Both the position numbers and the translations under genes were made by a program. This document shows, piece after piece, positions 1 through 64,000 of a stretch of 64,000 nt of DNA (the stretch's first letter is position 1; each line of letters starts with the position of its first letter). The notes below the pieces were generated by a model. That model was not told where the DNA came from. It did not search any database and was given only the letters and a program-made list of their open reading frames with translations. This DNA comes from Ectocarpus siliculosus (lineage: Eukaryota > Sar > Phaeophyceae > Ectocarpales > Ectocarpaceae): NCBI GenBank assembly GCA_000310025.1, contig FN649732.1, positions 1,503,417 to 1,567,416 on the forward strand. Direction: 5' to 3'.

Positions 1-555
1 AAGGCGGTTGGGGGGCTCTGTGTGCGTTAGTTGCTTGTCCGGTCGCACTGTCTGCTACCGTGCTCTGGAGGCTTGCGCCAGCGGCTTTTTTTCTCTCTTT
101 TATGCCTGTTTATTTCTCTCTCTCGCTTCCTTGTCTCTGTATTTGGCTGCGTGTCTGCGTCCATATCCCCCTCGTTGTTGCCTCTGTCTGCCTATCTTGC
201 GCTTGCTAGAATCGTCTGGTTTTTTTTTTGTTTCCAGATGAGTGCCTTGCTCAATGTCCGTATCGGGAGGGAGGGAAGGAAGAGAAAGAAAGAGGGGATG
301 ATTGATGTGAAGTTGTATTTCGTCAGCTCAAAATCCGGTCGATTGCTCTCTGAAGCTGCCGCTCGGCAGACGTTTTGCTCCGTTTTGAATCCGGTAATCG
401 TCTCCGTGCTTTGTCCAAGCCATGGAATGTCGTGTGCGAAGCCAAGCGGGCGAATATCTTGCCCTCTGTTCCACCGTCATGACGTCACGTCGGCCCTCGC
501 ACGGCGACGTTTCGTCGGGAAAACGAAAACGCCTCTGCACCACCACCACCAAATA
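1..555. other. upstream region, no gene assigned
   Basis: The plus strand is open from position 31 to the stop at 675, but the first half is pyrimidine-rich, low in information and resembles no protein I know. It may hold the 5' untranslated region or an upstream intron of the DUF1769 gene. A TTTCCAG|ATG at 230-240 could be an acceptor of an earlier exon, so the gene may begin outside the window. Confidence 0.3.
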
Positions 556-3500
556 ATGAAAAAACGCTCCGCTCCTCTCCGTGCTGTGGCAAAATATGTA
601 TCTGGGGGGTGCGAAACAGCCCGATCTATGAAATTTGTTGGCGGTGCAACGTGCGCCGCAACCTGTACGGGGTGACGTGGAGCAATTTTCGGCCCTTTTG
701 ACGTTCTACCCGGGTGTCACCCACTCTCACCCCCCCCTTCTCCATGAGTGCTGTTCTCGCACACCGAAACATTTTCCCCGCGTTTTGGTGGCAGGGAGTT
801 GGAGGAACTGAAGCTCGCCTGCGCCGAGATGGAGCGGTCGCAAATGCGGACGGAGCGACAGATGCAGGCCTTCGCAACCGGGTGAGCATCCTGGGTGATC
901 ATGTCGGTGGACTAGTGTACCATAGCCGCCTCGCTTGTGGTGGCTGTGCCGGCCCGCGTGTGTGCTCTTCCGTGCCGTGGTTTTCTCAAACTCGAGCGGT
1001 TTCATGTATTGAGGACATGTGTGTCCGGAATGGTCGAGAATGTGCCGCGCATCGGTGATCGTTTTGTTTCGTTGTCGGTGTCCACCAGTGCTACAGTGCT
1101 ATCGTACGTGGCCGGCGTTGGGAGGGAGGAACGTCCTATCTCGATCGATGTGTTTCCCTTGTCGCATCACAGGGCACGATTCGATCAAGAAGCACATGCG
1201 GCCAAAAACTCCCCTCCGGTGTTGTGTTTGTCCAATCGCATCGCGGAGCTTTTTTTGTGGTATGAAGAATGCCAAAAGCAGGCAATCAAGTTTTGGTCGC
1301 TTTGATTATGTTGCTGCAGAAGGTGTAACGTCGTGAATGCTTGGCACTAACGACTGCTGCAATTGTGGATTCTTTCGAGTTCACCATAAATCGCGCTCCC
1401 CGATCCTCCGTGAACACGTGTGTGTGTGTGTGTGTGTTTTTTTTTCGACGACCGCGCTAACCGGCTGACAAATGAAATGACGTCAATCTCAGTCTCAAAA
1501 CGTGTGTGTGACAGATTGCTGGCTTGCGTGGAGACCTCGATGGACGGAGCCCTCGCCTCAACGGCGGCCGCCCTAGCCCTTGCGGCCTTCGGACTGGCAC
1601 TGCAGGCGGTGCACCTGGATGGGTCAGGGAGGCCCGCAGCCGTGGCGGCGGCAGGAGCAGCGGCCGCAGGGGAGGAGGACGGGGACCTCGCCGGGGGAAC
1701 ACCGTTCGCGTTGCGAATCTTGCAGGTGCTTGATTTTTCGCGATTGTTACGTGGCAGAGGTCCCCAACGGGGGGGAAGCAGAGGTGGTTGCGACCAACCC
1801 AAGTGGGGAGGGAGCAACGGCAGTTGCAACAAGACCATGTGGTTTTAAGACAATGCCAGAAAAGAGACTAGTGCTGTGGCTTGTATTTCGACAGAGGAGT
1901 GAGGGCACCGAGTTCACGGCGCGCAGGTTATTCTTGCAGTACATTACCTGTCGTTTCCCACGCCGGCCTTCGCTACACCACCTAACCCTATACCTTATCG
2001 CCGGCCCTGCCATTTCGCTCTCACTCTCTCACCACACCGTCCCCAAGGCGATGCTGATCGCCCTCGTGGCGATAGCTCTCCGGTCCTACGCCAACGGCCG
2101 CGAGGCAGTAGGTCGGGCGATCGAGGCTACCAAGGGGTTATGCTGCGGCGGGATGATGCCGTCGTCGGGATTCGACCAGGGGTGGGGAGGAGGAAGTGGT
2201 GGGGCGATGGGGAAGGCGGCTGCAGCGGACGGTTTTGCGGTGCCATTGTTGCATCCGGGGCAGGTGGGCGGTGATGGAAAAGTTAACATGTTGCTGAACG
2301 GTGTCAGCCAACTGCTCTATTTTCGTCAGCTCTCTTTGTCTCTCTCTTGTGTAGGAGGACGCTTTCCCACGCTGGATTGCTGAGGGTGGGGCGCCCCCGG
2401 CTTGTTTGAATTGGGTGATCTGATTCGGAGATTATCCGCGAGATGTTATCCGCATGTCCGCCATGATGTCCGCTCACGGTGTTGTTTTCCTGTGTACGGA
2501 AAAGCCGGGGTTTTCATGGTACAAGTGATTGTCCATGTCCAGAAGGCCGCACGCAACAGCTTGTCTGATATGATGCACCAAAGCGTCGATATAGTCTTGT
2601 TGCGTGCCTGTGTCGGTCGCAGCTGACGTTGTGCACAGCCAATCAATCCCCCTCCGCGCTCACAATCTCGCACTGGGTCGCAGCTGACGTTGTGAACAGC
2701 CAATCAATCCCCCTCCGAATTCACAATCTCGCACTGGCCCATCCCTCCGCAATAACAAAAAAAAGGCAAAGGAGCTCTTCCGGACGACCTTCGGCAACGG
2801 CACCCGCAGCCGAAGCGGCACAGAGTCAACGCCCCCCGCCGGATCGCTCAACATCCTCAGTCGCGTGGCCTCCAACAAAGCCCCAGCCCTGCCCCCGCAG
2901 CTGGCGGACCCCCCGCAGCTGGCAGAGCGCAGCCGCGGCGGTCCGATGTCGTCGGACTCTTGCCCGCCCCCGTTGCCGGAATTATCGTCCGATGTGATGA
3001 GTCGCGACAGCAGTAGTGTCGCCGTCGCCGGTGCCGATTCCGCGGCGCGTGTGTCGGCGTCTGTGGCTGTCAGGGAGGGGGCGGCAGGCATTGAGGCTAG
3101 GGGTACGGATAAGGACAAGGGAGGTGGAGTGGTTGACGGGGGTGGTGGTGTTGCGGCGGCAGGCGGCGTGGGAGGAGAGGTGAGGGAGGCGTTTGGCCTG
3201 TGCCTCGCCCACACGTATGTGTGTGTGTGTGTGGTTCGCGTTAGAGGGAGCTTAGGTTGTGTGCGTTCATACATAGAAAGAAGAGAGGGTATCTCATGTT
3301 GTTTTCGCGTAAGATGTCTTGTCGGGCTATAGATTGATTTGATTTGTCCCGCTGCGCCTACTCGCTCCACCACCAAGGAGGTCAAGGGCGAATCTCATCG
3401 CTATCCTGAAAAACGCCCTCGTCCGCCACTTTTCTCCTAGGCTGCGAGTGGCCGTCCCTGTTTTGTGTCGACTCTTATCCGCGCATCCGCCACGACCACC

Positions 3501-6500
3501 ACCATCTGCAGATTTCCCACGCTAACGTGTCCGATTCCACCCCCGTTCACGCGATTGCCACCGACTGCGTGCTCCTCTCCTTGCTCACGCGAACCTCGCT
3601 CTCCCCAATGTCTGGAACCCCGCACCCCACCTTGACACTTTTATCAGAGACCCGAGCTGGCAAGCTTGCCTCCGGAGAAGGAGTGGCCGCACCACCCCAT
3701 CTTCGTCAGACTCAGCCCTTCCGTCGGAGATCAGGTGAACAGAATTAACCATGCGCGATCCTCTGGGTTTGGAAGCGGTTCCGGGCGCGTGGTCCTGTTG
3801 AAAACGTGTTGGGGTGGTGTCGAACAACTTGTGTGTCGTATTTTGCCCGCCCGCTCTTCCGCCCGTTTACCCCCCCTTCGCCCATTCTGCAAAAATGCCA
3901 TCTGTATAGGGGGTGTAGTAATGTAAACGCGTGCCGTAGTCGTTAGACCATGGACCTCGCATGCCGGGACGGAGCGATATGCGGTTTTTTCACCGGCCCA
4001 AGCTGTAGGGGGGGGGGGTGGATCATGCGGGTTATCTACTAACCGATTGGTCCATCTTCTGCATCGCAGGGCGAGACTTGCATGTGTCGCGGTTCTGGTA
4101 AGGATAAATATTAATTAGACGATCAATGGTAGCGCTTGTTGTGTGTCGGCCTTCTCTCCCCCCCTCGCGTTTCCTGTGAGACAGGTGAGGTTAGACGGCC
4201 ACGAGCCCAACTCGTCTATCCCGGTGAACAGCGACGACATTGCCGTTCCGTTCGAGACCCCGCTTTTCAAAGGCCGTTTACTGGTGCGAGTGGCGGGGCT
4301 GCCTGGAGACGGAGCGCAGGACTACTTCCGGGGAAAGAAACGGCTCATGCAGTGCGCTGTGCAGGTATGCAAGCACGTGTGTAGTATGTGGACCATGGGT
4401 TTCGATGTTGTTGGCATCGTCCGCGCGGGACATGCTACTGGAGTAAAAAGATGTCGGTAATCAGCTAGGCGAGACTCGCAAGAGAGCTCACTAGTGCGTG
4501 CTGTGTGCTCTAACTAACGGCCGCCGGGTTCGAAGGTCAGCCTCGGTGGGGCACACGCGCCAAGCGCTATTTCTTGACCGCGAGGTCCTCCAATAATTGA
4601 GCCGTTCAGGAGACCTGCATGCGTGTAGTTTGTCTTGCTGTCGACGGACCGAATGGCCCGCTACCCATAACGCCGTCTGAGCGTCACCGCGAAGTGCAAA
4701 AGCACTCTCCTCACGTGCGATAGATATTGTTGGCCTCAGGAGGATCGTATTCACACGGTTTAGCCTCGTCAACCAAATCGAGACCCATCCTACGCGATTC
4801 GCTTCTATCATGCGGTTTGACGCCTGTCTCTGTCCGCTGCAGGGCGAGTTTAAGAAGGAGTTGCCGTTCGACCGAGTCTACACCGGACAGGCGTACGACC
4901 GGCCTTTCACGCAGCTGCCCGCGAAGTGGCTCATCCGCTCGGCGTTCTCCTTGATACGGAGGCTTTCTCCCGCCCTTCGGGAGGACATCACCGGCGAGCG
5001 GCCGTATATGGTCAGCCCATTGGCGGCGACGGCCCAGTCCATGCGTGCCGAAGCGCCCGGTAAGCTGGTGCACTTCAAAGAAAGTGCACGATGAATTAAG
5101 ATTTTAGCTTTTGGCTGTGTTTGAGAAAAATAAATACATCCGAACAAAGAAAGACTACCGTTCGAGATATGACGGAGGGGATGGGTTGAAGTCTTTACAG
5201 TGGGGGAAACGTACGTTGCCTATTTCGATGGATTTATCTGCGTTAGCAAGAAGAGACGAACGTTGAGGACGAAGTGCCATTCGAGTTTCGGAGTGTTGGT
5301 GAGGGGTGAGTGGCCGTGTAGGCATCCCCGGCCGCTGTTCCGCTGTTATTTGTTCTGAACGATCACCCCATGATGGATGTTATGTTTGCCATGAGATGAG
5401 CCTACGAAGGGATATGGCGTACCTCTCGCGGTTGGAATTAGTGGTTTGTCCATCGCCGAAACCTCCGTCAAACCCCATTTGGTCGAGCAGAAGAAGACTA
5501 AAACGAAACCGTTATATGGGACCGTCCACAACAATGCTTCCAGTATCTCGGCCGGTCCAGTTGGGCAGTCCTCCAGCTAGTGAGACAGCCACGTTTTCAG
5601 CAAATCCTAAAAGGGATCGATTGCACCCCAAGTCAATCCAGTCAACCAGCCTCAACGCCCCAAACCAGAGCCTGCGTGAAGTCGAGCCTCTTCTCACAAA
5701 CCACGTTTCCCCTCATCGGTTTGAATTTTTTTGGCCACCAGGAGACGAGGTCGCCATCGTGGGCGACCTTGGCGAGGAGACCGGTCTGCTGGGAGAGTCG
5801 TTCATGGACAGCCGCGTCCCGTCCTCCGCTCGGAAAAAGTTTTTCAACAACCCGAGAAACCTCAAGGCCTACTCCTTCAAGCCTGGTGAGCTAAGATCCG
5901 TTCCGGTGGCGACGGTTGTCGGTTTCAGGGACGCTGCGGTGTACCGTGTCTGCGCCTGTAGTTTTTGCTGTTGTCGGCCTTACCCTTGCCCAGCATGTAT
6001 ATATTATTGCGGTGTTTTTCGTGCTTCGGCACATTTTTGTCTGGCGGCAGCGAACCTTTTCACCCGCTTCCTTCTCAAGGGCACGCAGGCGGCGCTTCCA
6101 TACCGCGCATCCCGAGGGACTGTCAGACATCCGTGGCACATTCGATTGATGCCTAGAGTCGCTGCGACCGTCTCTATTTCGCGAGGAGGCATTCCGAACC
6201 AGAACAAAGCCTTCGCAGGAACCACAGACCGTTGTTTACTCCTGCGCAACACACACATCCCTATACACGAGCAACACAGTACAAAGACAAGAGGGAGCGA
6301 GCGAAAGCAGCGCGTTCCAGCAGTGCAGGACCTGCGGCAAGCACCTGATGTGAGGTACGTTTGCCACACTTTTAGAGGAGCACGTGTTCGATACCTTCTG
6401 ATGGATATTTTCGGTCATCGTTTTGTTCCACGATCCTCAGGGGTGGTCTACACTTTCGACTTCTACCAGCACTTGTACAACGCGGTAACCTTCGAGCTCG

Positions 6501-7127
6501 ACCTCGGCTTCCGGAAAGTGAAGCTCGCCGACTACCTCAACCACCAGCCGGCACAGGCAAGGGCCAACAACAAGTTCGGTTCTAGATGACGGGAGGTTCT
6601 TCTCAGAGACTGGCCGTGTGCCCGCGCGATATCTCCGCAACCGGCCGTGCGAAATCACGCAGTGCTCTCTGTCTTAGAGAGGTTGTTGATCGGGTGTGCC
6701 GTGTGGCCAATTGTCTATGCTGCGCACGTGAGTGGGTTTGGATTGTTTACGTCGGCGGCGTTTCTACCCGCGACTGTGCGAGTCACGGCGATTCTAGTGT
6801 GTCCCGTCGGAAGTAGGGGTGAACCCGCAATTTGTTGACGTCACGTCTGACAGCCCCTACCTCCATGAACGGCACAACCCAGCCTAAACCAGGGGTCGGG
6901 TAGCCGGCCTCTCCTCATTCAGCCGAAGCCATACCTAGCAATGACCACAGCATCCTCAATGCACCGACCGACCCACCAATCTCCCCCCCCCCGCGTCCGG
7001 TTTCCCAATGACCTCGTGGTGCTCCCTTTTTTGATAGATTATGGCATTGGACTTCGACACGGGCGAGATGCTGTGGAACGTCGAGATTTGGAATGCGGCT
7101 CTGCTGAAAATGACCAACCGGAGTTGA
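556..7127 (+). CDS. DUF1769 (UPF0590) domain protein, 11 exons
   Basis: Proposed exons: 556-671, 795-881, 1515-1725, 2048-2263, 2766-3179, 3648-3734, 4185-4364, 4843-5059, 5742-5885, 6441-6556, 7038-7127. Phases agree at each junction (about 625 aa). The last five exons carry the DUF1769 core known from fungi and stramenopiles: PLFKGRLLVRV, DYFRGKKRLMQ, ELPFDRVYTGQAYDRP, VVYTFDFYQHLYN, ELDLGFRKVKLADYLNHQP and a C-terminal WNVEIWNAALLKM segment. The molecular function of the family is not known. Upstream lie a short coiled-coil-like stretch (ELEELKLACAEMERSQ), hydrophobic Ala/Leu segments in exons 3-4 that could be membrane helices, and a Pro/Ser/Gly-rich linker in exon 5. The last intron (6557-7037) starts with GC (CAG|GCAAGG); reading through it would replace the expected C terminus with a short unrelated tail. 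The first exon and start codon are the weakest part; exons from 2766 on are secure. Confidence 0.8.
2615..2736. repeat. tandem duplication, 2 x 61 bp, in intron
   Basis: Two adjacent copies beginning GGTCGCAGCTGACGTTGTG at 2615 and 2676 differ at only a few positions. They lie just before the acceptor of the 2766 exon of the DUF1769 gene, inside its intron. The pattern is a simple recent tandem duplication. Confidence 0.9.
3932..3996. repeat. dispersed repeat R1, copy 1
   Basis: This stretch shares TGCCGTAGTCGTTAGACCAT, a following CTCGCAT, a GCCGGG-CGGAGC block and a terminal TCACCGG with 19551-19622. The TAGTCGTTAGACC part resembles a tRNA A box, so a tRNA-derived short interspersed element is possible, but no clear B box was found. 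It lies in an intron of the DUF1769 gene. Confidence 0.6.
5143..5215. repeat. dispersed repeat R2, copy 1
   Basis: It contains AGAAAGACTACCGTTCGAGA followed about 25 bp on by AAGTCTTTACAGTGGGGGAAAC. The same order of blocks occurs at 59828-59910, and a shorter version at about 20545-20595. GTTCGAGA resembles part of a Pol III B box. It sits in an intron of the DUF1769 gene. Confidence 0.5.
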
Positions 7128-9997
7128 TGAAGACACGCGCTGTTCGCGTTGGACACAGCAGAGGAAGCTGAAGGAAGTGTCGGCCAACGCTAGAGTGGAT
7201 GTTCTATGCATAGAGTCACACGATGTGTTCGACAGTCAGAAGGTTGCATGGCTCAAAAGAGTTGACTCTGTGTACAGCAGAGTCCGTGCAAAGGAGGACC
7301 AATAGAGAGAACTGTCGCCAGATGGTTCCGTTTTTTGTCACAAGAGTTAGTACCTGACGGAGGAAAGGACAAACCGTCACCCCCACAATTTTTGGGGTCG
7401 GCTAGTTGGCCAAGCTAGTCTGCCAAAACACCTAATTGTATTCATATGTTCAAAGGGGAGCGTGATTTTCATTTTTTTTTAGTGTTTTGTACTTGTACCG
7501 CGGCATGTGTGTGACAAGAGGATGTGGCACCAGAGCTTGGTGCGGTTTCCTTGGGAAGTGGCTGCCTCCCAGTTCGGTCCTGCTAGAGCAAGTTAGGGTC
7601 TGCACCAGTTTCGTCGAAGGAGTGCAGATAGTTTTTTTGTCTACGATACCTCGATGCAAGTTCACGCCCAGGTTGCGGATTGGGGGTGGGTGGGTGGGTG
7701 GCGCAGAGTTGTGGCCACGAGATCCGTGTTTTTGGGGTACCTTGCTTGACCAGAATAATATGAGCTCGATATGTAGTTACCCACGTCTGGGTGTGTGGAT
7801 ACCGTGTTGTCGTGGTTGCTAAATCAGCGTGGTCGATCATGATCGCGCTTCTAGAATCCGGAAGTACACAAGGCCACGGTATCTTCAGGAAACTGAGAAT
7901 CAGACAGGGTACACACTATAGTTGGGTGGCTTCGGCTACAGAGGGGATGGCAATTTCCAGGTCATGGCCCGGATCCAAGTTGGTCAGAACGTGAGGCTGT
8001 CTTGCCACGACACTTCGCTTTTTTTTTTCTGTATAATACTGAGGGACGGGGTCCCGGCAATTTCCGCACGTTTCCAGCCAGTACGGATGGCGTATAGTAT
8101 GTAGTCGTTGAGCGTTGGACTTTGTACGTGACGGCGTGCGCTTATTCCGCGTGCGGCAGAGCTTGTCGGCCGGATGCGTCGTTCGTTTCGAACTGTCGCA
8201 AGAGAACCGTGACATTGCGGTAGCACTCTGTTTTCAAGCACGAGCTTCAAGCCCCGCGGAAGGTGATACTGAGGGATATTCGTGGTTGTGGGCCGGATCA
8301 ACTGGAGCAGATCGCGGAACTTTAGAGGGGGGGCTGGTTTTACGGGCGATAAGGAAGACGAAGGGATCGCACCATAATAACCTCGAGCCGTTCTGCGCGG
8401 CTTGTCTGCCATCATCTATGTTGCACTGCCATGGTTGTGCCTAGTTGCGCTAGGAGAGTCTTGTTGAGAAACGTGCCGTGTTGCCCCTCCACGTACTGAC
8501 AGAGAGAGAAAACGAGAGGTTTGCGTAGGTAATGGTTGAGGCGGGCACTCAAAAGTACAAGGAAGAAAGAATGTTTCAAAAGGTCTTAGACACGTGTTAC
8601 ACGGTTAACTGTTGCAGGGTGGTTCCCCTCACCGACCAAGACACATCGATGCAGACCAGCGCGCTTAGGTGCCAGAGGAAAACGTGGGAAACCGTCACGA
8701 TGACACAAGAAACAGCACGTGCCATCCAGCTATGTATTCACAAGGGGGGGCGTTGCTGTTGTTGCCCCCGGGCGCTAAGGTGGGTACAGTCAGCGCAACC
8801 AGACGCTGGCATGAAGTAGAAAACGACCATCCAAGGAGATGCAAGGGAACCATGTTTACCAATCTGTGACAATCGACACGCTTTCGGTGGTAACATGTCG
8901 TGTCTCCAACTCGGGGCAAGTACAGTACCCTAAAAATTGCCCGCCATTCCATCCCCGAAAAAAATAACGGGCAGTTTAAGCTCCTTTCGTTGAACCCACC
9001 AAGATTAAGATTCCCACCCACGGAGCAGCCTCTTCACGCCGTCCCTTTCAAGCCACATCAGCAACCACGAACAGCCTATTCTCCGGAAACACGATCCAAG
9101 TTGACAGCGCCCTAAAAGTATTAATATTTCTTGGACTCACAAGTGGTGTGGCCGCGATAGAAAACGCATACACGTACAAAATGAGAGACTTTTGAGGCAC
9201 TCTATCGATTTCGAACTCCTCTACACGGCAGACACGGCTTGCTCGATGGAGTTCTCTCAGCCGGTGCGAATCGCCGCAAATCTCATTCATCTCAGCGCAC
9301 CGCTACACCCAATTGAAGGACTTGTCTTGCCTGGAGCGTGTTTCTTTTCCAGTCTGCAGCCTTTCCCCCACACGCCACGTCGCGCTCCTCTCTATGACAT
9401 GTCCGCTCTCTCTAGCTTCTCGTCTCTACTTTGGAGATGAGGGACACCAAGACGAGAAGACATGTCTCTCCAAGTAGGCCTGGGCGACTCCGGGCGCTGC
9501 TCTTTGTATGTAGAAAACCGTCATGGTCCGACAGTCGTGATTCTCGTCAAGTATAGTCCTTCCATCATACCATGCACCCCCCTAGTACCCGCCAAAAACA
9601 TGAATACAAAGACAAATAGTGAGTGAATGACATTCTAGAACCATTCGGTTTTTCTCTACATTTCTGCCTCGAAGGTTAAATCGCATGGGCGGGAACCACT
9701 TCCCTTGACGCCAATTCGCGGCATCAATATGTGGCAGTCACCTCATCTACAAGTAATTACAAAAGACCAACGCTGATTCGCGTCCAACACAACCAACCCT
9801 GCGCTGTATGCTACATGTACTGTACGTCTCCGTGACCATGTTGACGCACCAAATGCGTCCCTCAACACTCGACGACAACGGTCTTCTCCGGAGGTGAGAT
9901 GCTTTACAAGGTCAAGATCAATAACCCCCGTGCTGGCACAAAACAAATACTACGAATTTCTGGCGTTTGAACGCACGGAGGTACGGCCAGGTCGGCA
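7128..9997. other. intergenic, no gene seen
   Basis: This lies between two convergent genes (DUF1769 on plus, gene A on minus). It must hold both 3' untranslated regions. Open frames here are short, none shows a protein motif I recognise, and no exon with good splice sites was found on either strand. Only short low-complexity runs such as the G-rich stretch near 7681-7700 stand out. Confidence 0.6.
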
Positions 9998-12900
9998 CTA
10001 CTCTCCCCGGCTAAGGAGGTTTTTGAGAAACTCCACAGGGCCCACCGAAACCTTTCTACGGCCAGTCATGTGTTTGACCATCTGCACAGGGTCCTGGACG
10101 AACTTGCACCTGAAGAACTCGATGTCGCTCAGGATCTCGCTGATCTTGACGGCAAACCGAACCTGAAAAAGACACGGCGAAAATGTTGCAGTGCCGTTGT
10201 TGGTCGAAAGCAGCAAGGGATGAGATAAACAGGGGTCCGACAGCAAGATCACACAAGGACTCACGTCCCTGAAGTTGCTCACCGTTAAGCAAAACCCGGA
10301 CTCCGCAAAATGATGACTGGCGCAAAACTCACAAACTTGGATACTTGAGGGAAAGCCCAGCCGACGTATTTTGGAAAGCGGTAGTCGACTTCAATTGGCG
10401 GGTACAGCAGGAAGACGATAGGTCACCAGGCAGCCGGCCTATCCTTTAGCTCCAAGTTGCGGCGCATAAAACAATACGCACGCTACAACCCGGCATGTGC
10501 GTATTCGGACAAACTTCTGCTAAGAACTGCAACGGCAGCTGCAACAAACAGATGGAGAGGTGGCAGCGACGCGGCAAAAGTAGGTCGTGACAAATACGTC
10601 TGTATCCTTTGCCTCATCCACTTCCCGAGTTAGCCAATGCGTGCGTGAATTTCTCTATTCCCTGGCACATACAAACGTGGGTCACCACGAAAAGTACTCG
10701 GGACTCGTCACGGCCTTCCCAGAGACACAATCGTGCGCACATACAGCAGTCTAGGACCTACTGACGAGAATCCCAGGGATGACCCGCTTCACAAAACATC
10801 TGGCAGCACTTTCAGCTGGCAGCACTTTCAGGGGTACAAGGCGGCCAAACGAACACCAACGCCCAACAACTTGATGACCTCGACGAGGTGTTTCACAAAG
10901 AAAGGCTAGACGCCTCCACTCACGACAGGTTCCACTAGCCCCACGGCTCCTGGCCCCACCGCCAGCGGGTGCAATCCCGGGATTTCGGCCGTGTACAAAG
11001 CGCTTCTGTGGCAGTAGTAGCCCAAGATCGTCAGTCCGGCGTGGATGACAGCGCTCCAAGGCGTGTGCACTATCGTCATTTGCCCAAGTTTCCTTTGGTT
11101 TCGTAGAGAGGGAGCGAGAGGCAAAAACATGTGTCGTGCTTGCATTCACTTCTCTTAGGATGTCATCACTACCCCTTTCGCGACGAAACATCATTCACTC
11201 CAGCTTGGTTTTGGTTTGGAACCTCTCTGAAGCAAAAGGTGTTGTCTCGCTTCATCTTCAAGACTATTCACTACTTTGTCAAGGCCAGTGGAGGAGGGGG
11301 TCACGCATGGGAAAACCAACGCGCGTGGGAGACAGCGCGCACAAGCAGGGGAGACATTCAACCAGGCACCGTACGTGAAGGGGAATGAAGGGTGGACGCA
11401 CGAACTCTCGGTTTTTCCGGCAATGGCAGCAGAAACGAACAATCAACCCGCACTGTTCGCCGAAGCAAGACACAACAACACGGAAGCAAGAGCAGGACTT
11501 GTGAAAATGTAGGGTTGGCGCCACTTGATGATGCGCCCCCGAAGCCCAAAATTTGTCCACGCACGGGCTCTCTAATCTTGTACATAGACAAAAAAACGGG
11601 CGACAACTCCGAGGTCAACACATGATGATTGACGCACAAAAAAGAACGACCAGCCCCGGCGCACAAGCGACGGCATCAACCGCAGTAGGAGAAATGCCGG
11701 TGTGGCAAAAACAAAATGATAGCAAAGGTTAAGGTTTCTTGAGGAGGGCTAAGTACCTGCGTGCTGGCTCGGTGAATAGGACCACGTAGTCCGTCACCAC
11801 GCGACCACCGTAGTACACCATGGAGAGCTGCACAGCAGTAGCGCCCGGCAGGATATAAGAGTGAGGCGAACACGAAGCACGAAAGGCGCTCGACTCAATC
11901 GCCATTGTTGGCTTACTGCTGCTGTTGGTGGTGGTTTAGATGGTGCTTGGGGTTGGCGACGACGATATCGTCATGTCCCCAAATCTCCTTTTCAAAACAA
12001 AACATCCAGTCTAGGGTCACAAGGAAGATGAGATATACACAAAAAACAGCAGGGGGACTGTGGCGAGCCTGCACGACCAGTCTAAACCCATAATTTCGAG
12101 GTATTTCCTTCCCTACACGAGTCATGACAGGCTTTGAGAAAAACGAAAAAGATACATGAACAGGTTCAAAACCATTTCTCAGTCTAGGCGCAAAGCGCAG
12201 AGTGAATATGATAGTCGTTCTGCAAACGTTGCAAGAATCCTTTGGAGGACTGTCCGCGCAGCCATGGATCCGACCCACAACCATCACACGTTACGATGAT
12301 TCACTTGTTGATGCAACGCTTAGATCCTCTGGAGGACTGCCCGCGCTGCCATGGATCCGAACCACAGCACGCCATGATGATTCACTTGTTGATGCAACGC
12401 GTAGGTTGGCTAGAGAGAAAATCAGCATACTATCCCATCCCACCCAAGCAGCATCTCCATGCACACCCCGCAGGTAGTCACGTCAAAATATATTGCGACT
12501 CACACGCGGAGTCAGTTCAGGGGGAATCACACCGAACACAAACGCTGCAGAATCCACGCCGCCTGCAAACGAATCCCCGATGAGGGAGCGAGTGGCTACT
12601 CGCAGGGAGCCATGGTGTGCACAGCTTTATTGCGGATGACGGTCATGCTTCAGCAGTCGTTTAATCCGTGTGAGCGCCGTCACAACAAGGGGAGGCACTC
12701 ATTACCTTGAGGGCCACGGAAGGGTGCACTCGGAAGACGGCAAAGACGACGCTGTAGCAGAGGATGTTGAGAGCCATATTCCGCGGCCCGCCCATCGCGT
12801 TGGCCTTGCCCATGTACTGAACCATCACCAGTAACGACGATGACAACAAGAGCATGGGCAGGGTGTTGTCATCACTACGATAGTCCACGCAGAAGGGGCC

Positions 12901-15900
12901 ATTGTTCAAGTTACCATCAGCACCAGATTGAGTACAAGCAAAGGCATATGAACAGCATAACAGCAACGGAAGCGCCAACTCACAAATCACCAAAACACAG
13001 GCGACATTGGTGCGCATGAGAACGAACGAGATGCGTTCTCGTGTTCCAGCGAGTGTTAATTTCGAGGCCATTTCCCTCAACATTCCCAGACGAAAGCACG
13101 AATGAGCGATGACAGAGAGGACGCTTGTACGACTACGACCGAGTCAAGGCCAAACGACGACTCGGGAGCAAACCTCATGCAAAACAAGCGATGCCTAGCC
13201 CTACACACGATAGGGACAACGAGCGCGGACAACCGCAGCACTAGCAACAACAAAACAACGAACAAGAACAACAAGAACAACAAGAACAAGATCAAGCGAG
13301 AAGCTTACCGGGATGTCCTCCTCATCGAAGTACGGGCTGAGATCCAAGCGGTAGCCGATGGGATCAATGATGGGTCCGAACAGGTCCAGCACATGAGTCT
13401 GTTCCGTGCGAGGGCACACGCGACAGGATCAGCGCCGAGACGCAGGCATCAGCGGCAGTCAAGGCTTACGACGCACTCATTGCTGCCTGTCCTTCCCGAT
13501 AGCCATTTACATATATTGCCCAGCGTTTCCACTCGAATCGAGCTTGTCGTGTCCGGAGGTATCGTTTTCTTCCATTTTGGTAGTGCTTGTCCTGGTTGGC
13601 AGGCCTCTCCGGCTCGCCGGGTTGCCAAAGACGAGACCTTGACCCGACGCGCGACATGGTATGAACTGCAAACACTAGGTGCAGTTGCAACACTTGTTAA
13701 GTCCAAATGTGTTGGTCGACACGTGAAGGCGCCACATCATGGTACGTTCTTCGACAGCCCCCTCCTCGAGATGTCCGCAACAGCTGTAGCACTCCCCTTC
13801 GAAATGACCGAATGGCCGCACACAGTGGGTTTACATAGCTTGGACGGCCCCCGATACGATTCAACAACGGAACACACTCCGCTAGACGACTCTGGAGGGA
13901 ACCGAACCGATCACAACATGGGGCGAGTTTTCGATTGTGCGGACAAGCGCAATCAAAGAAGAACTAAGACTACCTGTGTTGGTACCACTGGGTGGCGGGT
14001 GGAACAACCAGCGAGAATACAACAACAACCGCCACAAACAGCAACCTCTATCAATTGAAAGGTGAGCAAAACCTTTAGAGCCTACGCTGGAAAGTGGAGA
14101 ACAGAAAACCTGCTGAAAACTTCAAGAGAAGATAAGCAATGCCAGGGGAAAATCATCACGCTCCGCAAAAAACACGCTTCCAAAAAACAAGTAGACAACT
14201 TGCCTTGAGAAGGTTGCCGATGTGAAGGCCAAGCGTAAATTGCCCCGCCGTCTGGATGGTCGAAGCCGTAAAGCAGGCGATGAGCGCATTGTAGACGCCG
14301 TTGAAACTGGACCTAGCTTGCCTGGGGCCGACCGAGCTCTGTTTGCAAGATAGGGACGGGGATCTTGTTTGTGGCGATAAAAAAAAAGAAGGAAATGATA
14401 GCGCGGGGTAACCAACACACGTCTGCTTTGGCCTTTCGTACGTGGAGATGGCCTACATTTACGGAGTAAAAATATAATCAATTTCTAGGTGAGTTGCCGA
14501 TGTATCTCTGTCATTCTACATGCGGATCAAACGAGTCGATATTGACGCCGTCAACGTAGCCTCCGCCACCGCCGCCGCAATAGCGCATCAGCTACTGTTG
14601 GAGGCCGGCTGCATCAGTTCCTGAGTTCGTCGAAGCATGTGACTCCGAGCGCGGACGTCCTCGTAGCAGACAGATTTGTTGCTCGATGTAAATCTGTTTC
14701 TTGATTTGCAGCATCACGCTCCCTGCCGTCCTCTATTTTTATCTGCCCATCCGCCCGTCTGTCTTTCTCCTTTACGCCGTGCACAGGATCCCGCGCAACA
14801 ACTCCAGGTTTTCAGACTGGACACGTACCACGCGAAACCGCTCATTGTTCCTTAGACAATCTTGTAGGATTCCTCTACGCTAGGTAAGGTATTGACGAGC
14901 GATACATCTACGAAGAAAGCTCTCCGAACGAAAATTCCGCAACTCCATGCTGAAGCATCCTTTCCTTGCTGAGAACTGCACGGATCCGACGTATGGCCAG
15001 GGGGTGGTGCCTTTTGCTCACAAGATGCGCTTGTCTGCATGTCGTCAACCCTCCTCCGCCTGACATCTTGTTCATGATTGTGACTCACCCGTAGCGACAA
15101 CACCGAGCTCCTCGCGGACTGGAACAGCTCCTGTTCTTCTTTGATCTTCAAAAGCTCCGCCCTGTTTCTCAACATCGGGCGGGCAGGCCTTGTTAGTTAT
15201 CACGCATTTTGTACAAGAAACAACAACAACTCCGCCTGTTCATCGACATCGGGTGGGCAGGCCTTGTTAGGTATCAGCACATTGTACAATAAACAACAAC
15301 AACACGACAAACTGTAGGCACCACAACATGTTGGTGCAGACGGTGGGTTGTTAACCACCGTGCAGGCATTGCGTCATGACAGAAGAAGCATCGCGAGCAA
15401 CGGCGCTCGCCTTCTTGGTGCTCGGTGAGTCGCGAATAGGGCAAAAACGACTCCAAGCAATCAATTCTGCATCGAGGGTGGGGGTACAGACAGCTTGCGT
15501 GTCTTTGTCAGACGCGGTATTGCTCCTCTGTGATTTGTTCCGGGTGGCCAAGCTCATTGGTGTCAAGCATCCCGAGTCCGAACAAAGGGAACGGACTCTT
15601 TTCTTTCAGGGCTGATTGATACAACGGTAGTCAGCGCATCATGGAGAAAATGGCGCTTCCAACAAAACAGGAAAGTGCATCCTCCGCCGCTCAGCAAGCT
15701 GCTAAACTGCAATCGTTGAACGCGCTTCCGAACCAACCACTGTCGCCAACTGTTTCAGAATACATGTTCTCCAAGGCTCGTAATGGCAAACACGGGAGAC
15801 ATGAAGGTAATCCTTGTGCTTACCAGCACGTGGCGCGATGGGAGCTACAAGGGCCAGGGCGGTGGCATGCCGTGCGTTAACGTTTATGCCAGTGCTGCTA

Positions 15901-18900
15901 CCCAGCTTTCAACCATTGCACACGAGAACCAGAAGACGGGCCCATTCCAAGATATGAACGTACTCGGTAGTAACACTCCCGTGTTTGCGTCAAAAAGGGA
16001 TGCAGCGCAAGACTAGGAGTTCGAGATCAGCCTCATTGCACTGGACGGCACATAGAATTGGACAAGAAGCCGGGACTGGCACGGAGTCACCTGTACTTCT
16101 TCATGAAGTAGGTGGTGTCGCGTTCGCTCAGGAAGCCGTCCGAGAGCAGCCGCTTCTTCTCCTCGATCATCCTTTCGCGCGCCGCCTGGAACCCAATCGC
16201 AGCACGGCGCCCAACAACAACCACACTAGCGTGAATCTACTACGGTATGTAGCATGTACAAGTATTGCAGATTGGACGCGCTTTGCTACTGGTTTAGACT
16301 CGTCGAAGTACCAAAGGCATACGTATATAGTCTCAATTCGCACGGGCATTTCGAAATTTGGCGGCGTCAATGGAGCAAAGAGCAAAACGTGTCTGCGTTA
16401 GCCACGATACGCGAAGCGCAGAATTCAATGCGTGAGTTTTTCGTCATGTTTTATCTGGAAGCTAGTTTTCACAACTTTATGCGTGTTTCTGTGCGTTTCA
16501 GGCGGGGCCACCTAGGAGGCCACACGATGTAATGGTCTTGTTATTTCTCCGCCTTCCTTCTGAGGGGCTTACGTAAATTTTGTTCGTGCGAACGATTCAG
16601 TCATATTGTTCCCTCGCCGACCGTGAGGTCGATTCTTGTCTTGAAGAAATTGACACCTATCCACATTGTGTGGGCATGCCGTGAAAAAAATCCCAGGTAA
16701 TGTGACTATTGCTGTGCCTTGATTCGATCTCAATTCCCACACATCCGACGGTTAGGACGTGGCCTACTGAATAATTCGGCCATTTTAGAACGACCAAGGC
16801 CGTTCCTCCGATGTTGCGTAAAAGTCGTTCAGTGCATAGAGGGATATTGTGGGAACGATTGTTGTAACAGGTATTGTACGTGTGTCGAAACCAACACACT
16901 CAGCACCAAAGCTCATCACACGCATTAATGGGGAGTGTATCTCTTGGGGATGCTTCTTCACTGAGAGGCAGGCGTTCATCAGCAGCAGAATAGTCTCAAA
17001 CATGCTGGCAAGAACCGCAAAAAGCCGGGTTGTTGGTTCGGATCTCTCCGGAGTATTTAACTCGATATAAAGGAGTGGAAACCGCATGGTTGTGAACACA
17101 GGAACGAGTTGAGAAGGTCGGGACAAGCCAAAACAATATATTAAGTCCGATTTTCTCATACCTAATCTGTCAAACCCGTAGACACCACCGTCCTCGAAAC
17201 AGAACAGACACACCTGAAGGTCATCGCCCTTGACGACTCGTTCTCCCACCGTCTCGGCTGCTTCTGCTGCCTCGCGGATGGACCTCCTTGCGCTGGCGTA
17301 TTTGCCAACGAGTTCCCTGACTGCCCTTTGCACCTGTTTCGGAAAAAGAAACAATGCGCAAGTCCTTGTCAGCGTCGCCCATCATTGACGCATGCATTTT
17401 TGACGCCGAACCGCTGGGGGGCTAAAATAAAACAAACTACCAACACTCTCTGAGCTGCAGGCGCGCATGATCGGAGCGTTGTGCTGGTTTGCTCGACTGC
17501 TCTCGGTTGTCGACAACGTGGGTAGACACAGGTAAGGCGACGTCGTGGCAAAAATTCAAGTCGTAGGGCTAGTAGCGGTAGAGCAGCAGCGGCGGCGGAA
17601 ACATACGCAGAGTCAGAGATATGGAATGCACAAGTGGCTCTCTCGGCGGACGCTCTCGTTAAGGCATATCTGTACCACAGGCCACCTCGCTTCCCCTTCT
17701 GCCTATACAATACCCGGTTTTGGCAGCGGGCCACGCAAGAAGAAAAAGGCGGCCGGAACCTTCTCCGACTAGTGGGGCAGCCTGCTGAATGCGATCTGCA
17801 CGCATCTGCAGTAGTAGCACCTGCTTCATTCCAGCAATGCGGAAGACGATGACGTGGAACGCGAAGGTCCGGAAGGCCATGCCGTAAAAGAGGAGGGACA
17901 GCCCGAACCCAAGCCGCCCCAGATGTAAGACAGGGACCCCCACAACTGCCATGTAGCTCCACATGGTGACAAGCGCATCCTCCACCTTGGTTGTTGTAAA
18001 TGTCGCCATCGGCCGGAAAGGAGGGTGTGAGGGTGTGAGGCGTCCTTACAGCAACGGATGCAGGGATCTACCAACCTGTATCGTAGCATCCTGCGACAAC
18101 GCCCCGCCCCTGCGAAACAAACACCGGGGGAACTTCCAGAAAAACTACTCCATTATTTCGAGTTGATGTCAAGAAAAGAAGAGAAAAGACAGTACATGCA
18201 GTCGTACAGCACGTCTGCCGGGCCGGGCGGGCGGTCATTAGGCGTCCCATGTGTTGGCCGTACGTCATTTGTGCTAATAGCCAAATCAGCACACGGCATA
18301 CGACAATATTTTCCCTTACACGATTACGTGGGGGGCAGAAAAATTACCAAAATATTATTTTAGAGCAGTGGCCAGAATCGGGTACACCCGGCCCAACCAC
18401 GGCCATAATCGGGTACCCCTACAAGATGCTGCTGCGAGCGACCGCATGACACCATCTGATTGGCCGACGCCCACCCCTACCCGACCTTGACCGTCTTTCC
18501 AACGGGTGCACCCGATCTTGGCTACTCACCCCCTGGAGGGGTACCCGGTTTCTCTTTCCCCTACCCGAAAATGGCTGGGCTGTTCGGCCAAATCCCATGC
18601 ACACATGCACATGTCAGCAATGCCCTGCCCTCGAATTCGGACGTTCCGACGGCGGGTAGAGGTGGACCCACCGCCAGCGGCAGAACTCTCGCTAGGGGGA
18701 AACAGCAGGTGGTTGGTGCAAATGATCTAGAAGAGCTGGGTGAATAGCTCACTCACGAGATGCGACGCACATGAGACGCATCTAAAGAATGGACAACATC
18801 TTGATGCTCTCTGCTTCCCGTCCGCTTTCTCATTGCCGACAAACGAGCGGCCAGCGGTGTGCGTCCGACGCGTGATTGTGTGATGGGTTTTGGCCGAACA

Positions 18901-19308
18901 GCCCAGCCATTTTCGGGTAGGGGAAAGGTAAACCGGTTACCCCTCCAGGGGGTGAGTAGCCAAGATCGGGTGCACCCGGTGAAAAGACGGTCAAGATCGG
19001 GTAGGGGTGGGCGTCGGCCAATCAGATGGTGCATGCGGTCGCTCCCAGCAGCGTCTTGTACGGGCACTCGATTATGGCCGTGGTTGGACCAGGTGTACCC
19101 GAATCTGGCCACTGCTCTGTTTAAAACCTCCTGAAACAGCAGTGCCATTTTTCTTTGAGCTGCATATTATTGAAAAAAAAAACAAAAACGCTCACATAGT
19201 CGATGATGAGGCGGTTCTTCCGCGGGGTTCCCCCAGCGTTGACACTTTGCACAGCGGCGGCAATGACGGGCCTGATGCCAGTGCTATCTTCGTTACCACT
19301 ACCGCCGC

Positions 19309-19341
<33 letters not shown>

Positions 19342-22300
19342 GGCTTCCCGGAGACGCAGCCCCCCCCCGAAAGCACGCCGCGGCAGCGAACGCCTTTCCG
19401 TGGGAGGACCGGGACCCAGGAAGACGGGTGTCGTTGTCGTCATCGCTGTCGTCGTCGTGTTCGTCTGAGGATATGCGGAGGCAGCCTGGCGACCCGCTCC
19501 TTTCACGAAAGACGGGGGGGGGGCGGGCGGGATGTAGTCATAGTCGTGCATGCCGTAGTCGTTAGACCATTGAACTCGCATCCCTACAAAGCCGGGCCGG
19601 AGCACGCCGGGTTCTCACCGGACCAGGTTCTCACATCACCAAGCGCGAAGTGCCGTGAGGTATTCGGCGAGTCGCATGAAGGGTGCGCTGCATCCTGCGA
19701 AGGGTATTCGGCATCTTGTGCTTACTTCCTTGCGTACGGATGACAGCTGCGCATGACTCGATTTATTTTCTGGTGCTTTCGCTTCCAGAGACAGATGCAA
19801 GCACTGTGTAACTGCCTCGAGGGTGCTTGACCAATTTAACAGAACGTGGCGCGATTACCCCCTTTGCGCGGAGTGAGGGTATCGACCCCGCACAACATAA
19901 TCTGCTCGACCACCATTCGTGGTTAACGCAACCCCCCCCCAAAAAACAAAGGCAAAAAAAAAGCGGTAACCTGGTTGCCGAGCTCACGAAGTGATCGGCT
20001 TGTTTAACAACATCGCTGCCAAGGGACGAAACCCAACCCGGATGGCAAACCCCGGGGGGGGGGGGGGCATCGACCGACTTCAGGTTTTTGCTAGCGGGTG
20101 CGGACGGAGCAGGAAAACAACAAACCGATATTAATTGGCGCCCTCTTACGCCCGTCCAATTGGAAGAGACGATGGCTGGTGAGTGTGTATGCGCTGTGTC
20201 GGAAACATAAAAAAAAAACGATGCGACTTAATCCTGCTTCAAAGACATAAAATCCTTCCGAGATTTGAAAAAGCAACATCATCAATAGCTCGCCCTAAGA
20301 ACTCTTGGTAAAATTTGCATGGTCGACCGTCGGGGAGACATTCCAAGCCTTTGTCCAACATTGCAAAATACCTTGAAATACCTGACAAAAAACTTGAGGA
20401 AGCTCCTTGAATCCTACAACTATGTTTACCAAGCGTGGGGTATATAGTAGGATCGACGAGGAAAAAATAAGTCAACAGCAACAGATTTGCATATTTGTCG
20501 CCGCGTCATCCTTCTCTGTTCTATGAGGAAAAATAAAAACAAACACAGAAATGCTACATACCCGTTCGAGATATAGCAATAGTCGAACGGGATCTTCTAT
20601 GTTACCTCTGAATAGAAATGGCAAAAAGGGGGGACATGCGTAAAAACAAAATGGAAACAGAAAAAAATCGAGCGCTCATCATCGGATTCGAACCCGTAAC
20701 CTACGCTACACGACGCCTGACACGTGAAATTTCACGTGTTGATCGGGGAGCGCACGCCTGTCATGTCGCCGATTTTGATTTCGAGGTCAGGGTTCGGCGT
20801 TGGGGCCACGCAGACACCACAGCGATCTACCAAAAAGGGAACCACCGAGTTTGAGAAACGTGTATGTATCCAAAAACAAAGAAGTGCCATGAAACACGAA
20901 GAAGGCGGCGAGATCCACGTTGCATACATACGCGGCAAGACGAGGTGGTAGTTTTTACGATGCGCGAGGAAGGAAAAATAGCAAAAAGGATTACGGGAAC
21001 TGTCCCTAGGTACCAATACCGTTGGTACCCGGCGTTCCCGTCTGACACACTTATGAACACGCAGCCGTGCACGGCTGGACCACTTCACGCCGAGCGTACG
21101 AGCTCATCTTGGCGGAACATCATCTGATCTTCACAACGATACCAAGGATCGTGTGACCTTGCTTGACAGAGCAATGGCGAGGCTTTTTTTTCCCCTTCTA
21201 AACCCCTTTTTTCGCATTTTCTTATTTTCTTCACCTACTTGCTGACAACGTCCAGGCGCGCTAGCGGTGGTCGCAGCGCTCTGGGATCGTCGAGGACATG
21301 AGGTGCTCAACTCAAACTGCCCATATGCTTACATTTGCACAAAATCTTGATTAATCTACACTATCTACGCATACCGCAAATAGTTTTGCGGATAGATCAG
21401 CCGACGAGCCGGTTGTGGGAGGATCGACATAATCGACACGGATTGTGCGCGCACCAAATCCACCCGTAGCCGCGACCCTTCTGCCGCAGTCTGTCCACCA
21501 ACAGCAAGCAAAACACAAAACGCCTCCGTCCGATAAGCTTGTAGAGCACCAATTACCTGGCGATAGCCCTGGTAGGAGCAGCACCGGCTCTCTCGCCTGC
21601 CGACGAGAAGGGTCCACGGCGGTGGGATCCGCGTAGTGGTTGCCTGCTTTGGTGTTGCCTGGATGGGCCGAGACCACGCCGTATGCGATCCATCATGCCC
21701 TGCTCGTCGTTGGAGGCACCGCCCCCGACACCACCGCTGCTGCTCATGCTGCTGTTCGTTCTGCTGCTTCTCCCGGAAGCGGCCCTACGAAGCGACGGAG
21801 CGGGAGCCGCTCCCGCCGCCGGCGCAAAAGCCGACGTCGCGTCTGCTGCCTGCATCATGCAACAAAGCGCAAAGAGGCAGGAGGGTTGGCTTTCGCCAGC
21901 ATGAAAAGTTGATTGGCAACGCAATCTCGTCCTTGGTCGTCTATCGCTGCAGAATCGAGAAGCGGTGGTGCGGTTTGCGCTATCGTGGTGCGGGGCACGA
22001 GCACGCAATCCCAAACTTACTGTGCTGCAACCAGGCACCTTGTTGCATGCGTAAGCTACGTAGACTAGACTTACGTAGATTACGACTGAAAGTTTTGTTC
22101 CTGGCGAACAGGGACGACGCGGCTTCGGAGACAAACGTTAATGTTTCGCTGTGCAATTTGCATGGCTTAGACTACAGAGGTGGAGCGAGCTCACACATGC
22201 ACGGAGAGAGAGACAGAAGCCCTTTGCATGCGAGTAGTTCGTACTACGGCGGAAGAGGATGAGGCAAGGTCGACAATTGGCGATCTTCCCATCTCGCCGA

Positions 22301-22504
22301 GAGCTGTCGGCTCTCTCTCAACCCAACCCGCAGCAGCAAAGATGCACCGACTGCTGCTGCGGTGGCACATGATAGTGGCTTGTGGACATCGGAGAAAGCC
22401 TACCGTCTATAATCATTCAGCTCAATCAAGCACGTGCTCACCAGCAGCAGCAGTGTCGCCACCAGAAGTAGTCGTGCGGCAGCGACGCTCGAATCCGCCC
22501 ACAT
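9998..22504 (-). CDS. gene A: multi-pass membrane protein, 12 exons
   Basis: Exons in order of translation: 22504-22442, 21849-21557, 19445-19196, 17985-17821, 17333-17214, 16185-16091, 14336-14204, 13398-13309, 12816-12706, 11827-11757, 11092-10924, 10162-9998; phases agree and give about 574 aa. Exon 1 codes a hydrophobic leader (MWADSSVAAARLLLVATLLLL). Exons 2-3 are Ala/Ser/Gly-rich. Exon 4 has a hydrophobic stretch (RLGFGLSLLFYGMAFRTFAF), exon 5 a charged helix likely to form a coiled coil, and exon 6 a charged linker. Exons 7, 9 and 11 supply further probable membrane segments. I do not recognise the family. Gene B at 26566-38035 is a tandem paralogue with nearly the same exon plan, which supports the exons from 4 onward strongly. 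The start is uncertain: an ATG at 21858 just before exon 2 is the alternative, and the exon 3 acceptor is tentative. The intron after exon 7 begins with GC (AAG|GCAAGT) where B has GT. Confidence 0.8.
10800..10831. repeat. tandem repeat, 2 x 16 bp
   Basis: Two perfect copies of CTGGCAGCACTTTCAG lie head to tail in the last intron of gene A. Confidence 0.9.
12237..12400. repeat. tandem duplication, period about 87 bp, in intron of gene A
   Basis: Copy one starts at 12237 and copy two at 12324. Both contain TGGAGGACTG, GCCATGGATCCGA and GATTCACTTGTTGATGCAAC in the same order, with a short gap in the second copy. The position is the intron between the 12816-12706 and 11827-11757 exons. Confidence 0.85.
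15155..15303. repeat. tandem duplication, 2 x about 75 bp, in intron of gene A
   Basis: Copies start at 15155 and 15230. Each runs from CTCCGCC through GGGCAGGCCTTGTTAG to a CAACAACAAC tail. They lie in the intron between exons 6 and 7 of gene A. The A-rich tail of each unit resembles the end of a retroposed short element, but no other copy was seen in the window. Confidence 0.85.
18362..19118. mobile_element. foldback/MITE-like element with about 237-bp inverted arms
   Basis: Arms 18362-18598 and 18883-19118 are inverted copies of each other, about nine bases in ten alike, with termini AGAGCAGTGGCCAGA and its complement. The 284-bp middle is unique and has no transposase-like frame. The arms hold repeated motifs such as ATCGGGTAC and GGTGCACCCGATCTTGGC. 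No clean target-site duplication is visible. The element lies in the intron between exons 3 and 4 of gene A and accounts for most of its 1.2 kb; the matching intron of gene B is only 250 bp and lacks it. A non-autonomous DNA transposon is the likeliest class. Confidence 0.8.
19305..19341. repeat. CTG/CAG triplet run inside exon 3 of gene A
   Basis: About ten GCTGCT units on the plus strand are read on the minus strand as a poly-Ser run in exon 3 of gene A (poly-Ala or poly-Gln in other frames). The homologous exon of gene B has instead an imperfect Ala-rich tract. Length variation is likely between strains. Confidence 0.8.
19551..19622. repeat. dispersed repeat R1, copy 2
   Basis: This is the second copy of the repeat at 3932-3996, with the same opening block TGCCGTAGTCGTTAGACCAT and the same ending GGTTCTCACCGG-like block. 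It is in an intron of gene A, here running opposite to the gene. Confidence 0.6.
20545..20595. repeat. partial copy of repeat R2 with a small hairpin
   Basis: CACAGAAATGCTAC followed by CCCGTTCGAGATATAG matches the start of the repeats at 5143 and 59828. Here CCCGTTCGA is followed 13 bp later by its inverse TCGAACGGG, so the sequence can fold back. It lies in an intron of gene A. Confidence 0.4.
20669..20752 (-). pseudogene. tRNA-like remnant with palindrome
   Basis: On the minus strand the stretch reads GCGCTCC, then a palindrome, then ACGGGTTCGAATCC (a T-arm/B-box match), then GAGCGC, and a run of T follows. The ends can pair over four to six bases, as in an acceptor stem. The T stem has mismatches and no proper D arm or A box is visible, since the perfect 20-bp palindrome ACACGTGAAATTTCACGTGT (20720-20739) occupies that place. 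I read it as a decayed tRNA or tRNA-derived element, not a working gene. Confidence 0.35.
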
Positions 22505-23266
22505 CAACCTTGTCGAGTGGCAACAATAACAATCAGCACTCACACAGGGTACCACTTTGCAGATCAGCGATCACCACTGCAACGACAGCAGCAGGCTAGG
22601 GGGGAGGTATATCCAACCGATTGGTGGGGGACCGTATCACCTTCGCCAGTGAGAGCTCATCAAAAGGGTGTGTGCGTGCGCTTGTGTACAGGGTTTGGTG
22701 TGCCCGTGTGTGACGGTCGGTCAACTTCTTGACTTCGAGAGCGTAGTAGATAGGAAGGGGGCTCGATGGATGGGAAGGGCGGGCAATCTTGGAAGTAGAG
22801 AAAGACAATTGCACATGATGATTCGAATTTGACGAGATCGGGCGCGACGTATCGGAGATGGCCATGAATGGTATACGTTAGAAGGTTGATAGCTCGACGA
22901 GGAAGAAGGGCGCAAGGAACGCATGGTGTGGGGCGTTTTTTATTGCGCGCACGTATGCTATGCACTGAACAAAACGTTCACGAAAATAATACGTATGGGC
23001 AAAGAGGAAAAAAAACACATGAAGAATGAGATACCCTGTTGCACGCCGAAGGCTATATTTCAATGCGAGGCACCGGGCGGTAGTGAAATAAATTATTACA
23101 TGCTGCTGCTGCTGCTATAGACACGTCTTCGCGCATGCACCCGCAGTTTTAAACATGTTTTGTTTCGTGTTGATTCGGATTCAAATTCTCTTCTCAATCT
23201 GCCATCATCAATCACAACAAAACTGCTGCTGTCTGTAGACATCGTCCGGATACAGTTAGTTAAAGA

Positions 23267-23267
<1 letters not shown>

Positions 23268-23302
<35 letters not shown>
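23268..23302. repeat. (TGC)n microsatellite
   Basis: An uninterrupted run of about 11-12 TGC units lies upstream of gene A. A shorter run of five CTG units lies at 23101-23115. Confidence 0.9.
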
Positions 23303-23303
<1 letters not shown>

Positions 23304-23591
23304 ATATAGCGTGCAGTGTGATGTTCTCCAACAAACAAACAGGACGTTCTTCTTCGCGTTCAACAATAAACACGCGACCTTGCGTCAACCTGTAGCAACA
23401 AAGTGTTCGTGCAAGGTGGTAGCCGACAGTTTGTTGGAGGTAACAAATCTCTGCTGTTGTCTACGAGCCTCCGATACGAGGCCATAAGTTGTTCGAAAGC
23501 GTAGGTGACAACACCTCAGTCATACATGGAATGGATGTCATCATGTTCGATCTCATCCCGCATGCATTCCCTCCTCACAAAATTTCCCATA

Positions 23592-23808
23592 CCGTATATG
23601 ACACAAGATAACACACCCCCTGGCCCGATTTTCAAAGCTCAATTACTCGATGACGAAGAGAATACATAAACGAAATGATACATGTTCGAAAATCTCTCAA
23701 CGAGACGGTTCCAACGCCGCCGTTTTCGGCGCTGTGAGTGTTTCTGCTGTTGAGAAATCGATCTTTGAAAATCGGTCAAGGGGGTGTGTTATCTTGTGTC
23801 ATATACGG
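23592..23808. mobile_element. 217-bp TA-flanked MITE
   Basis: The ends are inverted copies of about 45 bp: CCGTATATGACACAAGATAA at the left matches the complement of the right end, and both continue into CACACCCCC and a block including GATTTTCAAAG. TA dinucleotides at 23590-23591 and 23809-23810 fit a TA target-site duplication, as made by Tc1/mariner-type transposases. The interior has no coding capacity. It would need an enzyme encoded elsewhere. Confidence 0.8.
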
Positions 23809-24623
23809 TACACACCCGTCTTCCTTCCGCTTCACGTTTGATGGTGATCGGGCATCGACCTTCATCGAAAATTTGAAAATTTCCGTCGGTTTCAATTTTT
23901 TTTACCACCGATTATCGACGCCACGGACGGACGGACGTGAGGACCTCACATCGTCTGAGACTTACACCCTTCTATCGTACCGATGTAATTATCGCCTCTA
24001 CTTCCTCTGCCTATCAAACCGCCGCACCCATCCCACGCATGCTGGCCGCCCGCCCCACTGGGGGGCGGGGGGCCAATCGTTACCCCTGTTGTAGATACTT
24101 GAACTACACGTAAGTATGCAGTCAGTCGGCCAATCGAAACCTACTTTTACTTGCTCCCCGAGTAGTACAAGTCTGACAGAGACAAGGCTAATCTACGATA
24201 TTCCAGGCAAAGACACTCTCACCTGCGCAGATCATAGCTAGTCTCGCGAGTTCGATTGTAGACATGTGCCAAGCGTTCCACCATCAGCAAAAGCGAGCAA
24301 GCGACACTCCATCATCCGGTCATCCGGTCAGGCATGCATGCATGCAGGCGTGGTCATGACTCACAGTTGTGATATCAGCTCAATAGCGCTCAGGTCGGGT
24401 TCGTTCACAAATGTTTCGTGCTCAGTTTCCGGACACAAAGGTCACTCACAGCTAGGTGCTATTAGCTCTCATCGGAGGAACCATTTAACCATTTCATCAT
24501 TGCGCGGGATTGGTTGGCCAATGGCAATTGCGCCGTTGGTTCCATGTTTACTGCGAAGGGCGGTTACCTATCCTTCGCAAACCCCCCTCCAGACACTTAC
24601 TTATCATCGGGACATCCATACAT

Positions 24624-24726
24624 GTGCTCCGGACTCTTGTGCCTCGCGCCACAAGAGTCCATCGTCGCCCTATTGTACTCCGGTCACCTGGCCTCGCGGT
24701 CACAAGTGTCCATCATCGCACTATTT
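24624..24726. repeat. tandem duplication, period about 51 bp
   Basis: GTGCTCCGG...GCCTCGCGCCACAAG...CATCGTCGCCCTATT is followed by GTACTCCGG...GCCTCGCGGTCACAAG...CATCATCGCACTATT. The copies differ at roughly one base in six, so the duplication is not very recent. Confidence 0.75.
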
Positions 24727-26370
24727 AGAACCGGTGCATACGGCCGTCCAGAACACAAGTTGCAGCAGATATATACTTCGAAGTTGGTTGCAGGACGGCG
24801 AAGAGGCGGACCCCGGAAATGACCATGGCTGAATACCAATATTTCTCTTCTGTGCACCGTGAAGTTATAGTAGTGCGCAGTCCTGGGCGCACCAGATCTG
24901 CCTACAAGAACTGTACAACATTAAGATAACGTTGTGGGATTATGTACACGCGTAGCGATCCCTGAAAACTCTGATGATGTCTCACTTGTTTACTCATTAT
25001 TCTCTTGGAACAGCAGTGCTTGCTGTTGCTTTGCTCTCAAAGGTAGACTGAGCTCAGAGGGGGAGGACATGTTCCCTCTAAAAGGGGCCACAAACGTCCT
25101 ATCCCCTGTATTATCTTTCCATCGGGAGTTACATCTATCGTTCTTTCCTCTGGGAATTACTCCGCAATACCGGTGACACTGTCTACAATTCAAATCCCAA
25201 ACAATAGCCCACCCTGAAGGTTCCCATACGCAGATACTTGAAACGTAAGAACTTGACAGCAAATTGTCGAATCCCAAAATGAAAGGATCGATAGCCGCCA
25301 AACATCATTATGGAAAGGAGAGAGAGATGATCCGAGTCAGACTGCTGTGTGCTCAGGCCAAGTGCTGCTAAATGGAAGCATGTGCTTGACGTCGTAACGT
25401 TCTACCGTCCAACTTGTCTCACATCTCGAGAGACGATGTCATTCGCACATGCGAGAAACTCTTTGCAAGAATCGTCTCCAAGTACCATACCACCCGCATC
25501 ATCTTTTCTTGCAATCCATTCATCCCCCTATCAATAACTCCCCCCACCCAGGGTGCCATGGACTAGACCTCAATATGCCCAATGCCCGTCCAAGAAAGAC
25601 AGACGCGTTAAATTCAACCACCTCCCCGGGCCTTACTCAAAATTCGACTTTTTGACTGACGATCTGATCGCGAGCATGTGCGTGTATGCTCGAGGGCTAC
25701 TTCCACTCTGGGAGCATCAAACATAAATAAATGTATGACAACAAACCCAGCCCGGTCTGGGACGTCCACGTCGAATCGAATGTAACATATTTATTTTCGA
25801 TTTGACCACAATAACGAGCAGACGTGTATTTACTGCCTCGGAAACCCCACCAAGCATGGCATGCTCCCACGAAGGAAGCGGTACAACAAGAGCAACGACT
25901 CGAAATTCGCTGGAATGGGGAACTGACCTGGGTCAGCTGCAGGATAAGCGCTGTGGACGTGACAGCACCTGCACGAAACAATACCAATATCATAGGCGAA
26001 AATCACCCTCTCCTCGTTTTCTACGTAAGCATCAATATCAACAACCTGGGCGCGAATAAAAATTTCCTGGCGCCCAAGGTGAACACCACAAGCTAACGCC
26101 AGAAACATGCAATTCATATGGACGCAACTCTACTCCAATATTCGCGGCGAAGACTCAATTTGGCTACCAGCACTCGGTACTCCCGCACGATAATATGCAG
26201 CTGCTGTGAACTCCCGTACAATTCTGCTGTACTACATAGTCACATACGCAAGGGATATTTCAGATGCTCAACGTCCACAACTATCGCCAACTTAAGCGTT
26301 CCGCGATGACACTGACACCTTCATTATATACATGGCACTATGAAACAGACAGTCGACCTTCTCCGATCAT

Positions 26371-26427
26371 CTCTCTCTCCTTCTCTCTCGCTCTCTCGCT
26401 CTCTCTCTCTCTCTCCCCCCTTATTCT
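26371..26427. repeat. CT-rich microsatellite
   Basis: An almost pure CT run with some C and G interruptions ends in a C run. It lies a little beyond the stop codon of gene B, in its probable 3' region. Confidence 0.9.
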
Positions 26428-26565
26428 TTCTTCTTGTACAAACGAACACCGGCGACAGGCAGCTAGCTAGTCGTGGGTTTAGCGCAGACACCACAAACTA
26501 GATAGAGGGCACTTGCACCGCATCCGGCTTTTAATGCGTCAACATCGACGATGATCATTGAACCA

Positions 26566-29500
26566 TTATTTGCCGCGTGACGCGACGAAGTTGACCGTGA
26601 AGAACTCGATTCTGTGCAAGACCTCGCTCACCCAGACGGCAACTCGCACCTAAAAAAGAGAGGGGTCGCCCAGAAGCAGCGGTATGAAGCAGAGGGAGAG
26701 AAGCAGCATCACCACCGACCAGAATACAGCAAACGCAGCGGACGTGGCGACCGTAGAAAAATCACACGCGATACGTTAAATTTCAGTACGCAACACCGAG
26801 CAGGCACAACCAACAGCAGTTTAGCTTGCGAACAAACAACTACTTCCTCTACGTTACCGTTATTCCCATCTACCCATCAAAAAAGAAAAACAGTCAACAA
26901 GCGCCCGTTTGCGCCAGACGCTGCATTTGACCAGGGCCAAAGTGGTACGGCAATCGTGCCCAGCTCGCACACAAATGGTTTGAAATTTTGCACGGCTCAT
27001 CAAAATCGTTCCAGGATTGACGAACATTTCGTGCAAGTTGTGTGGTTTCAAGAGGTTGATGAACCTTACGAATCCGACATACCGCGAACTTTGGAGAGAC
27101 CCCAAAAGAAAACACTAGAAAACTCACCAAAGGTTCCACTAGTCCCACTACTCCAGGTCCCACCACTAGGGGATGAAAGCCAGTAACGCTTGCGGTGTGC
27201 AGAGTGTGTCGGTGGTAATAAAATCCCAGCACCGTCAAGCCAGCTTGGATCATGCCGCTCCATGGCGTGTGCACTGCCGTCATGAGACCAAGTTTCCTAT
27301 GTACCAATGCGGGAGGCCGGGGGGGGGGGGAGTCGAACATTGGTTTTGCGGTGCCGTTGATCATGACGCAGAGACTCGGGAAGGGGAGGGAGGGTCTGTG
27401 GTAACTTCTCATCCACTCCATAGTCTCTTCTTCACCGGTCTGGGTTTTGAAAAGATATTCGTGCAAACAACACACTAATCCAAACCCCAGCCCTGACGTT
27501 TCTAACGCTACAATCGTGGTTCCTTTTCCGTTCTTTCTCCCTCCCTTTCGGTGTTGTACCCGGGCGTCTTGTTCTCCCGGATTTGTTTGCTGCAGGTTCG
27601 CTCGCCTTTGGAGGTTCTTGTACTTGGGGTAGTGACCACGGGCTTCATTTCGTGACGAGAGTTTTCAACACCGACAACGATGCCAAGTTTTTCAGAGTTG
27701 AAAAGGTCGAACACAAGCGTTCCGGGCATAGTCATCCCCAAGCTCGTGTTTTCTCTCTCTAGGTGTATCAACGTACAAATCAACGAGAACGAGAGCGTAC
27801 TCCCAGAAGGTGAAGCACCCAATTTGTTTGTCAATGCGGTACTCTGTAGTTTCGGGCTGTTCAGAACACTCGCGCGAAAAACCGGCCGGTGCTTACGTGA
27901 GTGGTTCTCTCTGTTTGGAGGGATTCCAAGTGGCTTGCTGACTCTGTCGATTGACAACGTGCTAACGCACGCGGCATTTCCCTTGAGACGTCAACATTGA
28001 GCGGAAACGCCCTTCCCCCTCGCCTAGGCAAGTGTGGGGGCTCAAGTCGAACACATGACGAATACGGCCATACAATCAGGGAAGCGTCAAGAAACACTGT
28101 ACCTGCGTATGGGTTCTGCGGTCATGACGAGGTAGTCCGTCACGACGCGGGCACCGAAGTAGACCATGGCAGTCTGCCCCCAGTACAGCATCCGCATGAA
28201 AGACAAGCAGCGGTAGCACGACACAAAGCAGGGGAGGCGTGAAAACGTGAGGAAAGGCACGGGGGCGCGCTCATTGGCTGAGGGTTGTCCAGATGTTGAA
28301 GCCAGCTGTCCATCAAGCACCACCGTCCAGACGGGAGAGGCGGACTAAAAAGGGGCGGTGCGGGTGGAGACCTTAAGAGACAAGACAGAACTGGATAGGC
28401 ATCGTTTCGTGCATATGTAGTGGCCTGTTTTCCGCAACCACCTGAAAGTAGCTCATGGGATCGATGTTCGACAGCATCAAAGCAATAGCGCAAATCAGCA
28501 TGACAGTTTGAGAGACCTACGATAAAAGACTTGGGTGTGAGGAGGTCGGTGGGGATGAGGCCAATTCGTGCGGGGAAACCCATCATAGTCGGAGGCAAGC
28601 GAACACGGACAGCACCCTATACTTCCTGGAAACAGCACGGTGTGCCAACAGCTGAAAACACGTACCCAGCTCCATGAAACGCACAGTTATAGTGTGTCCC
28701 TTTACGTGTCGCTGTCCTTGTGACAGACATTGCCCTTGGCTTTGCTTTGCCAATGAGACAAACATCCCACCAACGCCATGTTGCACGGGCACGCACCAGC
28801 GGCAAATCGTATCACCTCAGGGTCAGTCAGAGAGCACCCGCTGCCAGTGAAGGACAGTCTACATCAGCTATTGGCTAATATGATAGCATTGAAGAGTAAA
28901 AACATTCGAAACACCGATGACGAGGCTGCACGATCGCAAACTTCAGAAAGGCTGGAAAGTAACGAAACAATTCCAGCGCAACACTTGGTATATGAACTTC
29001 TCTGAACGCGAAAAGTACGAAGTGAACTGACGCATGATCACCTTGAGGGCAAGAGGCGGATGGGCACGGATAACGGCGAACACCAGGGCGTAGCAGAAGA
29101 TGTTCATTGCCAGGTTGTGTGGTCCGTCCATTGCGTTGGGGTTCCCCATGTACTGCGGTAGAAAGTGCCCGTCGAACGTCGAAAAAAGACAAGGATCATG
29201 AGAGCCACTAATGACAACAACAGCAGCTCCCGGAACGAGAAACCGAAGCAGCCGTAGTGGAATAAACAGGCAGTATCGATCTGCAGCTTGCATGTTGCGA
29301 GAGTGAAGAGCCCTTACTGAATTGCGAATGATGGGATGACCCCCTACACCAGCATGAAATCGTCATTATGCTATTCACACGAAAATATGCCGACCAAGAA
29401 CACGCTGCGACACATAGAACCCAGCGAGCATGGACAGTAGGGGCAGTAAGAAGGGCAGATTGGATGTTGAGAACGCATCGCCTAGGATATCACACCCGAT

Positions 29501-32500
29501 CTACATTGGAAAGACAAGCCAGTGTTCCGAGGAAGAGGGGTACCGGCATTTCCTCGCAAGCGAAAGAGACGAAACCGATTCGACACTTGTTACATCGTCC
29601 TTCGTTGGTACACGCATAAATCAGTGTAACACAACGCATGTAGCACCAAGGCTACGGCTCCACCACGACATACGACATGAACGACTGTATTCTTGGTATA
29701 GCTTGTGTAACAATATTGGGCACGGACCCATCTCCGCGCGAACCGCACGGTGCCTGCGCTGGCGGCAACGAGTTAAAAAATACGCACCCACATGCTTCAA
29801 TGGTCAGTAGGATAACCTCCAAAATGAAACACAGACAGGTTGTGTCATTGAGACGAGCAGTTCGAGAGGTTCTGAAAATGGGAACGCAAACACAATAATG
29901 TTCCCGAAACTGAAGTTGTGGTTCTTCGGTGTCGGCGCCAGGCAGCGGCGACGGGCTTATCGGTTAGGATGTTCATGGCCACTGCCGTATTGAGTTCACT
30001 GGTTGGAAGGGGCTAATCGTTCCCAGGGTGACCACCAGGAAACTGGTTGTTTCCTTTTTGCCCCAGTTTGGCACGACGATGGCCCGGCACCGCAGCACTT
30101 AACAAAAGCAGACAAGAAAAAAACGCAGGTTTCTTACATCGCCAAGGGCACTCGCACACAACCACTACAACGAAAGCTGTTCACACCGCAGCAATAACTC
30201 CGCGTTTGGCTTTAACCTTCCACAAAGTCGAGGTATTTCTTCTGGGAAAAACGACCGCGCAGCAAGTGGAGCATAAGAAAGGGCTGCAATTCGTTACCGT
30301 GATTGCACGTTCGTGTGCACTTCTAACCGGAATCTCCGCTTCATCGTAGTAGGTGGTGAGATCCAGGCGGTACCCGATGGGGTCAAGCATGGGCCCGAAT
30401 AGATCCAGCAAATGTGTCTACGATTGCGAACGCAGCAGCCGTCGATCGAACGGCGGTGGGGAAGCGAGAGAAAGGGAAGTTGGCGGACAAAGAGGAGTGA
30501 CGGAGACAAGGGAACGGAGGGGGAGCTAGAGAAGACCAGACAGGGAACGAGGATGGAGAGACAGAGAGAGAGAGGAAACACTGCGAGCGCGTAAATCACA
30601 CTCCATGAAACAACAACCACACACATCCACGCGTCACAATAAACAGCCCAAGAAAGAAGAAGGAACATACTGAACCCGGTGCAGCGTTCACCTTGAGTAG
30701 CGTGCCGACGTGTAGACCGAGAGCGATCTGCCCTGCCGTCTGGTAGGTCGAAGCCGTGAAGCTCGTGATGAGCCCGCTGTAAAGGCCGCGCAAGCTAGAC
30801 CTTGCGTTGTCAGGGTCGACCGAGCTCTGTCCGCGTACAACAATGGATGCCAGATGTCATTTATTCGTTGCGGCGTTAAGTCTACCCAGTCGCGGTCACC
30901 ACGTCAAACAGAGGTCCTGCGTATGGACATGCTATCGATTGACGGTCTGAGCCGCAACGCTATCAGCAGCAATACCTACGACCAACCACGAGGGCTAGAA
31001 CAACAACGACGAAGACAACAACAGCTTGTCGAACTCGCCTTGACAGAAATCATGGAGCTGTTGATGGAGTTAATAGCCGCTTGCTCCTGTTTTATGGTAG
31101 TCAGCTCCTTGCTGTGGGAGAAAACGGGACCGCACAACGCCGAAGTCGGGAAAACACCAACGCGCAAGCAGGACGGAGAGCGTGTGCGGGGTACACTCGT
31201 TTGTCACATGCGAAAGCCTTAGCAACAGAAAAAATAAAATAAACCCGGAACCAACGGTAGAGTTGCGACGTTTCACTCCTCCACGATTTCCTTCGTCCTC
31301 TTGCACATGTGTACCTTCCTCGGCCTACTGTTGCTCTGCATTTCCACCAGAACAAGACTCACTGGTATTTCTTCATGAACTTGCGGGTGTCTTCCTTGGT
31401 GAGCTTCCGGCCGTGCGCGAGCAGCCGGTGCTTCTCGTCGATCATCCTCTGCCTCGCGGCCTGGATGCATTGTCCCCGAAAAGAAACAAGGGGTAATCAT
31501 GCCTCTTTGCTCATCTCAAATTTTCTCAGGGCCGGTCTTGTCTTGAATCAACCGTGGCAGGCAAGGCCTCTCGGGTTTCCTTAGTTATCAGCTTTTCCGA
31601 GGCATACTACTTGTAGCGGCATTTTGCCGTGTTCGAGAAGAATACATAAAACAAGAACTCGATTTGTTCATATTTTTCCATTTTGTGGTCACCCTGAATA
31701 TCGAAATAAGAAAGGAATCAATCGTTGATTTTACGATCTGCACCCAAAAAAACAAGGGCCGGGGGTTTTCTATTTGAAGTAATAGATGAGGTAAACGACG
31801 ACAGAAAACGGTATGCCGGGAATTTGGGGTGACACAAAACAATGATACAGAAGGGAAGGACTCGGGAATCGACCCCGAGCCTCTACGCTGCTTGACTAAG
31901 ACCACCGAGCACCGTTTTCTGGCGGCCAGACGGAGACCACCACGACCAGGCTTCTCTGATCGGTTTGCACCGTTTTTCTTTTCGTACTAAATACCGCACG
32001 ACATAACTCTCGAAAAAAGACCATTCGGCTTGATGCGGCTGCTGTCGGAAGTGCCAACGCGCTCACCATGTGCGGAATATACACCAATCTTGGACTCGGA
32101 CCCAATCGACCATTTCAGCAGATCCAACAAACCATGGCGAAGATCCGAATGCCAACAACATGAATACTTTAGGCTAGAATAGACTGCTGTTAGTTCGAGG
32201 GCAATACATTCCACAGTAGCAGAGAACACCACCAGAGTGGGATAGACATTTCGTTCTCCGAGGTGTGCATGCCTGAAATTCTTCAACCCACTACAATATC
32301 ATAACATTACAGAAAACACCCGAACGTATGTAAGAACTTGTTATTTGGCAGAGGCTCGGTTCTTATTTCGTACGGTGTCTTATTACCCCAACAGCGTTTA
32401 TATGGGTGTTAGTGAAAGCTTCTTGACTGAACACCTGGTCTTGCGGCCGAATTCAATTTTGACTTTTTGTTGAGCTTGGGTTTCTGAACTGCAGGCGCTA

Positions 32501-35500
32501 CTGCATTCGATGTGGTGTATTCAGTATAGACCAATGTACTTGAGTAGGCTGCAACACACGACGTACACGTACTGATAGGGCCTACATATAGCATGGTGGT
32601 TGTGTGTATCATTTCTCCGACACTACGTATGTAGCACTCGATCGAGTAAAACACTGTGCCTTATATGGTACCAGGAGAGTGTTTATATTGAACTGTGGAA
32701 GCTAAAGACGATACAAGCCGAAAACTGACTCCATCTTTGGCGAAGGTCCGCGGAGACAACAATACGCTACAGCAGCACACGTGAGCCACACACACACCAG
32801 TGCCTCCATGATCGCTGCAATGCCGATTTACATTAACTCATTATAGTTCATTTACCATGGGGGTGTAGCTCAAATGGTAGAGCGGTTCATTAGCATTGAA
32901 CAGGTAGGGAGATCGATGCTCTCCACCTCCACATTTTTTTTCCCAATTTCTTTTCTCCACATTTTTTTCTCGCTGATTTTTTTTTGTTGGTGTCTTCCCC
33001 TCCGTTAGTATCTTTCGTTGCTGGAATACGATGCAGTTTAGCTTGCTTTCAAGTTGCAATACAATATATTTATGGGTAGGCTTTGGGTTTCCGCCCCCGC
33101 TTGCTCCCCGCGCCCCCCCCCCTGTCCTCTCTCTCTTTCATTATATTTGTGCGCATTCATACCCCCCTATTTTTCTTTCCTTCTTGGGGCGCAATTTAGT
33201 TTTTAGAAAAAAGTTACGGCCCAAGTTAGGCTTTGGCGATTTCGCGAGAAGAAACTACCTGACGTCCGAAGAAATACATGTCATGTCCACGTCAAAACCG
33301 TTGATTTACTCTCAAGATGGTTTTTCCTCGCCATCGTACGACACAAGACCTTAATTTTCCCCGATATTTCCTGTCATGGAAAGCTGTCAGGTATCATTTC
33401 ATTGGCGTGTAGGATTTTTATTTTCATTCCTTCGATGCCCAATTAATTCCTTTCGTTTCCCGGTCTAAACGAACCCCGAAGAAACGTGGAAAAGTCTTTG
33501 AGTTGGGCTTTTCTCATGCTCCTGTGTGTTTACACTGACACCATACCCCAACAGATTGCTGAGGGCGCCCGATGAACGAAATTTCGAGCTACACCCCTCC
33601 CGTGTGACCCTGGATGGTTGTAGCTGTACGAAAAAATACACAGAAAAGTGTAGTACTCTACGTACACTGAAGAGTGTAGTACACGTCTCCCCACAATAAA
33701 TGGGGGGACTGTCGCCATAATAAATAGGGCGAAAACACACAAAAAAAACACACCCTTAAACAACCGACTTGTCTTCCACAAAATTGACTGTTGTTTTCGC
33801 TGTCGTCGTGGTTGGTGCTGTTGTTCAAACTACATTGTTCTGTACAATCATGCCACAGCAAACGCTACTCTATTTTCAAGACGACCTCAGCAAACCCGTT
33901 CTTTTAAGGCAACAAGTCCCCCAAAGGTGCCAATATAAAAGGTTGTGCTGGTTGATGTGCAGGGTCTGTAAACTTGTCGGCTTGGGCCGCTTTCTGCTGC
34001 CCGGTCCCCTTAAACTGTACCTTACTGAACAGAGCACATTCTACAATAAAGTTCGTCGACATCGACCAGGTTTTTCTCTACTGCATGTTCCTTGCAGCTT
34101 CTTCTGATTTGTTGTTCCCCAGGGAGGCTGGGCAATCCTGTACTACACTTGCACCAACAATGTTGACGACGCACCTTTAGCTTCTCCGCCTGAGCCGCTT
34201 TGTGCTCTCGGTCCCTCTTGGCCGATTCGGCTGCGGCTGCGGCTTCTCGGATGGACTGTCTAGCCTTTCGGTACTTGGCTGCAAGCTTCCCCGACGAGAC
34301 CTGCACCTTTGTGGCGTTGATGCGACGGAACGGAAACATTCACGAGCAACACCGCACATAATAGCAGAGCGAGGGGGGGGAGCATTTGTTCCATCGCACC
34401 TACGCCTAGCAAAAAGGAGGCACCATTGAAGGACGCACTCAACAAGGTGCAGGCGGCTTGACTGCTAGGGCAGAGTCGATCAAGTCGAAGGAAATCATTC
34501 ATAACGCGAAAGAAAAAAAACACACGCATTGCCGTAACCCATGTTGCTTACAAGCTTCATGTTGTTCCCCGCCCACAAAAACAAGGAAAGGAACGCCCGG
34601 GGCGGGGAGGACAGAGGCTACAGACCATAAGCTGTCCGTTCTCTCCCATCTCCTCAACTCCGAGGTAGAACTCAGTGCAAAATACCTGCTTGAAGCCCGA
34701 GATGCGGAATACGATAACGTGGAACGCGAAGGTGCGGAAGGCCATTCCGTAGAACAGGAGGGACAGCCCGAATCCGAGCCGCGTCAGGTGGAGGGCCGGC
34801 TTTCCGACCATTTGCAGCCGTCTTCCCAAGCTGCCCAAAATATCCTCAACCTTACAGCATGAAGCGCGTTCGCATTGGGTTAAGAGGATGAGTTGGGGTG
34901 AGCATGACCAAAAAAATTCCATGTTGAACACCTGACCGCATCTGTAAGGATAACCATACAATTTGCAATGTCACGCCCGGTCTGCATCGTTCTTGGCGGA
35001 GCTGCTTCGGGATGCATACTTCCACCCAAAGAAAATCATTGCTGGAGAGCGGATATGGGAAACTCTCCGTTCCGACACCCAGCTCCTCTTTTCTCCTCAC
35101 GTTGTCCAAGAAAATTCTGTTTTTCTGCATCCCTCCGCTGAGGCTTTCCACAGCGGCAGCAGCACCAGCGGCAGCAACCTCCGAAGCGGCACCGGCAGCA
35201 GCACCAACGGCAGCACCATCCTCACCCTCGGTTGCCCCGCCCCCCCCCCTGAAGCATGCCGCGGCAGCGAACGCTGTTCCCAGCGGCCTTCTCAAAACCA
35301 CGTGAAGATGGAAGGGGGGGGGGCGCAATAGTTGGCCGTGAATGAAACCGACGAAATAGGTCTGGAGGCTGACATACGCCCGAGGGAGTGTTCTGGGTTG
35401 TTCTTGTACATACTTCACGATTCACAGTTCCGATGGAAGTTATCCGTTCCGCGTTTCACTTCCGTTCCGCATTTCATTTCCGTCAACCAATAACTGTTTT

Positions 35501-38035
35501 TGTTTCTCGTGCTTGTCCTAGCGGCGGGTGGGTTTACCAAACCAGACACCCCTCCGGGCCACGTTTCCTCGAAAAAATATAAATAAAATATCAAGGGCCC
35601 GTGTGGCGGAAAGGTTGGTTTGAACACAGAAAACACGTACTCGGGTAGATTGGGGGCATCTCAATCTCGGCGCACGGCACTTGTGCATGTACGTCTTTCT
35701 TGGGAATAGTGATGGGCCACCCATGCGCCAGATCCTCATAAAACACAAGAAATGCGAAGCAGCTACATTTGTTTAGACTGCTGTATGCATTCATGAACAT
35801 ACAGGCAAGGGGGGGTAATGTAGTAGATCCCTCCTCTCTGCCCCCGTCACGATCATGGGCGCGTGATTTCTCTACGACGCCCTCTCCACTGTGGAGCATC
35901 TGATGTCCAAGTGATCGGAGTGGTGAATAGGCCACGGACCTGCGCCACATAAGTGCTATGCTTCTTTTGGGGTGTGAATTGGTGTGTGTATGGTTTTCAG
36001 CCAACGTGATACTCTCGACTGGACGCGCCAATGCCAATCGCGATGCTTGCAATCCTAAGGGTTATCGTGAATTTCGAGAAGATGTACCCCTTCGCCCCTC
36101 CCCCCCCTGGTCTTTATGTCCCAATCTACCAACCTCCCGGCATCCGCGTTGCGCATCCCCACACCACCGTGCTCGCTACCGGATACGTGGTCGCCGAGGT
36201 CATCGCCGTTGCCGCCTGCCTTTAGAGCACCAACAGCGCGAGCGTCGCTCTGGCAACTACTGTTCCCAATGCCGCAGCGGCGGGTGCTGCCGCTGCCGCC
36301 TCCGCTGCTGCCGACATTGACATGCCGAAACAAGCGAACAGGTGTCGTTCCTGAAGAGGGAGGAAACACGAAAGCAGAAGAAGCTGCCGTCGAAGCGGGC
36401 GCAGCCGCGTGTTGCTGCAAAGAAAAATCAGAGCCAAGGATTAATTGCGCACAAAAAACGTAGGGCGGGAAAACGGGGAGAGTGAGCGGCCGGTGGAGAA
36501 CGCAAGATTGACGAAACAATTGCTTCTCACTCGCGTACGACATCGATCTTACGGCTTTGCCATGAGCGCTTGGTCTTTTCGAAAGTGGGAATTAGACAAA
36601 TACCGTAAATTTATCAGTTGCGCCGTAGGTTGGCGGAAAACATTACAAGGTTATCAGGCATACACGATAAAATCAGCATGCTGAGTCGACGTGGGGGAAA
36701 CAACGCAGGAGGAGCGGTAGCAGGCAAGGGAAGGGTGTGTCGCCAAAATTTAGGCGCTGCTACCAACTGGAAACTTGTGCTGGTGGGACCTCTGCTTCGT
36801 TTGTCATAATTCCATTTGCTGCTTGGAAGTCTAGCACAAGACTGCGGCTTGCCGGGAAACCAGAACGGAGACTCACGCGCGATATACCGTACAGCTGGAT
36901 TCTGCTGCATCCGAGTGTGCGACACGGTTGGACGTTGCACGGAAAACACTCTGCCCCACTTCTGGTCTCCGATTGTCTCGGTGTCAAATTGTAACACCCA
37001 TGCCAACACCCGACGTTTATCGAAAAAGCAGGCGCACGCGTGATATCCCGTCGCTGCAATTCAAAGGCACATGGGCATGTCAACTTACGAGGCATCGATC
37101 GGCAAGATGGCACCCATCGGATAGATCGCACCGGGGTGTGGAAGAACAAGCAAGAACGGCATGATGCATTTCGATCCCCATACCGATATCGGTGAGATCG
37201 CATTCTCATGAGTGCTCGGCAGGTGTCCCCGAGCCACTTTTCGAGCTGCTGCAAAAAGGTTTCCCTCCACTCACTGTAAAGACTCCAGCACGTCCCTTTC
37301 GACTGGGCTTATATTTCGCACGGGAAGACTTTTGTGAGATGTTGTACTTTCTAAAAACCTGGGTACCTTCGACATGTGGGGAGGATACCAGCGACAGAGG
37401 GATTCTCGCAATGAGTGTTTCGCCGCCTTTTCCGGGTCGTCGACATACATGGTCATTGTACGGTATGTGGCCGGCGCATCGACCGGCGCTATTCAATGTA
37501 CAGAATGACTTGGTGATTCACTCTTCGCCCAGCAATTCCACCGGCGCCCATACAGGGCCACCGGCGCTATTCAAACGGCGCTATTGACGCCCCTCCAGTA
37601 CTCTATCTAGACCGTGCGCTGGAACAAACAAGCCGCTGTGCTGGCATCCAGTATCGCCGCTGTCGGGGTCGTCACATTGAGGTTCCTTTTGCATTGAGGT
37701 TCCTTTTGCAGCACTGCCGTAGCGCCGGTAAGGCCACCGTGCTCATATATGCATCGCACCTATCAGAGAGATCGCATGCTTCGTGCAACTCATCTTTGCC
37801 AGACAGCGAGAGTCGTCGCAACGGATGTTGTATTGTTGGTATTGTACCGATCAACAGGTTAATTCCGCCGCTCCTTGGAGGAGAAGTGCAGCAGCAGTAC
37901 CACAAAGATCAATCAGATGCGTTATCAGCGGCAGAAATCAAGCTACGGTGAGCTGCCACACACCTTTTGAGCCAAACCACCGAGGGACGTCAGTATTAGC
38001 GTCGCGAACAGCATCCAAATCCCTCCGAACAGCAT
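26566..38035 (-). CDS. gene B: tandem paralogue of gene A, 12 exons
   Basis: Exons in order of translation: 38035-37964, 36414-36134, 35290-35101, 34850-34686, 34306-34175, 31460-31363, 30824-30692, 30417-30328, 29152-29042, 28173-28103, 27296-27128, 26649-26566; they sum to 531 codons plus stop. Exons 4, 7, 8, 9, 10 and 11 have exactly the lengths of their gene A partners and close sequence: RLGFGLSLLFYGMAFRTFAF is identical, and DLFGPMLDPIGYRLDL, GARVVTDYLVMTAEP and HTPWSGMIQAGLTVLG are near-identical. Exon 1 codes a membrane helix (MLFGGIWMLFATLILTSLGG), exon 5 a Lys/Ala/Glu helix likely to form a coiled coil. The C terminus is about 27 residues shorter than in A. The family is not one I recognise; five or more membrane segments are probable. 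The frame is open upstream of the chosen ATG with an acceptor at 38188, so the protein may be longer (see 38036-38967). Confidence 0.82.
31861..31911 (-). repeat. tRNA-derived (SINE-like) fragment
   Basis: On the minus strand TGGTCTTAGTCAAGCAG resembles a Pol III A box, and about 25 bases later CTCGGGGTCGATTCCCGAG forms a perfect six-pair stem with a B-box loop. The flanks do not pair as an acceptor stem, so this is not a functional tRNA. A short interspersed element head or a decayed tRNA are the options. It lies in the large intron of gene B that also holds the tRNA-Ala gene. Confidence 0.45.
32859..32931 (+). tRNA. tRNA-Ala(AGC)
   Basis: A 73-nt cloverleaf folds cleanly. Acceptor arm GGGGGTG pairs with CACCTCC (one G-U), with A as discriminator at 32931. 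A box is TAGCTCAAATGG. The anticodon stem GTTCA/TGAAC encloses loop TTAGCAT with anticodon AGC at 32892-32894. T stem GGGAG/CTCTC has one G-U and a slightly odd loop ATCGATG. There is no intron and no encoded CCA, as usual for nuclear tRNA genes. A run of eight T starting two bases downstream is a Pol III terminator. The gene lies inside the 2.7-kb intron of gene B (31461-34174) on the opposite strand. Confidence 0.93.
32933..32942 (+). terminator. Pol III T-run terminator of tRNA-Ala
   Basis: Eight T follow the tRNA end after ACA, the standard RNA polymerase III stop signal. Further T runs at about 32963 and 32977 could act as back-up. Confidence 0.8.
37676..37709. repeat. tandem repeat, 2 x 17 bp
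   Basis: Two perfect copies of ATTGAGGTTCCTTTTGC lie in the first intron of gene B. Confidence 0.9.
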
Positions 38036-38967
38036 GTTTGACGCAATTTCAAATCCCTCCCAAATCTCCGAGATCTCCCTCTCGGCTCCTCGGCAATAAG
38101 TCAGCAGGTCCAATTGCACAGAACGTGTCCAGTCGTGCACAACTACCCCCAGGTGAGCGAAGACAACAACCTCGTTTGGCAGAGGCGCCTGCCAAATATG
38201 TGGCACAGCAGCAGCAGCTGCTGCAGCAGCAGCTCTGCTACCTACGCACGTACGGGCGGCGGGACAAACAGGGGAACAAGAGAAACGGCGCTTCGCGATG
38301 TACGCTATGTACACGGAACACCCTTGAACCGTAACGAGTCCGGCCGTTTCGTTCGTACGAAGTTCAAAGCGTAGACACATTGGTACCGCGTTGTAACGTC
38401 AAACACGAGATACAAAAAATGCTAATTTTTAGAAATCTAGAAAATATGGGAGGGTACCTATCGACCCTTCACCGCCCGGGATCGCACCGTTGAATCACCT
38501 GTGTACGTACACGACAGACAGAGTTCGCAGCCGCGAAGAACAAGCAAGCAGTCTACGAATGCATACATCGACACAAACACGCCTTCCGCGTTCATGCGTA
38601 GCCGCTTTTCCTCTGGTAGAGAGATGTGACACCGGCAGACAGCTTCGCGACTGCTATGCATATCACGTGCAAACTCCACCTCCACAGGCGGCGCGCCCAA
38701 CAGAAAGCGCGAAAGGTAGAGTGCGTGGTCACGCACGACGGCACAATCCCAAGCGGCACCAGATGCACCCGACTTGCGTGTCTGAGGTATGTGGGCAACC
38801 GGGAAGTTAACCCCACCACAAATGATTTTGAATTCCGAAAATGAAACGCGCAGCTTGCTGAGAGGGAGCGACAGAGTGTATCCGCTTTGCCCGCTGCCCT
38901 CGCACGCTTCCACAGCAGCCGGACCACGCGTTGTGGACTTTGAAGTCTTGCGGCTGCGTGAGTTCAT
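38036..38967 (-). CDS. possible N-terminal extension of gene B (two exons)
   Basis: The frame of gene B exon 1 stays open upstream of its ATG to an acceptor TTTGGCAG|GCG at 38188, coding a charged helical stretch that contains DWTRSVQLDLLTYCRGAERE. Upstream, an ATG at 38967 opens a frame of 129 codons to GAAGGC|GTGTTT at 38581, phase 0, which would join it. Coding-like segments include LSLPLSKLRVSFSEFKII and WDCAVVRDHALYLSRFLLGA. With these, gene B would code about 711 aa. Against it: the donor at 38580 is weak, and no equivalent was found ahead of gene A. Confidence 0.4.
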
Positions 38968-41184
38968 AGAAACTGTTCATTTTGGGTTTGGTGGCGCACG
39001 CCCAGAAAGCACTGGGGGCAAGCGGCCTTCAGCAGGAACAACAAGCAGCAGGCACACGAAAGGCCCAGGGCCCCAACGGCCCCAACGGCAAACAAGAAAA
39101 CAACCAGGACCAACGTGCAATAAGGGCGTGCGGCGTGCGTGCTGTCGCTTAGGTGCCCCAAGATCCAGGTGTGCCTGCCGCATGTGTGTTTCACTACATA
39201 TGGCATTACTCACACTTGCATGAGGTCTGTGTATTGCCAGCGGGGTTTGCTCCTGTGGACAGCCAAGGTGCCAAAACATCGTACTACTGACTGCATGTAC
39301 ATGTATGTCACACGTCTCGTTGTATCTATGCATGTCACATGCATGTCACACGTCTCACATCTTTTTCCCGCCTTCTCAGGGCATTTTCCCACGGAATCGC
39401 CATTTCCTCAAGAAAAAAATTGTTGCGCGTATTGCCAACAGCAGGAGAGACTCTGCCTGTTCGCCTCCACATGTATTCTGGTGCCGCCCTGCTCGCACCA
39501 CCAGGCATCGCACATCATGTGTAGTCTAGACTATGCTATGGACTTCAAAATATTCAACCCTAGGTGTGGGTCCTTATCCGATTTTGAATGCGTACAGCAG
39601 TATGTAGTCCATATAGCCGTTGACCACGACACGAGTCGTGCGCCGCCCTATATTCACGCTGGTGGGATCGCATGCCAGGTTGTGTTGGTCGGGATGGTGC
39701 AGAATTTGCCACGTGCACCATATACGTGTCTGCGTCGACTTCACTTTAGACAACTACTGCGAAAAAGGGATGCCGGACGATCTGAGGTTGAGATATACGA
39801 ACCGAAAGTTTCATGGCGAAGGGCTCGCGGTATTACAGTACATTGTAGTCCCACCCGATGGGCATATGGGGGATGTGTGAGTGCTGATCCGTTGCCCTCC
39901 TCAAGCATGACACGGCAAGGTTGTGGTGTTCTTCCCTCACCAGTAACCGCTAATAATTGAAGCGCACCATAGACATTTTCCAGAGCAACCCCCCTCGTTT
40001 GGCGGTCCCCGGAGTTTTCTTGCTAATTTCTTTGAAAATGCTTTTGGTCGTTTCGAAGTTTTGACTGCCAGACACCCTTCGCTGTCTGTCACAAGACGAC
40101 ACAAGAAGCTACAGAGAACTACATGGATATCTTGACGCATTCGTACAGCGCCGCCTACGCCCGTCGGCTCAACGAGAACCGGAACAATACAAAAGCACTT
40201 GCCTTGGCGACATTAACAGATGCACCCCCCAGTCCCCCTATTTGGTGCACCTTCACGGGCCTCCATCCGTGGGATTCGATGAAAGATGTCGTGTTGGATC
40301 CTATATTGTCAACGGGAATGATACACGTTTCGCACAACGCGCATTGATATATTTGTGCTGAACCGAGAGGTATACTTTATTGTGTCTGTCTATTGTCTTT
40401 TGTAGCAGCGGGACTCCTCGTAGAAGAATAAAACATCCCAACCTCACGACATGGATTTCTTCATGGACGTTTCTGAGTTTTTTCTCTGAAGCGAACGGAA
40501 ACAAGTTCCGGTCTGCGGTCTTCTTGTTCGTACCGAAGACCACCCGCCTTCCACGGCTACTATGACGAGTTGTTTTTTTGAGAAACTCACGCTGGTATCC
40601 TCCCCGATTGTCCCCGATTGTTGTTCTCGCGGACTGGATCTCGGCAACAACTTCGGCGAGTAGACTCAGCAGCAGCCGAGATTTGCTGCCGTTGAGAATC
40701 CACGATGAAGCATCCACGGCGGTGCCTGGCGTTGCCGATGGCGGCAGTTCTGCTTGCTCCTGTCTGCCACGGTGGGTGCCATGTAGCCCACATGTTTCAA
40801 TAGCAACAACGTGGTTTTTTTACAGCGGGGCGGAATGCGCCAGGCTCCTGCGCTAGGTTCTTTTTTTGTCGAGATGCCCACAACATATCTCCCCTCCAAT
40901 CCCCAGATCAGATGTTGGCGCCGCGTGGGGTCGCAGTTCGCACCAGAAGTGTGGACAAGACGAGGTCCACCACCATGACTTGCAAAAGGCTAGTAGCTCA
41001 CTCCACAGCGCCGGTGTTACATAATCGCCTTGCCACGCCGTTATTGCTCTCTGAAGGGCGATCTCCTGGCGTAGATCGACTGGAAGGTGGAAGATGGTTC
41101 GAAGCTTTTTACAGCCCAACATTCGTGGCGCAGATAATCCGCATGCGTATTGCAAGCAGTGTCTGGGCTGAACGATAAACCTTG
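38968..41184. other. divergent intergenic region between gene B and the receptor kinase
   Basis: About 2.2 kb separates the two divergent genes and should hold both promoters. A 273-codon plus-strand frame at 39139-39960 is Cys/His-rich with no recognisable motif, and I take it as chance. A minus-strand stretch at 40590-40720 (SKSRLLLSLLAEVVAEIQSA, then GTGAGT) looks exon-like but could not be connected. A signal-peptide exon for the receptor kinase is expected here and was not found. Confidence 0.45.
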
Positions 41185-44100
41185 ATGGTGTTGGCAGGCG
41201 ATCTCGAACAGGACCGCGAGGTTCTCATCACGCTGTACAACGCGACGGGCGGGCCCAATTGGAATTACAACGACGGTTGGGCCACGGATGACAGCGACAT
41301 GACCTCCTGGTACGGGCTCTCCATCAACGAGACAAGGTCGTATGTCTCGAGCATCTCCCTGATTAGAAACAATTTGCAAGGTAAGTCCTATACCGTTGGT
41401 CTCTGGCGAGTTTTGATCCAAAGGCGGGAGAGACGTTCTTGCGTCGACGAACGTGCGTGCGTCTGCGCGGCTCCAATGTGCGGCGACTCCGTCGTGCCTA
41501 GTGTTTCATTTCGCAGACTAACCTACCCATCCCACCCAACCACGAACGACTTCACAGTTCCGAATCTGGGCAATGCTGCCTGCGCGTTGTGTTTAAGCCT
41601 GCCCTTCTTGCTCTGGAAGATGTGTAACAAACGATACGGCCTCCCCGTGCTGCTAGTCGAACCGGCTACCGTGAATAGTATCCGGCTGACCCGCCACCTC
41701 ACGCACCAGCCGCGTTTTGTGGAACATAACCGTTATTGCGTCAACGGCCGACCGATGATTCCACTGCACTGACGTTCCTCCCGTTCTTGCTGTCCCGCAA
41801 GGTGACCTTCCGCCAGAACTCGGCAACCTGACTGCGGTAGAAGACATCTACCTGGGAATCAATTCTCTCACAGGTGTGTCGATCTGTGTGTGCGAGCAGC
41901 GGATTTCTCATGATCAGGAACGCGTACTATTGTCACGATGTTTCGCCAATGAAACCATCAGCAACGAATAAGGTTCGCTGGAATATTAGATAGTACTCTT
42001 GTTTGGTGATGAACGTCAGGCGTCTGGCGGAAGTCAAGACCACCATTCCAACGGTGTGAAGACTCGTGCATGTTGGGTAAAGCAGAGTGAGAACACGGGG
42101 ATCAAAAGGACAAACGAAGCACGAGACGTGTGCAGTTCTACTAGCTTCATCCGCCTGGTGCGTTTTATAGAAAACGACTGGCACAGCAGTTGCTGTTTTG
42201 GCGGCTTCATCAAGTCGAGCGATGAGCCTTTGCACGTCTTGTAACACCGTGCGGTTGAACTAATGCACCTCATGAGTAGGTTGGTCACCGTTCTCGGCGT
42301 CTTGATCTTCATATATGCGTATCGTTCTCGAGCTGCTGGATGTCGAAGTCGCCGGGCCATTTTGATGCACTCTGCGTGACGGTCATCACCGTCGTGATGT
42401 TGTTGTTGTTGTTGACATTTTGATGGCCAACATTGCTATCTATTTGGTCGGGGTCGGGGAACGAAATTCTGATAACGGCATAACATGACAAAATAACACG
42501 GGTCTTCACCAGTAGCTAGCGACCGCCGGCTTTGGTCTCAACCCGGCGGGGCACGCAGCGATAATAATCGACGGTATACCTGAGACGTTGAGTAATCAAC
42601 TGGCATTTTCTTCCGCTGAGAGGGCGCAAAGCGAATGTTTTTTTGGCTGCGAGCACCTTAGGCTGAGCGCCGTCATGTCCTCTGCCTCTCAATTGTACGA
42701 TCTGCTGTTGAGCGCTGTTGTAGAGGCGGTTTTGGTGTCAGTGCCAAGATGATTTTTCATGTTTTTATTTTTCAACACATCTCACATCGTGTTGGTGTTT
42801 GGGTTGTATCGGTGTTTTCTTATCCATGCATCGTCAAGGTGCCAGCGCTTTCCTTGAGTTTTTGTTTGCTTGGTCTTGGTTTATTTATCCCGCAGGTCCT
42901 ATCCCTCCCGAGCTGGGGAAGTTGCAGAATCTGGAAATCCTGAACCTAGGCACAAACTTCTTAACCGGTGAGTTTAGTGCTACGTAGACTACATCCGGTG
43001 TTGCCACCCTGGGTGTGCGTTAGAGAGAAGGCACACCGTGCCCGAAATTTACGTATCGAAGACTGTACTGTCGCGTTGCGCTTATCGTTGGAACCCTTCG
43101 TGGGTCCGTCGAGGCAGATGCCGTACGCGCCATGTTTTGCCGCGCCGTGTGCGTCATTTGGTCTTTTGCATGGATTAGATAACCGAGGTTCTATGGATAT
43201 TGTCCATGGGTTTGGGAACGGTTTTATTGTTTTTTGGGTCAGATAGATCGCCTTGACGTGACTGCACGTTCAAGCGCCTCGTTTTCTTGGTGACAATGAG
43301 CCTAATTCCGACTGATCGTCTTCTCTGCTGACAATGACAGGCACTATCCCCAAAGAGTTAGCCGAACCGAAGTTTCTTTCTGAGCTGGTCCTTGGCGAAA
43401 ACGAACTCGACGGTGAGAAGAAACGAACGCCGTGCGAGAGAATGCGACTCGATCGAGCGACTGGCGCGTTGCAGATCGGATGTGAAAATCCGGAGACGCA
43501 AATGATATCTATGTTGCCTCCCAGGCAAACCCTGAAACTCGCGGAATCGCGGTTGCCTTAGATGCCCCATGCGGTGTTAAGGTTTGGGGAACCCTCATCA
43601 ATCTTCGTAGAGGACTTTGGGACGGGAACAAAACCTTCTCCGAAAACCTATTTTGGGTACGTACCAATGCGCAGTCCGGCGCTCAAGAGGAGCGCCGACT
43701 GCGTTCAGCCGATCAACCAGTACAGGGCCTCTCGTCAACAACGCGATAAAGCAAACATGGCTTCTATGTTGTCTTGACTACCCAGCACGATAGGCAGATG
43801 GATGCGTAGTTCTTGATGTTAATGCCGTTGTTGCTCTCTTAACAAAAAACGGCCAGGATTACCTCTTCCCCAAACCCCTTGTGACGACCTAGTCCAACCG
43901 AGAAACAACATATTCGGTGATTGACAGGCGAGATACCTCCACAGCTCGGGAATCTGGAAGAGTTGCAGGCGCTCACCCTGCAGGACAATCAACTCACCGG
44001 TATGATGCTCGATGTTGTGCTTGTCGCGATGTTGTTTTTGTTTGGTTGGGTTGTTGAAAGCAAAGCGTGACGAAATCTCGCCGTATCATGGTGTTGGTAC

Positions 44101-44927
44101 ACGCTCTACGTTCCAATGTTTCGTTCGTCTACTGGTTCGGCGTTTTTTTATTTTGATTTCTTCGAATTTCCCAACAATGAATTGAGTGTGGGCATAATGC
44201 TACCAATGACGGGAACGTTCCCTATGGGTAGTGACTCAAGCGATTTGTGAGGAACGCTGCAGCTGATTCTCCGGCAAAGAAACTCACCAAACGCAGCGTT
44301 GCTTTCGGCGCTCGACTTTAGCGTCAAGCCTAAATGATGAAGTGCGGGTATGCGTGATTAGGATACTTTGAACCCCCACGCTTACGCTCTTACCTCCCGT
44401 TCGCTCTCTTGACAATACCTGCTGCTCTCGCTCACATCTCTGCAGGGGAAATCCCTGTCTCCCTGGGGAATCTTTCATGGTTGCGGACCCTTAGTTTGTC
44501 GGACAACCTTCTCACAGGTGGGTTTGGGTGTATCGCGCGGTAGATGGAATAAATGACGACAGGATCAAAACATTTCGGTTGGTTTATGGGATACCAACAT
44601 CAACTTATGGCGACATAACTGGAGTAAGTGAAGACGAGGACGACTCTTCCCCACCCCGCTGTTCTTGTCTTCCCCCTCCGTTTACTTGTGTGAAGACGAG
44701 AGCAACTCAATTGGTGAACAACAGAAACATCACGGGCTTGATGTGCTATGCACACTCGATTACCGGTATTCGTTGCGGGCGAAGCCATTGGTTTTCCTTC
44801 GTGAGCCACCCTTGAGAATGTCTGGCGTAGAAGGGCCACGAGCTCGCCAGCGTTCAGAGTTGAGATACAACGAAAGAGGAACGCTGTTGTTGCCATTTGC
44901 TGTTATTTCTGCTGCTGCTGCTGCTGC

Positions 44928-44983
<56 letters not shown>

Positions 44984-47900
44984 TTGCTGTTGTTTGTCGC
45001 TGCGTGTGTCAAATACCTCTCACGTTGTTGACACTGGTGTATTGCTTGTTTTGAATTATATGATGCTCGTTTTGCTGCCACCCTGCCCACTTGCAACCTA
45101 GGAGAAATCCCTGAGGGGATCGGCCAGCTAGTGGTCCGTGGAAGCCTCACTTGGTTTCTCTGGCTTCAAAACAACTACCTCACAGGTATTGTCTCGAGCA
45201 CTCACCGAGCGATTTCGAAATGATTTGCCGTTTGCCATAGTACATATTTTCCCGTCAGTACTTGGCTCGTGGTTGTTAGGAGAAGGACAGCTTGTTGTCA
45301 GAAGCGCGGTAGAATGGGGTCTGTTCCACTCCCCACTTGGTAGTGAGGTCTTCTGTACGGGGTCTTGGGGAAGCGTACCTGGAGCCTGAAGCGCACAGGA
45401 TCTCGCCGACAAACATGGGTTTGCACACAAAGGGACATGGTGAGTCTGGAAGACTGGTGCACAAGAAGGGACATGGTGAAGACTGGTGCTGGTGCTCGTA
45501 TGATAGTACGTTCCGGCGCATGTAGGGCAGATGGATGCTCGATCCTTGAAAGTTATTACTCTTGGGAGAGTCGCCGTCACTTCGTGCACGCCTATGCTAT
45601 CGACCCAGCTTCTTCCTTCTGCAACGCCCTTCTTTTATACCGCGGCTGTCAAGCACTGCTGCCGAACGATGACGTCAATCCTTTAACATCTCCATGGTTG
45701 TCGTTTTTTCATTTGAAATCGCCGACCATGAAGTAGCTATACCACCTGAAGCTCGTTTGTCGACGAGGCTGCATGGTTCGCGTTTTCGTGCAAAGGAGTG
45801 AAGAACGCTCATTGCACTATCGGTGCGTTAGCCTAGACAAGTGCTTATCCCGGCGTTTCGGCTTTCACGGTACGTCCCACGATAGCTTTCACAGTGATAA
45901 ACTCCTCCATGTCCTGTCTTGGCGAACCAAGCCTTGTAGCGCAAGACCCAGCCGAGGGGGCAAACATGGACTTAAAGTACCACACCGCTGGGGGTATAAA
46001 TGGTGGTGCCGGATAGTCACTTTTCCTAGAGCCGAGTTGACACATCTCCACGACAAAATGCATGATGCATTCTGCATCCCTAGTCCTGCCTCGAGACCTT
46101 CACAGGATGTGTGAAAACCATCACCTGACACCTAGGACGACGTGGTGTCTTGGTGTGTACGTCGTGAAATCACGTATCACCGCTACGTGTTACATGACAC
46201 TTTTTTTCGCAAGTGAAATTCAAAACATGACCCGACCCTAGGACAACGTCTTGTGGCATAGATCCTCACACCACGTACATATCTGTGTTACAACGAATTG
46301 CTGCACGTTAATGTTCAGGAGAAGTACCGGAAGACATTCCGTACTACACGCCGACCGAGCTGGATAGTTCGACCACCTACATCCTAAATGCCGATTTGAC
46401 CGGAAACCTGCTCACGGACTGGCCGGACCAGAGAGAGGGTGAGGACCGTTGAGGGGTTGCCTCTCGCAGCACGTCAAGACAGCAGCTGTTTATCAACGTG
46501 GCAGCAGTTGTGAAACATAGCACGGCAGTTGCCTTCTTGCATTTCAGTCTACTCCCCTTACCGAGAATGATTACAGTCCCATGCCGTGAGCAACGTATTT
46601 CAACTATGCCCAGCCGACCACTCACACAGACGTTGCGACGCCTGTGTCTCCTTCCTCCATCTGCCGTAGAGGGTGCGACGGCACCACCACTGACGTCATC
46701 GACGGCAGATGGATCCGTGGGCGTTGGAAACACCACAAGCAGCGGTAGCTACAGCAGCAGCGACAGGGGCGTTGGGAGCAGCAGCGGTACCCCCCCATCG
46801 CAATCACCATCGATGTCGCCTTCTGCTTCTGGAGATGACGACGTAGTTGTTGCGGCGACGTCATCTTCATCTTCAACGACGGTGATAGCGGGGATCACGG
46901 CGGGGGTGGTCGTGGGCGCGGTGATACTAGCCGGGGCGCTCATCTTCTGCTTCATGCAACGGAGGAAGAATAGCAAGGACAGTAGCCGTGATGCGGTGGC
47001 GTCTAGCGCGCACAAGTTCCCGCCGGCGTCGCCGTCGGCTCCTGCGGGCAAGGGGCTCTTGCCTCTGTCCGGCGCGCTCGGCGACACCTACGGCGACGGA
47101 GACGAGGAGAAAGCCTCTTACTCGTGGACGAGAGGAGACGGCGGCATGAATGGCGACAACGGCGGCAGAAGCGGAGGCGGCTCTTCCTTTTCACCAGGAC
47201 CGCTCTTGACGACTGGGGCTGCGGCTCGCCTTCGCGCGTCCGCCTCCTCGTTCTCGGCCCTGAATGTCAAGAAAAATAGCAACGATCGTGACGTCACTGA
47301 TGCTCTTCCAACGGCTTCCGCTTCGGCCACCGCCAGTGCCGTTAACGGTGGCAGCTCCGGCGTCACCAATGGAAAGAACGGCGTCTCCTTGACCGAGTCT
47401 ACTGTACAACAGTCTGCCTCGGGCAGTGTTGCGGAGGGGGTCGGCACGACGGCGCTAGAGATGGCGACGGCGGCCTTGGCCAGCGCGGAGGCGTTGGCGC
47501 AGCAGTCATTCTTCCCTGGGGTGAGCAAGACGATGAACGCAATGCATTACCAGTAGTCGTTGGTCGTTCGTTTTTGTTGTTGTTGTTGCTGTTGCTACTG
47601 CTGCTGCTGTTGATGGTGGTGGTGGTGGTGCTGCTGCTGTTGCCGCTACAGCTTTTGCTGTCAGTATCGTTGAAGTTGGTCTAAAGCAATACCCTACTGA
47701 TGCCCTACACTGGGTGAAGTAAAAGTACCGAGAGAACCTCAGCATAGCTGTACCTGATACTGACAACCTCTGTCATGTCGATCGTTTCCTGTTGGTTCGT
47801 TGGTGTTGCTTTGGTTGCACTCTCTGAAAGGTAAGGGAGGCTGCTTCTGTTGTGGCCGGGCTGGTGAGACTAGCGTCGGATCACAAAAGCAACGGCAGGG

Positions 47901-50900
47901 AGTCGGAGAAAAGGGCGAGGTGGTGCCGATCTATCGTGCACACTCTGGAGCGAGCCGGGGAGGTTCTGGCAAAGGTACGGACAACTCGGGGGGTGGGGGG
48001 CACTGTTTCCCATTTTATCTTCGATTTACCGTTCTATCGCATCCTCTGCTGTACCCCCCTCCCTCCCATCAAGATACAGGGAGATGTTTGAGGCATGGAA
48101 TAGCCGGGAGAAGACGGTAGCTGTACTGGGGCATGGGAAATGGGTTGAAAAGGCGGGAAGTGATATCGACAGGATAACATTTATGAGCCACCTTTGGCAA
48201 AGAAGAAAGGATGGATTGATCATCGGTAATCGGTCCTGTGAGCTCATGGTTCGTCCTCTCGAGGACACGGGTCAATGGTCTCACCGCACAGGCATGCAAA
48301 ACATAAGAGTACGCCCCCCCCCCTCCTTCCATCCTCGTTGCTTGGGTATCTCTCGATTTATTCGCGCGTGCTGTTGGCACTCTATCTTCGCTTGTGGTTG
48401 TCTTTCGCTCTCTCTGATTGATTGGCTATGTACACCGTTCCTGCGCCTTTCCCGAAAATCTGAACGGAGGTCACTGTAAAATGAATCGTTGCACCCTGTG
48501 CCTCATTCTAGGCAGCATTCATGGTCCCTGTTTTTGTTAAAGGCGCAACGGAGACGCAGTGCGACGTGGTGGACACAATCCTTTCCGATTTTGATGTATC
48601 GTTGTCGTGTCTGACGTTTCCCTTCCTTGTTTCGAAGTTCATTTTTTATGTAACACCCACCTCACTATGCTGCGAAAACCGTTGGACTCCCCAAACGCCC
48701 TTGGGCGAAGCATTGCATACCCCCGCAATCCACCGTATATCATATTGTTCAACCTGTCCGCGCTTCGTCGGGTCGTCCGTTTTAGAAGGTGAAGGCAGGA
48801 AGGGGGGATGATCAGGCTGTGCGTGTTCTCCTCGACGATGTCCAGGACTCCATCGCCGACTTGCTGCAGATTATTGAGTCTTACAAGAGCAAGAACGCCC
48901 TGTCCAAGGTATTCGTGTCCTCCCTTTGCAAGAAACGTCAGGAGGAGGCAGAAGTCGCCATTAACGCTGCCGTGCAGCGGCTTCAGGTACGAGAGGAGCA
49001 GGTGTTTCTGTTTCTGTTTGCTGTTTTAGTTAGGGTATCGTCTCGTCTAGTTAGCGATCCTTTTCGCTGTTTAGTTCCGTCAGTTGTTCGCTACAGCGGA
49101 GCTTTCCTTGGGCCCAGTCCTTCGACTCATCGTCAGTGGAGGCTCTCGAATCGTGGCCATACGTCGCCACCGCTACCGCAACTTTCCTTAGACGCGAACA
49201 GACGCCTGTTTCAGGCGGCTACACATATGGGTAGTGTACCGCTATGATCCTCCTGACGCTCTGTTGTTGCTAGGGTAGACTGCTTGTTTGGCACGGCATG
49301 CTCTCTAAGAGTATCCCATGTGTCCGGAAGGGTCATCAGATAGTTCATTCTCTGACGGGGACTACTGTAGAGTTCGGAAAAAAACTATTCAGATTAGCAA
49401 CACCGCTGGTTCGTGCTCTCCAAGACATACTCCAACAAACCAACCCGTACAATTTCAACGCATCCTTGTTCATTGTTCCCCTATGCCCGGACCTGTGCAC
49501 GATGACATATATCGTTCAGCTTGGTCTGCAAGTTCGCGTGGGTCAGGACCTGGCGTCCGTGGGAGAGGCGGTACAGGAAGGCCTCAACCTTCACCAACGC
49601 GCTTCCGAGGTAAGCTCTCTCGGGCATATAGAAGATCCACCAACGCATTTTTTTGGGAGGAAGCTCGCCTCTCCTCGGCGTTGCTGCCGACTACTGCAGG
49701 CAGCATTTCGTCGGTTTTCCAACAATGACTGCGTTATGTGATTGCCAAACCTCTGGGCTACAGATGGATTACCAGCAGAAGACATTGGCGACCTCGCTGC
49801 CAACGCACCGAAGACCGAACCAAGAAAGTGCTTCCTCTACCCCGCACGCCAATACCGACATTAATCGCCTTCGGATGGCGAATTGTCGGTGCAAGCACTT
49901 GTGTATGGCTCCGTTTGGGATAGACGATGGAAATGGCAGGCCAGCCGGGAAGGTGGAAACGTAGAGAGACCCTAGCTGATGGAGGTATCGAAGTTGTCCA
50001 GTAGAGGCGAACATATGGTTCAACACTCAACTACCGAAACAATTGTTTGCAACAAAGAGGCTTGGGTATAATACGTCTTCCGGGACGACGTACAGGCACC
50101 ACCACCGTCTCGACAAGCTGAAGGTTGGAATTCCGTTTGGATGCAATATTATCTTGGTCTAGATGAGTGAGTTTGGAAAGGTTGCGAGCAGGAAAGACGT
50201 TTGAGCCACAACACCAACCCTACCCCCTGTTTGCTGTTGCAACAGGAGTCTGGGATGGTGTCGAAGAAGAAACGCAGGCAGCACCGCATGGATCAGCTGG
50301 AAATCCCCGCGTCGGACGTGGAAGTCACGAACGAAGTGCTGGGCAGGGGCGGATTCGGCACGGTTTATCTGGCCGACCTGCATGGCCTCAACGCCGCGGC
50401 CAAGGTGGTGGTCTTCGAAGATGAGGAGGAAGACGATGATGAACACGATTGCACTGACTCTGTTTCCAATGGCACCGACGGTGTCCTCGACGGCAGTCGT
50501 GGTGTTCTCGATAGCTCCGCTAGTACCGGTTACGGAGAATCCCAAAGCCGATCAAAGCCCCAAACGAAGGCGGAGGCTGCGGCGATGGGACAGGGGCAGA
50601 CGGAAAGCACCACGTCGCCCACCGACTTACAGCAGCAAGGGCTATCACGTGCGTCACAGCAGTCGCGGGAACACCAGCGGCAGCGGAGGATGTTCATGCG
50701 TGAGCTTGAAGCCATGAAGCGCCTGAGGGGACCTCACACGGTCACTATCTACGGTGCCGTGACCAGCCTTCCTGATCGCCTCGTCCTGGTGAGCAGCAAT
50801 GGGCGATAGATCCATAATTTTCCCAGCGTCATATCGAAGACGAAGTTGCTGCCCGTTTGATGGCGTTCGGGATGTAGACCGTACGACCAGAAAATCACGT

Positions 50901-53407
50901 GTAGCTCTCCCGGGTACAGCTTGCGTTATGCATTGGTGGTTCTTGTCAAACGATGTTGGGGGTACCGTATTCTACGATGGGAGAAACTTTCGGTACGTAG
51001 AATCCATGGGATGACGTCGGTAGATTTGTCGCTTCTTGTGTCCTCTCGCGAGGCCTGGGAGTCTTCGTTACAGCCACAGATAACTTGTTGTTGCCGTGTT
51101 TCTGAGATGGCCGACACGTTTTTTTTGTTTTGGTGGTGCTTGCCTGCGCCGTGACTGTCCCACTTACGTAAACGAAACGTAGGTCATGGAGCTCCTGCAG
51201 GGCGGGGATCTACGCCATCGCCTGAAGAAGGCGAAAGAGCCGCTGGAAGAGAAGGTTTTGAGGAAGATCGTGAGGGACGTTTGCTGCGGGATGGCCTTCT
51301 TGCACGCCAAGGCGACCGTCCACGGCGACTTAAAGTCGGCGAACGTTCTGTTCGATGCCACGGGGAGGGCCAAGGTGCGTAACGTCTTTGTCCATGCGTT
51401 TATCATTTTCACGCCGGAGTACCACCGACACGTGCTTTGTTCATACCTTCCTCATTCGTTGAACTCCGACGGATACTTCCGAATTCATTCGTTTGTTGTT
51501 CCGACTCCGGTGACCACTCCATACTATTCGAACGAGCGACCAGTCGACCGTTTCGGCTGCTTTTTGCTTTTTCACCTCCAACTGTTGGTGTCTGAAGGCC
51601 GAGGCCGTTGAGTGTGTGAGCTCGAAGGTGTTGGGACCCAAAACCTCATAGCAAAGGTGTCGCTCCAGAACGGTGTGAATACGTGCTCATTTCGTCATTG
51701 TTGCCCTCCTCCCACATCTTTTCTGTGCTCTCTCCTGCTTCATCGGTAATCTAAAAAAAAGTTGAACCGTCTTGTTACTCGTACTCACTCACTTAGGTAG
51801 AGGATATATTCTTACGTGCTCCGTGTGTCAATGTACAAAATTGACTTCACATAGGGTTATTGATTTCGTTGTGGTGGCCCTGGCCCTGTCGTGCCTTCTG
51901 TTTTTCAGCGTGTCCTGAAATACAGAAGTTCTTATTCTTTCGCTGAGGGTGGGGATCTCTCGGCCGTTTTCTCTCTTTCGGTATTGTGCATACGTCCTTC
52001 GCGTCCGCTGCGCTAGCGCAACTTTAGGTCCTGTCATTCTCTGCGGAGATGGTCGAGGCCGAACACCACAGACATATACGGGGTACAGCTCTGCGCTTGG
52101 TCTCCTCGCGTGAAAAATGTAATTTTCTTTCCCATGTGGGGACCATGCGTGAGGCAAATATTGTTGCGTGATCTTGCTAAAACGTGTACTTTTTCTACTT
52201 GGAACGCGTGTCATGGAAGTCTAGAACGCAGCTCAATTGTCTGGGCAACATGAGACTGTGAAGTCCTCTGCCTATTCATGAACTGCCACCTTTCGCTGCG
52301 TTCATCCGCTTTGCGCAACACAGATTGCAGACTTTGGAACATCACTCTGGACGCAGCACACGACACGCCTGGCAACGTACACGACCAAACCGAGAGAAAT
52401 GATCGGAATGAGTCTTCCGTGGGCTGCTCCTGAGGTAGGATACAGAAAGCAGAACGCGCTGATGAAGTGCAAGCCCGCGGTGAAGACAAAACCAAGCTTT
52501 GCTGCAAACACAAGAGTGTGCGGCAAACGTGCCCTTTACCGTCCAGTGTGTTGGCCCCGGAACACCAGAGAAAGCGGCGACACGCATAGAAACGGCTTGA
52601 TGTGTGTCCGACTACGCAGCAAAGATTCGTTCGTGAAGGCCGGACTACGTCGTGTGATGGGTGTCGAAAAGGCCTTCGAGCAATTGCCTGTACAATTTTG
52701 TCCGGTTCGGCAAAAATGTGTTCAATATCTTGTTGATCGCGGGCAGTTGGGGCTCGGGGATACTTTCCGTGATCTTTACCTCAGCTTCTGTGAAATACGT
52801 CTGTCTGCAGGCCAAGGACCGCGTAGGCTCCCGACTGTCCAGATGGTGGTAGACCATGAAACATTGAATGGTTCCGTAAACGGAGCAATACCTTCCGCCA
52901 TATGCGGCTGAGTCGAATGAAGCATGAAGCAAACCGTACAAGAATTTTCATGGCAATGGTGTTGAACGGTTTCGCAAGGTGTTGCACTCACTTTCTCGGA
53001 TGTCCTGTCCTACGCCCTCCCCCGTTCTTGTCTCGCTCTTCTAGGTTTTGAATCGACGAGGTTCCAGCTTCAAGGGCGATGTGTACAGCTTTGGCGTGGT
53101 GGTGTGGGAGTGCCTGTCCCGCGAGGTTCCGTGGAAGGGGGTCGCCGGGGTGGACAAGCTCGTGCTGGCCGTAACTGCCGGAGAAAGACCACCCATCCCC
53201 GAAAACGCCCCCCACGACATCGCTACCCTGGCAGAAGCATGCTGGGTTCATGATCCGGCCGCTCGGCCAACGTTCAAGAAGGTTCTGGCTGATTTCAAGC
53301 TAGATTCCAGCAACAACGAAAGCGGCAGCAGCAGCAGCAGCAACAACAACAACAACACATCCCCCAGACCGCGTGAGGGGCAGGAAAATAGCGACGAGAA
53401 AATATAG
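41185..53407 (+). CDS. LRR receptor-like kinase with MLKL-type helical domain, 16 exons
   Basis: Exons: 41185-41380, 41802-41873, 42896-42967, 43341-43412, 43928-43999, 44446-44517, 45102-45185, 46319-46438, 46670-47520, 47831-47974, 48789-48986, 49520-49609, 50246-50788, 51183-51374, 52324-52434, 53045-53407; total 1083 aa in frame. Exon 1 codes an N-terminal LRR cap (LYNATGGPNWNYNDGW). Exons 2-7 each code one LRR (IPPELGNL-type, ending LTG). Exon 9 has a Ser-rich stalk, one membrane helix (GITAGVVVGAVILAGALIF) and basic stop-transfer. Exons 10-12 form helices with YKSKNALSKVFVSSLCKKRQ and LQLGLQV, resembling the MLKL/HeLo-like four-helix bundle. Exons 13-16 code the kinase: glycine loop LGRGGFGTVY, Lys in AAAKVVV, Glu in FMRELEAMK, HGDLKSANVLFD, IADFGTSLW, LPWAAPE, DVYSFGVVVWE, RPTFKKVL, all intact. 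An acidic and Gln/Ser-rich insert of about 80 residues sits between the Lys and the alpha-C helix. No signal peptide is seen at this ATG, so an upstream first exon is likely. Confidence 0.9.
44909..44993. repeat. (CTG)n microsatellite in receptor kinase intron
   Basis: About 24 CTG units with one CCG interruption are followed by TTG-rich degenerate units. It is the longest triplet run in the window and lies in the intron before the last LRR exon. Confidence 0.95.
47575..47655. repeat. GTT/GCT/GGT triplet-rich tract
   Basis: A mixed triplet tract (TTGTTG, CTGCTG, GGTGGT) directly follows the donor of the membrane-helix exon of the receptor kinase. The frame runs 36 bases into the intron before a stop, so retention of this intron would give a receptor without helical or kinase parts. 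Confidence 0.7.
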
Positions 53408-54427
53408 GAGAAAATGTACGATTTGTTTTTGTTACTTACCACCGGAAACGGTGCGCATGTCACGGACGATCCTAGAGCGGGCGCGGTCACCTCACGTGGA
53501 GCCTATAGCGGTAGCGGCCTCACTTCCTAGAAAGACGAGAGTCGGGTTCCAGGCACTGAGCGTCCTCAGTTCGTGGAGTTGTCGTCGCTATTAAATCTAG
53601 GTGGTCGGTCCGTCCACATTCCAATTTCTTTCTTCGATTCGACTTGGGTTTAGGGTTGGGTAGGGGCTGGAAACAGGGATAGGGGTGCGTTTCGGGGACA
53701 GGGTTCAAACGAGAAGGGCACGGTTAGGCCTCGGAGGGCCCCTCATTTTCAACTGTTGAACACGACCATCTCGACCTTCGTCGATGGCGCTGCCGTGATC
53801 CTGAAGCCGCCAGCACTCCCTGCCCCGGGATGGAGAAGAACAACCTCGTTTTCACTCCCGTTCTGGGCAACTGGGCACGGCTTTCTAACGGCGCTGCGTC
53901 CTTTCCCGTGAAGGCGCGGCAGTGGCCCAGGGCTGCGCCGAGATTGCAAGCCCTGTCGCGCATAGATAGCCTGCGCCAAGCGCCCCAGTGAGCCCCTGCA
54001 ATGGCGAGGACTTTGATTCCTTTCGCCACGGCACGCTCGAACAGAGGGCTTAGTCGCGCCCGCTAGCGGTCAGCTCTGTCACATACTCACAGAAGAAGTT
54101 GCTGTTCTGGCGATCATGTTGAAAAACCAACGTCCCCAAGATTCAGATCGCTTTATCCCCATGGGTGCATAAAGTGGCGACAGCGATCCTCTCGCGGTGT
54201 GAGCGCGCGATGTTGTGTGCGTGTGTCTTGTGTGCGGATGCATGCGTCGTGGACAGGATACCAGCACGCATGTGAACAAGACTGCGATGTAAAACATGAA
54301 CGCCGGGGCTCCGTGCATCGTAACAGGCACAAACCGCACGTACCCTCATTTCCTGCGATGCTTTGCTGCCCAACCGACAAGGGCACAGCTTTCTTGCAGC
54401 TCCTGCTCTCTCCACTCAACCAACAAC
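53408..54427. other. intergenic between receptor kinase and exonuclease genes
   Basis: About 1 kb between two genes on the same strand, holding the 3' untranslated region of the kinase and the promoter of the exonuclease. A short GGGTTTAGGGTTGGGTAGGG-like G-rich stretch lies near 53645-53668. No exon or RNA gene was recognised. Confidence 0.6.
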
Positions 54428-57400
54428 ATGAGACGAGGACCGCGAAGAGCCGTGCGTGCTCCCCTCTTTGCGCTCTCGCTAGCTCTGCATGCCAATCTTA
54501 CCTCATCATTGTTGCACCACCTACTGGCAACGCCAGTAGGAGATGCGATTTCAAGGAATCACGCAACGGCGACCGCCGCTGCTGCAGGAACGGCGGCAGG
54601 AAGAAGAAGGAGAGCACGACCACGGCCTGTGTGGCACTTCCATGGCAACGTTTCTCCATCAGGGCGTGGGCAATCCAGTAGATCTCCAAGATGCGGCGTT
54701 AGAAGCGGTCCGGAGGTAGCAGCTGCAGCAGCGGCTGACGGCGAAAATGGAGGGCCGGATGCTGCGGCTGCGGAGGGCCGTAATGTGGGAGCGCGTCCTG
54801 CGATGGTAGACCCCCCACCTCTGACCCACGACCAGCTTCCTGAGGAGAGCATTTATCTGCTTGATGGGACCTCCATGCTGTTCAGGGCGTTCTACGGCCG
54901 CGGAGCCGGCGGGTGAGTCCTACTGGCCAAGTATAGCACTGCGCAGTGCGGAGTTTCTCAACGGATACGTAGTACTTTCAGCGTGCCCCCCGTTTACACA
55001 TATTTGCCAGATTGCACACGATGCGATGTACGGAACAACCATGGTGATGAAGATCATTGCTATCACCCGTGGAGACACCACCCTTGTGTGCGTATGCTTT
55101 TTGTAACATTGGCATACTTGGTAGCGTGTGATGCAGAAGAACCGCAGTAGTTTACTATACTATCGTCGACAGCGTACATGCACCCGGAAATCTGAGGTGG
55201 CAGACCGCCGTAGTACCTCCAATTCCTCTGTTCCTTTGGGATATCGTCGCTCTCAGAGTGTTCCTGCCGTATGGGTTTGCATCTCCGACTCCAGAGCTTC
55301 GCTGCGCTCCCCTGTACACTGGCTGGCGACATATCCCCTCCCTTCTGACAGGTACTTGGCCTCCAACGGCGCAACGGAGGTAGGCGCCGTGCTGGCCATG
55401 GGGATAGAGTTCGCGCAGTTCATCAATGAGGTGAGCACAGCTCTAGTGCTGTTGTGTGCATAGCTCCCTTGAGCCTCTAATTGCCCTCGCCCAACCAAAC
55501 TTGGCTACAAATGTGGATAGACGCATGGGTTTACTCCCGGGAAAGCGAACCGCGGAAAAGGTGACAGCATCAGTTCCCCTGCTGTGCTCAAAGTAGGAGC
55601 ATGTGTTGCGGTGTAAGTTCGAGGAAATTAGAATCGCATCTGGGGAGGTGTTCGGAGGGTTCCCTCACTTGCTTGGCGATATTGATCGCAGCGTGTGGCA
55701 TGCAGTGGTTCTTGTGTGGAACCCTCGTCTCCTGAGAAAGTGGTGATCCACACGGGTTGGTGACTGAATAAACCAATCACCAGAGGTTGTGGAGTTTCCT
55801 TACTTGCTATGGGGCGAGGAATGCCAAGTTGGACAGAACGAGCTCAGTCTAACAAGGTTGAGGGAGGTTGGGCCCAGCCATCGTGGACTCGTCTCTCCCA
55901 ACCTCGGGAAGACGCGTGATGAACTGTTCACAGCTGTTGAGGATCGTGAGAGGAACGGTTCGCGGAATGGGGATCTCTCCGCACCGATCCCAGAATCCGC
56001 CGCTCCTGCTCATCTCTGCCAGTGCGGGATTTCCCTGTCCTGTTCACCAACAGTTTCGTCACTAGTGCTGATCTCAGAGCTGCTGCTGCCCGTTATTTCG
56101 GACCACTTGCGATCACGTGCTCTTCGTATTGCGATGTCGCGGCAGGTAAAGCCACGATATGTCGCCATGGCCTTCGACGTGGGACGAGAAACAACCTTCC
56201 GAAGAAAGCTGTACCCGCAGTACAAAGCGCAGAGAAAGCCTGTACCGTTCGACTTGACCTTGCAGGTGATAAAAACCGTACGTCTTCTTGTGCGCAGAAT
56301 GCGCTGCTGGAAGAGCGACGCCAGAATACACACTATTGCAAGGTCCGTGGGGGGCAAATTTGGAAATAATGCTTGTCCATGCACATTCGCAACGCAACTC
56401 ATACCTGCACGGATTGACTGTTTCACCTATAAAACAATATTTGGGCCTACGCTCTCGCGGTTTTGTCGGAAAAGCTCGAACGTTCCTTCCTTGATGGTGC
56501 GAGATACCGTTGACGTTCACGCAGCCACGCCGACGTCCATCAACGACAACACGGCGTGCCTCACCCTTGCCTCACCTCGCCCTCGCAGATTCCGCTCGCG
56601 AAGGCGCTTTCGGAGGCCCTGGGGTGCCGCACGTTCGAGATGGAGGGCTACGAGGCGGACGACGTCATGGCCACGCTCGCCAGGCAAGACGCACGGGCGG
56701 GGACTTGGCTTGGTTGGTTCGTCACGAGATGGGACGGATGTATTTGTTTGATCGGTTGAGTAGTTGCAAGTGCGGTTCGGTCTCAGCGATCAAGGCTTTG
56801 TTTTTTCTTGCTGGGTTTGGAAGGTGTGGATGTTTTGTGTGGTCGGTTGTTTGACTACGCGCACGCGCCGTTGGGCGGTTGCTGTTGCTGCCCCTGCTGC
56901 CGCTGCTGCTAAGGCTGCTGCTGCTGCTGCTGCCGTAACTATTGTTATTTTTTTTGCCGGGCGAGAGCCGGAGATTGATCCGAATATGCCTGCACACAAC
57001 AAGTGTCAAAATGCGCCTCACGTTGCGTTGTTGCATGGCTGCGTTGTTGTTGGGCATCGCACATTCTCCAGGTGGGGGCGCTCAGTGGGACTGGGAGTGG
57101 TGGTGTGCTCCTCTGACAAGGACATGTGCCAGCTTGTGAGAGATCGTGTCCACGTCATGCAACCAAGGAGGTGAGGTGCCGAGGCAGGATCTGCTCGTTG
57201 GTGGTGATGCTTGAGTCGAGGAGTAAGGTATTCCTGGAACGGTCCAGTGCTGCACTGTCACAGTTGCGCGCGATAGTGCAGTTTTGAGCTGTGGGGAGCA
57301 GCAGCAGTACAGAGCGTCCTTCCGCATTTCCAACCCCTTCTTTACCCTGTTGGGGACTGCGCACTGCCTTTGGAAAGCCAATAGCAGCATGCCTCTCCAC

Positions 57401-60308
57401 CGGTATGGGACCCGCAGGCCTATTGAAATGTGTTTTTCTCTCTCATGGTTTTGCCTGTTGTCGCATCCTGCATATGTCTGCCCATTGCGAAGAGTAACCT
57501 CTAGCGGAAAGTGGCCGCTACATTTTCCGAAGAATTCATTCACGGGTAGATACGTTATCGACGACTTGCCGACAGTTCCAGGCCCAGGTTTCGAGGACCT
57601 ACGCTTGATCCCTCACAAACCGCCACTTTCGGCGACAGGGCCTCCTACCGACAGCTCTTTGCCTATCCCAAACCTTTGAACGCAGGCAGGAGTGACGCCG
57701 CGTTGTCCGGCAAGAACGTGTATGTTTTGTGTTTCTGTATTTTTCACCGCTCGGCGTGAAATACCGACCCCTTGTTCTCGTTGGCTTGTCAAAACTATCG
57801 CTTTTTGCACAACCGGTAACCCCTTAGTCTGTGGTCTTGCCAGGGACGGATACACCATTCTGGGCAGCGAGGAGGTCTTGGCGAAGTTCGGGGTAAAGCC
57901 GCCAGCACTCCCTGACCTGTTCGGCCTTGTCGGTGATGTCGCCGACAACATCCCTGGTGCGACGGCGGTAGCCACGGTGTTGGACGTTATTTGGCGCGGG
58001 TTGGCGTGATGTTAGCTTATTGGAGAATGCCCCGACGCGAGCGAAAGTGTTGCACGGTTGCTCTCGCAGAAGCAAACACACGTTGGTGATTGGAAATTGC
58101 GTCGCTTCCCATGTCGAGCTCTGTCTGATGGGAGTGTCCTGGACGACAGCAGTTGGTTGTTGACATCTTGGGCCAATGTTGAAGTGGATGGAATTTTATA
58201 GTCGCGTGACGGGTTGTTGCATACGAATACTGCGGCGTGTTTCTCGATGCGATTTCTCTTCGGACTGCGAAGTTGCGCCGACTTGTTGGAGTTGAAAAAT
58301 ATGAACGATTTGAGTTTTTTCGAAGCTCCCGCATCGGGCCTTCAAACTCCGCAGTGAAAATAACGTAGTAATCGAGACATGTTTCCGACCTGGAGGTTTG
58401 AATACACGGTTCAGAGAGCCAATTTGCGTGGTTAGTGGACGAACGCTCAACTCCGTCTGTCATGCTTCGAAGCAAAGGTTGAGTACTTCTACCGTTGTTG
58501 CCTTTTTGTTGCCTTTTTGTTGACCCGACGCAGGTGTGAAGGGCATCGGGCAAAAGGGCGGGTCTCGACTGCTGGAAAAGTTCGAGACCCTTGAAGGCGT
58601 GTTCGCGGGCTTGGACGGCGTCGGTAGCATGGGGATCCGGGGCTCCAAGGGGTTGCAGGCTTTGCTGAGGTACACCACTGCTTCGTTGCAGATCGGATAT
58701 GGTATTCTCTTGCAGCGCTGGGTGTCTGGCGTGAGAGCGACGGGGCGAGTTGCAGCAGGCAGCACACACAGCACTCGTCGTGCGATTCCCTTTTCTGGCA
58801 GTCCAATTTTTTCCTTTGATAAAGAGTTTCTTAGATGTCTGTCGCTTGTTCACGAGAGAGTGTTTTTTTTGTGTCTCGCTGTGGAAATGTTTCGCCCTCT
58901 CAAGAACGCGTTCGGCTTCCCACAGCCTCTTGAACAGCCCTAGCCTAACGTACAACGACTATCAAGAATCCGCACAGGGCGGTCTGCTGTTGTAGGGCTG
59001 GACGTTCACTTCGCGACGCTGCGTGGCCCAGATTTATGTTTTACGACGCGCTCTTGGATTGGGACCCTGGACGACTACCAAAATTGCTGTTGCTGGCGGA
59101 CGCGTCTCTTTATGGAGGATGCCGTGGGTAACGTTTGGTCCCCTTTGCGCACCAGGCTCGATCCTTCGCTCTTACCTATTGCCTCCCATTCCGCCCCCTT
59201 GTCCGCTCTCTCCTCGCCTTGTTTTTGCTTGTGGATTTTGCGGGGCCTCTCCGTGGTTGTTGCATCGGTCTTGTTGGTTCCCCAGTCAACCCGGTATCCA
59301 AGAAGAGGCGATGTTGTATCGGGAAATCGCCACGCTGGACGATGAGGTGCGACTGGGCTGGTGACGATCTGTATCACATGCATATCTCACCGTTTGTCCA
59401 AAGTAACACGAAAATGGTTGAGGTCGGCTGGGTGTATCTGGCACAAGGGGTTGGTCGCGATTGTAAGCGGAATAGTTTTGTTCACTGCCCGGTGCCGCCG
59501 TTCCTGCCACGAGCACGACTTGTGATGGTGTTGCACGGCCGTCCGCCTAACGACGCAATGTGTGTTGCCTCACGAAATCGGCTGCTACTTGTGACCATGA
59601 CAAGCTTGGCCTTTTTCTGATCTCCGCCAGATCACACATGGAACGATCTCACAATATAAAACTGCCGAAAATTCCAGACGTAAGACTTGCCTTGAAGTTT
59701 GTGGTCGTGTGCGCTAAAAACTTGAAGACTACGGTTGTTTTGGCATTCCTGCTGAGGATATTAGTTTCACCGTACGCCACTGGCCGCTATTTGGCGTTGA
59801 CTTAGTTTCTTAGAAAGTAAACATAATCTCACAGAAAGACTACCCGTTCGAGACGTAACCCCAGTGGAAAGGGATGTGCTCAAGTCTCTTGCGTGAGTGG
59901 AGGGAAACCGTTGGCTGATTTTTTTTTTGTGCTGACGCAAGTTGTCGACCAGCCACGCATGGAGCGAGAACAAGTGAAAGACCTGCCACACAAACCACAC
60001 ATCGAAACTACTGGTTCGTTTTGGTGTTTCTAGGCCGTGTGAACTACATACACGGGACGAAGCGCCGTCTTTTCGCACACCTGCTACCGTTGTACTTATC
60101 ATCTTACGCCTGCTTCGATCTGACGTCAACGCCCCCGACCCCGCAGGTACCATTGGAGGGTATCGACGCTATAACGTCGTCGACCCTCCTGTACAGGGGA
60201 GCGTCTCCCGAAGCTGAGGGGGTCATGTCGGCCCTGGGGTTCCAAGCGCCGCTAAGAATGATCCAGGAAGGTTCCAAGCGACCCTCCGCGCGGGCTTCGA
60301 CTGTTTGA
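54428..60308 (+). CDS. DNA polymerase I-type 5'-3' exonuclease, organelle-targeted, 9 exons
   Basis: Exons: 54428-54912, 55352-55430, 56146-56265, 56589-56683, 57072-57170, 57844-57956, 58534-58669, 59286-59346, 60147-60308; 449 aa. After a leader of about 135 residues comes the FEN/PolI exonuclease fold: YLLDGTSMLFRAFY (first metal Asp), VAMAFDVGRETTFRRKLYPQ with YKAQR, EGYEADDVMATLA, VVCSSDKDMCQLV, GDVADNIPG followed by the helix-three-turn-helix KGIGQKGGSRLLEKF, then REIATLDDEVPLEG. All expected acidic residues are present. The family cuts 5' flaps and RNA primers during replication and repair. There is no polymerase domain; the frame ends after the exonuclease module. The leader (basic start, then APLFALSLALHANL, then an Ala/Arg-rich stretch) suggests plastid or mitochondrial import; a clear plastid ASAF-type cleavage motif is not seen. 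The intron after 56683 begins with GC (CAG|GCAAGA). Confidence 0.9.
56880..56940. repeat. imperfect GCT triplet tract in GC-AG intron
   Basis: A run of GCTGCT-type triplets with interruptions lies in the GC-AG intron of the exonuclease gene. It is non-coding in the proposed model. Confidence 0.75.
59828..59910. repeat. dispersed repeat R2, copy 2
   Basis: CACAGAAAGACTACCCGTTCGAGA, later CAAGTCTCTTGCGTGAGTGG and GGGAAACCG, match in order the repeat at 5143-5215. It lies in the last intron of the exonuclease gene. Three copies in unrelated introns point to a short mobile element family. Confidence 0.5.
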
Positions 60309-63300
60309 GGCTGCCATGTGTGGGCAGCGGTGGGATATAAGCAGGCGAAGCACAACGATGTCGTTTCTTGGGAGACCGCGTGAAATGTACGAGGCTTGCC
60401 AGGAGGTGGTTAGTGTCCAAGCAACGCTGTCTTTTTCAGCTCCTTGGGTTGTCAATGTGTTTCGGTAGAGAGGTATGTGCCGCCCAAGCAAGGTCATTGG
60501 TTGTTGGCCGGGCGATCCGTGATGCTGAAAGTGTGTTCGTTTCCCTGCCCCCGTCCGCCGGAGAAACACGCCTCGAACCAACATGAAACACAGCTCATTC
60601 AAGAAGCCACCTTTACCCTGGTCGTGAAGTGTACCGTTTGATTTTCTGTGGGGAATTGCGCTAGCGTTAGTCACAAACTTGAATAGTGTGGCGTGCATTT
60701 GAGCTCGCCCCCCCCCGCAATTCCCCAAACGCTCTCCTGTGAACAGTTTTCTTCAATGTATGCAACTGGCGTTTTTACGTCGGGTCGCACAGGTCTGCCC
60801 TCTCGCAGGTGTACCTGCTCACCGTCGAAAGTGTTGTACACATGTCGGCCCGTGGTGTGAGTAGTTCGGTGTGTTTTGGCGGTTTTATAAATTATTTGGA
60901 TAGGGCTAGCAGGGATGGGTAAGGTGGAAGATAGTTTGTCGGCTTGTGTCTCTGTTCTGACATCACCTTTCACCCTGCTGAGCGATGCCATGGAGGATCT
61001 CAGTGTTACTTGGCGAGAATCGGGCCCAGACGAAATGTTAGAATCGTTTCGGTGTGCGTAATGTTTGGCGTTTCCATCACGGCGGGAGATAGTAAATAGC
61101 TTTACTGCTGGCGGGAGGTAGTAAGTAGCTTTGCTGTACCAATTGGCGGGAGAACTTGCAATTGCGCACACAGGCGGAAGCGACTAGAAGCTTTTAGTTC
61201 AGGTATGAGGCACAGACAACAGGTTGGCTCTGTTGCTTTGTTGTCTGATGGATTTGTGATTTTGTTTCGCCTGCTCCATCAGACATGATGAGAGTGGGAG
61301 AGGAGGAGATGGGCTAGAGAATCGAGTGTAACTTTGTGCATCACAACTGGCACTCTGGGTAGTGCTTTGCAGATATTCGGGTGCGGCTGTGCAATGGCTC
61401 TACTTGTAGTGCTTCCTGATGCACGGCACTCTATGCTCTTGACGGGTGGTACGTCAACAGCTGGTGGTGTATATCCGAAACCTACAGACTTTTCTAATTT
61501 CTGCAGTTCAAAGGCCACAGATACAAGCGATGCATTGCTGTTTCTCTCTGTTGTTGTCTGTTTCTCTCTGTTGTTGTTGTTGTTGTTGTTGTTGCCGTTG
61601 CTGCTGTTGTTGTTGTTGGTTTCGATGTTGGTTTCGTTGCTGCCTTCCCAGATTGTTACAGTAGTACAGTCGTCCAACCGACGCTGACGTTAATGAAAAA
61701 ACTCAAAGAACAGAGAAAGGACCCTGAAAAATCACACACGAGATGAATACATGTGAAAACCACACAGGTGAAAATCACAATGATGTCCCCTAACATTCAG
61801 ACCTTCGCAGCAGGTGACATGTCGAACAAATGAGGTGTTAACGTAGAGCACATCGCTCGGAGGCCAAGCACCAAAACACAAATTCTTCTTTGCGTGTCCC
61901 CTTACCGGCCGCGGGGATTGCCGAACGCATTCATTCGGTCCGGTATCCGGCACCTTTTCTCCTGGTACACGCGTTCTCCCGCCGCTTATAGTCTTCCGAT
62001 TGCAATATGAACCCCTTCTGCGCTTACCCCCCTCCCACTCGAGGTACCGTGGTTGTCATCGACTGATTGATAAGAAAACATTGACTGGCATGAGAGAGTA
62101 CACGGGCGGGCGGTACAACATTCGCAAAAACCGATTAACTGCGGACATTCTATTTACCTTCCAAAATTGTGGGCGGCACTTTTTCGCCGCCTGTGTTATT
62201 GAAGCTCCAGCACTCCAGCACGAAAGAACCTCCTGCGTCAGGTGGGCGATCAACTATGCATACGATATTTTATGTTCTCTCCCGATCATATGCATATGCG
62301 TACGCCGAGGATTCGCACTTCAGGCATTTAGGCATTTTCTTTCTGTAGGAGAAAACGATACCTGGGACCATACTGCTATAGACTGGGTTGATTCAGCAGG
62401 AAATCCGTTGCTCTTCTGCCCAAGGCATCCGCCGCCATGGAGGTACATGCAGGCGGCTATTCCGCGAGTTCCGGTGCACCACAAACTTGTTTCTCGTTGT
62501 GGACTGCGGTGGGCTGTGCACTCATCTCGGCCCCGGTCGTCAGAACGGTTCAGTGGTGCCATGTTCCATGAGAATTTTCGTAGAAGATGCCAAGCGGAGC
62601 CCTTGGGACAAAATGCCGAAGAGGGCCAGAGCTATGGAGAAGGTACCCCTCCCCCCACACCACACGCCCTTCGCCAAGCGGAATTAGATCGTCTTGTTCG
62701 CTCCCTGCTTCTCCGTGTTCAACTGCCCCTGCTGCTGCCAACGAAGAACCGGAAAGCGCCCAAGGGCTCCCGCACGTGAACGATGAAGGTCGGTTGAATG
62801 TTTCTGTTCTGTTCCGTCATATCCGAGAATCAGCAATCATCTTATCGTTTCAAATAGCTTTTTCCTGAGACCGACACAGTAGAGTGGGGGTTCTAGTGGT
62901 GGCTGCACGTAGTAACAGACTGTAGCTGCGGTTGAGCCCGTGATATACGTCTGTCCCCCGTAGCGCGCCCCCACCGTATGACTGATATGCATTTGACAGA
63001 CCTGTTCAGTATTGTCGCAAAAATAAGCGGAAATCAAGATACTTCAAGCTACTGCTGTAGCCAATGCCACACTAAATTACTGGTCAACAACCAGCGCGCT
63101 ACAGTCCCAATGACGAAGAGCACCCATGGGAGAGCGCATCGGTCTAACGCCGATGCGAACAAGTACTGCATCCGTTCATTTGCCGAATCAGAGTAAGTGC
63201 CCGTTTTTGGCTGTATGAAATGTCTGCGCTGCTTTCTTTCGTGGCGGAGCACCGGAGCACAGACCACATCGAATACTGAAGATATGACACCCTTCAGCGT

Positions 63301-63479
63301 TCACACGATTTTCGGGCATTCACCTACTCCGTAAGTACCACATGTTGTGCCTTGCCACACCAGCTACCGGTTGGAGCGTATTTTCCCCGTCGTCAACGGC
63401 CTCTGGCACAACATGTGGCGAACTGGTCGCCTGAGATCCAACCGCTTTCCCAATGGAAAAATTGATTCCATGACCTACC
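60309..63479. other. intergenic, no gene assigned
   Basis: Contains the 3' end of the exonuclease gene and the promoter of the gene starting at 63480. A GTT-rich microsatellite is at 61567-61620. The 259-codon plus-strand frame at 62000-62779 carries no recognisable domain; part of it (about 62560-62640) is Lys/Arg-rich and followed by GTACCC, but no partner exons were found. I see no RNA gene here. Confidence 0.5.
61567..61620. repeat. (GTT)n-rich microsatellite
   Basis: About ten TTG units are interrupted by CCG and CTG units. It lies in intergenic sequence downstream of the exonuclease gene. Confidence 0.85.
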
Positions 63480-63623
63480 ATGCAGGCGTTCGTCGGCATT
63501 GCAGCCCTACTCGCGGCCTCCCCTCCCTGTCTGGGCGCCACCAGCAACGAGGAACACCAACCTACTCATCCTCTCCTGAGCGGGAGCGTGTGCAGGGTCA
63601 GAGACTCTCTGGACTTTCTAAGC
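63480..63623 (+). CDS. first exon of a secreted-protein gene (partial)
   Basis: ATG at 63480 opens 48 codons ending at the consensus donor AGC|GTAAGT, phase 0. The product starts with a textbook signal peptide (MQAFVGIAALLAASPPCLGA), predicted to be cut after the CLGA. The mature part begins TSNEEHQPTHPLLSG and contains one Cys before the exon ends. I could not identify a next exon with certainty in the remaining 377 bases, so the family is unknown. The gene continues beyond the window. Confidence 0.6.
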
Positions 63624-64000
63624 GTAAGTTTGCGTTTGGTGTTCCAACTGTTGATTCGATATCGTAGGCGTGGTGCATGGAAGCAGGAGCGCTACGGGTT
63701 GCGAGATGTCCTCATGGCTTCCTGCTCGTCTTCCGGTAGATCGGAAAACGCGACACGTGCAACAACGACGGCATGTTCGCTCCGTTTGGTGTGCGCTCTC
63801 CGTTCGGGTTGTTGGCCCCCACTCCGTATTCAAGAATACCGATTCATTTCATTAACCACGTCTTTCACGACAGAGTGTGTTGTATTGTTGCGGACGAAAA
63901 AAATAGGAAGGTTTGTTCGTCGAAGCAGATAGAATAAACTGGTGTTTATTTTGTAACAGTCGAATTAGAATTTGGTTTCATTTTCTACCGGAAACCCAGG
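63624..64000 (+). other. first intron (start) of the secreted-protein gene
   Basis: It begins with GTAAGT and runs toward the window edge. No acceptor followed by an evident coding stretch was found. The end of the window is AT-rich (TTTGTAACAG at 63950-63959 is a possible acceptor). Confidence 0.35.

Follow-up and report, generated by a model that had tools for sequence, protein, structure and literature searches.

Brown algae form their own lineage of complex multicellular organisms, and little is known of how their receptors signal. PMC3268121 and PMC8307928 report an independent origin of LRR receptor kinases in brown algae, and the former counts two such genes in Ectocarpus; the terms "juxtamembrane" and "intracellular" do not occur in its main text. 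A helical domain joined to a kinase is known from plant Pm13, which PMC10951266 describes as an MLKL_NTD-brace-kinase protein with all catalytic residues. Killing by HeLo-type domains, as stated in PMC12881547, depends on an extreme N-terminal helix.

Here, we analyze a predicted LRR receptor kinase gene in a stretch of 64,000 nucleotides of the Ectocarpus siliculosus genome, referred to throughout as the window. We consider it reasonably probable that this gene belongs to a family of 20 loci built on a common chassis of linker, helical module and TKL-type HGDLKSAN kinase, in which the module couples or assembles the receptors and is not itself an executioner.

Predicted gene model

The gene is predicted to comprise 17 exons on the + strand (40705 to 53407) encoding 1,102 aa. 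All internal exon boundaries have an AG acceptor and a GT donor, and the splice phases are consistent, with exons 2 to 10 entered in phase 1 and exons 11 to 17 in phase 0. In the predicted protein, the LRRs come after a signal peptide and lead into a single membrane helix, a linker, the part encoded by three helical exons, and the kinase:

40705 to 40771, +, exon 1: contains the start codon and encodes a likely signal peptide (MKHPRRCLALPMAAVLLAPVCH), judged by eye
41198 to 41380, +, exon 2: N-terminal LRR cap, from the gene model
41802 to 44517, +, exons 3 to 7: five 72-nt phase-1 exons, each encoding one 24-residue LRR (41802 to 41873, 42896 to 42967, 43341 to 43412, 43928 to 43999, 44446 to 44517)
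45102 to 45185 and 46319 to 46438, +, exons 8 and 9: final LRR and the C-terminal ectodomain portion, with homologs in L050
46670 to 47520, +, exon 10: Ser-rich stalk followed by the only transmembrane helix, the basic stop-transfer RRK, a linker of 169 residues and the start of the helical module
47831 to 47974, +, exon 11: presumed bundle helices 1 and 2
48786 to 48986, +, exon 12: presumed bundle helices 3 and 4
49520 to 49609, +, exon 13: remainder of helix 4, then a brace-like helix preceding the kinase
50246 to 50788, +, exon 14: kinase N-lobe with an 86-residue acidic/Ser-rich insert
51183 to 51374, +, exon 15: catalytic loop HGDLKSAN
52324 to 52434, +, exon 16: DFG and activation segment up to APE
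53045 to 53407, +, exon 17: C-lobe, Asn/Ser-rich tail and stop

The first-pass annotation had rightly taken 47831 to 49609 as helical exons, and the peptides that it quoted are present in the order it gave; its exons 10 to 12, however, become exons 11 to 13, and the gene starts earlier than it had proposed, at the signal-peptide exon. Exons 11 to 13 together comprise 145 codons, and alignment with paralogs places the start of the module ∼19 residues before exon 11, at residue 537, within the transmembrane exon. The acceptor of that exon was picked by phase and polypyrimidine tract from among several phase-compatible AGs, and its transmembrane helix spans residues 343 to 367. The ectodomain matches Pfam LRR_1 (E 4.6e-16) and the kinase matches PF07714 (E 5.9e-53, residues 840 to 1065). 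With a signal peptide, LRRs, a single membrane helix and a cytoplasmic kinase in one chain, the predicted protein has the makeup of an LRR receptor kinase, signal peptide and topology being read from sequence.

The catalytic set of the kinase is complete (GRGGFGTV, NAAAKV, HGDLKSAN and DFG), the HxD motif being HGD rather than HRD, and this TKL-type kinase is apparently active. Its nearest relative among kinases of solved structure is CTR1. HGDLKSAN and the ATP-site lysine are found in all 17 kinase rows of the family, which represent 16 loci, and DFG is found in 15 of them. In 5 of the 17 rows, a stop codon directly follows AAAKV, and an intron is therefore probable there; the insert in exon 14 sits at the same point.

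The helical module in a family of loci

Introns of up to ∼1.1 kb separate the parts concerned, and the helical exons might thus come from a separate gene and be joined to receptor and kinase in appearance only. We reject this artefact as highly improbable on three grounds. First, the splice phases agree. Second, the bundle-kinase order is identical in all 20 genomic loci, in each of which a bundle exon is followed, 0.4 to 1.7 kb downstream, by a kinase match on the same strand. Third, in seven loci (L009, L010, L013, L014, L016, L017 and L054) one open frame holds both the membrane helix and exon 11, the first bundle exon. The membrane-helical region-kinase order is common to a gene family, and the helical exons are not an accident of one model. 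The order ectodomain-membrane-helical region-kinase read in the first pass accordingly stands in the 17-exon model, and its last three parts recur across the family.

A homolog of exon 11 lies upstream in 18 of the 19 other loci, and 15 of these 19 have a homolog of exon 13 behind a cag acceptor; exon 13 was not found in L013, L020, L022 and L026. Among kinase matches, 70 of 96 lie at most 8 kb downstream of a bundle. The family alignment covers 17 of the 20 loci and omits L011, in whose flank exon 11 was not found, L020, where exon 12 could not be extracted cleanly, and L027, where the frame of exon 12 is broken.

A scan of 18 stretches for membrane helices gave credible helices in seven (L010, L016, L050 and L052 to L055), while none was seen in the stretch scanned for L056/L022 and L026. 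The scan overlooked helix-like segments in L015 and L051, and its misses are therefore not proof of absence; the stretches of L019, L021 and L023 to L026 extend only ∼0.5 kb upstream of exon 11. Among the window gene and L050 to L056, three kinds of ectodomain sit on the common chassis, two of them LRR and one propeller-like; L051 and L056 have no recognised ectodomain. Three exon pieces of L054 matched no Pfam family, and of two further pieces one matched the DUF5122 beta-propeller (E 0.027) and AFP_2 (E 0.035) and the other none; a cysteine-rich piece of L055 likewise matched no Pfam family. Some twenty genes appear to have a conserved helical module in common, located directly ahead of the kinase, and several of these genes clearly code for cell-surface receptors; single-pass receptors are predicted for the window gene and for several more.

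An inverted paralog 43 kb away allowed dN/dS to be compared between parts of the gene. The ratio is 0.16 for the bundle and 0.14 for the kinase, against 0.42 for LRR exons 3 to 9 and 0.69 for the transmembrane/linker part (exon 10 residues 72 to 283); these sums exclude exons 1 and 2, for which the compared stretch gave no credible paralog match (E 2.8 and 2.5), and exon 16 has a high dS of 0.87 over 37 codons. In this one gene pair, the module is under strong purifying selection.

Possible relationship of the module to MLKL_N

The helical region had been named MLKL-like in the first pass, and a profile search of 47831 to 49609 bears this name out in part. The 145-residue segment matches PF22215 (MLKL_N) with E 1.9e-4 over profile positions 23 to 125 of 142, yet the score of 20.9 to 21.4 bits falls under the curated cut-off of 27 bits. 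Across the family, no Pfam family is matched by more members than MLKL_N (11 of 17 with E values of 1 or lower; best E 1.2e-5), and it matches none of the 17 reversed sequences; on rescanning eight of the 17 members, it was found in only three, at 13.2 to 23.0 bits. A PDB search with a shallow profile of the family gave 14 matches with E of 10 or less, none of them MLKL, and hhalign gave a probability of 1.1% between the family profile and three proteins of the same genome whose loci exceed the MLKL_N cut-off (L001 to L003), both profiles being shallow. With the window copy below the cut-off and the PDB and hhalign comparisons negative, we reject MLKL membership as a fact; the weak, non-random match is suggestive only of kinship.

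The score could instead reflect the general composition of amphipathic helices in a dimerisation or coiled-coil juxtamembrane region that arose independently. The subthreshold score and the negative hhalign and PDB searches fit such an origin, as do weak hits to further helical families: DAHL (E 0.0015 with the window segment; family best 0.0011), DYN1_lid (5 of 17 members, E down to 0.0033), GIT1_C (8 of 17, E down to 0.006) and Rx_N (3 of 17). However, MLKL_N is the match of best E, reversed controls give none, much of the profile is covered, and the placement of the module ahead of a TKL-type kinase agrees with MLKL_N. We regard an independent origin as a minority reading that still carries weight. 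A hydrophobic period at 100 degrees is present for helix 3 and absent for the long helix-4 stretch, and neither helix 1 (p 0.15) nor helix 4 (p 0.07) shows significant periodicity. Probably, the module is a four-helix bundle with a brace and a distant relative of MLKL_N/HeLo-like domains.

Discussion

The conserved position of the module before the kinase suggests a shared switching part. We think it most likely that the module is an oligomerising or autoinhibitory juxtamembrane part common to receptors with different ectodomains. Binding of an outside ligand would cluster the receptors, the helical module would then oligomerise or relieve the autoinhibition of the kinase, which would pass the signal onward.

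A more far-reaching scheme unites receptor and executioner in a single chain, in which the ligand, through the kinase or its phosphorylation, frees the bundle to insert into the membrane and kill the cell, as MLKL/HeLo domains do. Consistent with it are the weak MLKL_N relationship, the long linker tying the module to the membrane, the conserved basic runs at helix 2 (KRAR/RQCRS) and helix 4 (K-R-R), and the precedent of Pm13, which combines an MLKL_NTD with a catalytically complete kinase and whose line shows resistance with cell death (PMC10951266). However, the homology is under the cut-off, the kinase residues are intact, unlike those of MLKL, and a large receptor family with varied ectodomains would better suit general signaling. 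Moreover, the bundle is internal, with the 169-residue linker before it and the kinase after it, and therefore lacks the free N-terminal helix needed for HeLo-type killing according to PMC12881547, which makes the membrane-attack role put forward in the first pass doubtful. With the bundle internal and the kinase residues complete, we reject a pore-forming executioner as the leading explanation and consider it unlikely. We are similarly skeptical of its family-wide form. In that form, brown-algal surface receptors would embed an MLKL/HeLo-type bundle between membrane and kinase, so that ligand sensing outside would feed straight into a module that acts on membranes and induces death, and the sensor (plant-like LRR, LTTLP-type LRR or propeller) would be swapped while the chassis stays constant.

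A membrane-helical module-kinase chassis that stays constant while its ectodomains are exchanged would reveal the way in which brown algae built receptors. A firm MLKL/HeLo link, if true, would place a fold associated with death and immunity inside cell-surface receptors; should the module be an assembly switch only, it is still a defined part for deletion and testing.

Among known systems, animal MLKL and fungal HeLo/HELL domains share with the window protein a weak MLKL_N resemblance and a bundle adjoining a kinase-type domain. They differ in that HeLo-type domains use an extreme N-terminal helix and MLKL executioners combine an N-terminal bundle with a pseudokinase, whereas the window protein has an internal module and a complete kinase. 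Pm13 (PMC10951266) likewise carries a helical module, a brace-like part and a catalytically complete kinase in one chain; its domain is N-terminal, while the window module is preceded by ectodomain, membrane helix and linker. Within the same genome, L001 and L002 also have an MLKL_N stretch followed by a TKL-type kinase; their stretches score above the cut-off (38.4 and 36.2 bits), unlike the window copy, their kinases have HRD instead of HGD, no LRR was seen within 3.3 kb, and hhalign gave no link to the window module. The described Ectocarpus LRR receptor kinases have, like the window gene, an LRR ectodomain, a membrane helix and a kinase. Compared with the two genes counted in PMC3268121, we find 20 loci with a common helical module and kinase.

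Results

In our 17-exon model of the window gene (40705-53407, + strand, 1102 predicted residues), the parts follow one another along a single chain:

N-terminal, + strand: probable signal peptide, then LRR cap
Ectodomain, + strand: LRRs of 24 residues, in most cases each on its own 72-nt exon, phase 1
After the LRRs, + strand: Ser-rich stalk, then single membrane helix (residues 343-367) with RRK stop
Membrane helix to helical exons, + strand: linker of 169 residues
47831-49609, linker to kinase, + strand: three helical exons (11-13), phase 0
C-terminal to the helical exons, + strand: kinase, four phase-0 exons

Pfam assigns LRR_1 to the protein at E 4.6e-16 and a kinase domain at E 5.9e-53. 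A long run of GCT/CTG triplets (44911-44995) lies within an intron and, 3' of the gene (about 54293-56751), frames with LLDGTSMLFRAFYG and similar words resemble the 5'-3' exonuclease region of a DNA polymerase I. The EsV-1-7 repeat family, plentiful in brown algae, has at least 150 matches in the same genome (150 of 880 candidates scored) and was matched in 0 of 14 control genomes, a pattern indicative of a brown alga.

The module belongs to a family. Across the own genome (189 Mb, 492 contigs), exons 12-13 gave 22 matches at 20 loci, all 20 with a kinase match 0.4-1.7 kb 3' of the bundle on the same strand; of the kinase matches, 70/96 have a bundle no more than 8 kb upstream. Among the 19 other loci, 18 have an exon-11 homolog upstream, and 15 have an exon-13 homolog that follows a cag acceptor and begins LGLQ, LGLH or LDLQ. 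At seven loci (L009, L010, L016, L013, L014, L017 and L054), one unbroken frame spans membrane helix and exon-11 homolog, and both are therefore parts of one chain there. By homology, membrane helix and helical module are predicted to share a chain in the window gene also, in agreement with the order ectodomain-membrane-helical region-kinase claimed in the first-pass annotation.

That annotation also took the module for an MLKL-like bundle. MLKL_N is indeed the commonest Pfam match in the 17-member alignment (11/17 at E ≤1, best E 1.2e-5), compared with 0/17 for reversed sequences, whose best match to any family had E 0.007. The window protein matches MLKL_N at E 0.007 as a whole and, as an isolated segment, at E 1.9e-4 over profile positions 23-125 of 142, but with 21.4 bits against a cut-off of 27. 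Bits were below this cut-off wherever recorded (the best-E member has none recorded), a rescan matched MLKL_N in 3/8 members, and DAHL ranked second for the window segment (E 0.0015). MLKL was absent from the 14 matches of a PDB profile search with the module, and hhalign against own-genome MLKL_N proteins gave a probability of 1.1%. For these reasons, we call the module MLKL_N-like and do not count it as a member. In favour of the likeness, hydrophobic periodicity peaks at 95-105 degrees in presumed helices H0 (p 0.03), H1 (p 0.15), H2 (p 0.011) and H3 (p 0.002), but H3b peaks at 90 degrees (p 0.13) and the long stretch of H4 at 170 degrees (p 0.07).

An inverted paralog (G000:C7:1599385-1611500; L050, L029, L031, L045) lies 43 kb from the window gene, with kinase exons 89.5-100% and five 24-residue LRR exons 52-91% identical. 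For this single gene pair and by a simple count method, dN/dS is 0.16 in the bundle (dS 0.303, dN 0.048), 0.14 in the kinase, 0.42 in ectodomain exons 3-9 and 0.69 over the portion of the TM/linker exon that aligns. The bundle is constrained about as strongly as the kinase, and the sensor evolves faster.

Ectodomains differ among the few loci examined that share the chassis of linker, module and kinase. The window gene and its paralog carry LxGxIP-type LRR exons. L052 carries five LTTLPxGIF-type LRR exons at 481-501-base spacing (L052:268-2215; LRR_8 E 1.4e-12 on a piece joined by hand), and shares a LECLP cap with L053 and L055; this tandem arrangement suits repeat gain, loss or shuffling. 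At L054:2262-4149 (reverse-complement coordinates), propeller-like repeats recognized by eye (DGDGSVVMAGQTSGDF and similar), for which Pfam offers only DUF5122 (E 0.027), replace the LRRs upstream of the membrane-bundle-kinase chassis. No membrane helix was found in the available stretches of L056 (the L022 locus) and L026, the L026 stretch being short.

In the window-gene kinase, the Gly loop, the lysine of the ATP site, the catalytic aspartate and the DFG motif are all retained. HGDLKSAN occurs in 17/17 family kinase rows (16 loci). Among the best 60 of 2503 sequences in a solved-structure search, CTR1 came top; after it ranked tyrosine kinases, MLT and RIPK1. The N-lobe contains an acidic/Ser-rich stretch (50405-50659), at whose site 5/17 rows have a stop codon after AAAKV. 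Both the window gene and its paralog have an open frame across the stretch, with an in-frame indel of 9 nt, so that it is either an exonized intron or one that continues to be spliced out.

Discussion

The 2010 Ectocarpus genome paper reportedly describes an LRR receptor kinase family, and a 2024 multi-genome brown-algal paper is said to report this family together with propeller ectodomains. Brown-algal LRR receptor kinases are already published (PMC3268121, PMC8307928). Among the open-licence papers listed, no title or abstract opening described the helical module.

Two similar MLKL_N-TKL kinase genes of the same genome (L001 and L002, on G000:C10 and C29) exceed the Pfam cut-off and carry HRDLKSAN; no LRR was seen in either within 3.3 kb. 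Upstream in L002 lies what we take to be a reverse-transcriptase-like reading. A further MLKL_N stretch (L003, G000:C485:50478-50855; 34.1 bits) has a frame terminating in a hydrophobic segment, and no kinase was noticed by eye within 3.4 kb.

On the simplest reading, the module would serve as a part for regulated assembly or autoinhibition. Pm13 resistance needs MLKL_NTD, brace and catalytically complete kinase jointly (PMC10951266). HeLo-type domains attack membranes by the extreme N-terminal helix (PMC12881547); the N-terminal end is free there, whereas in the window-gene module it is tied to the linker.
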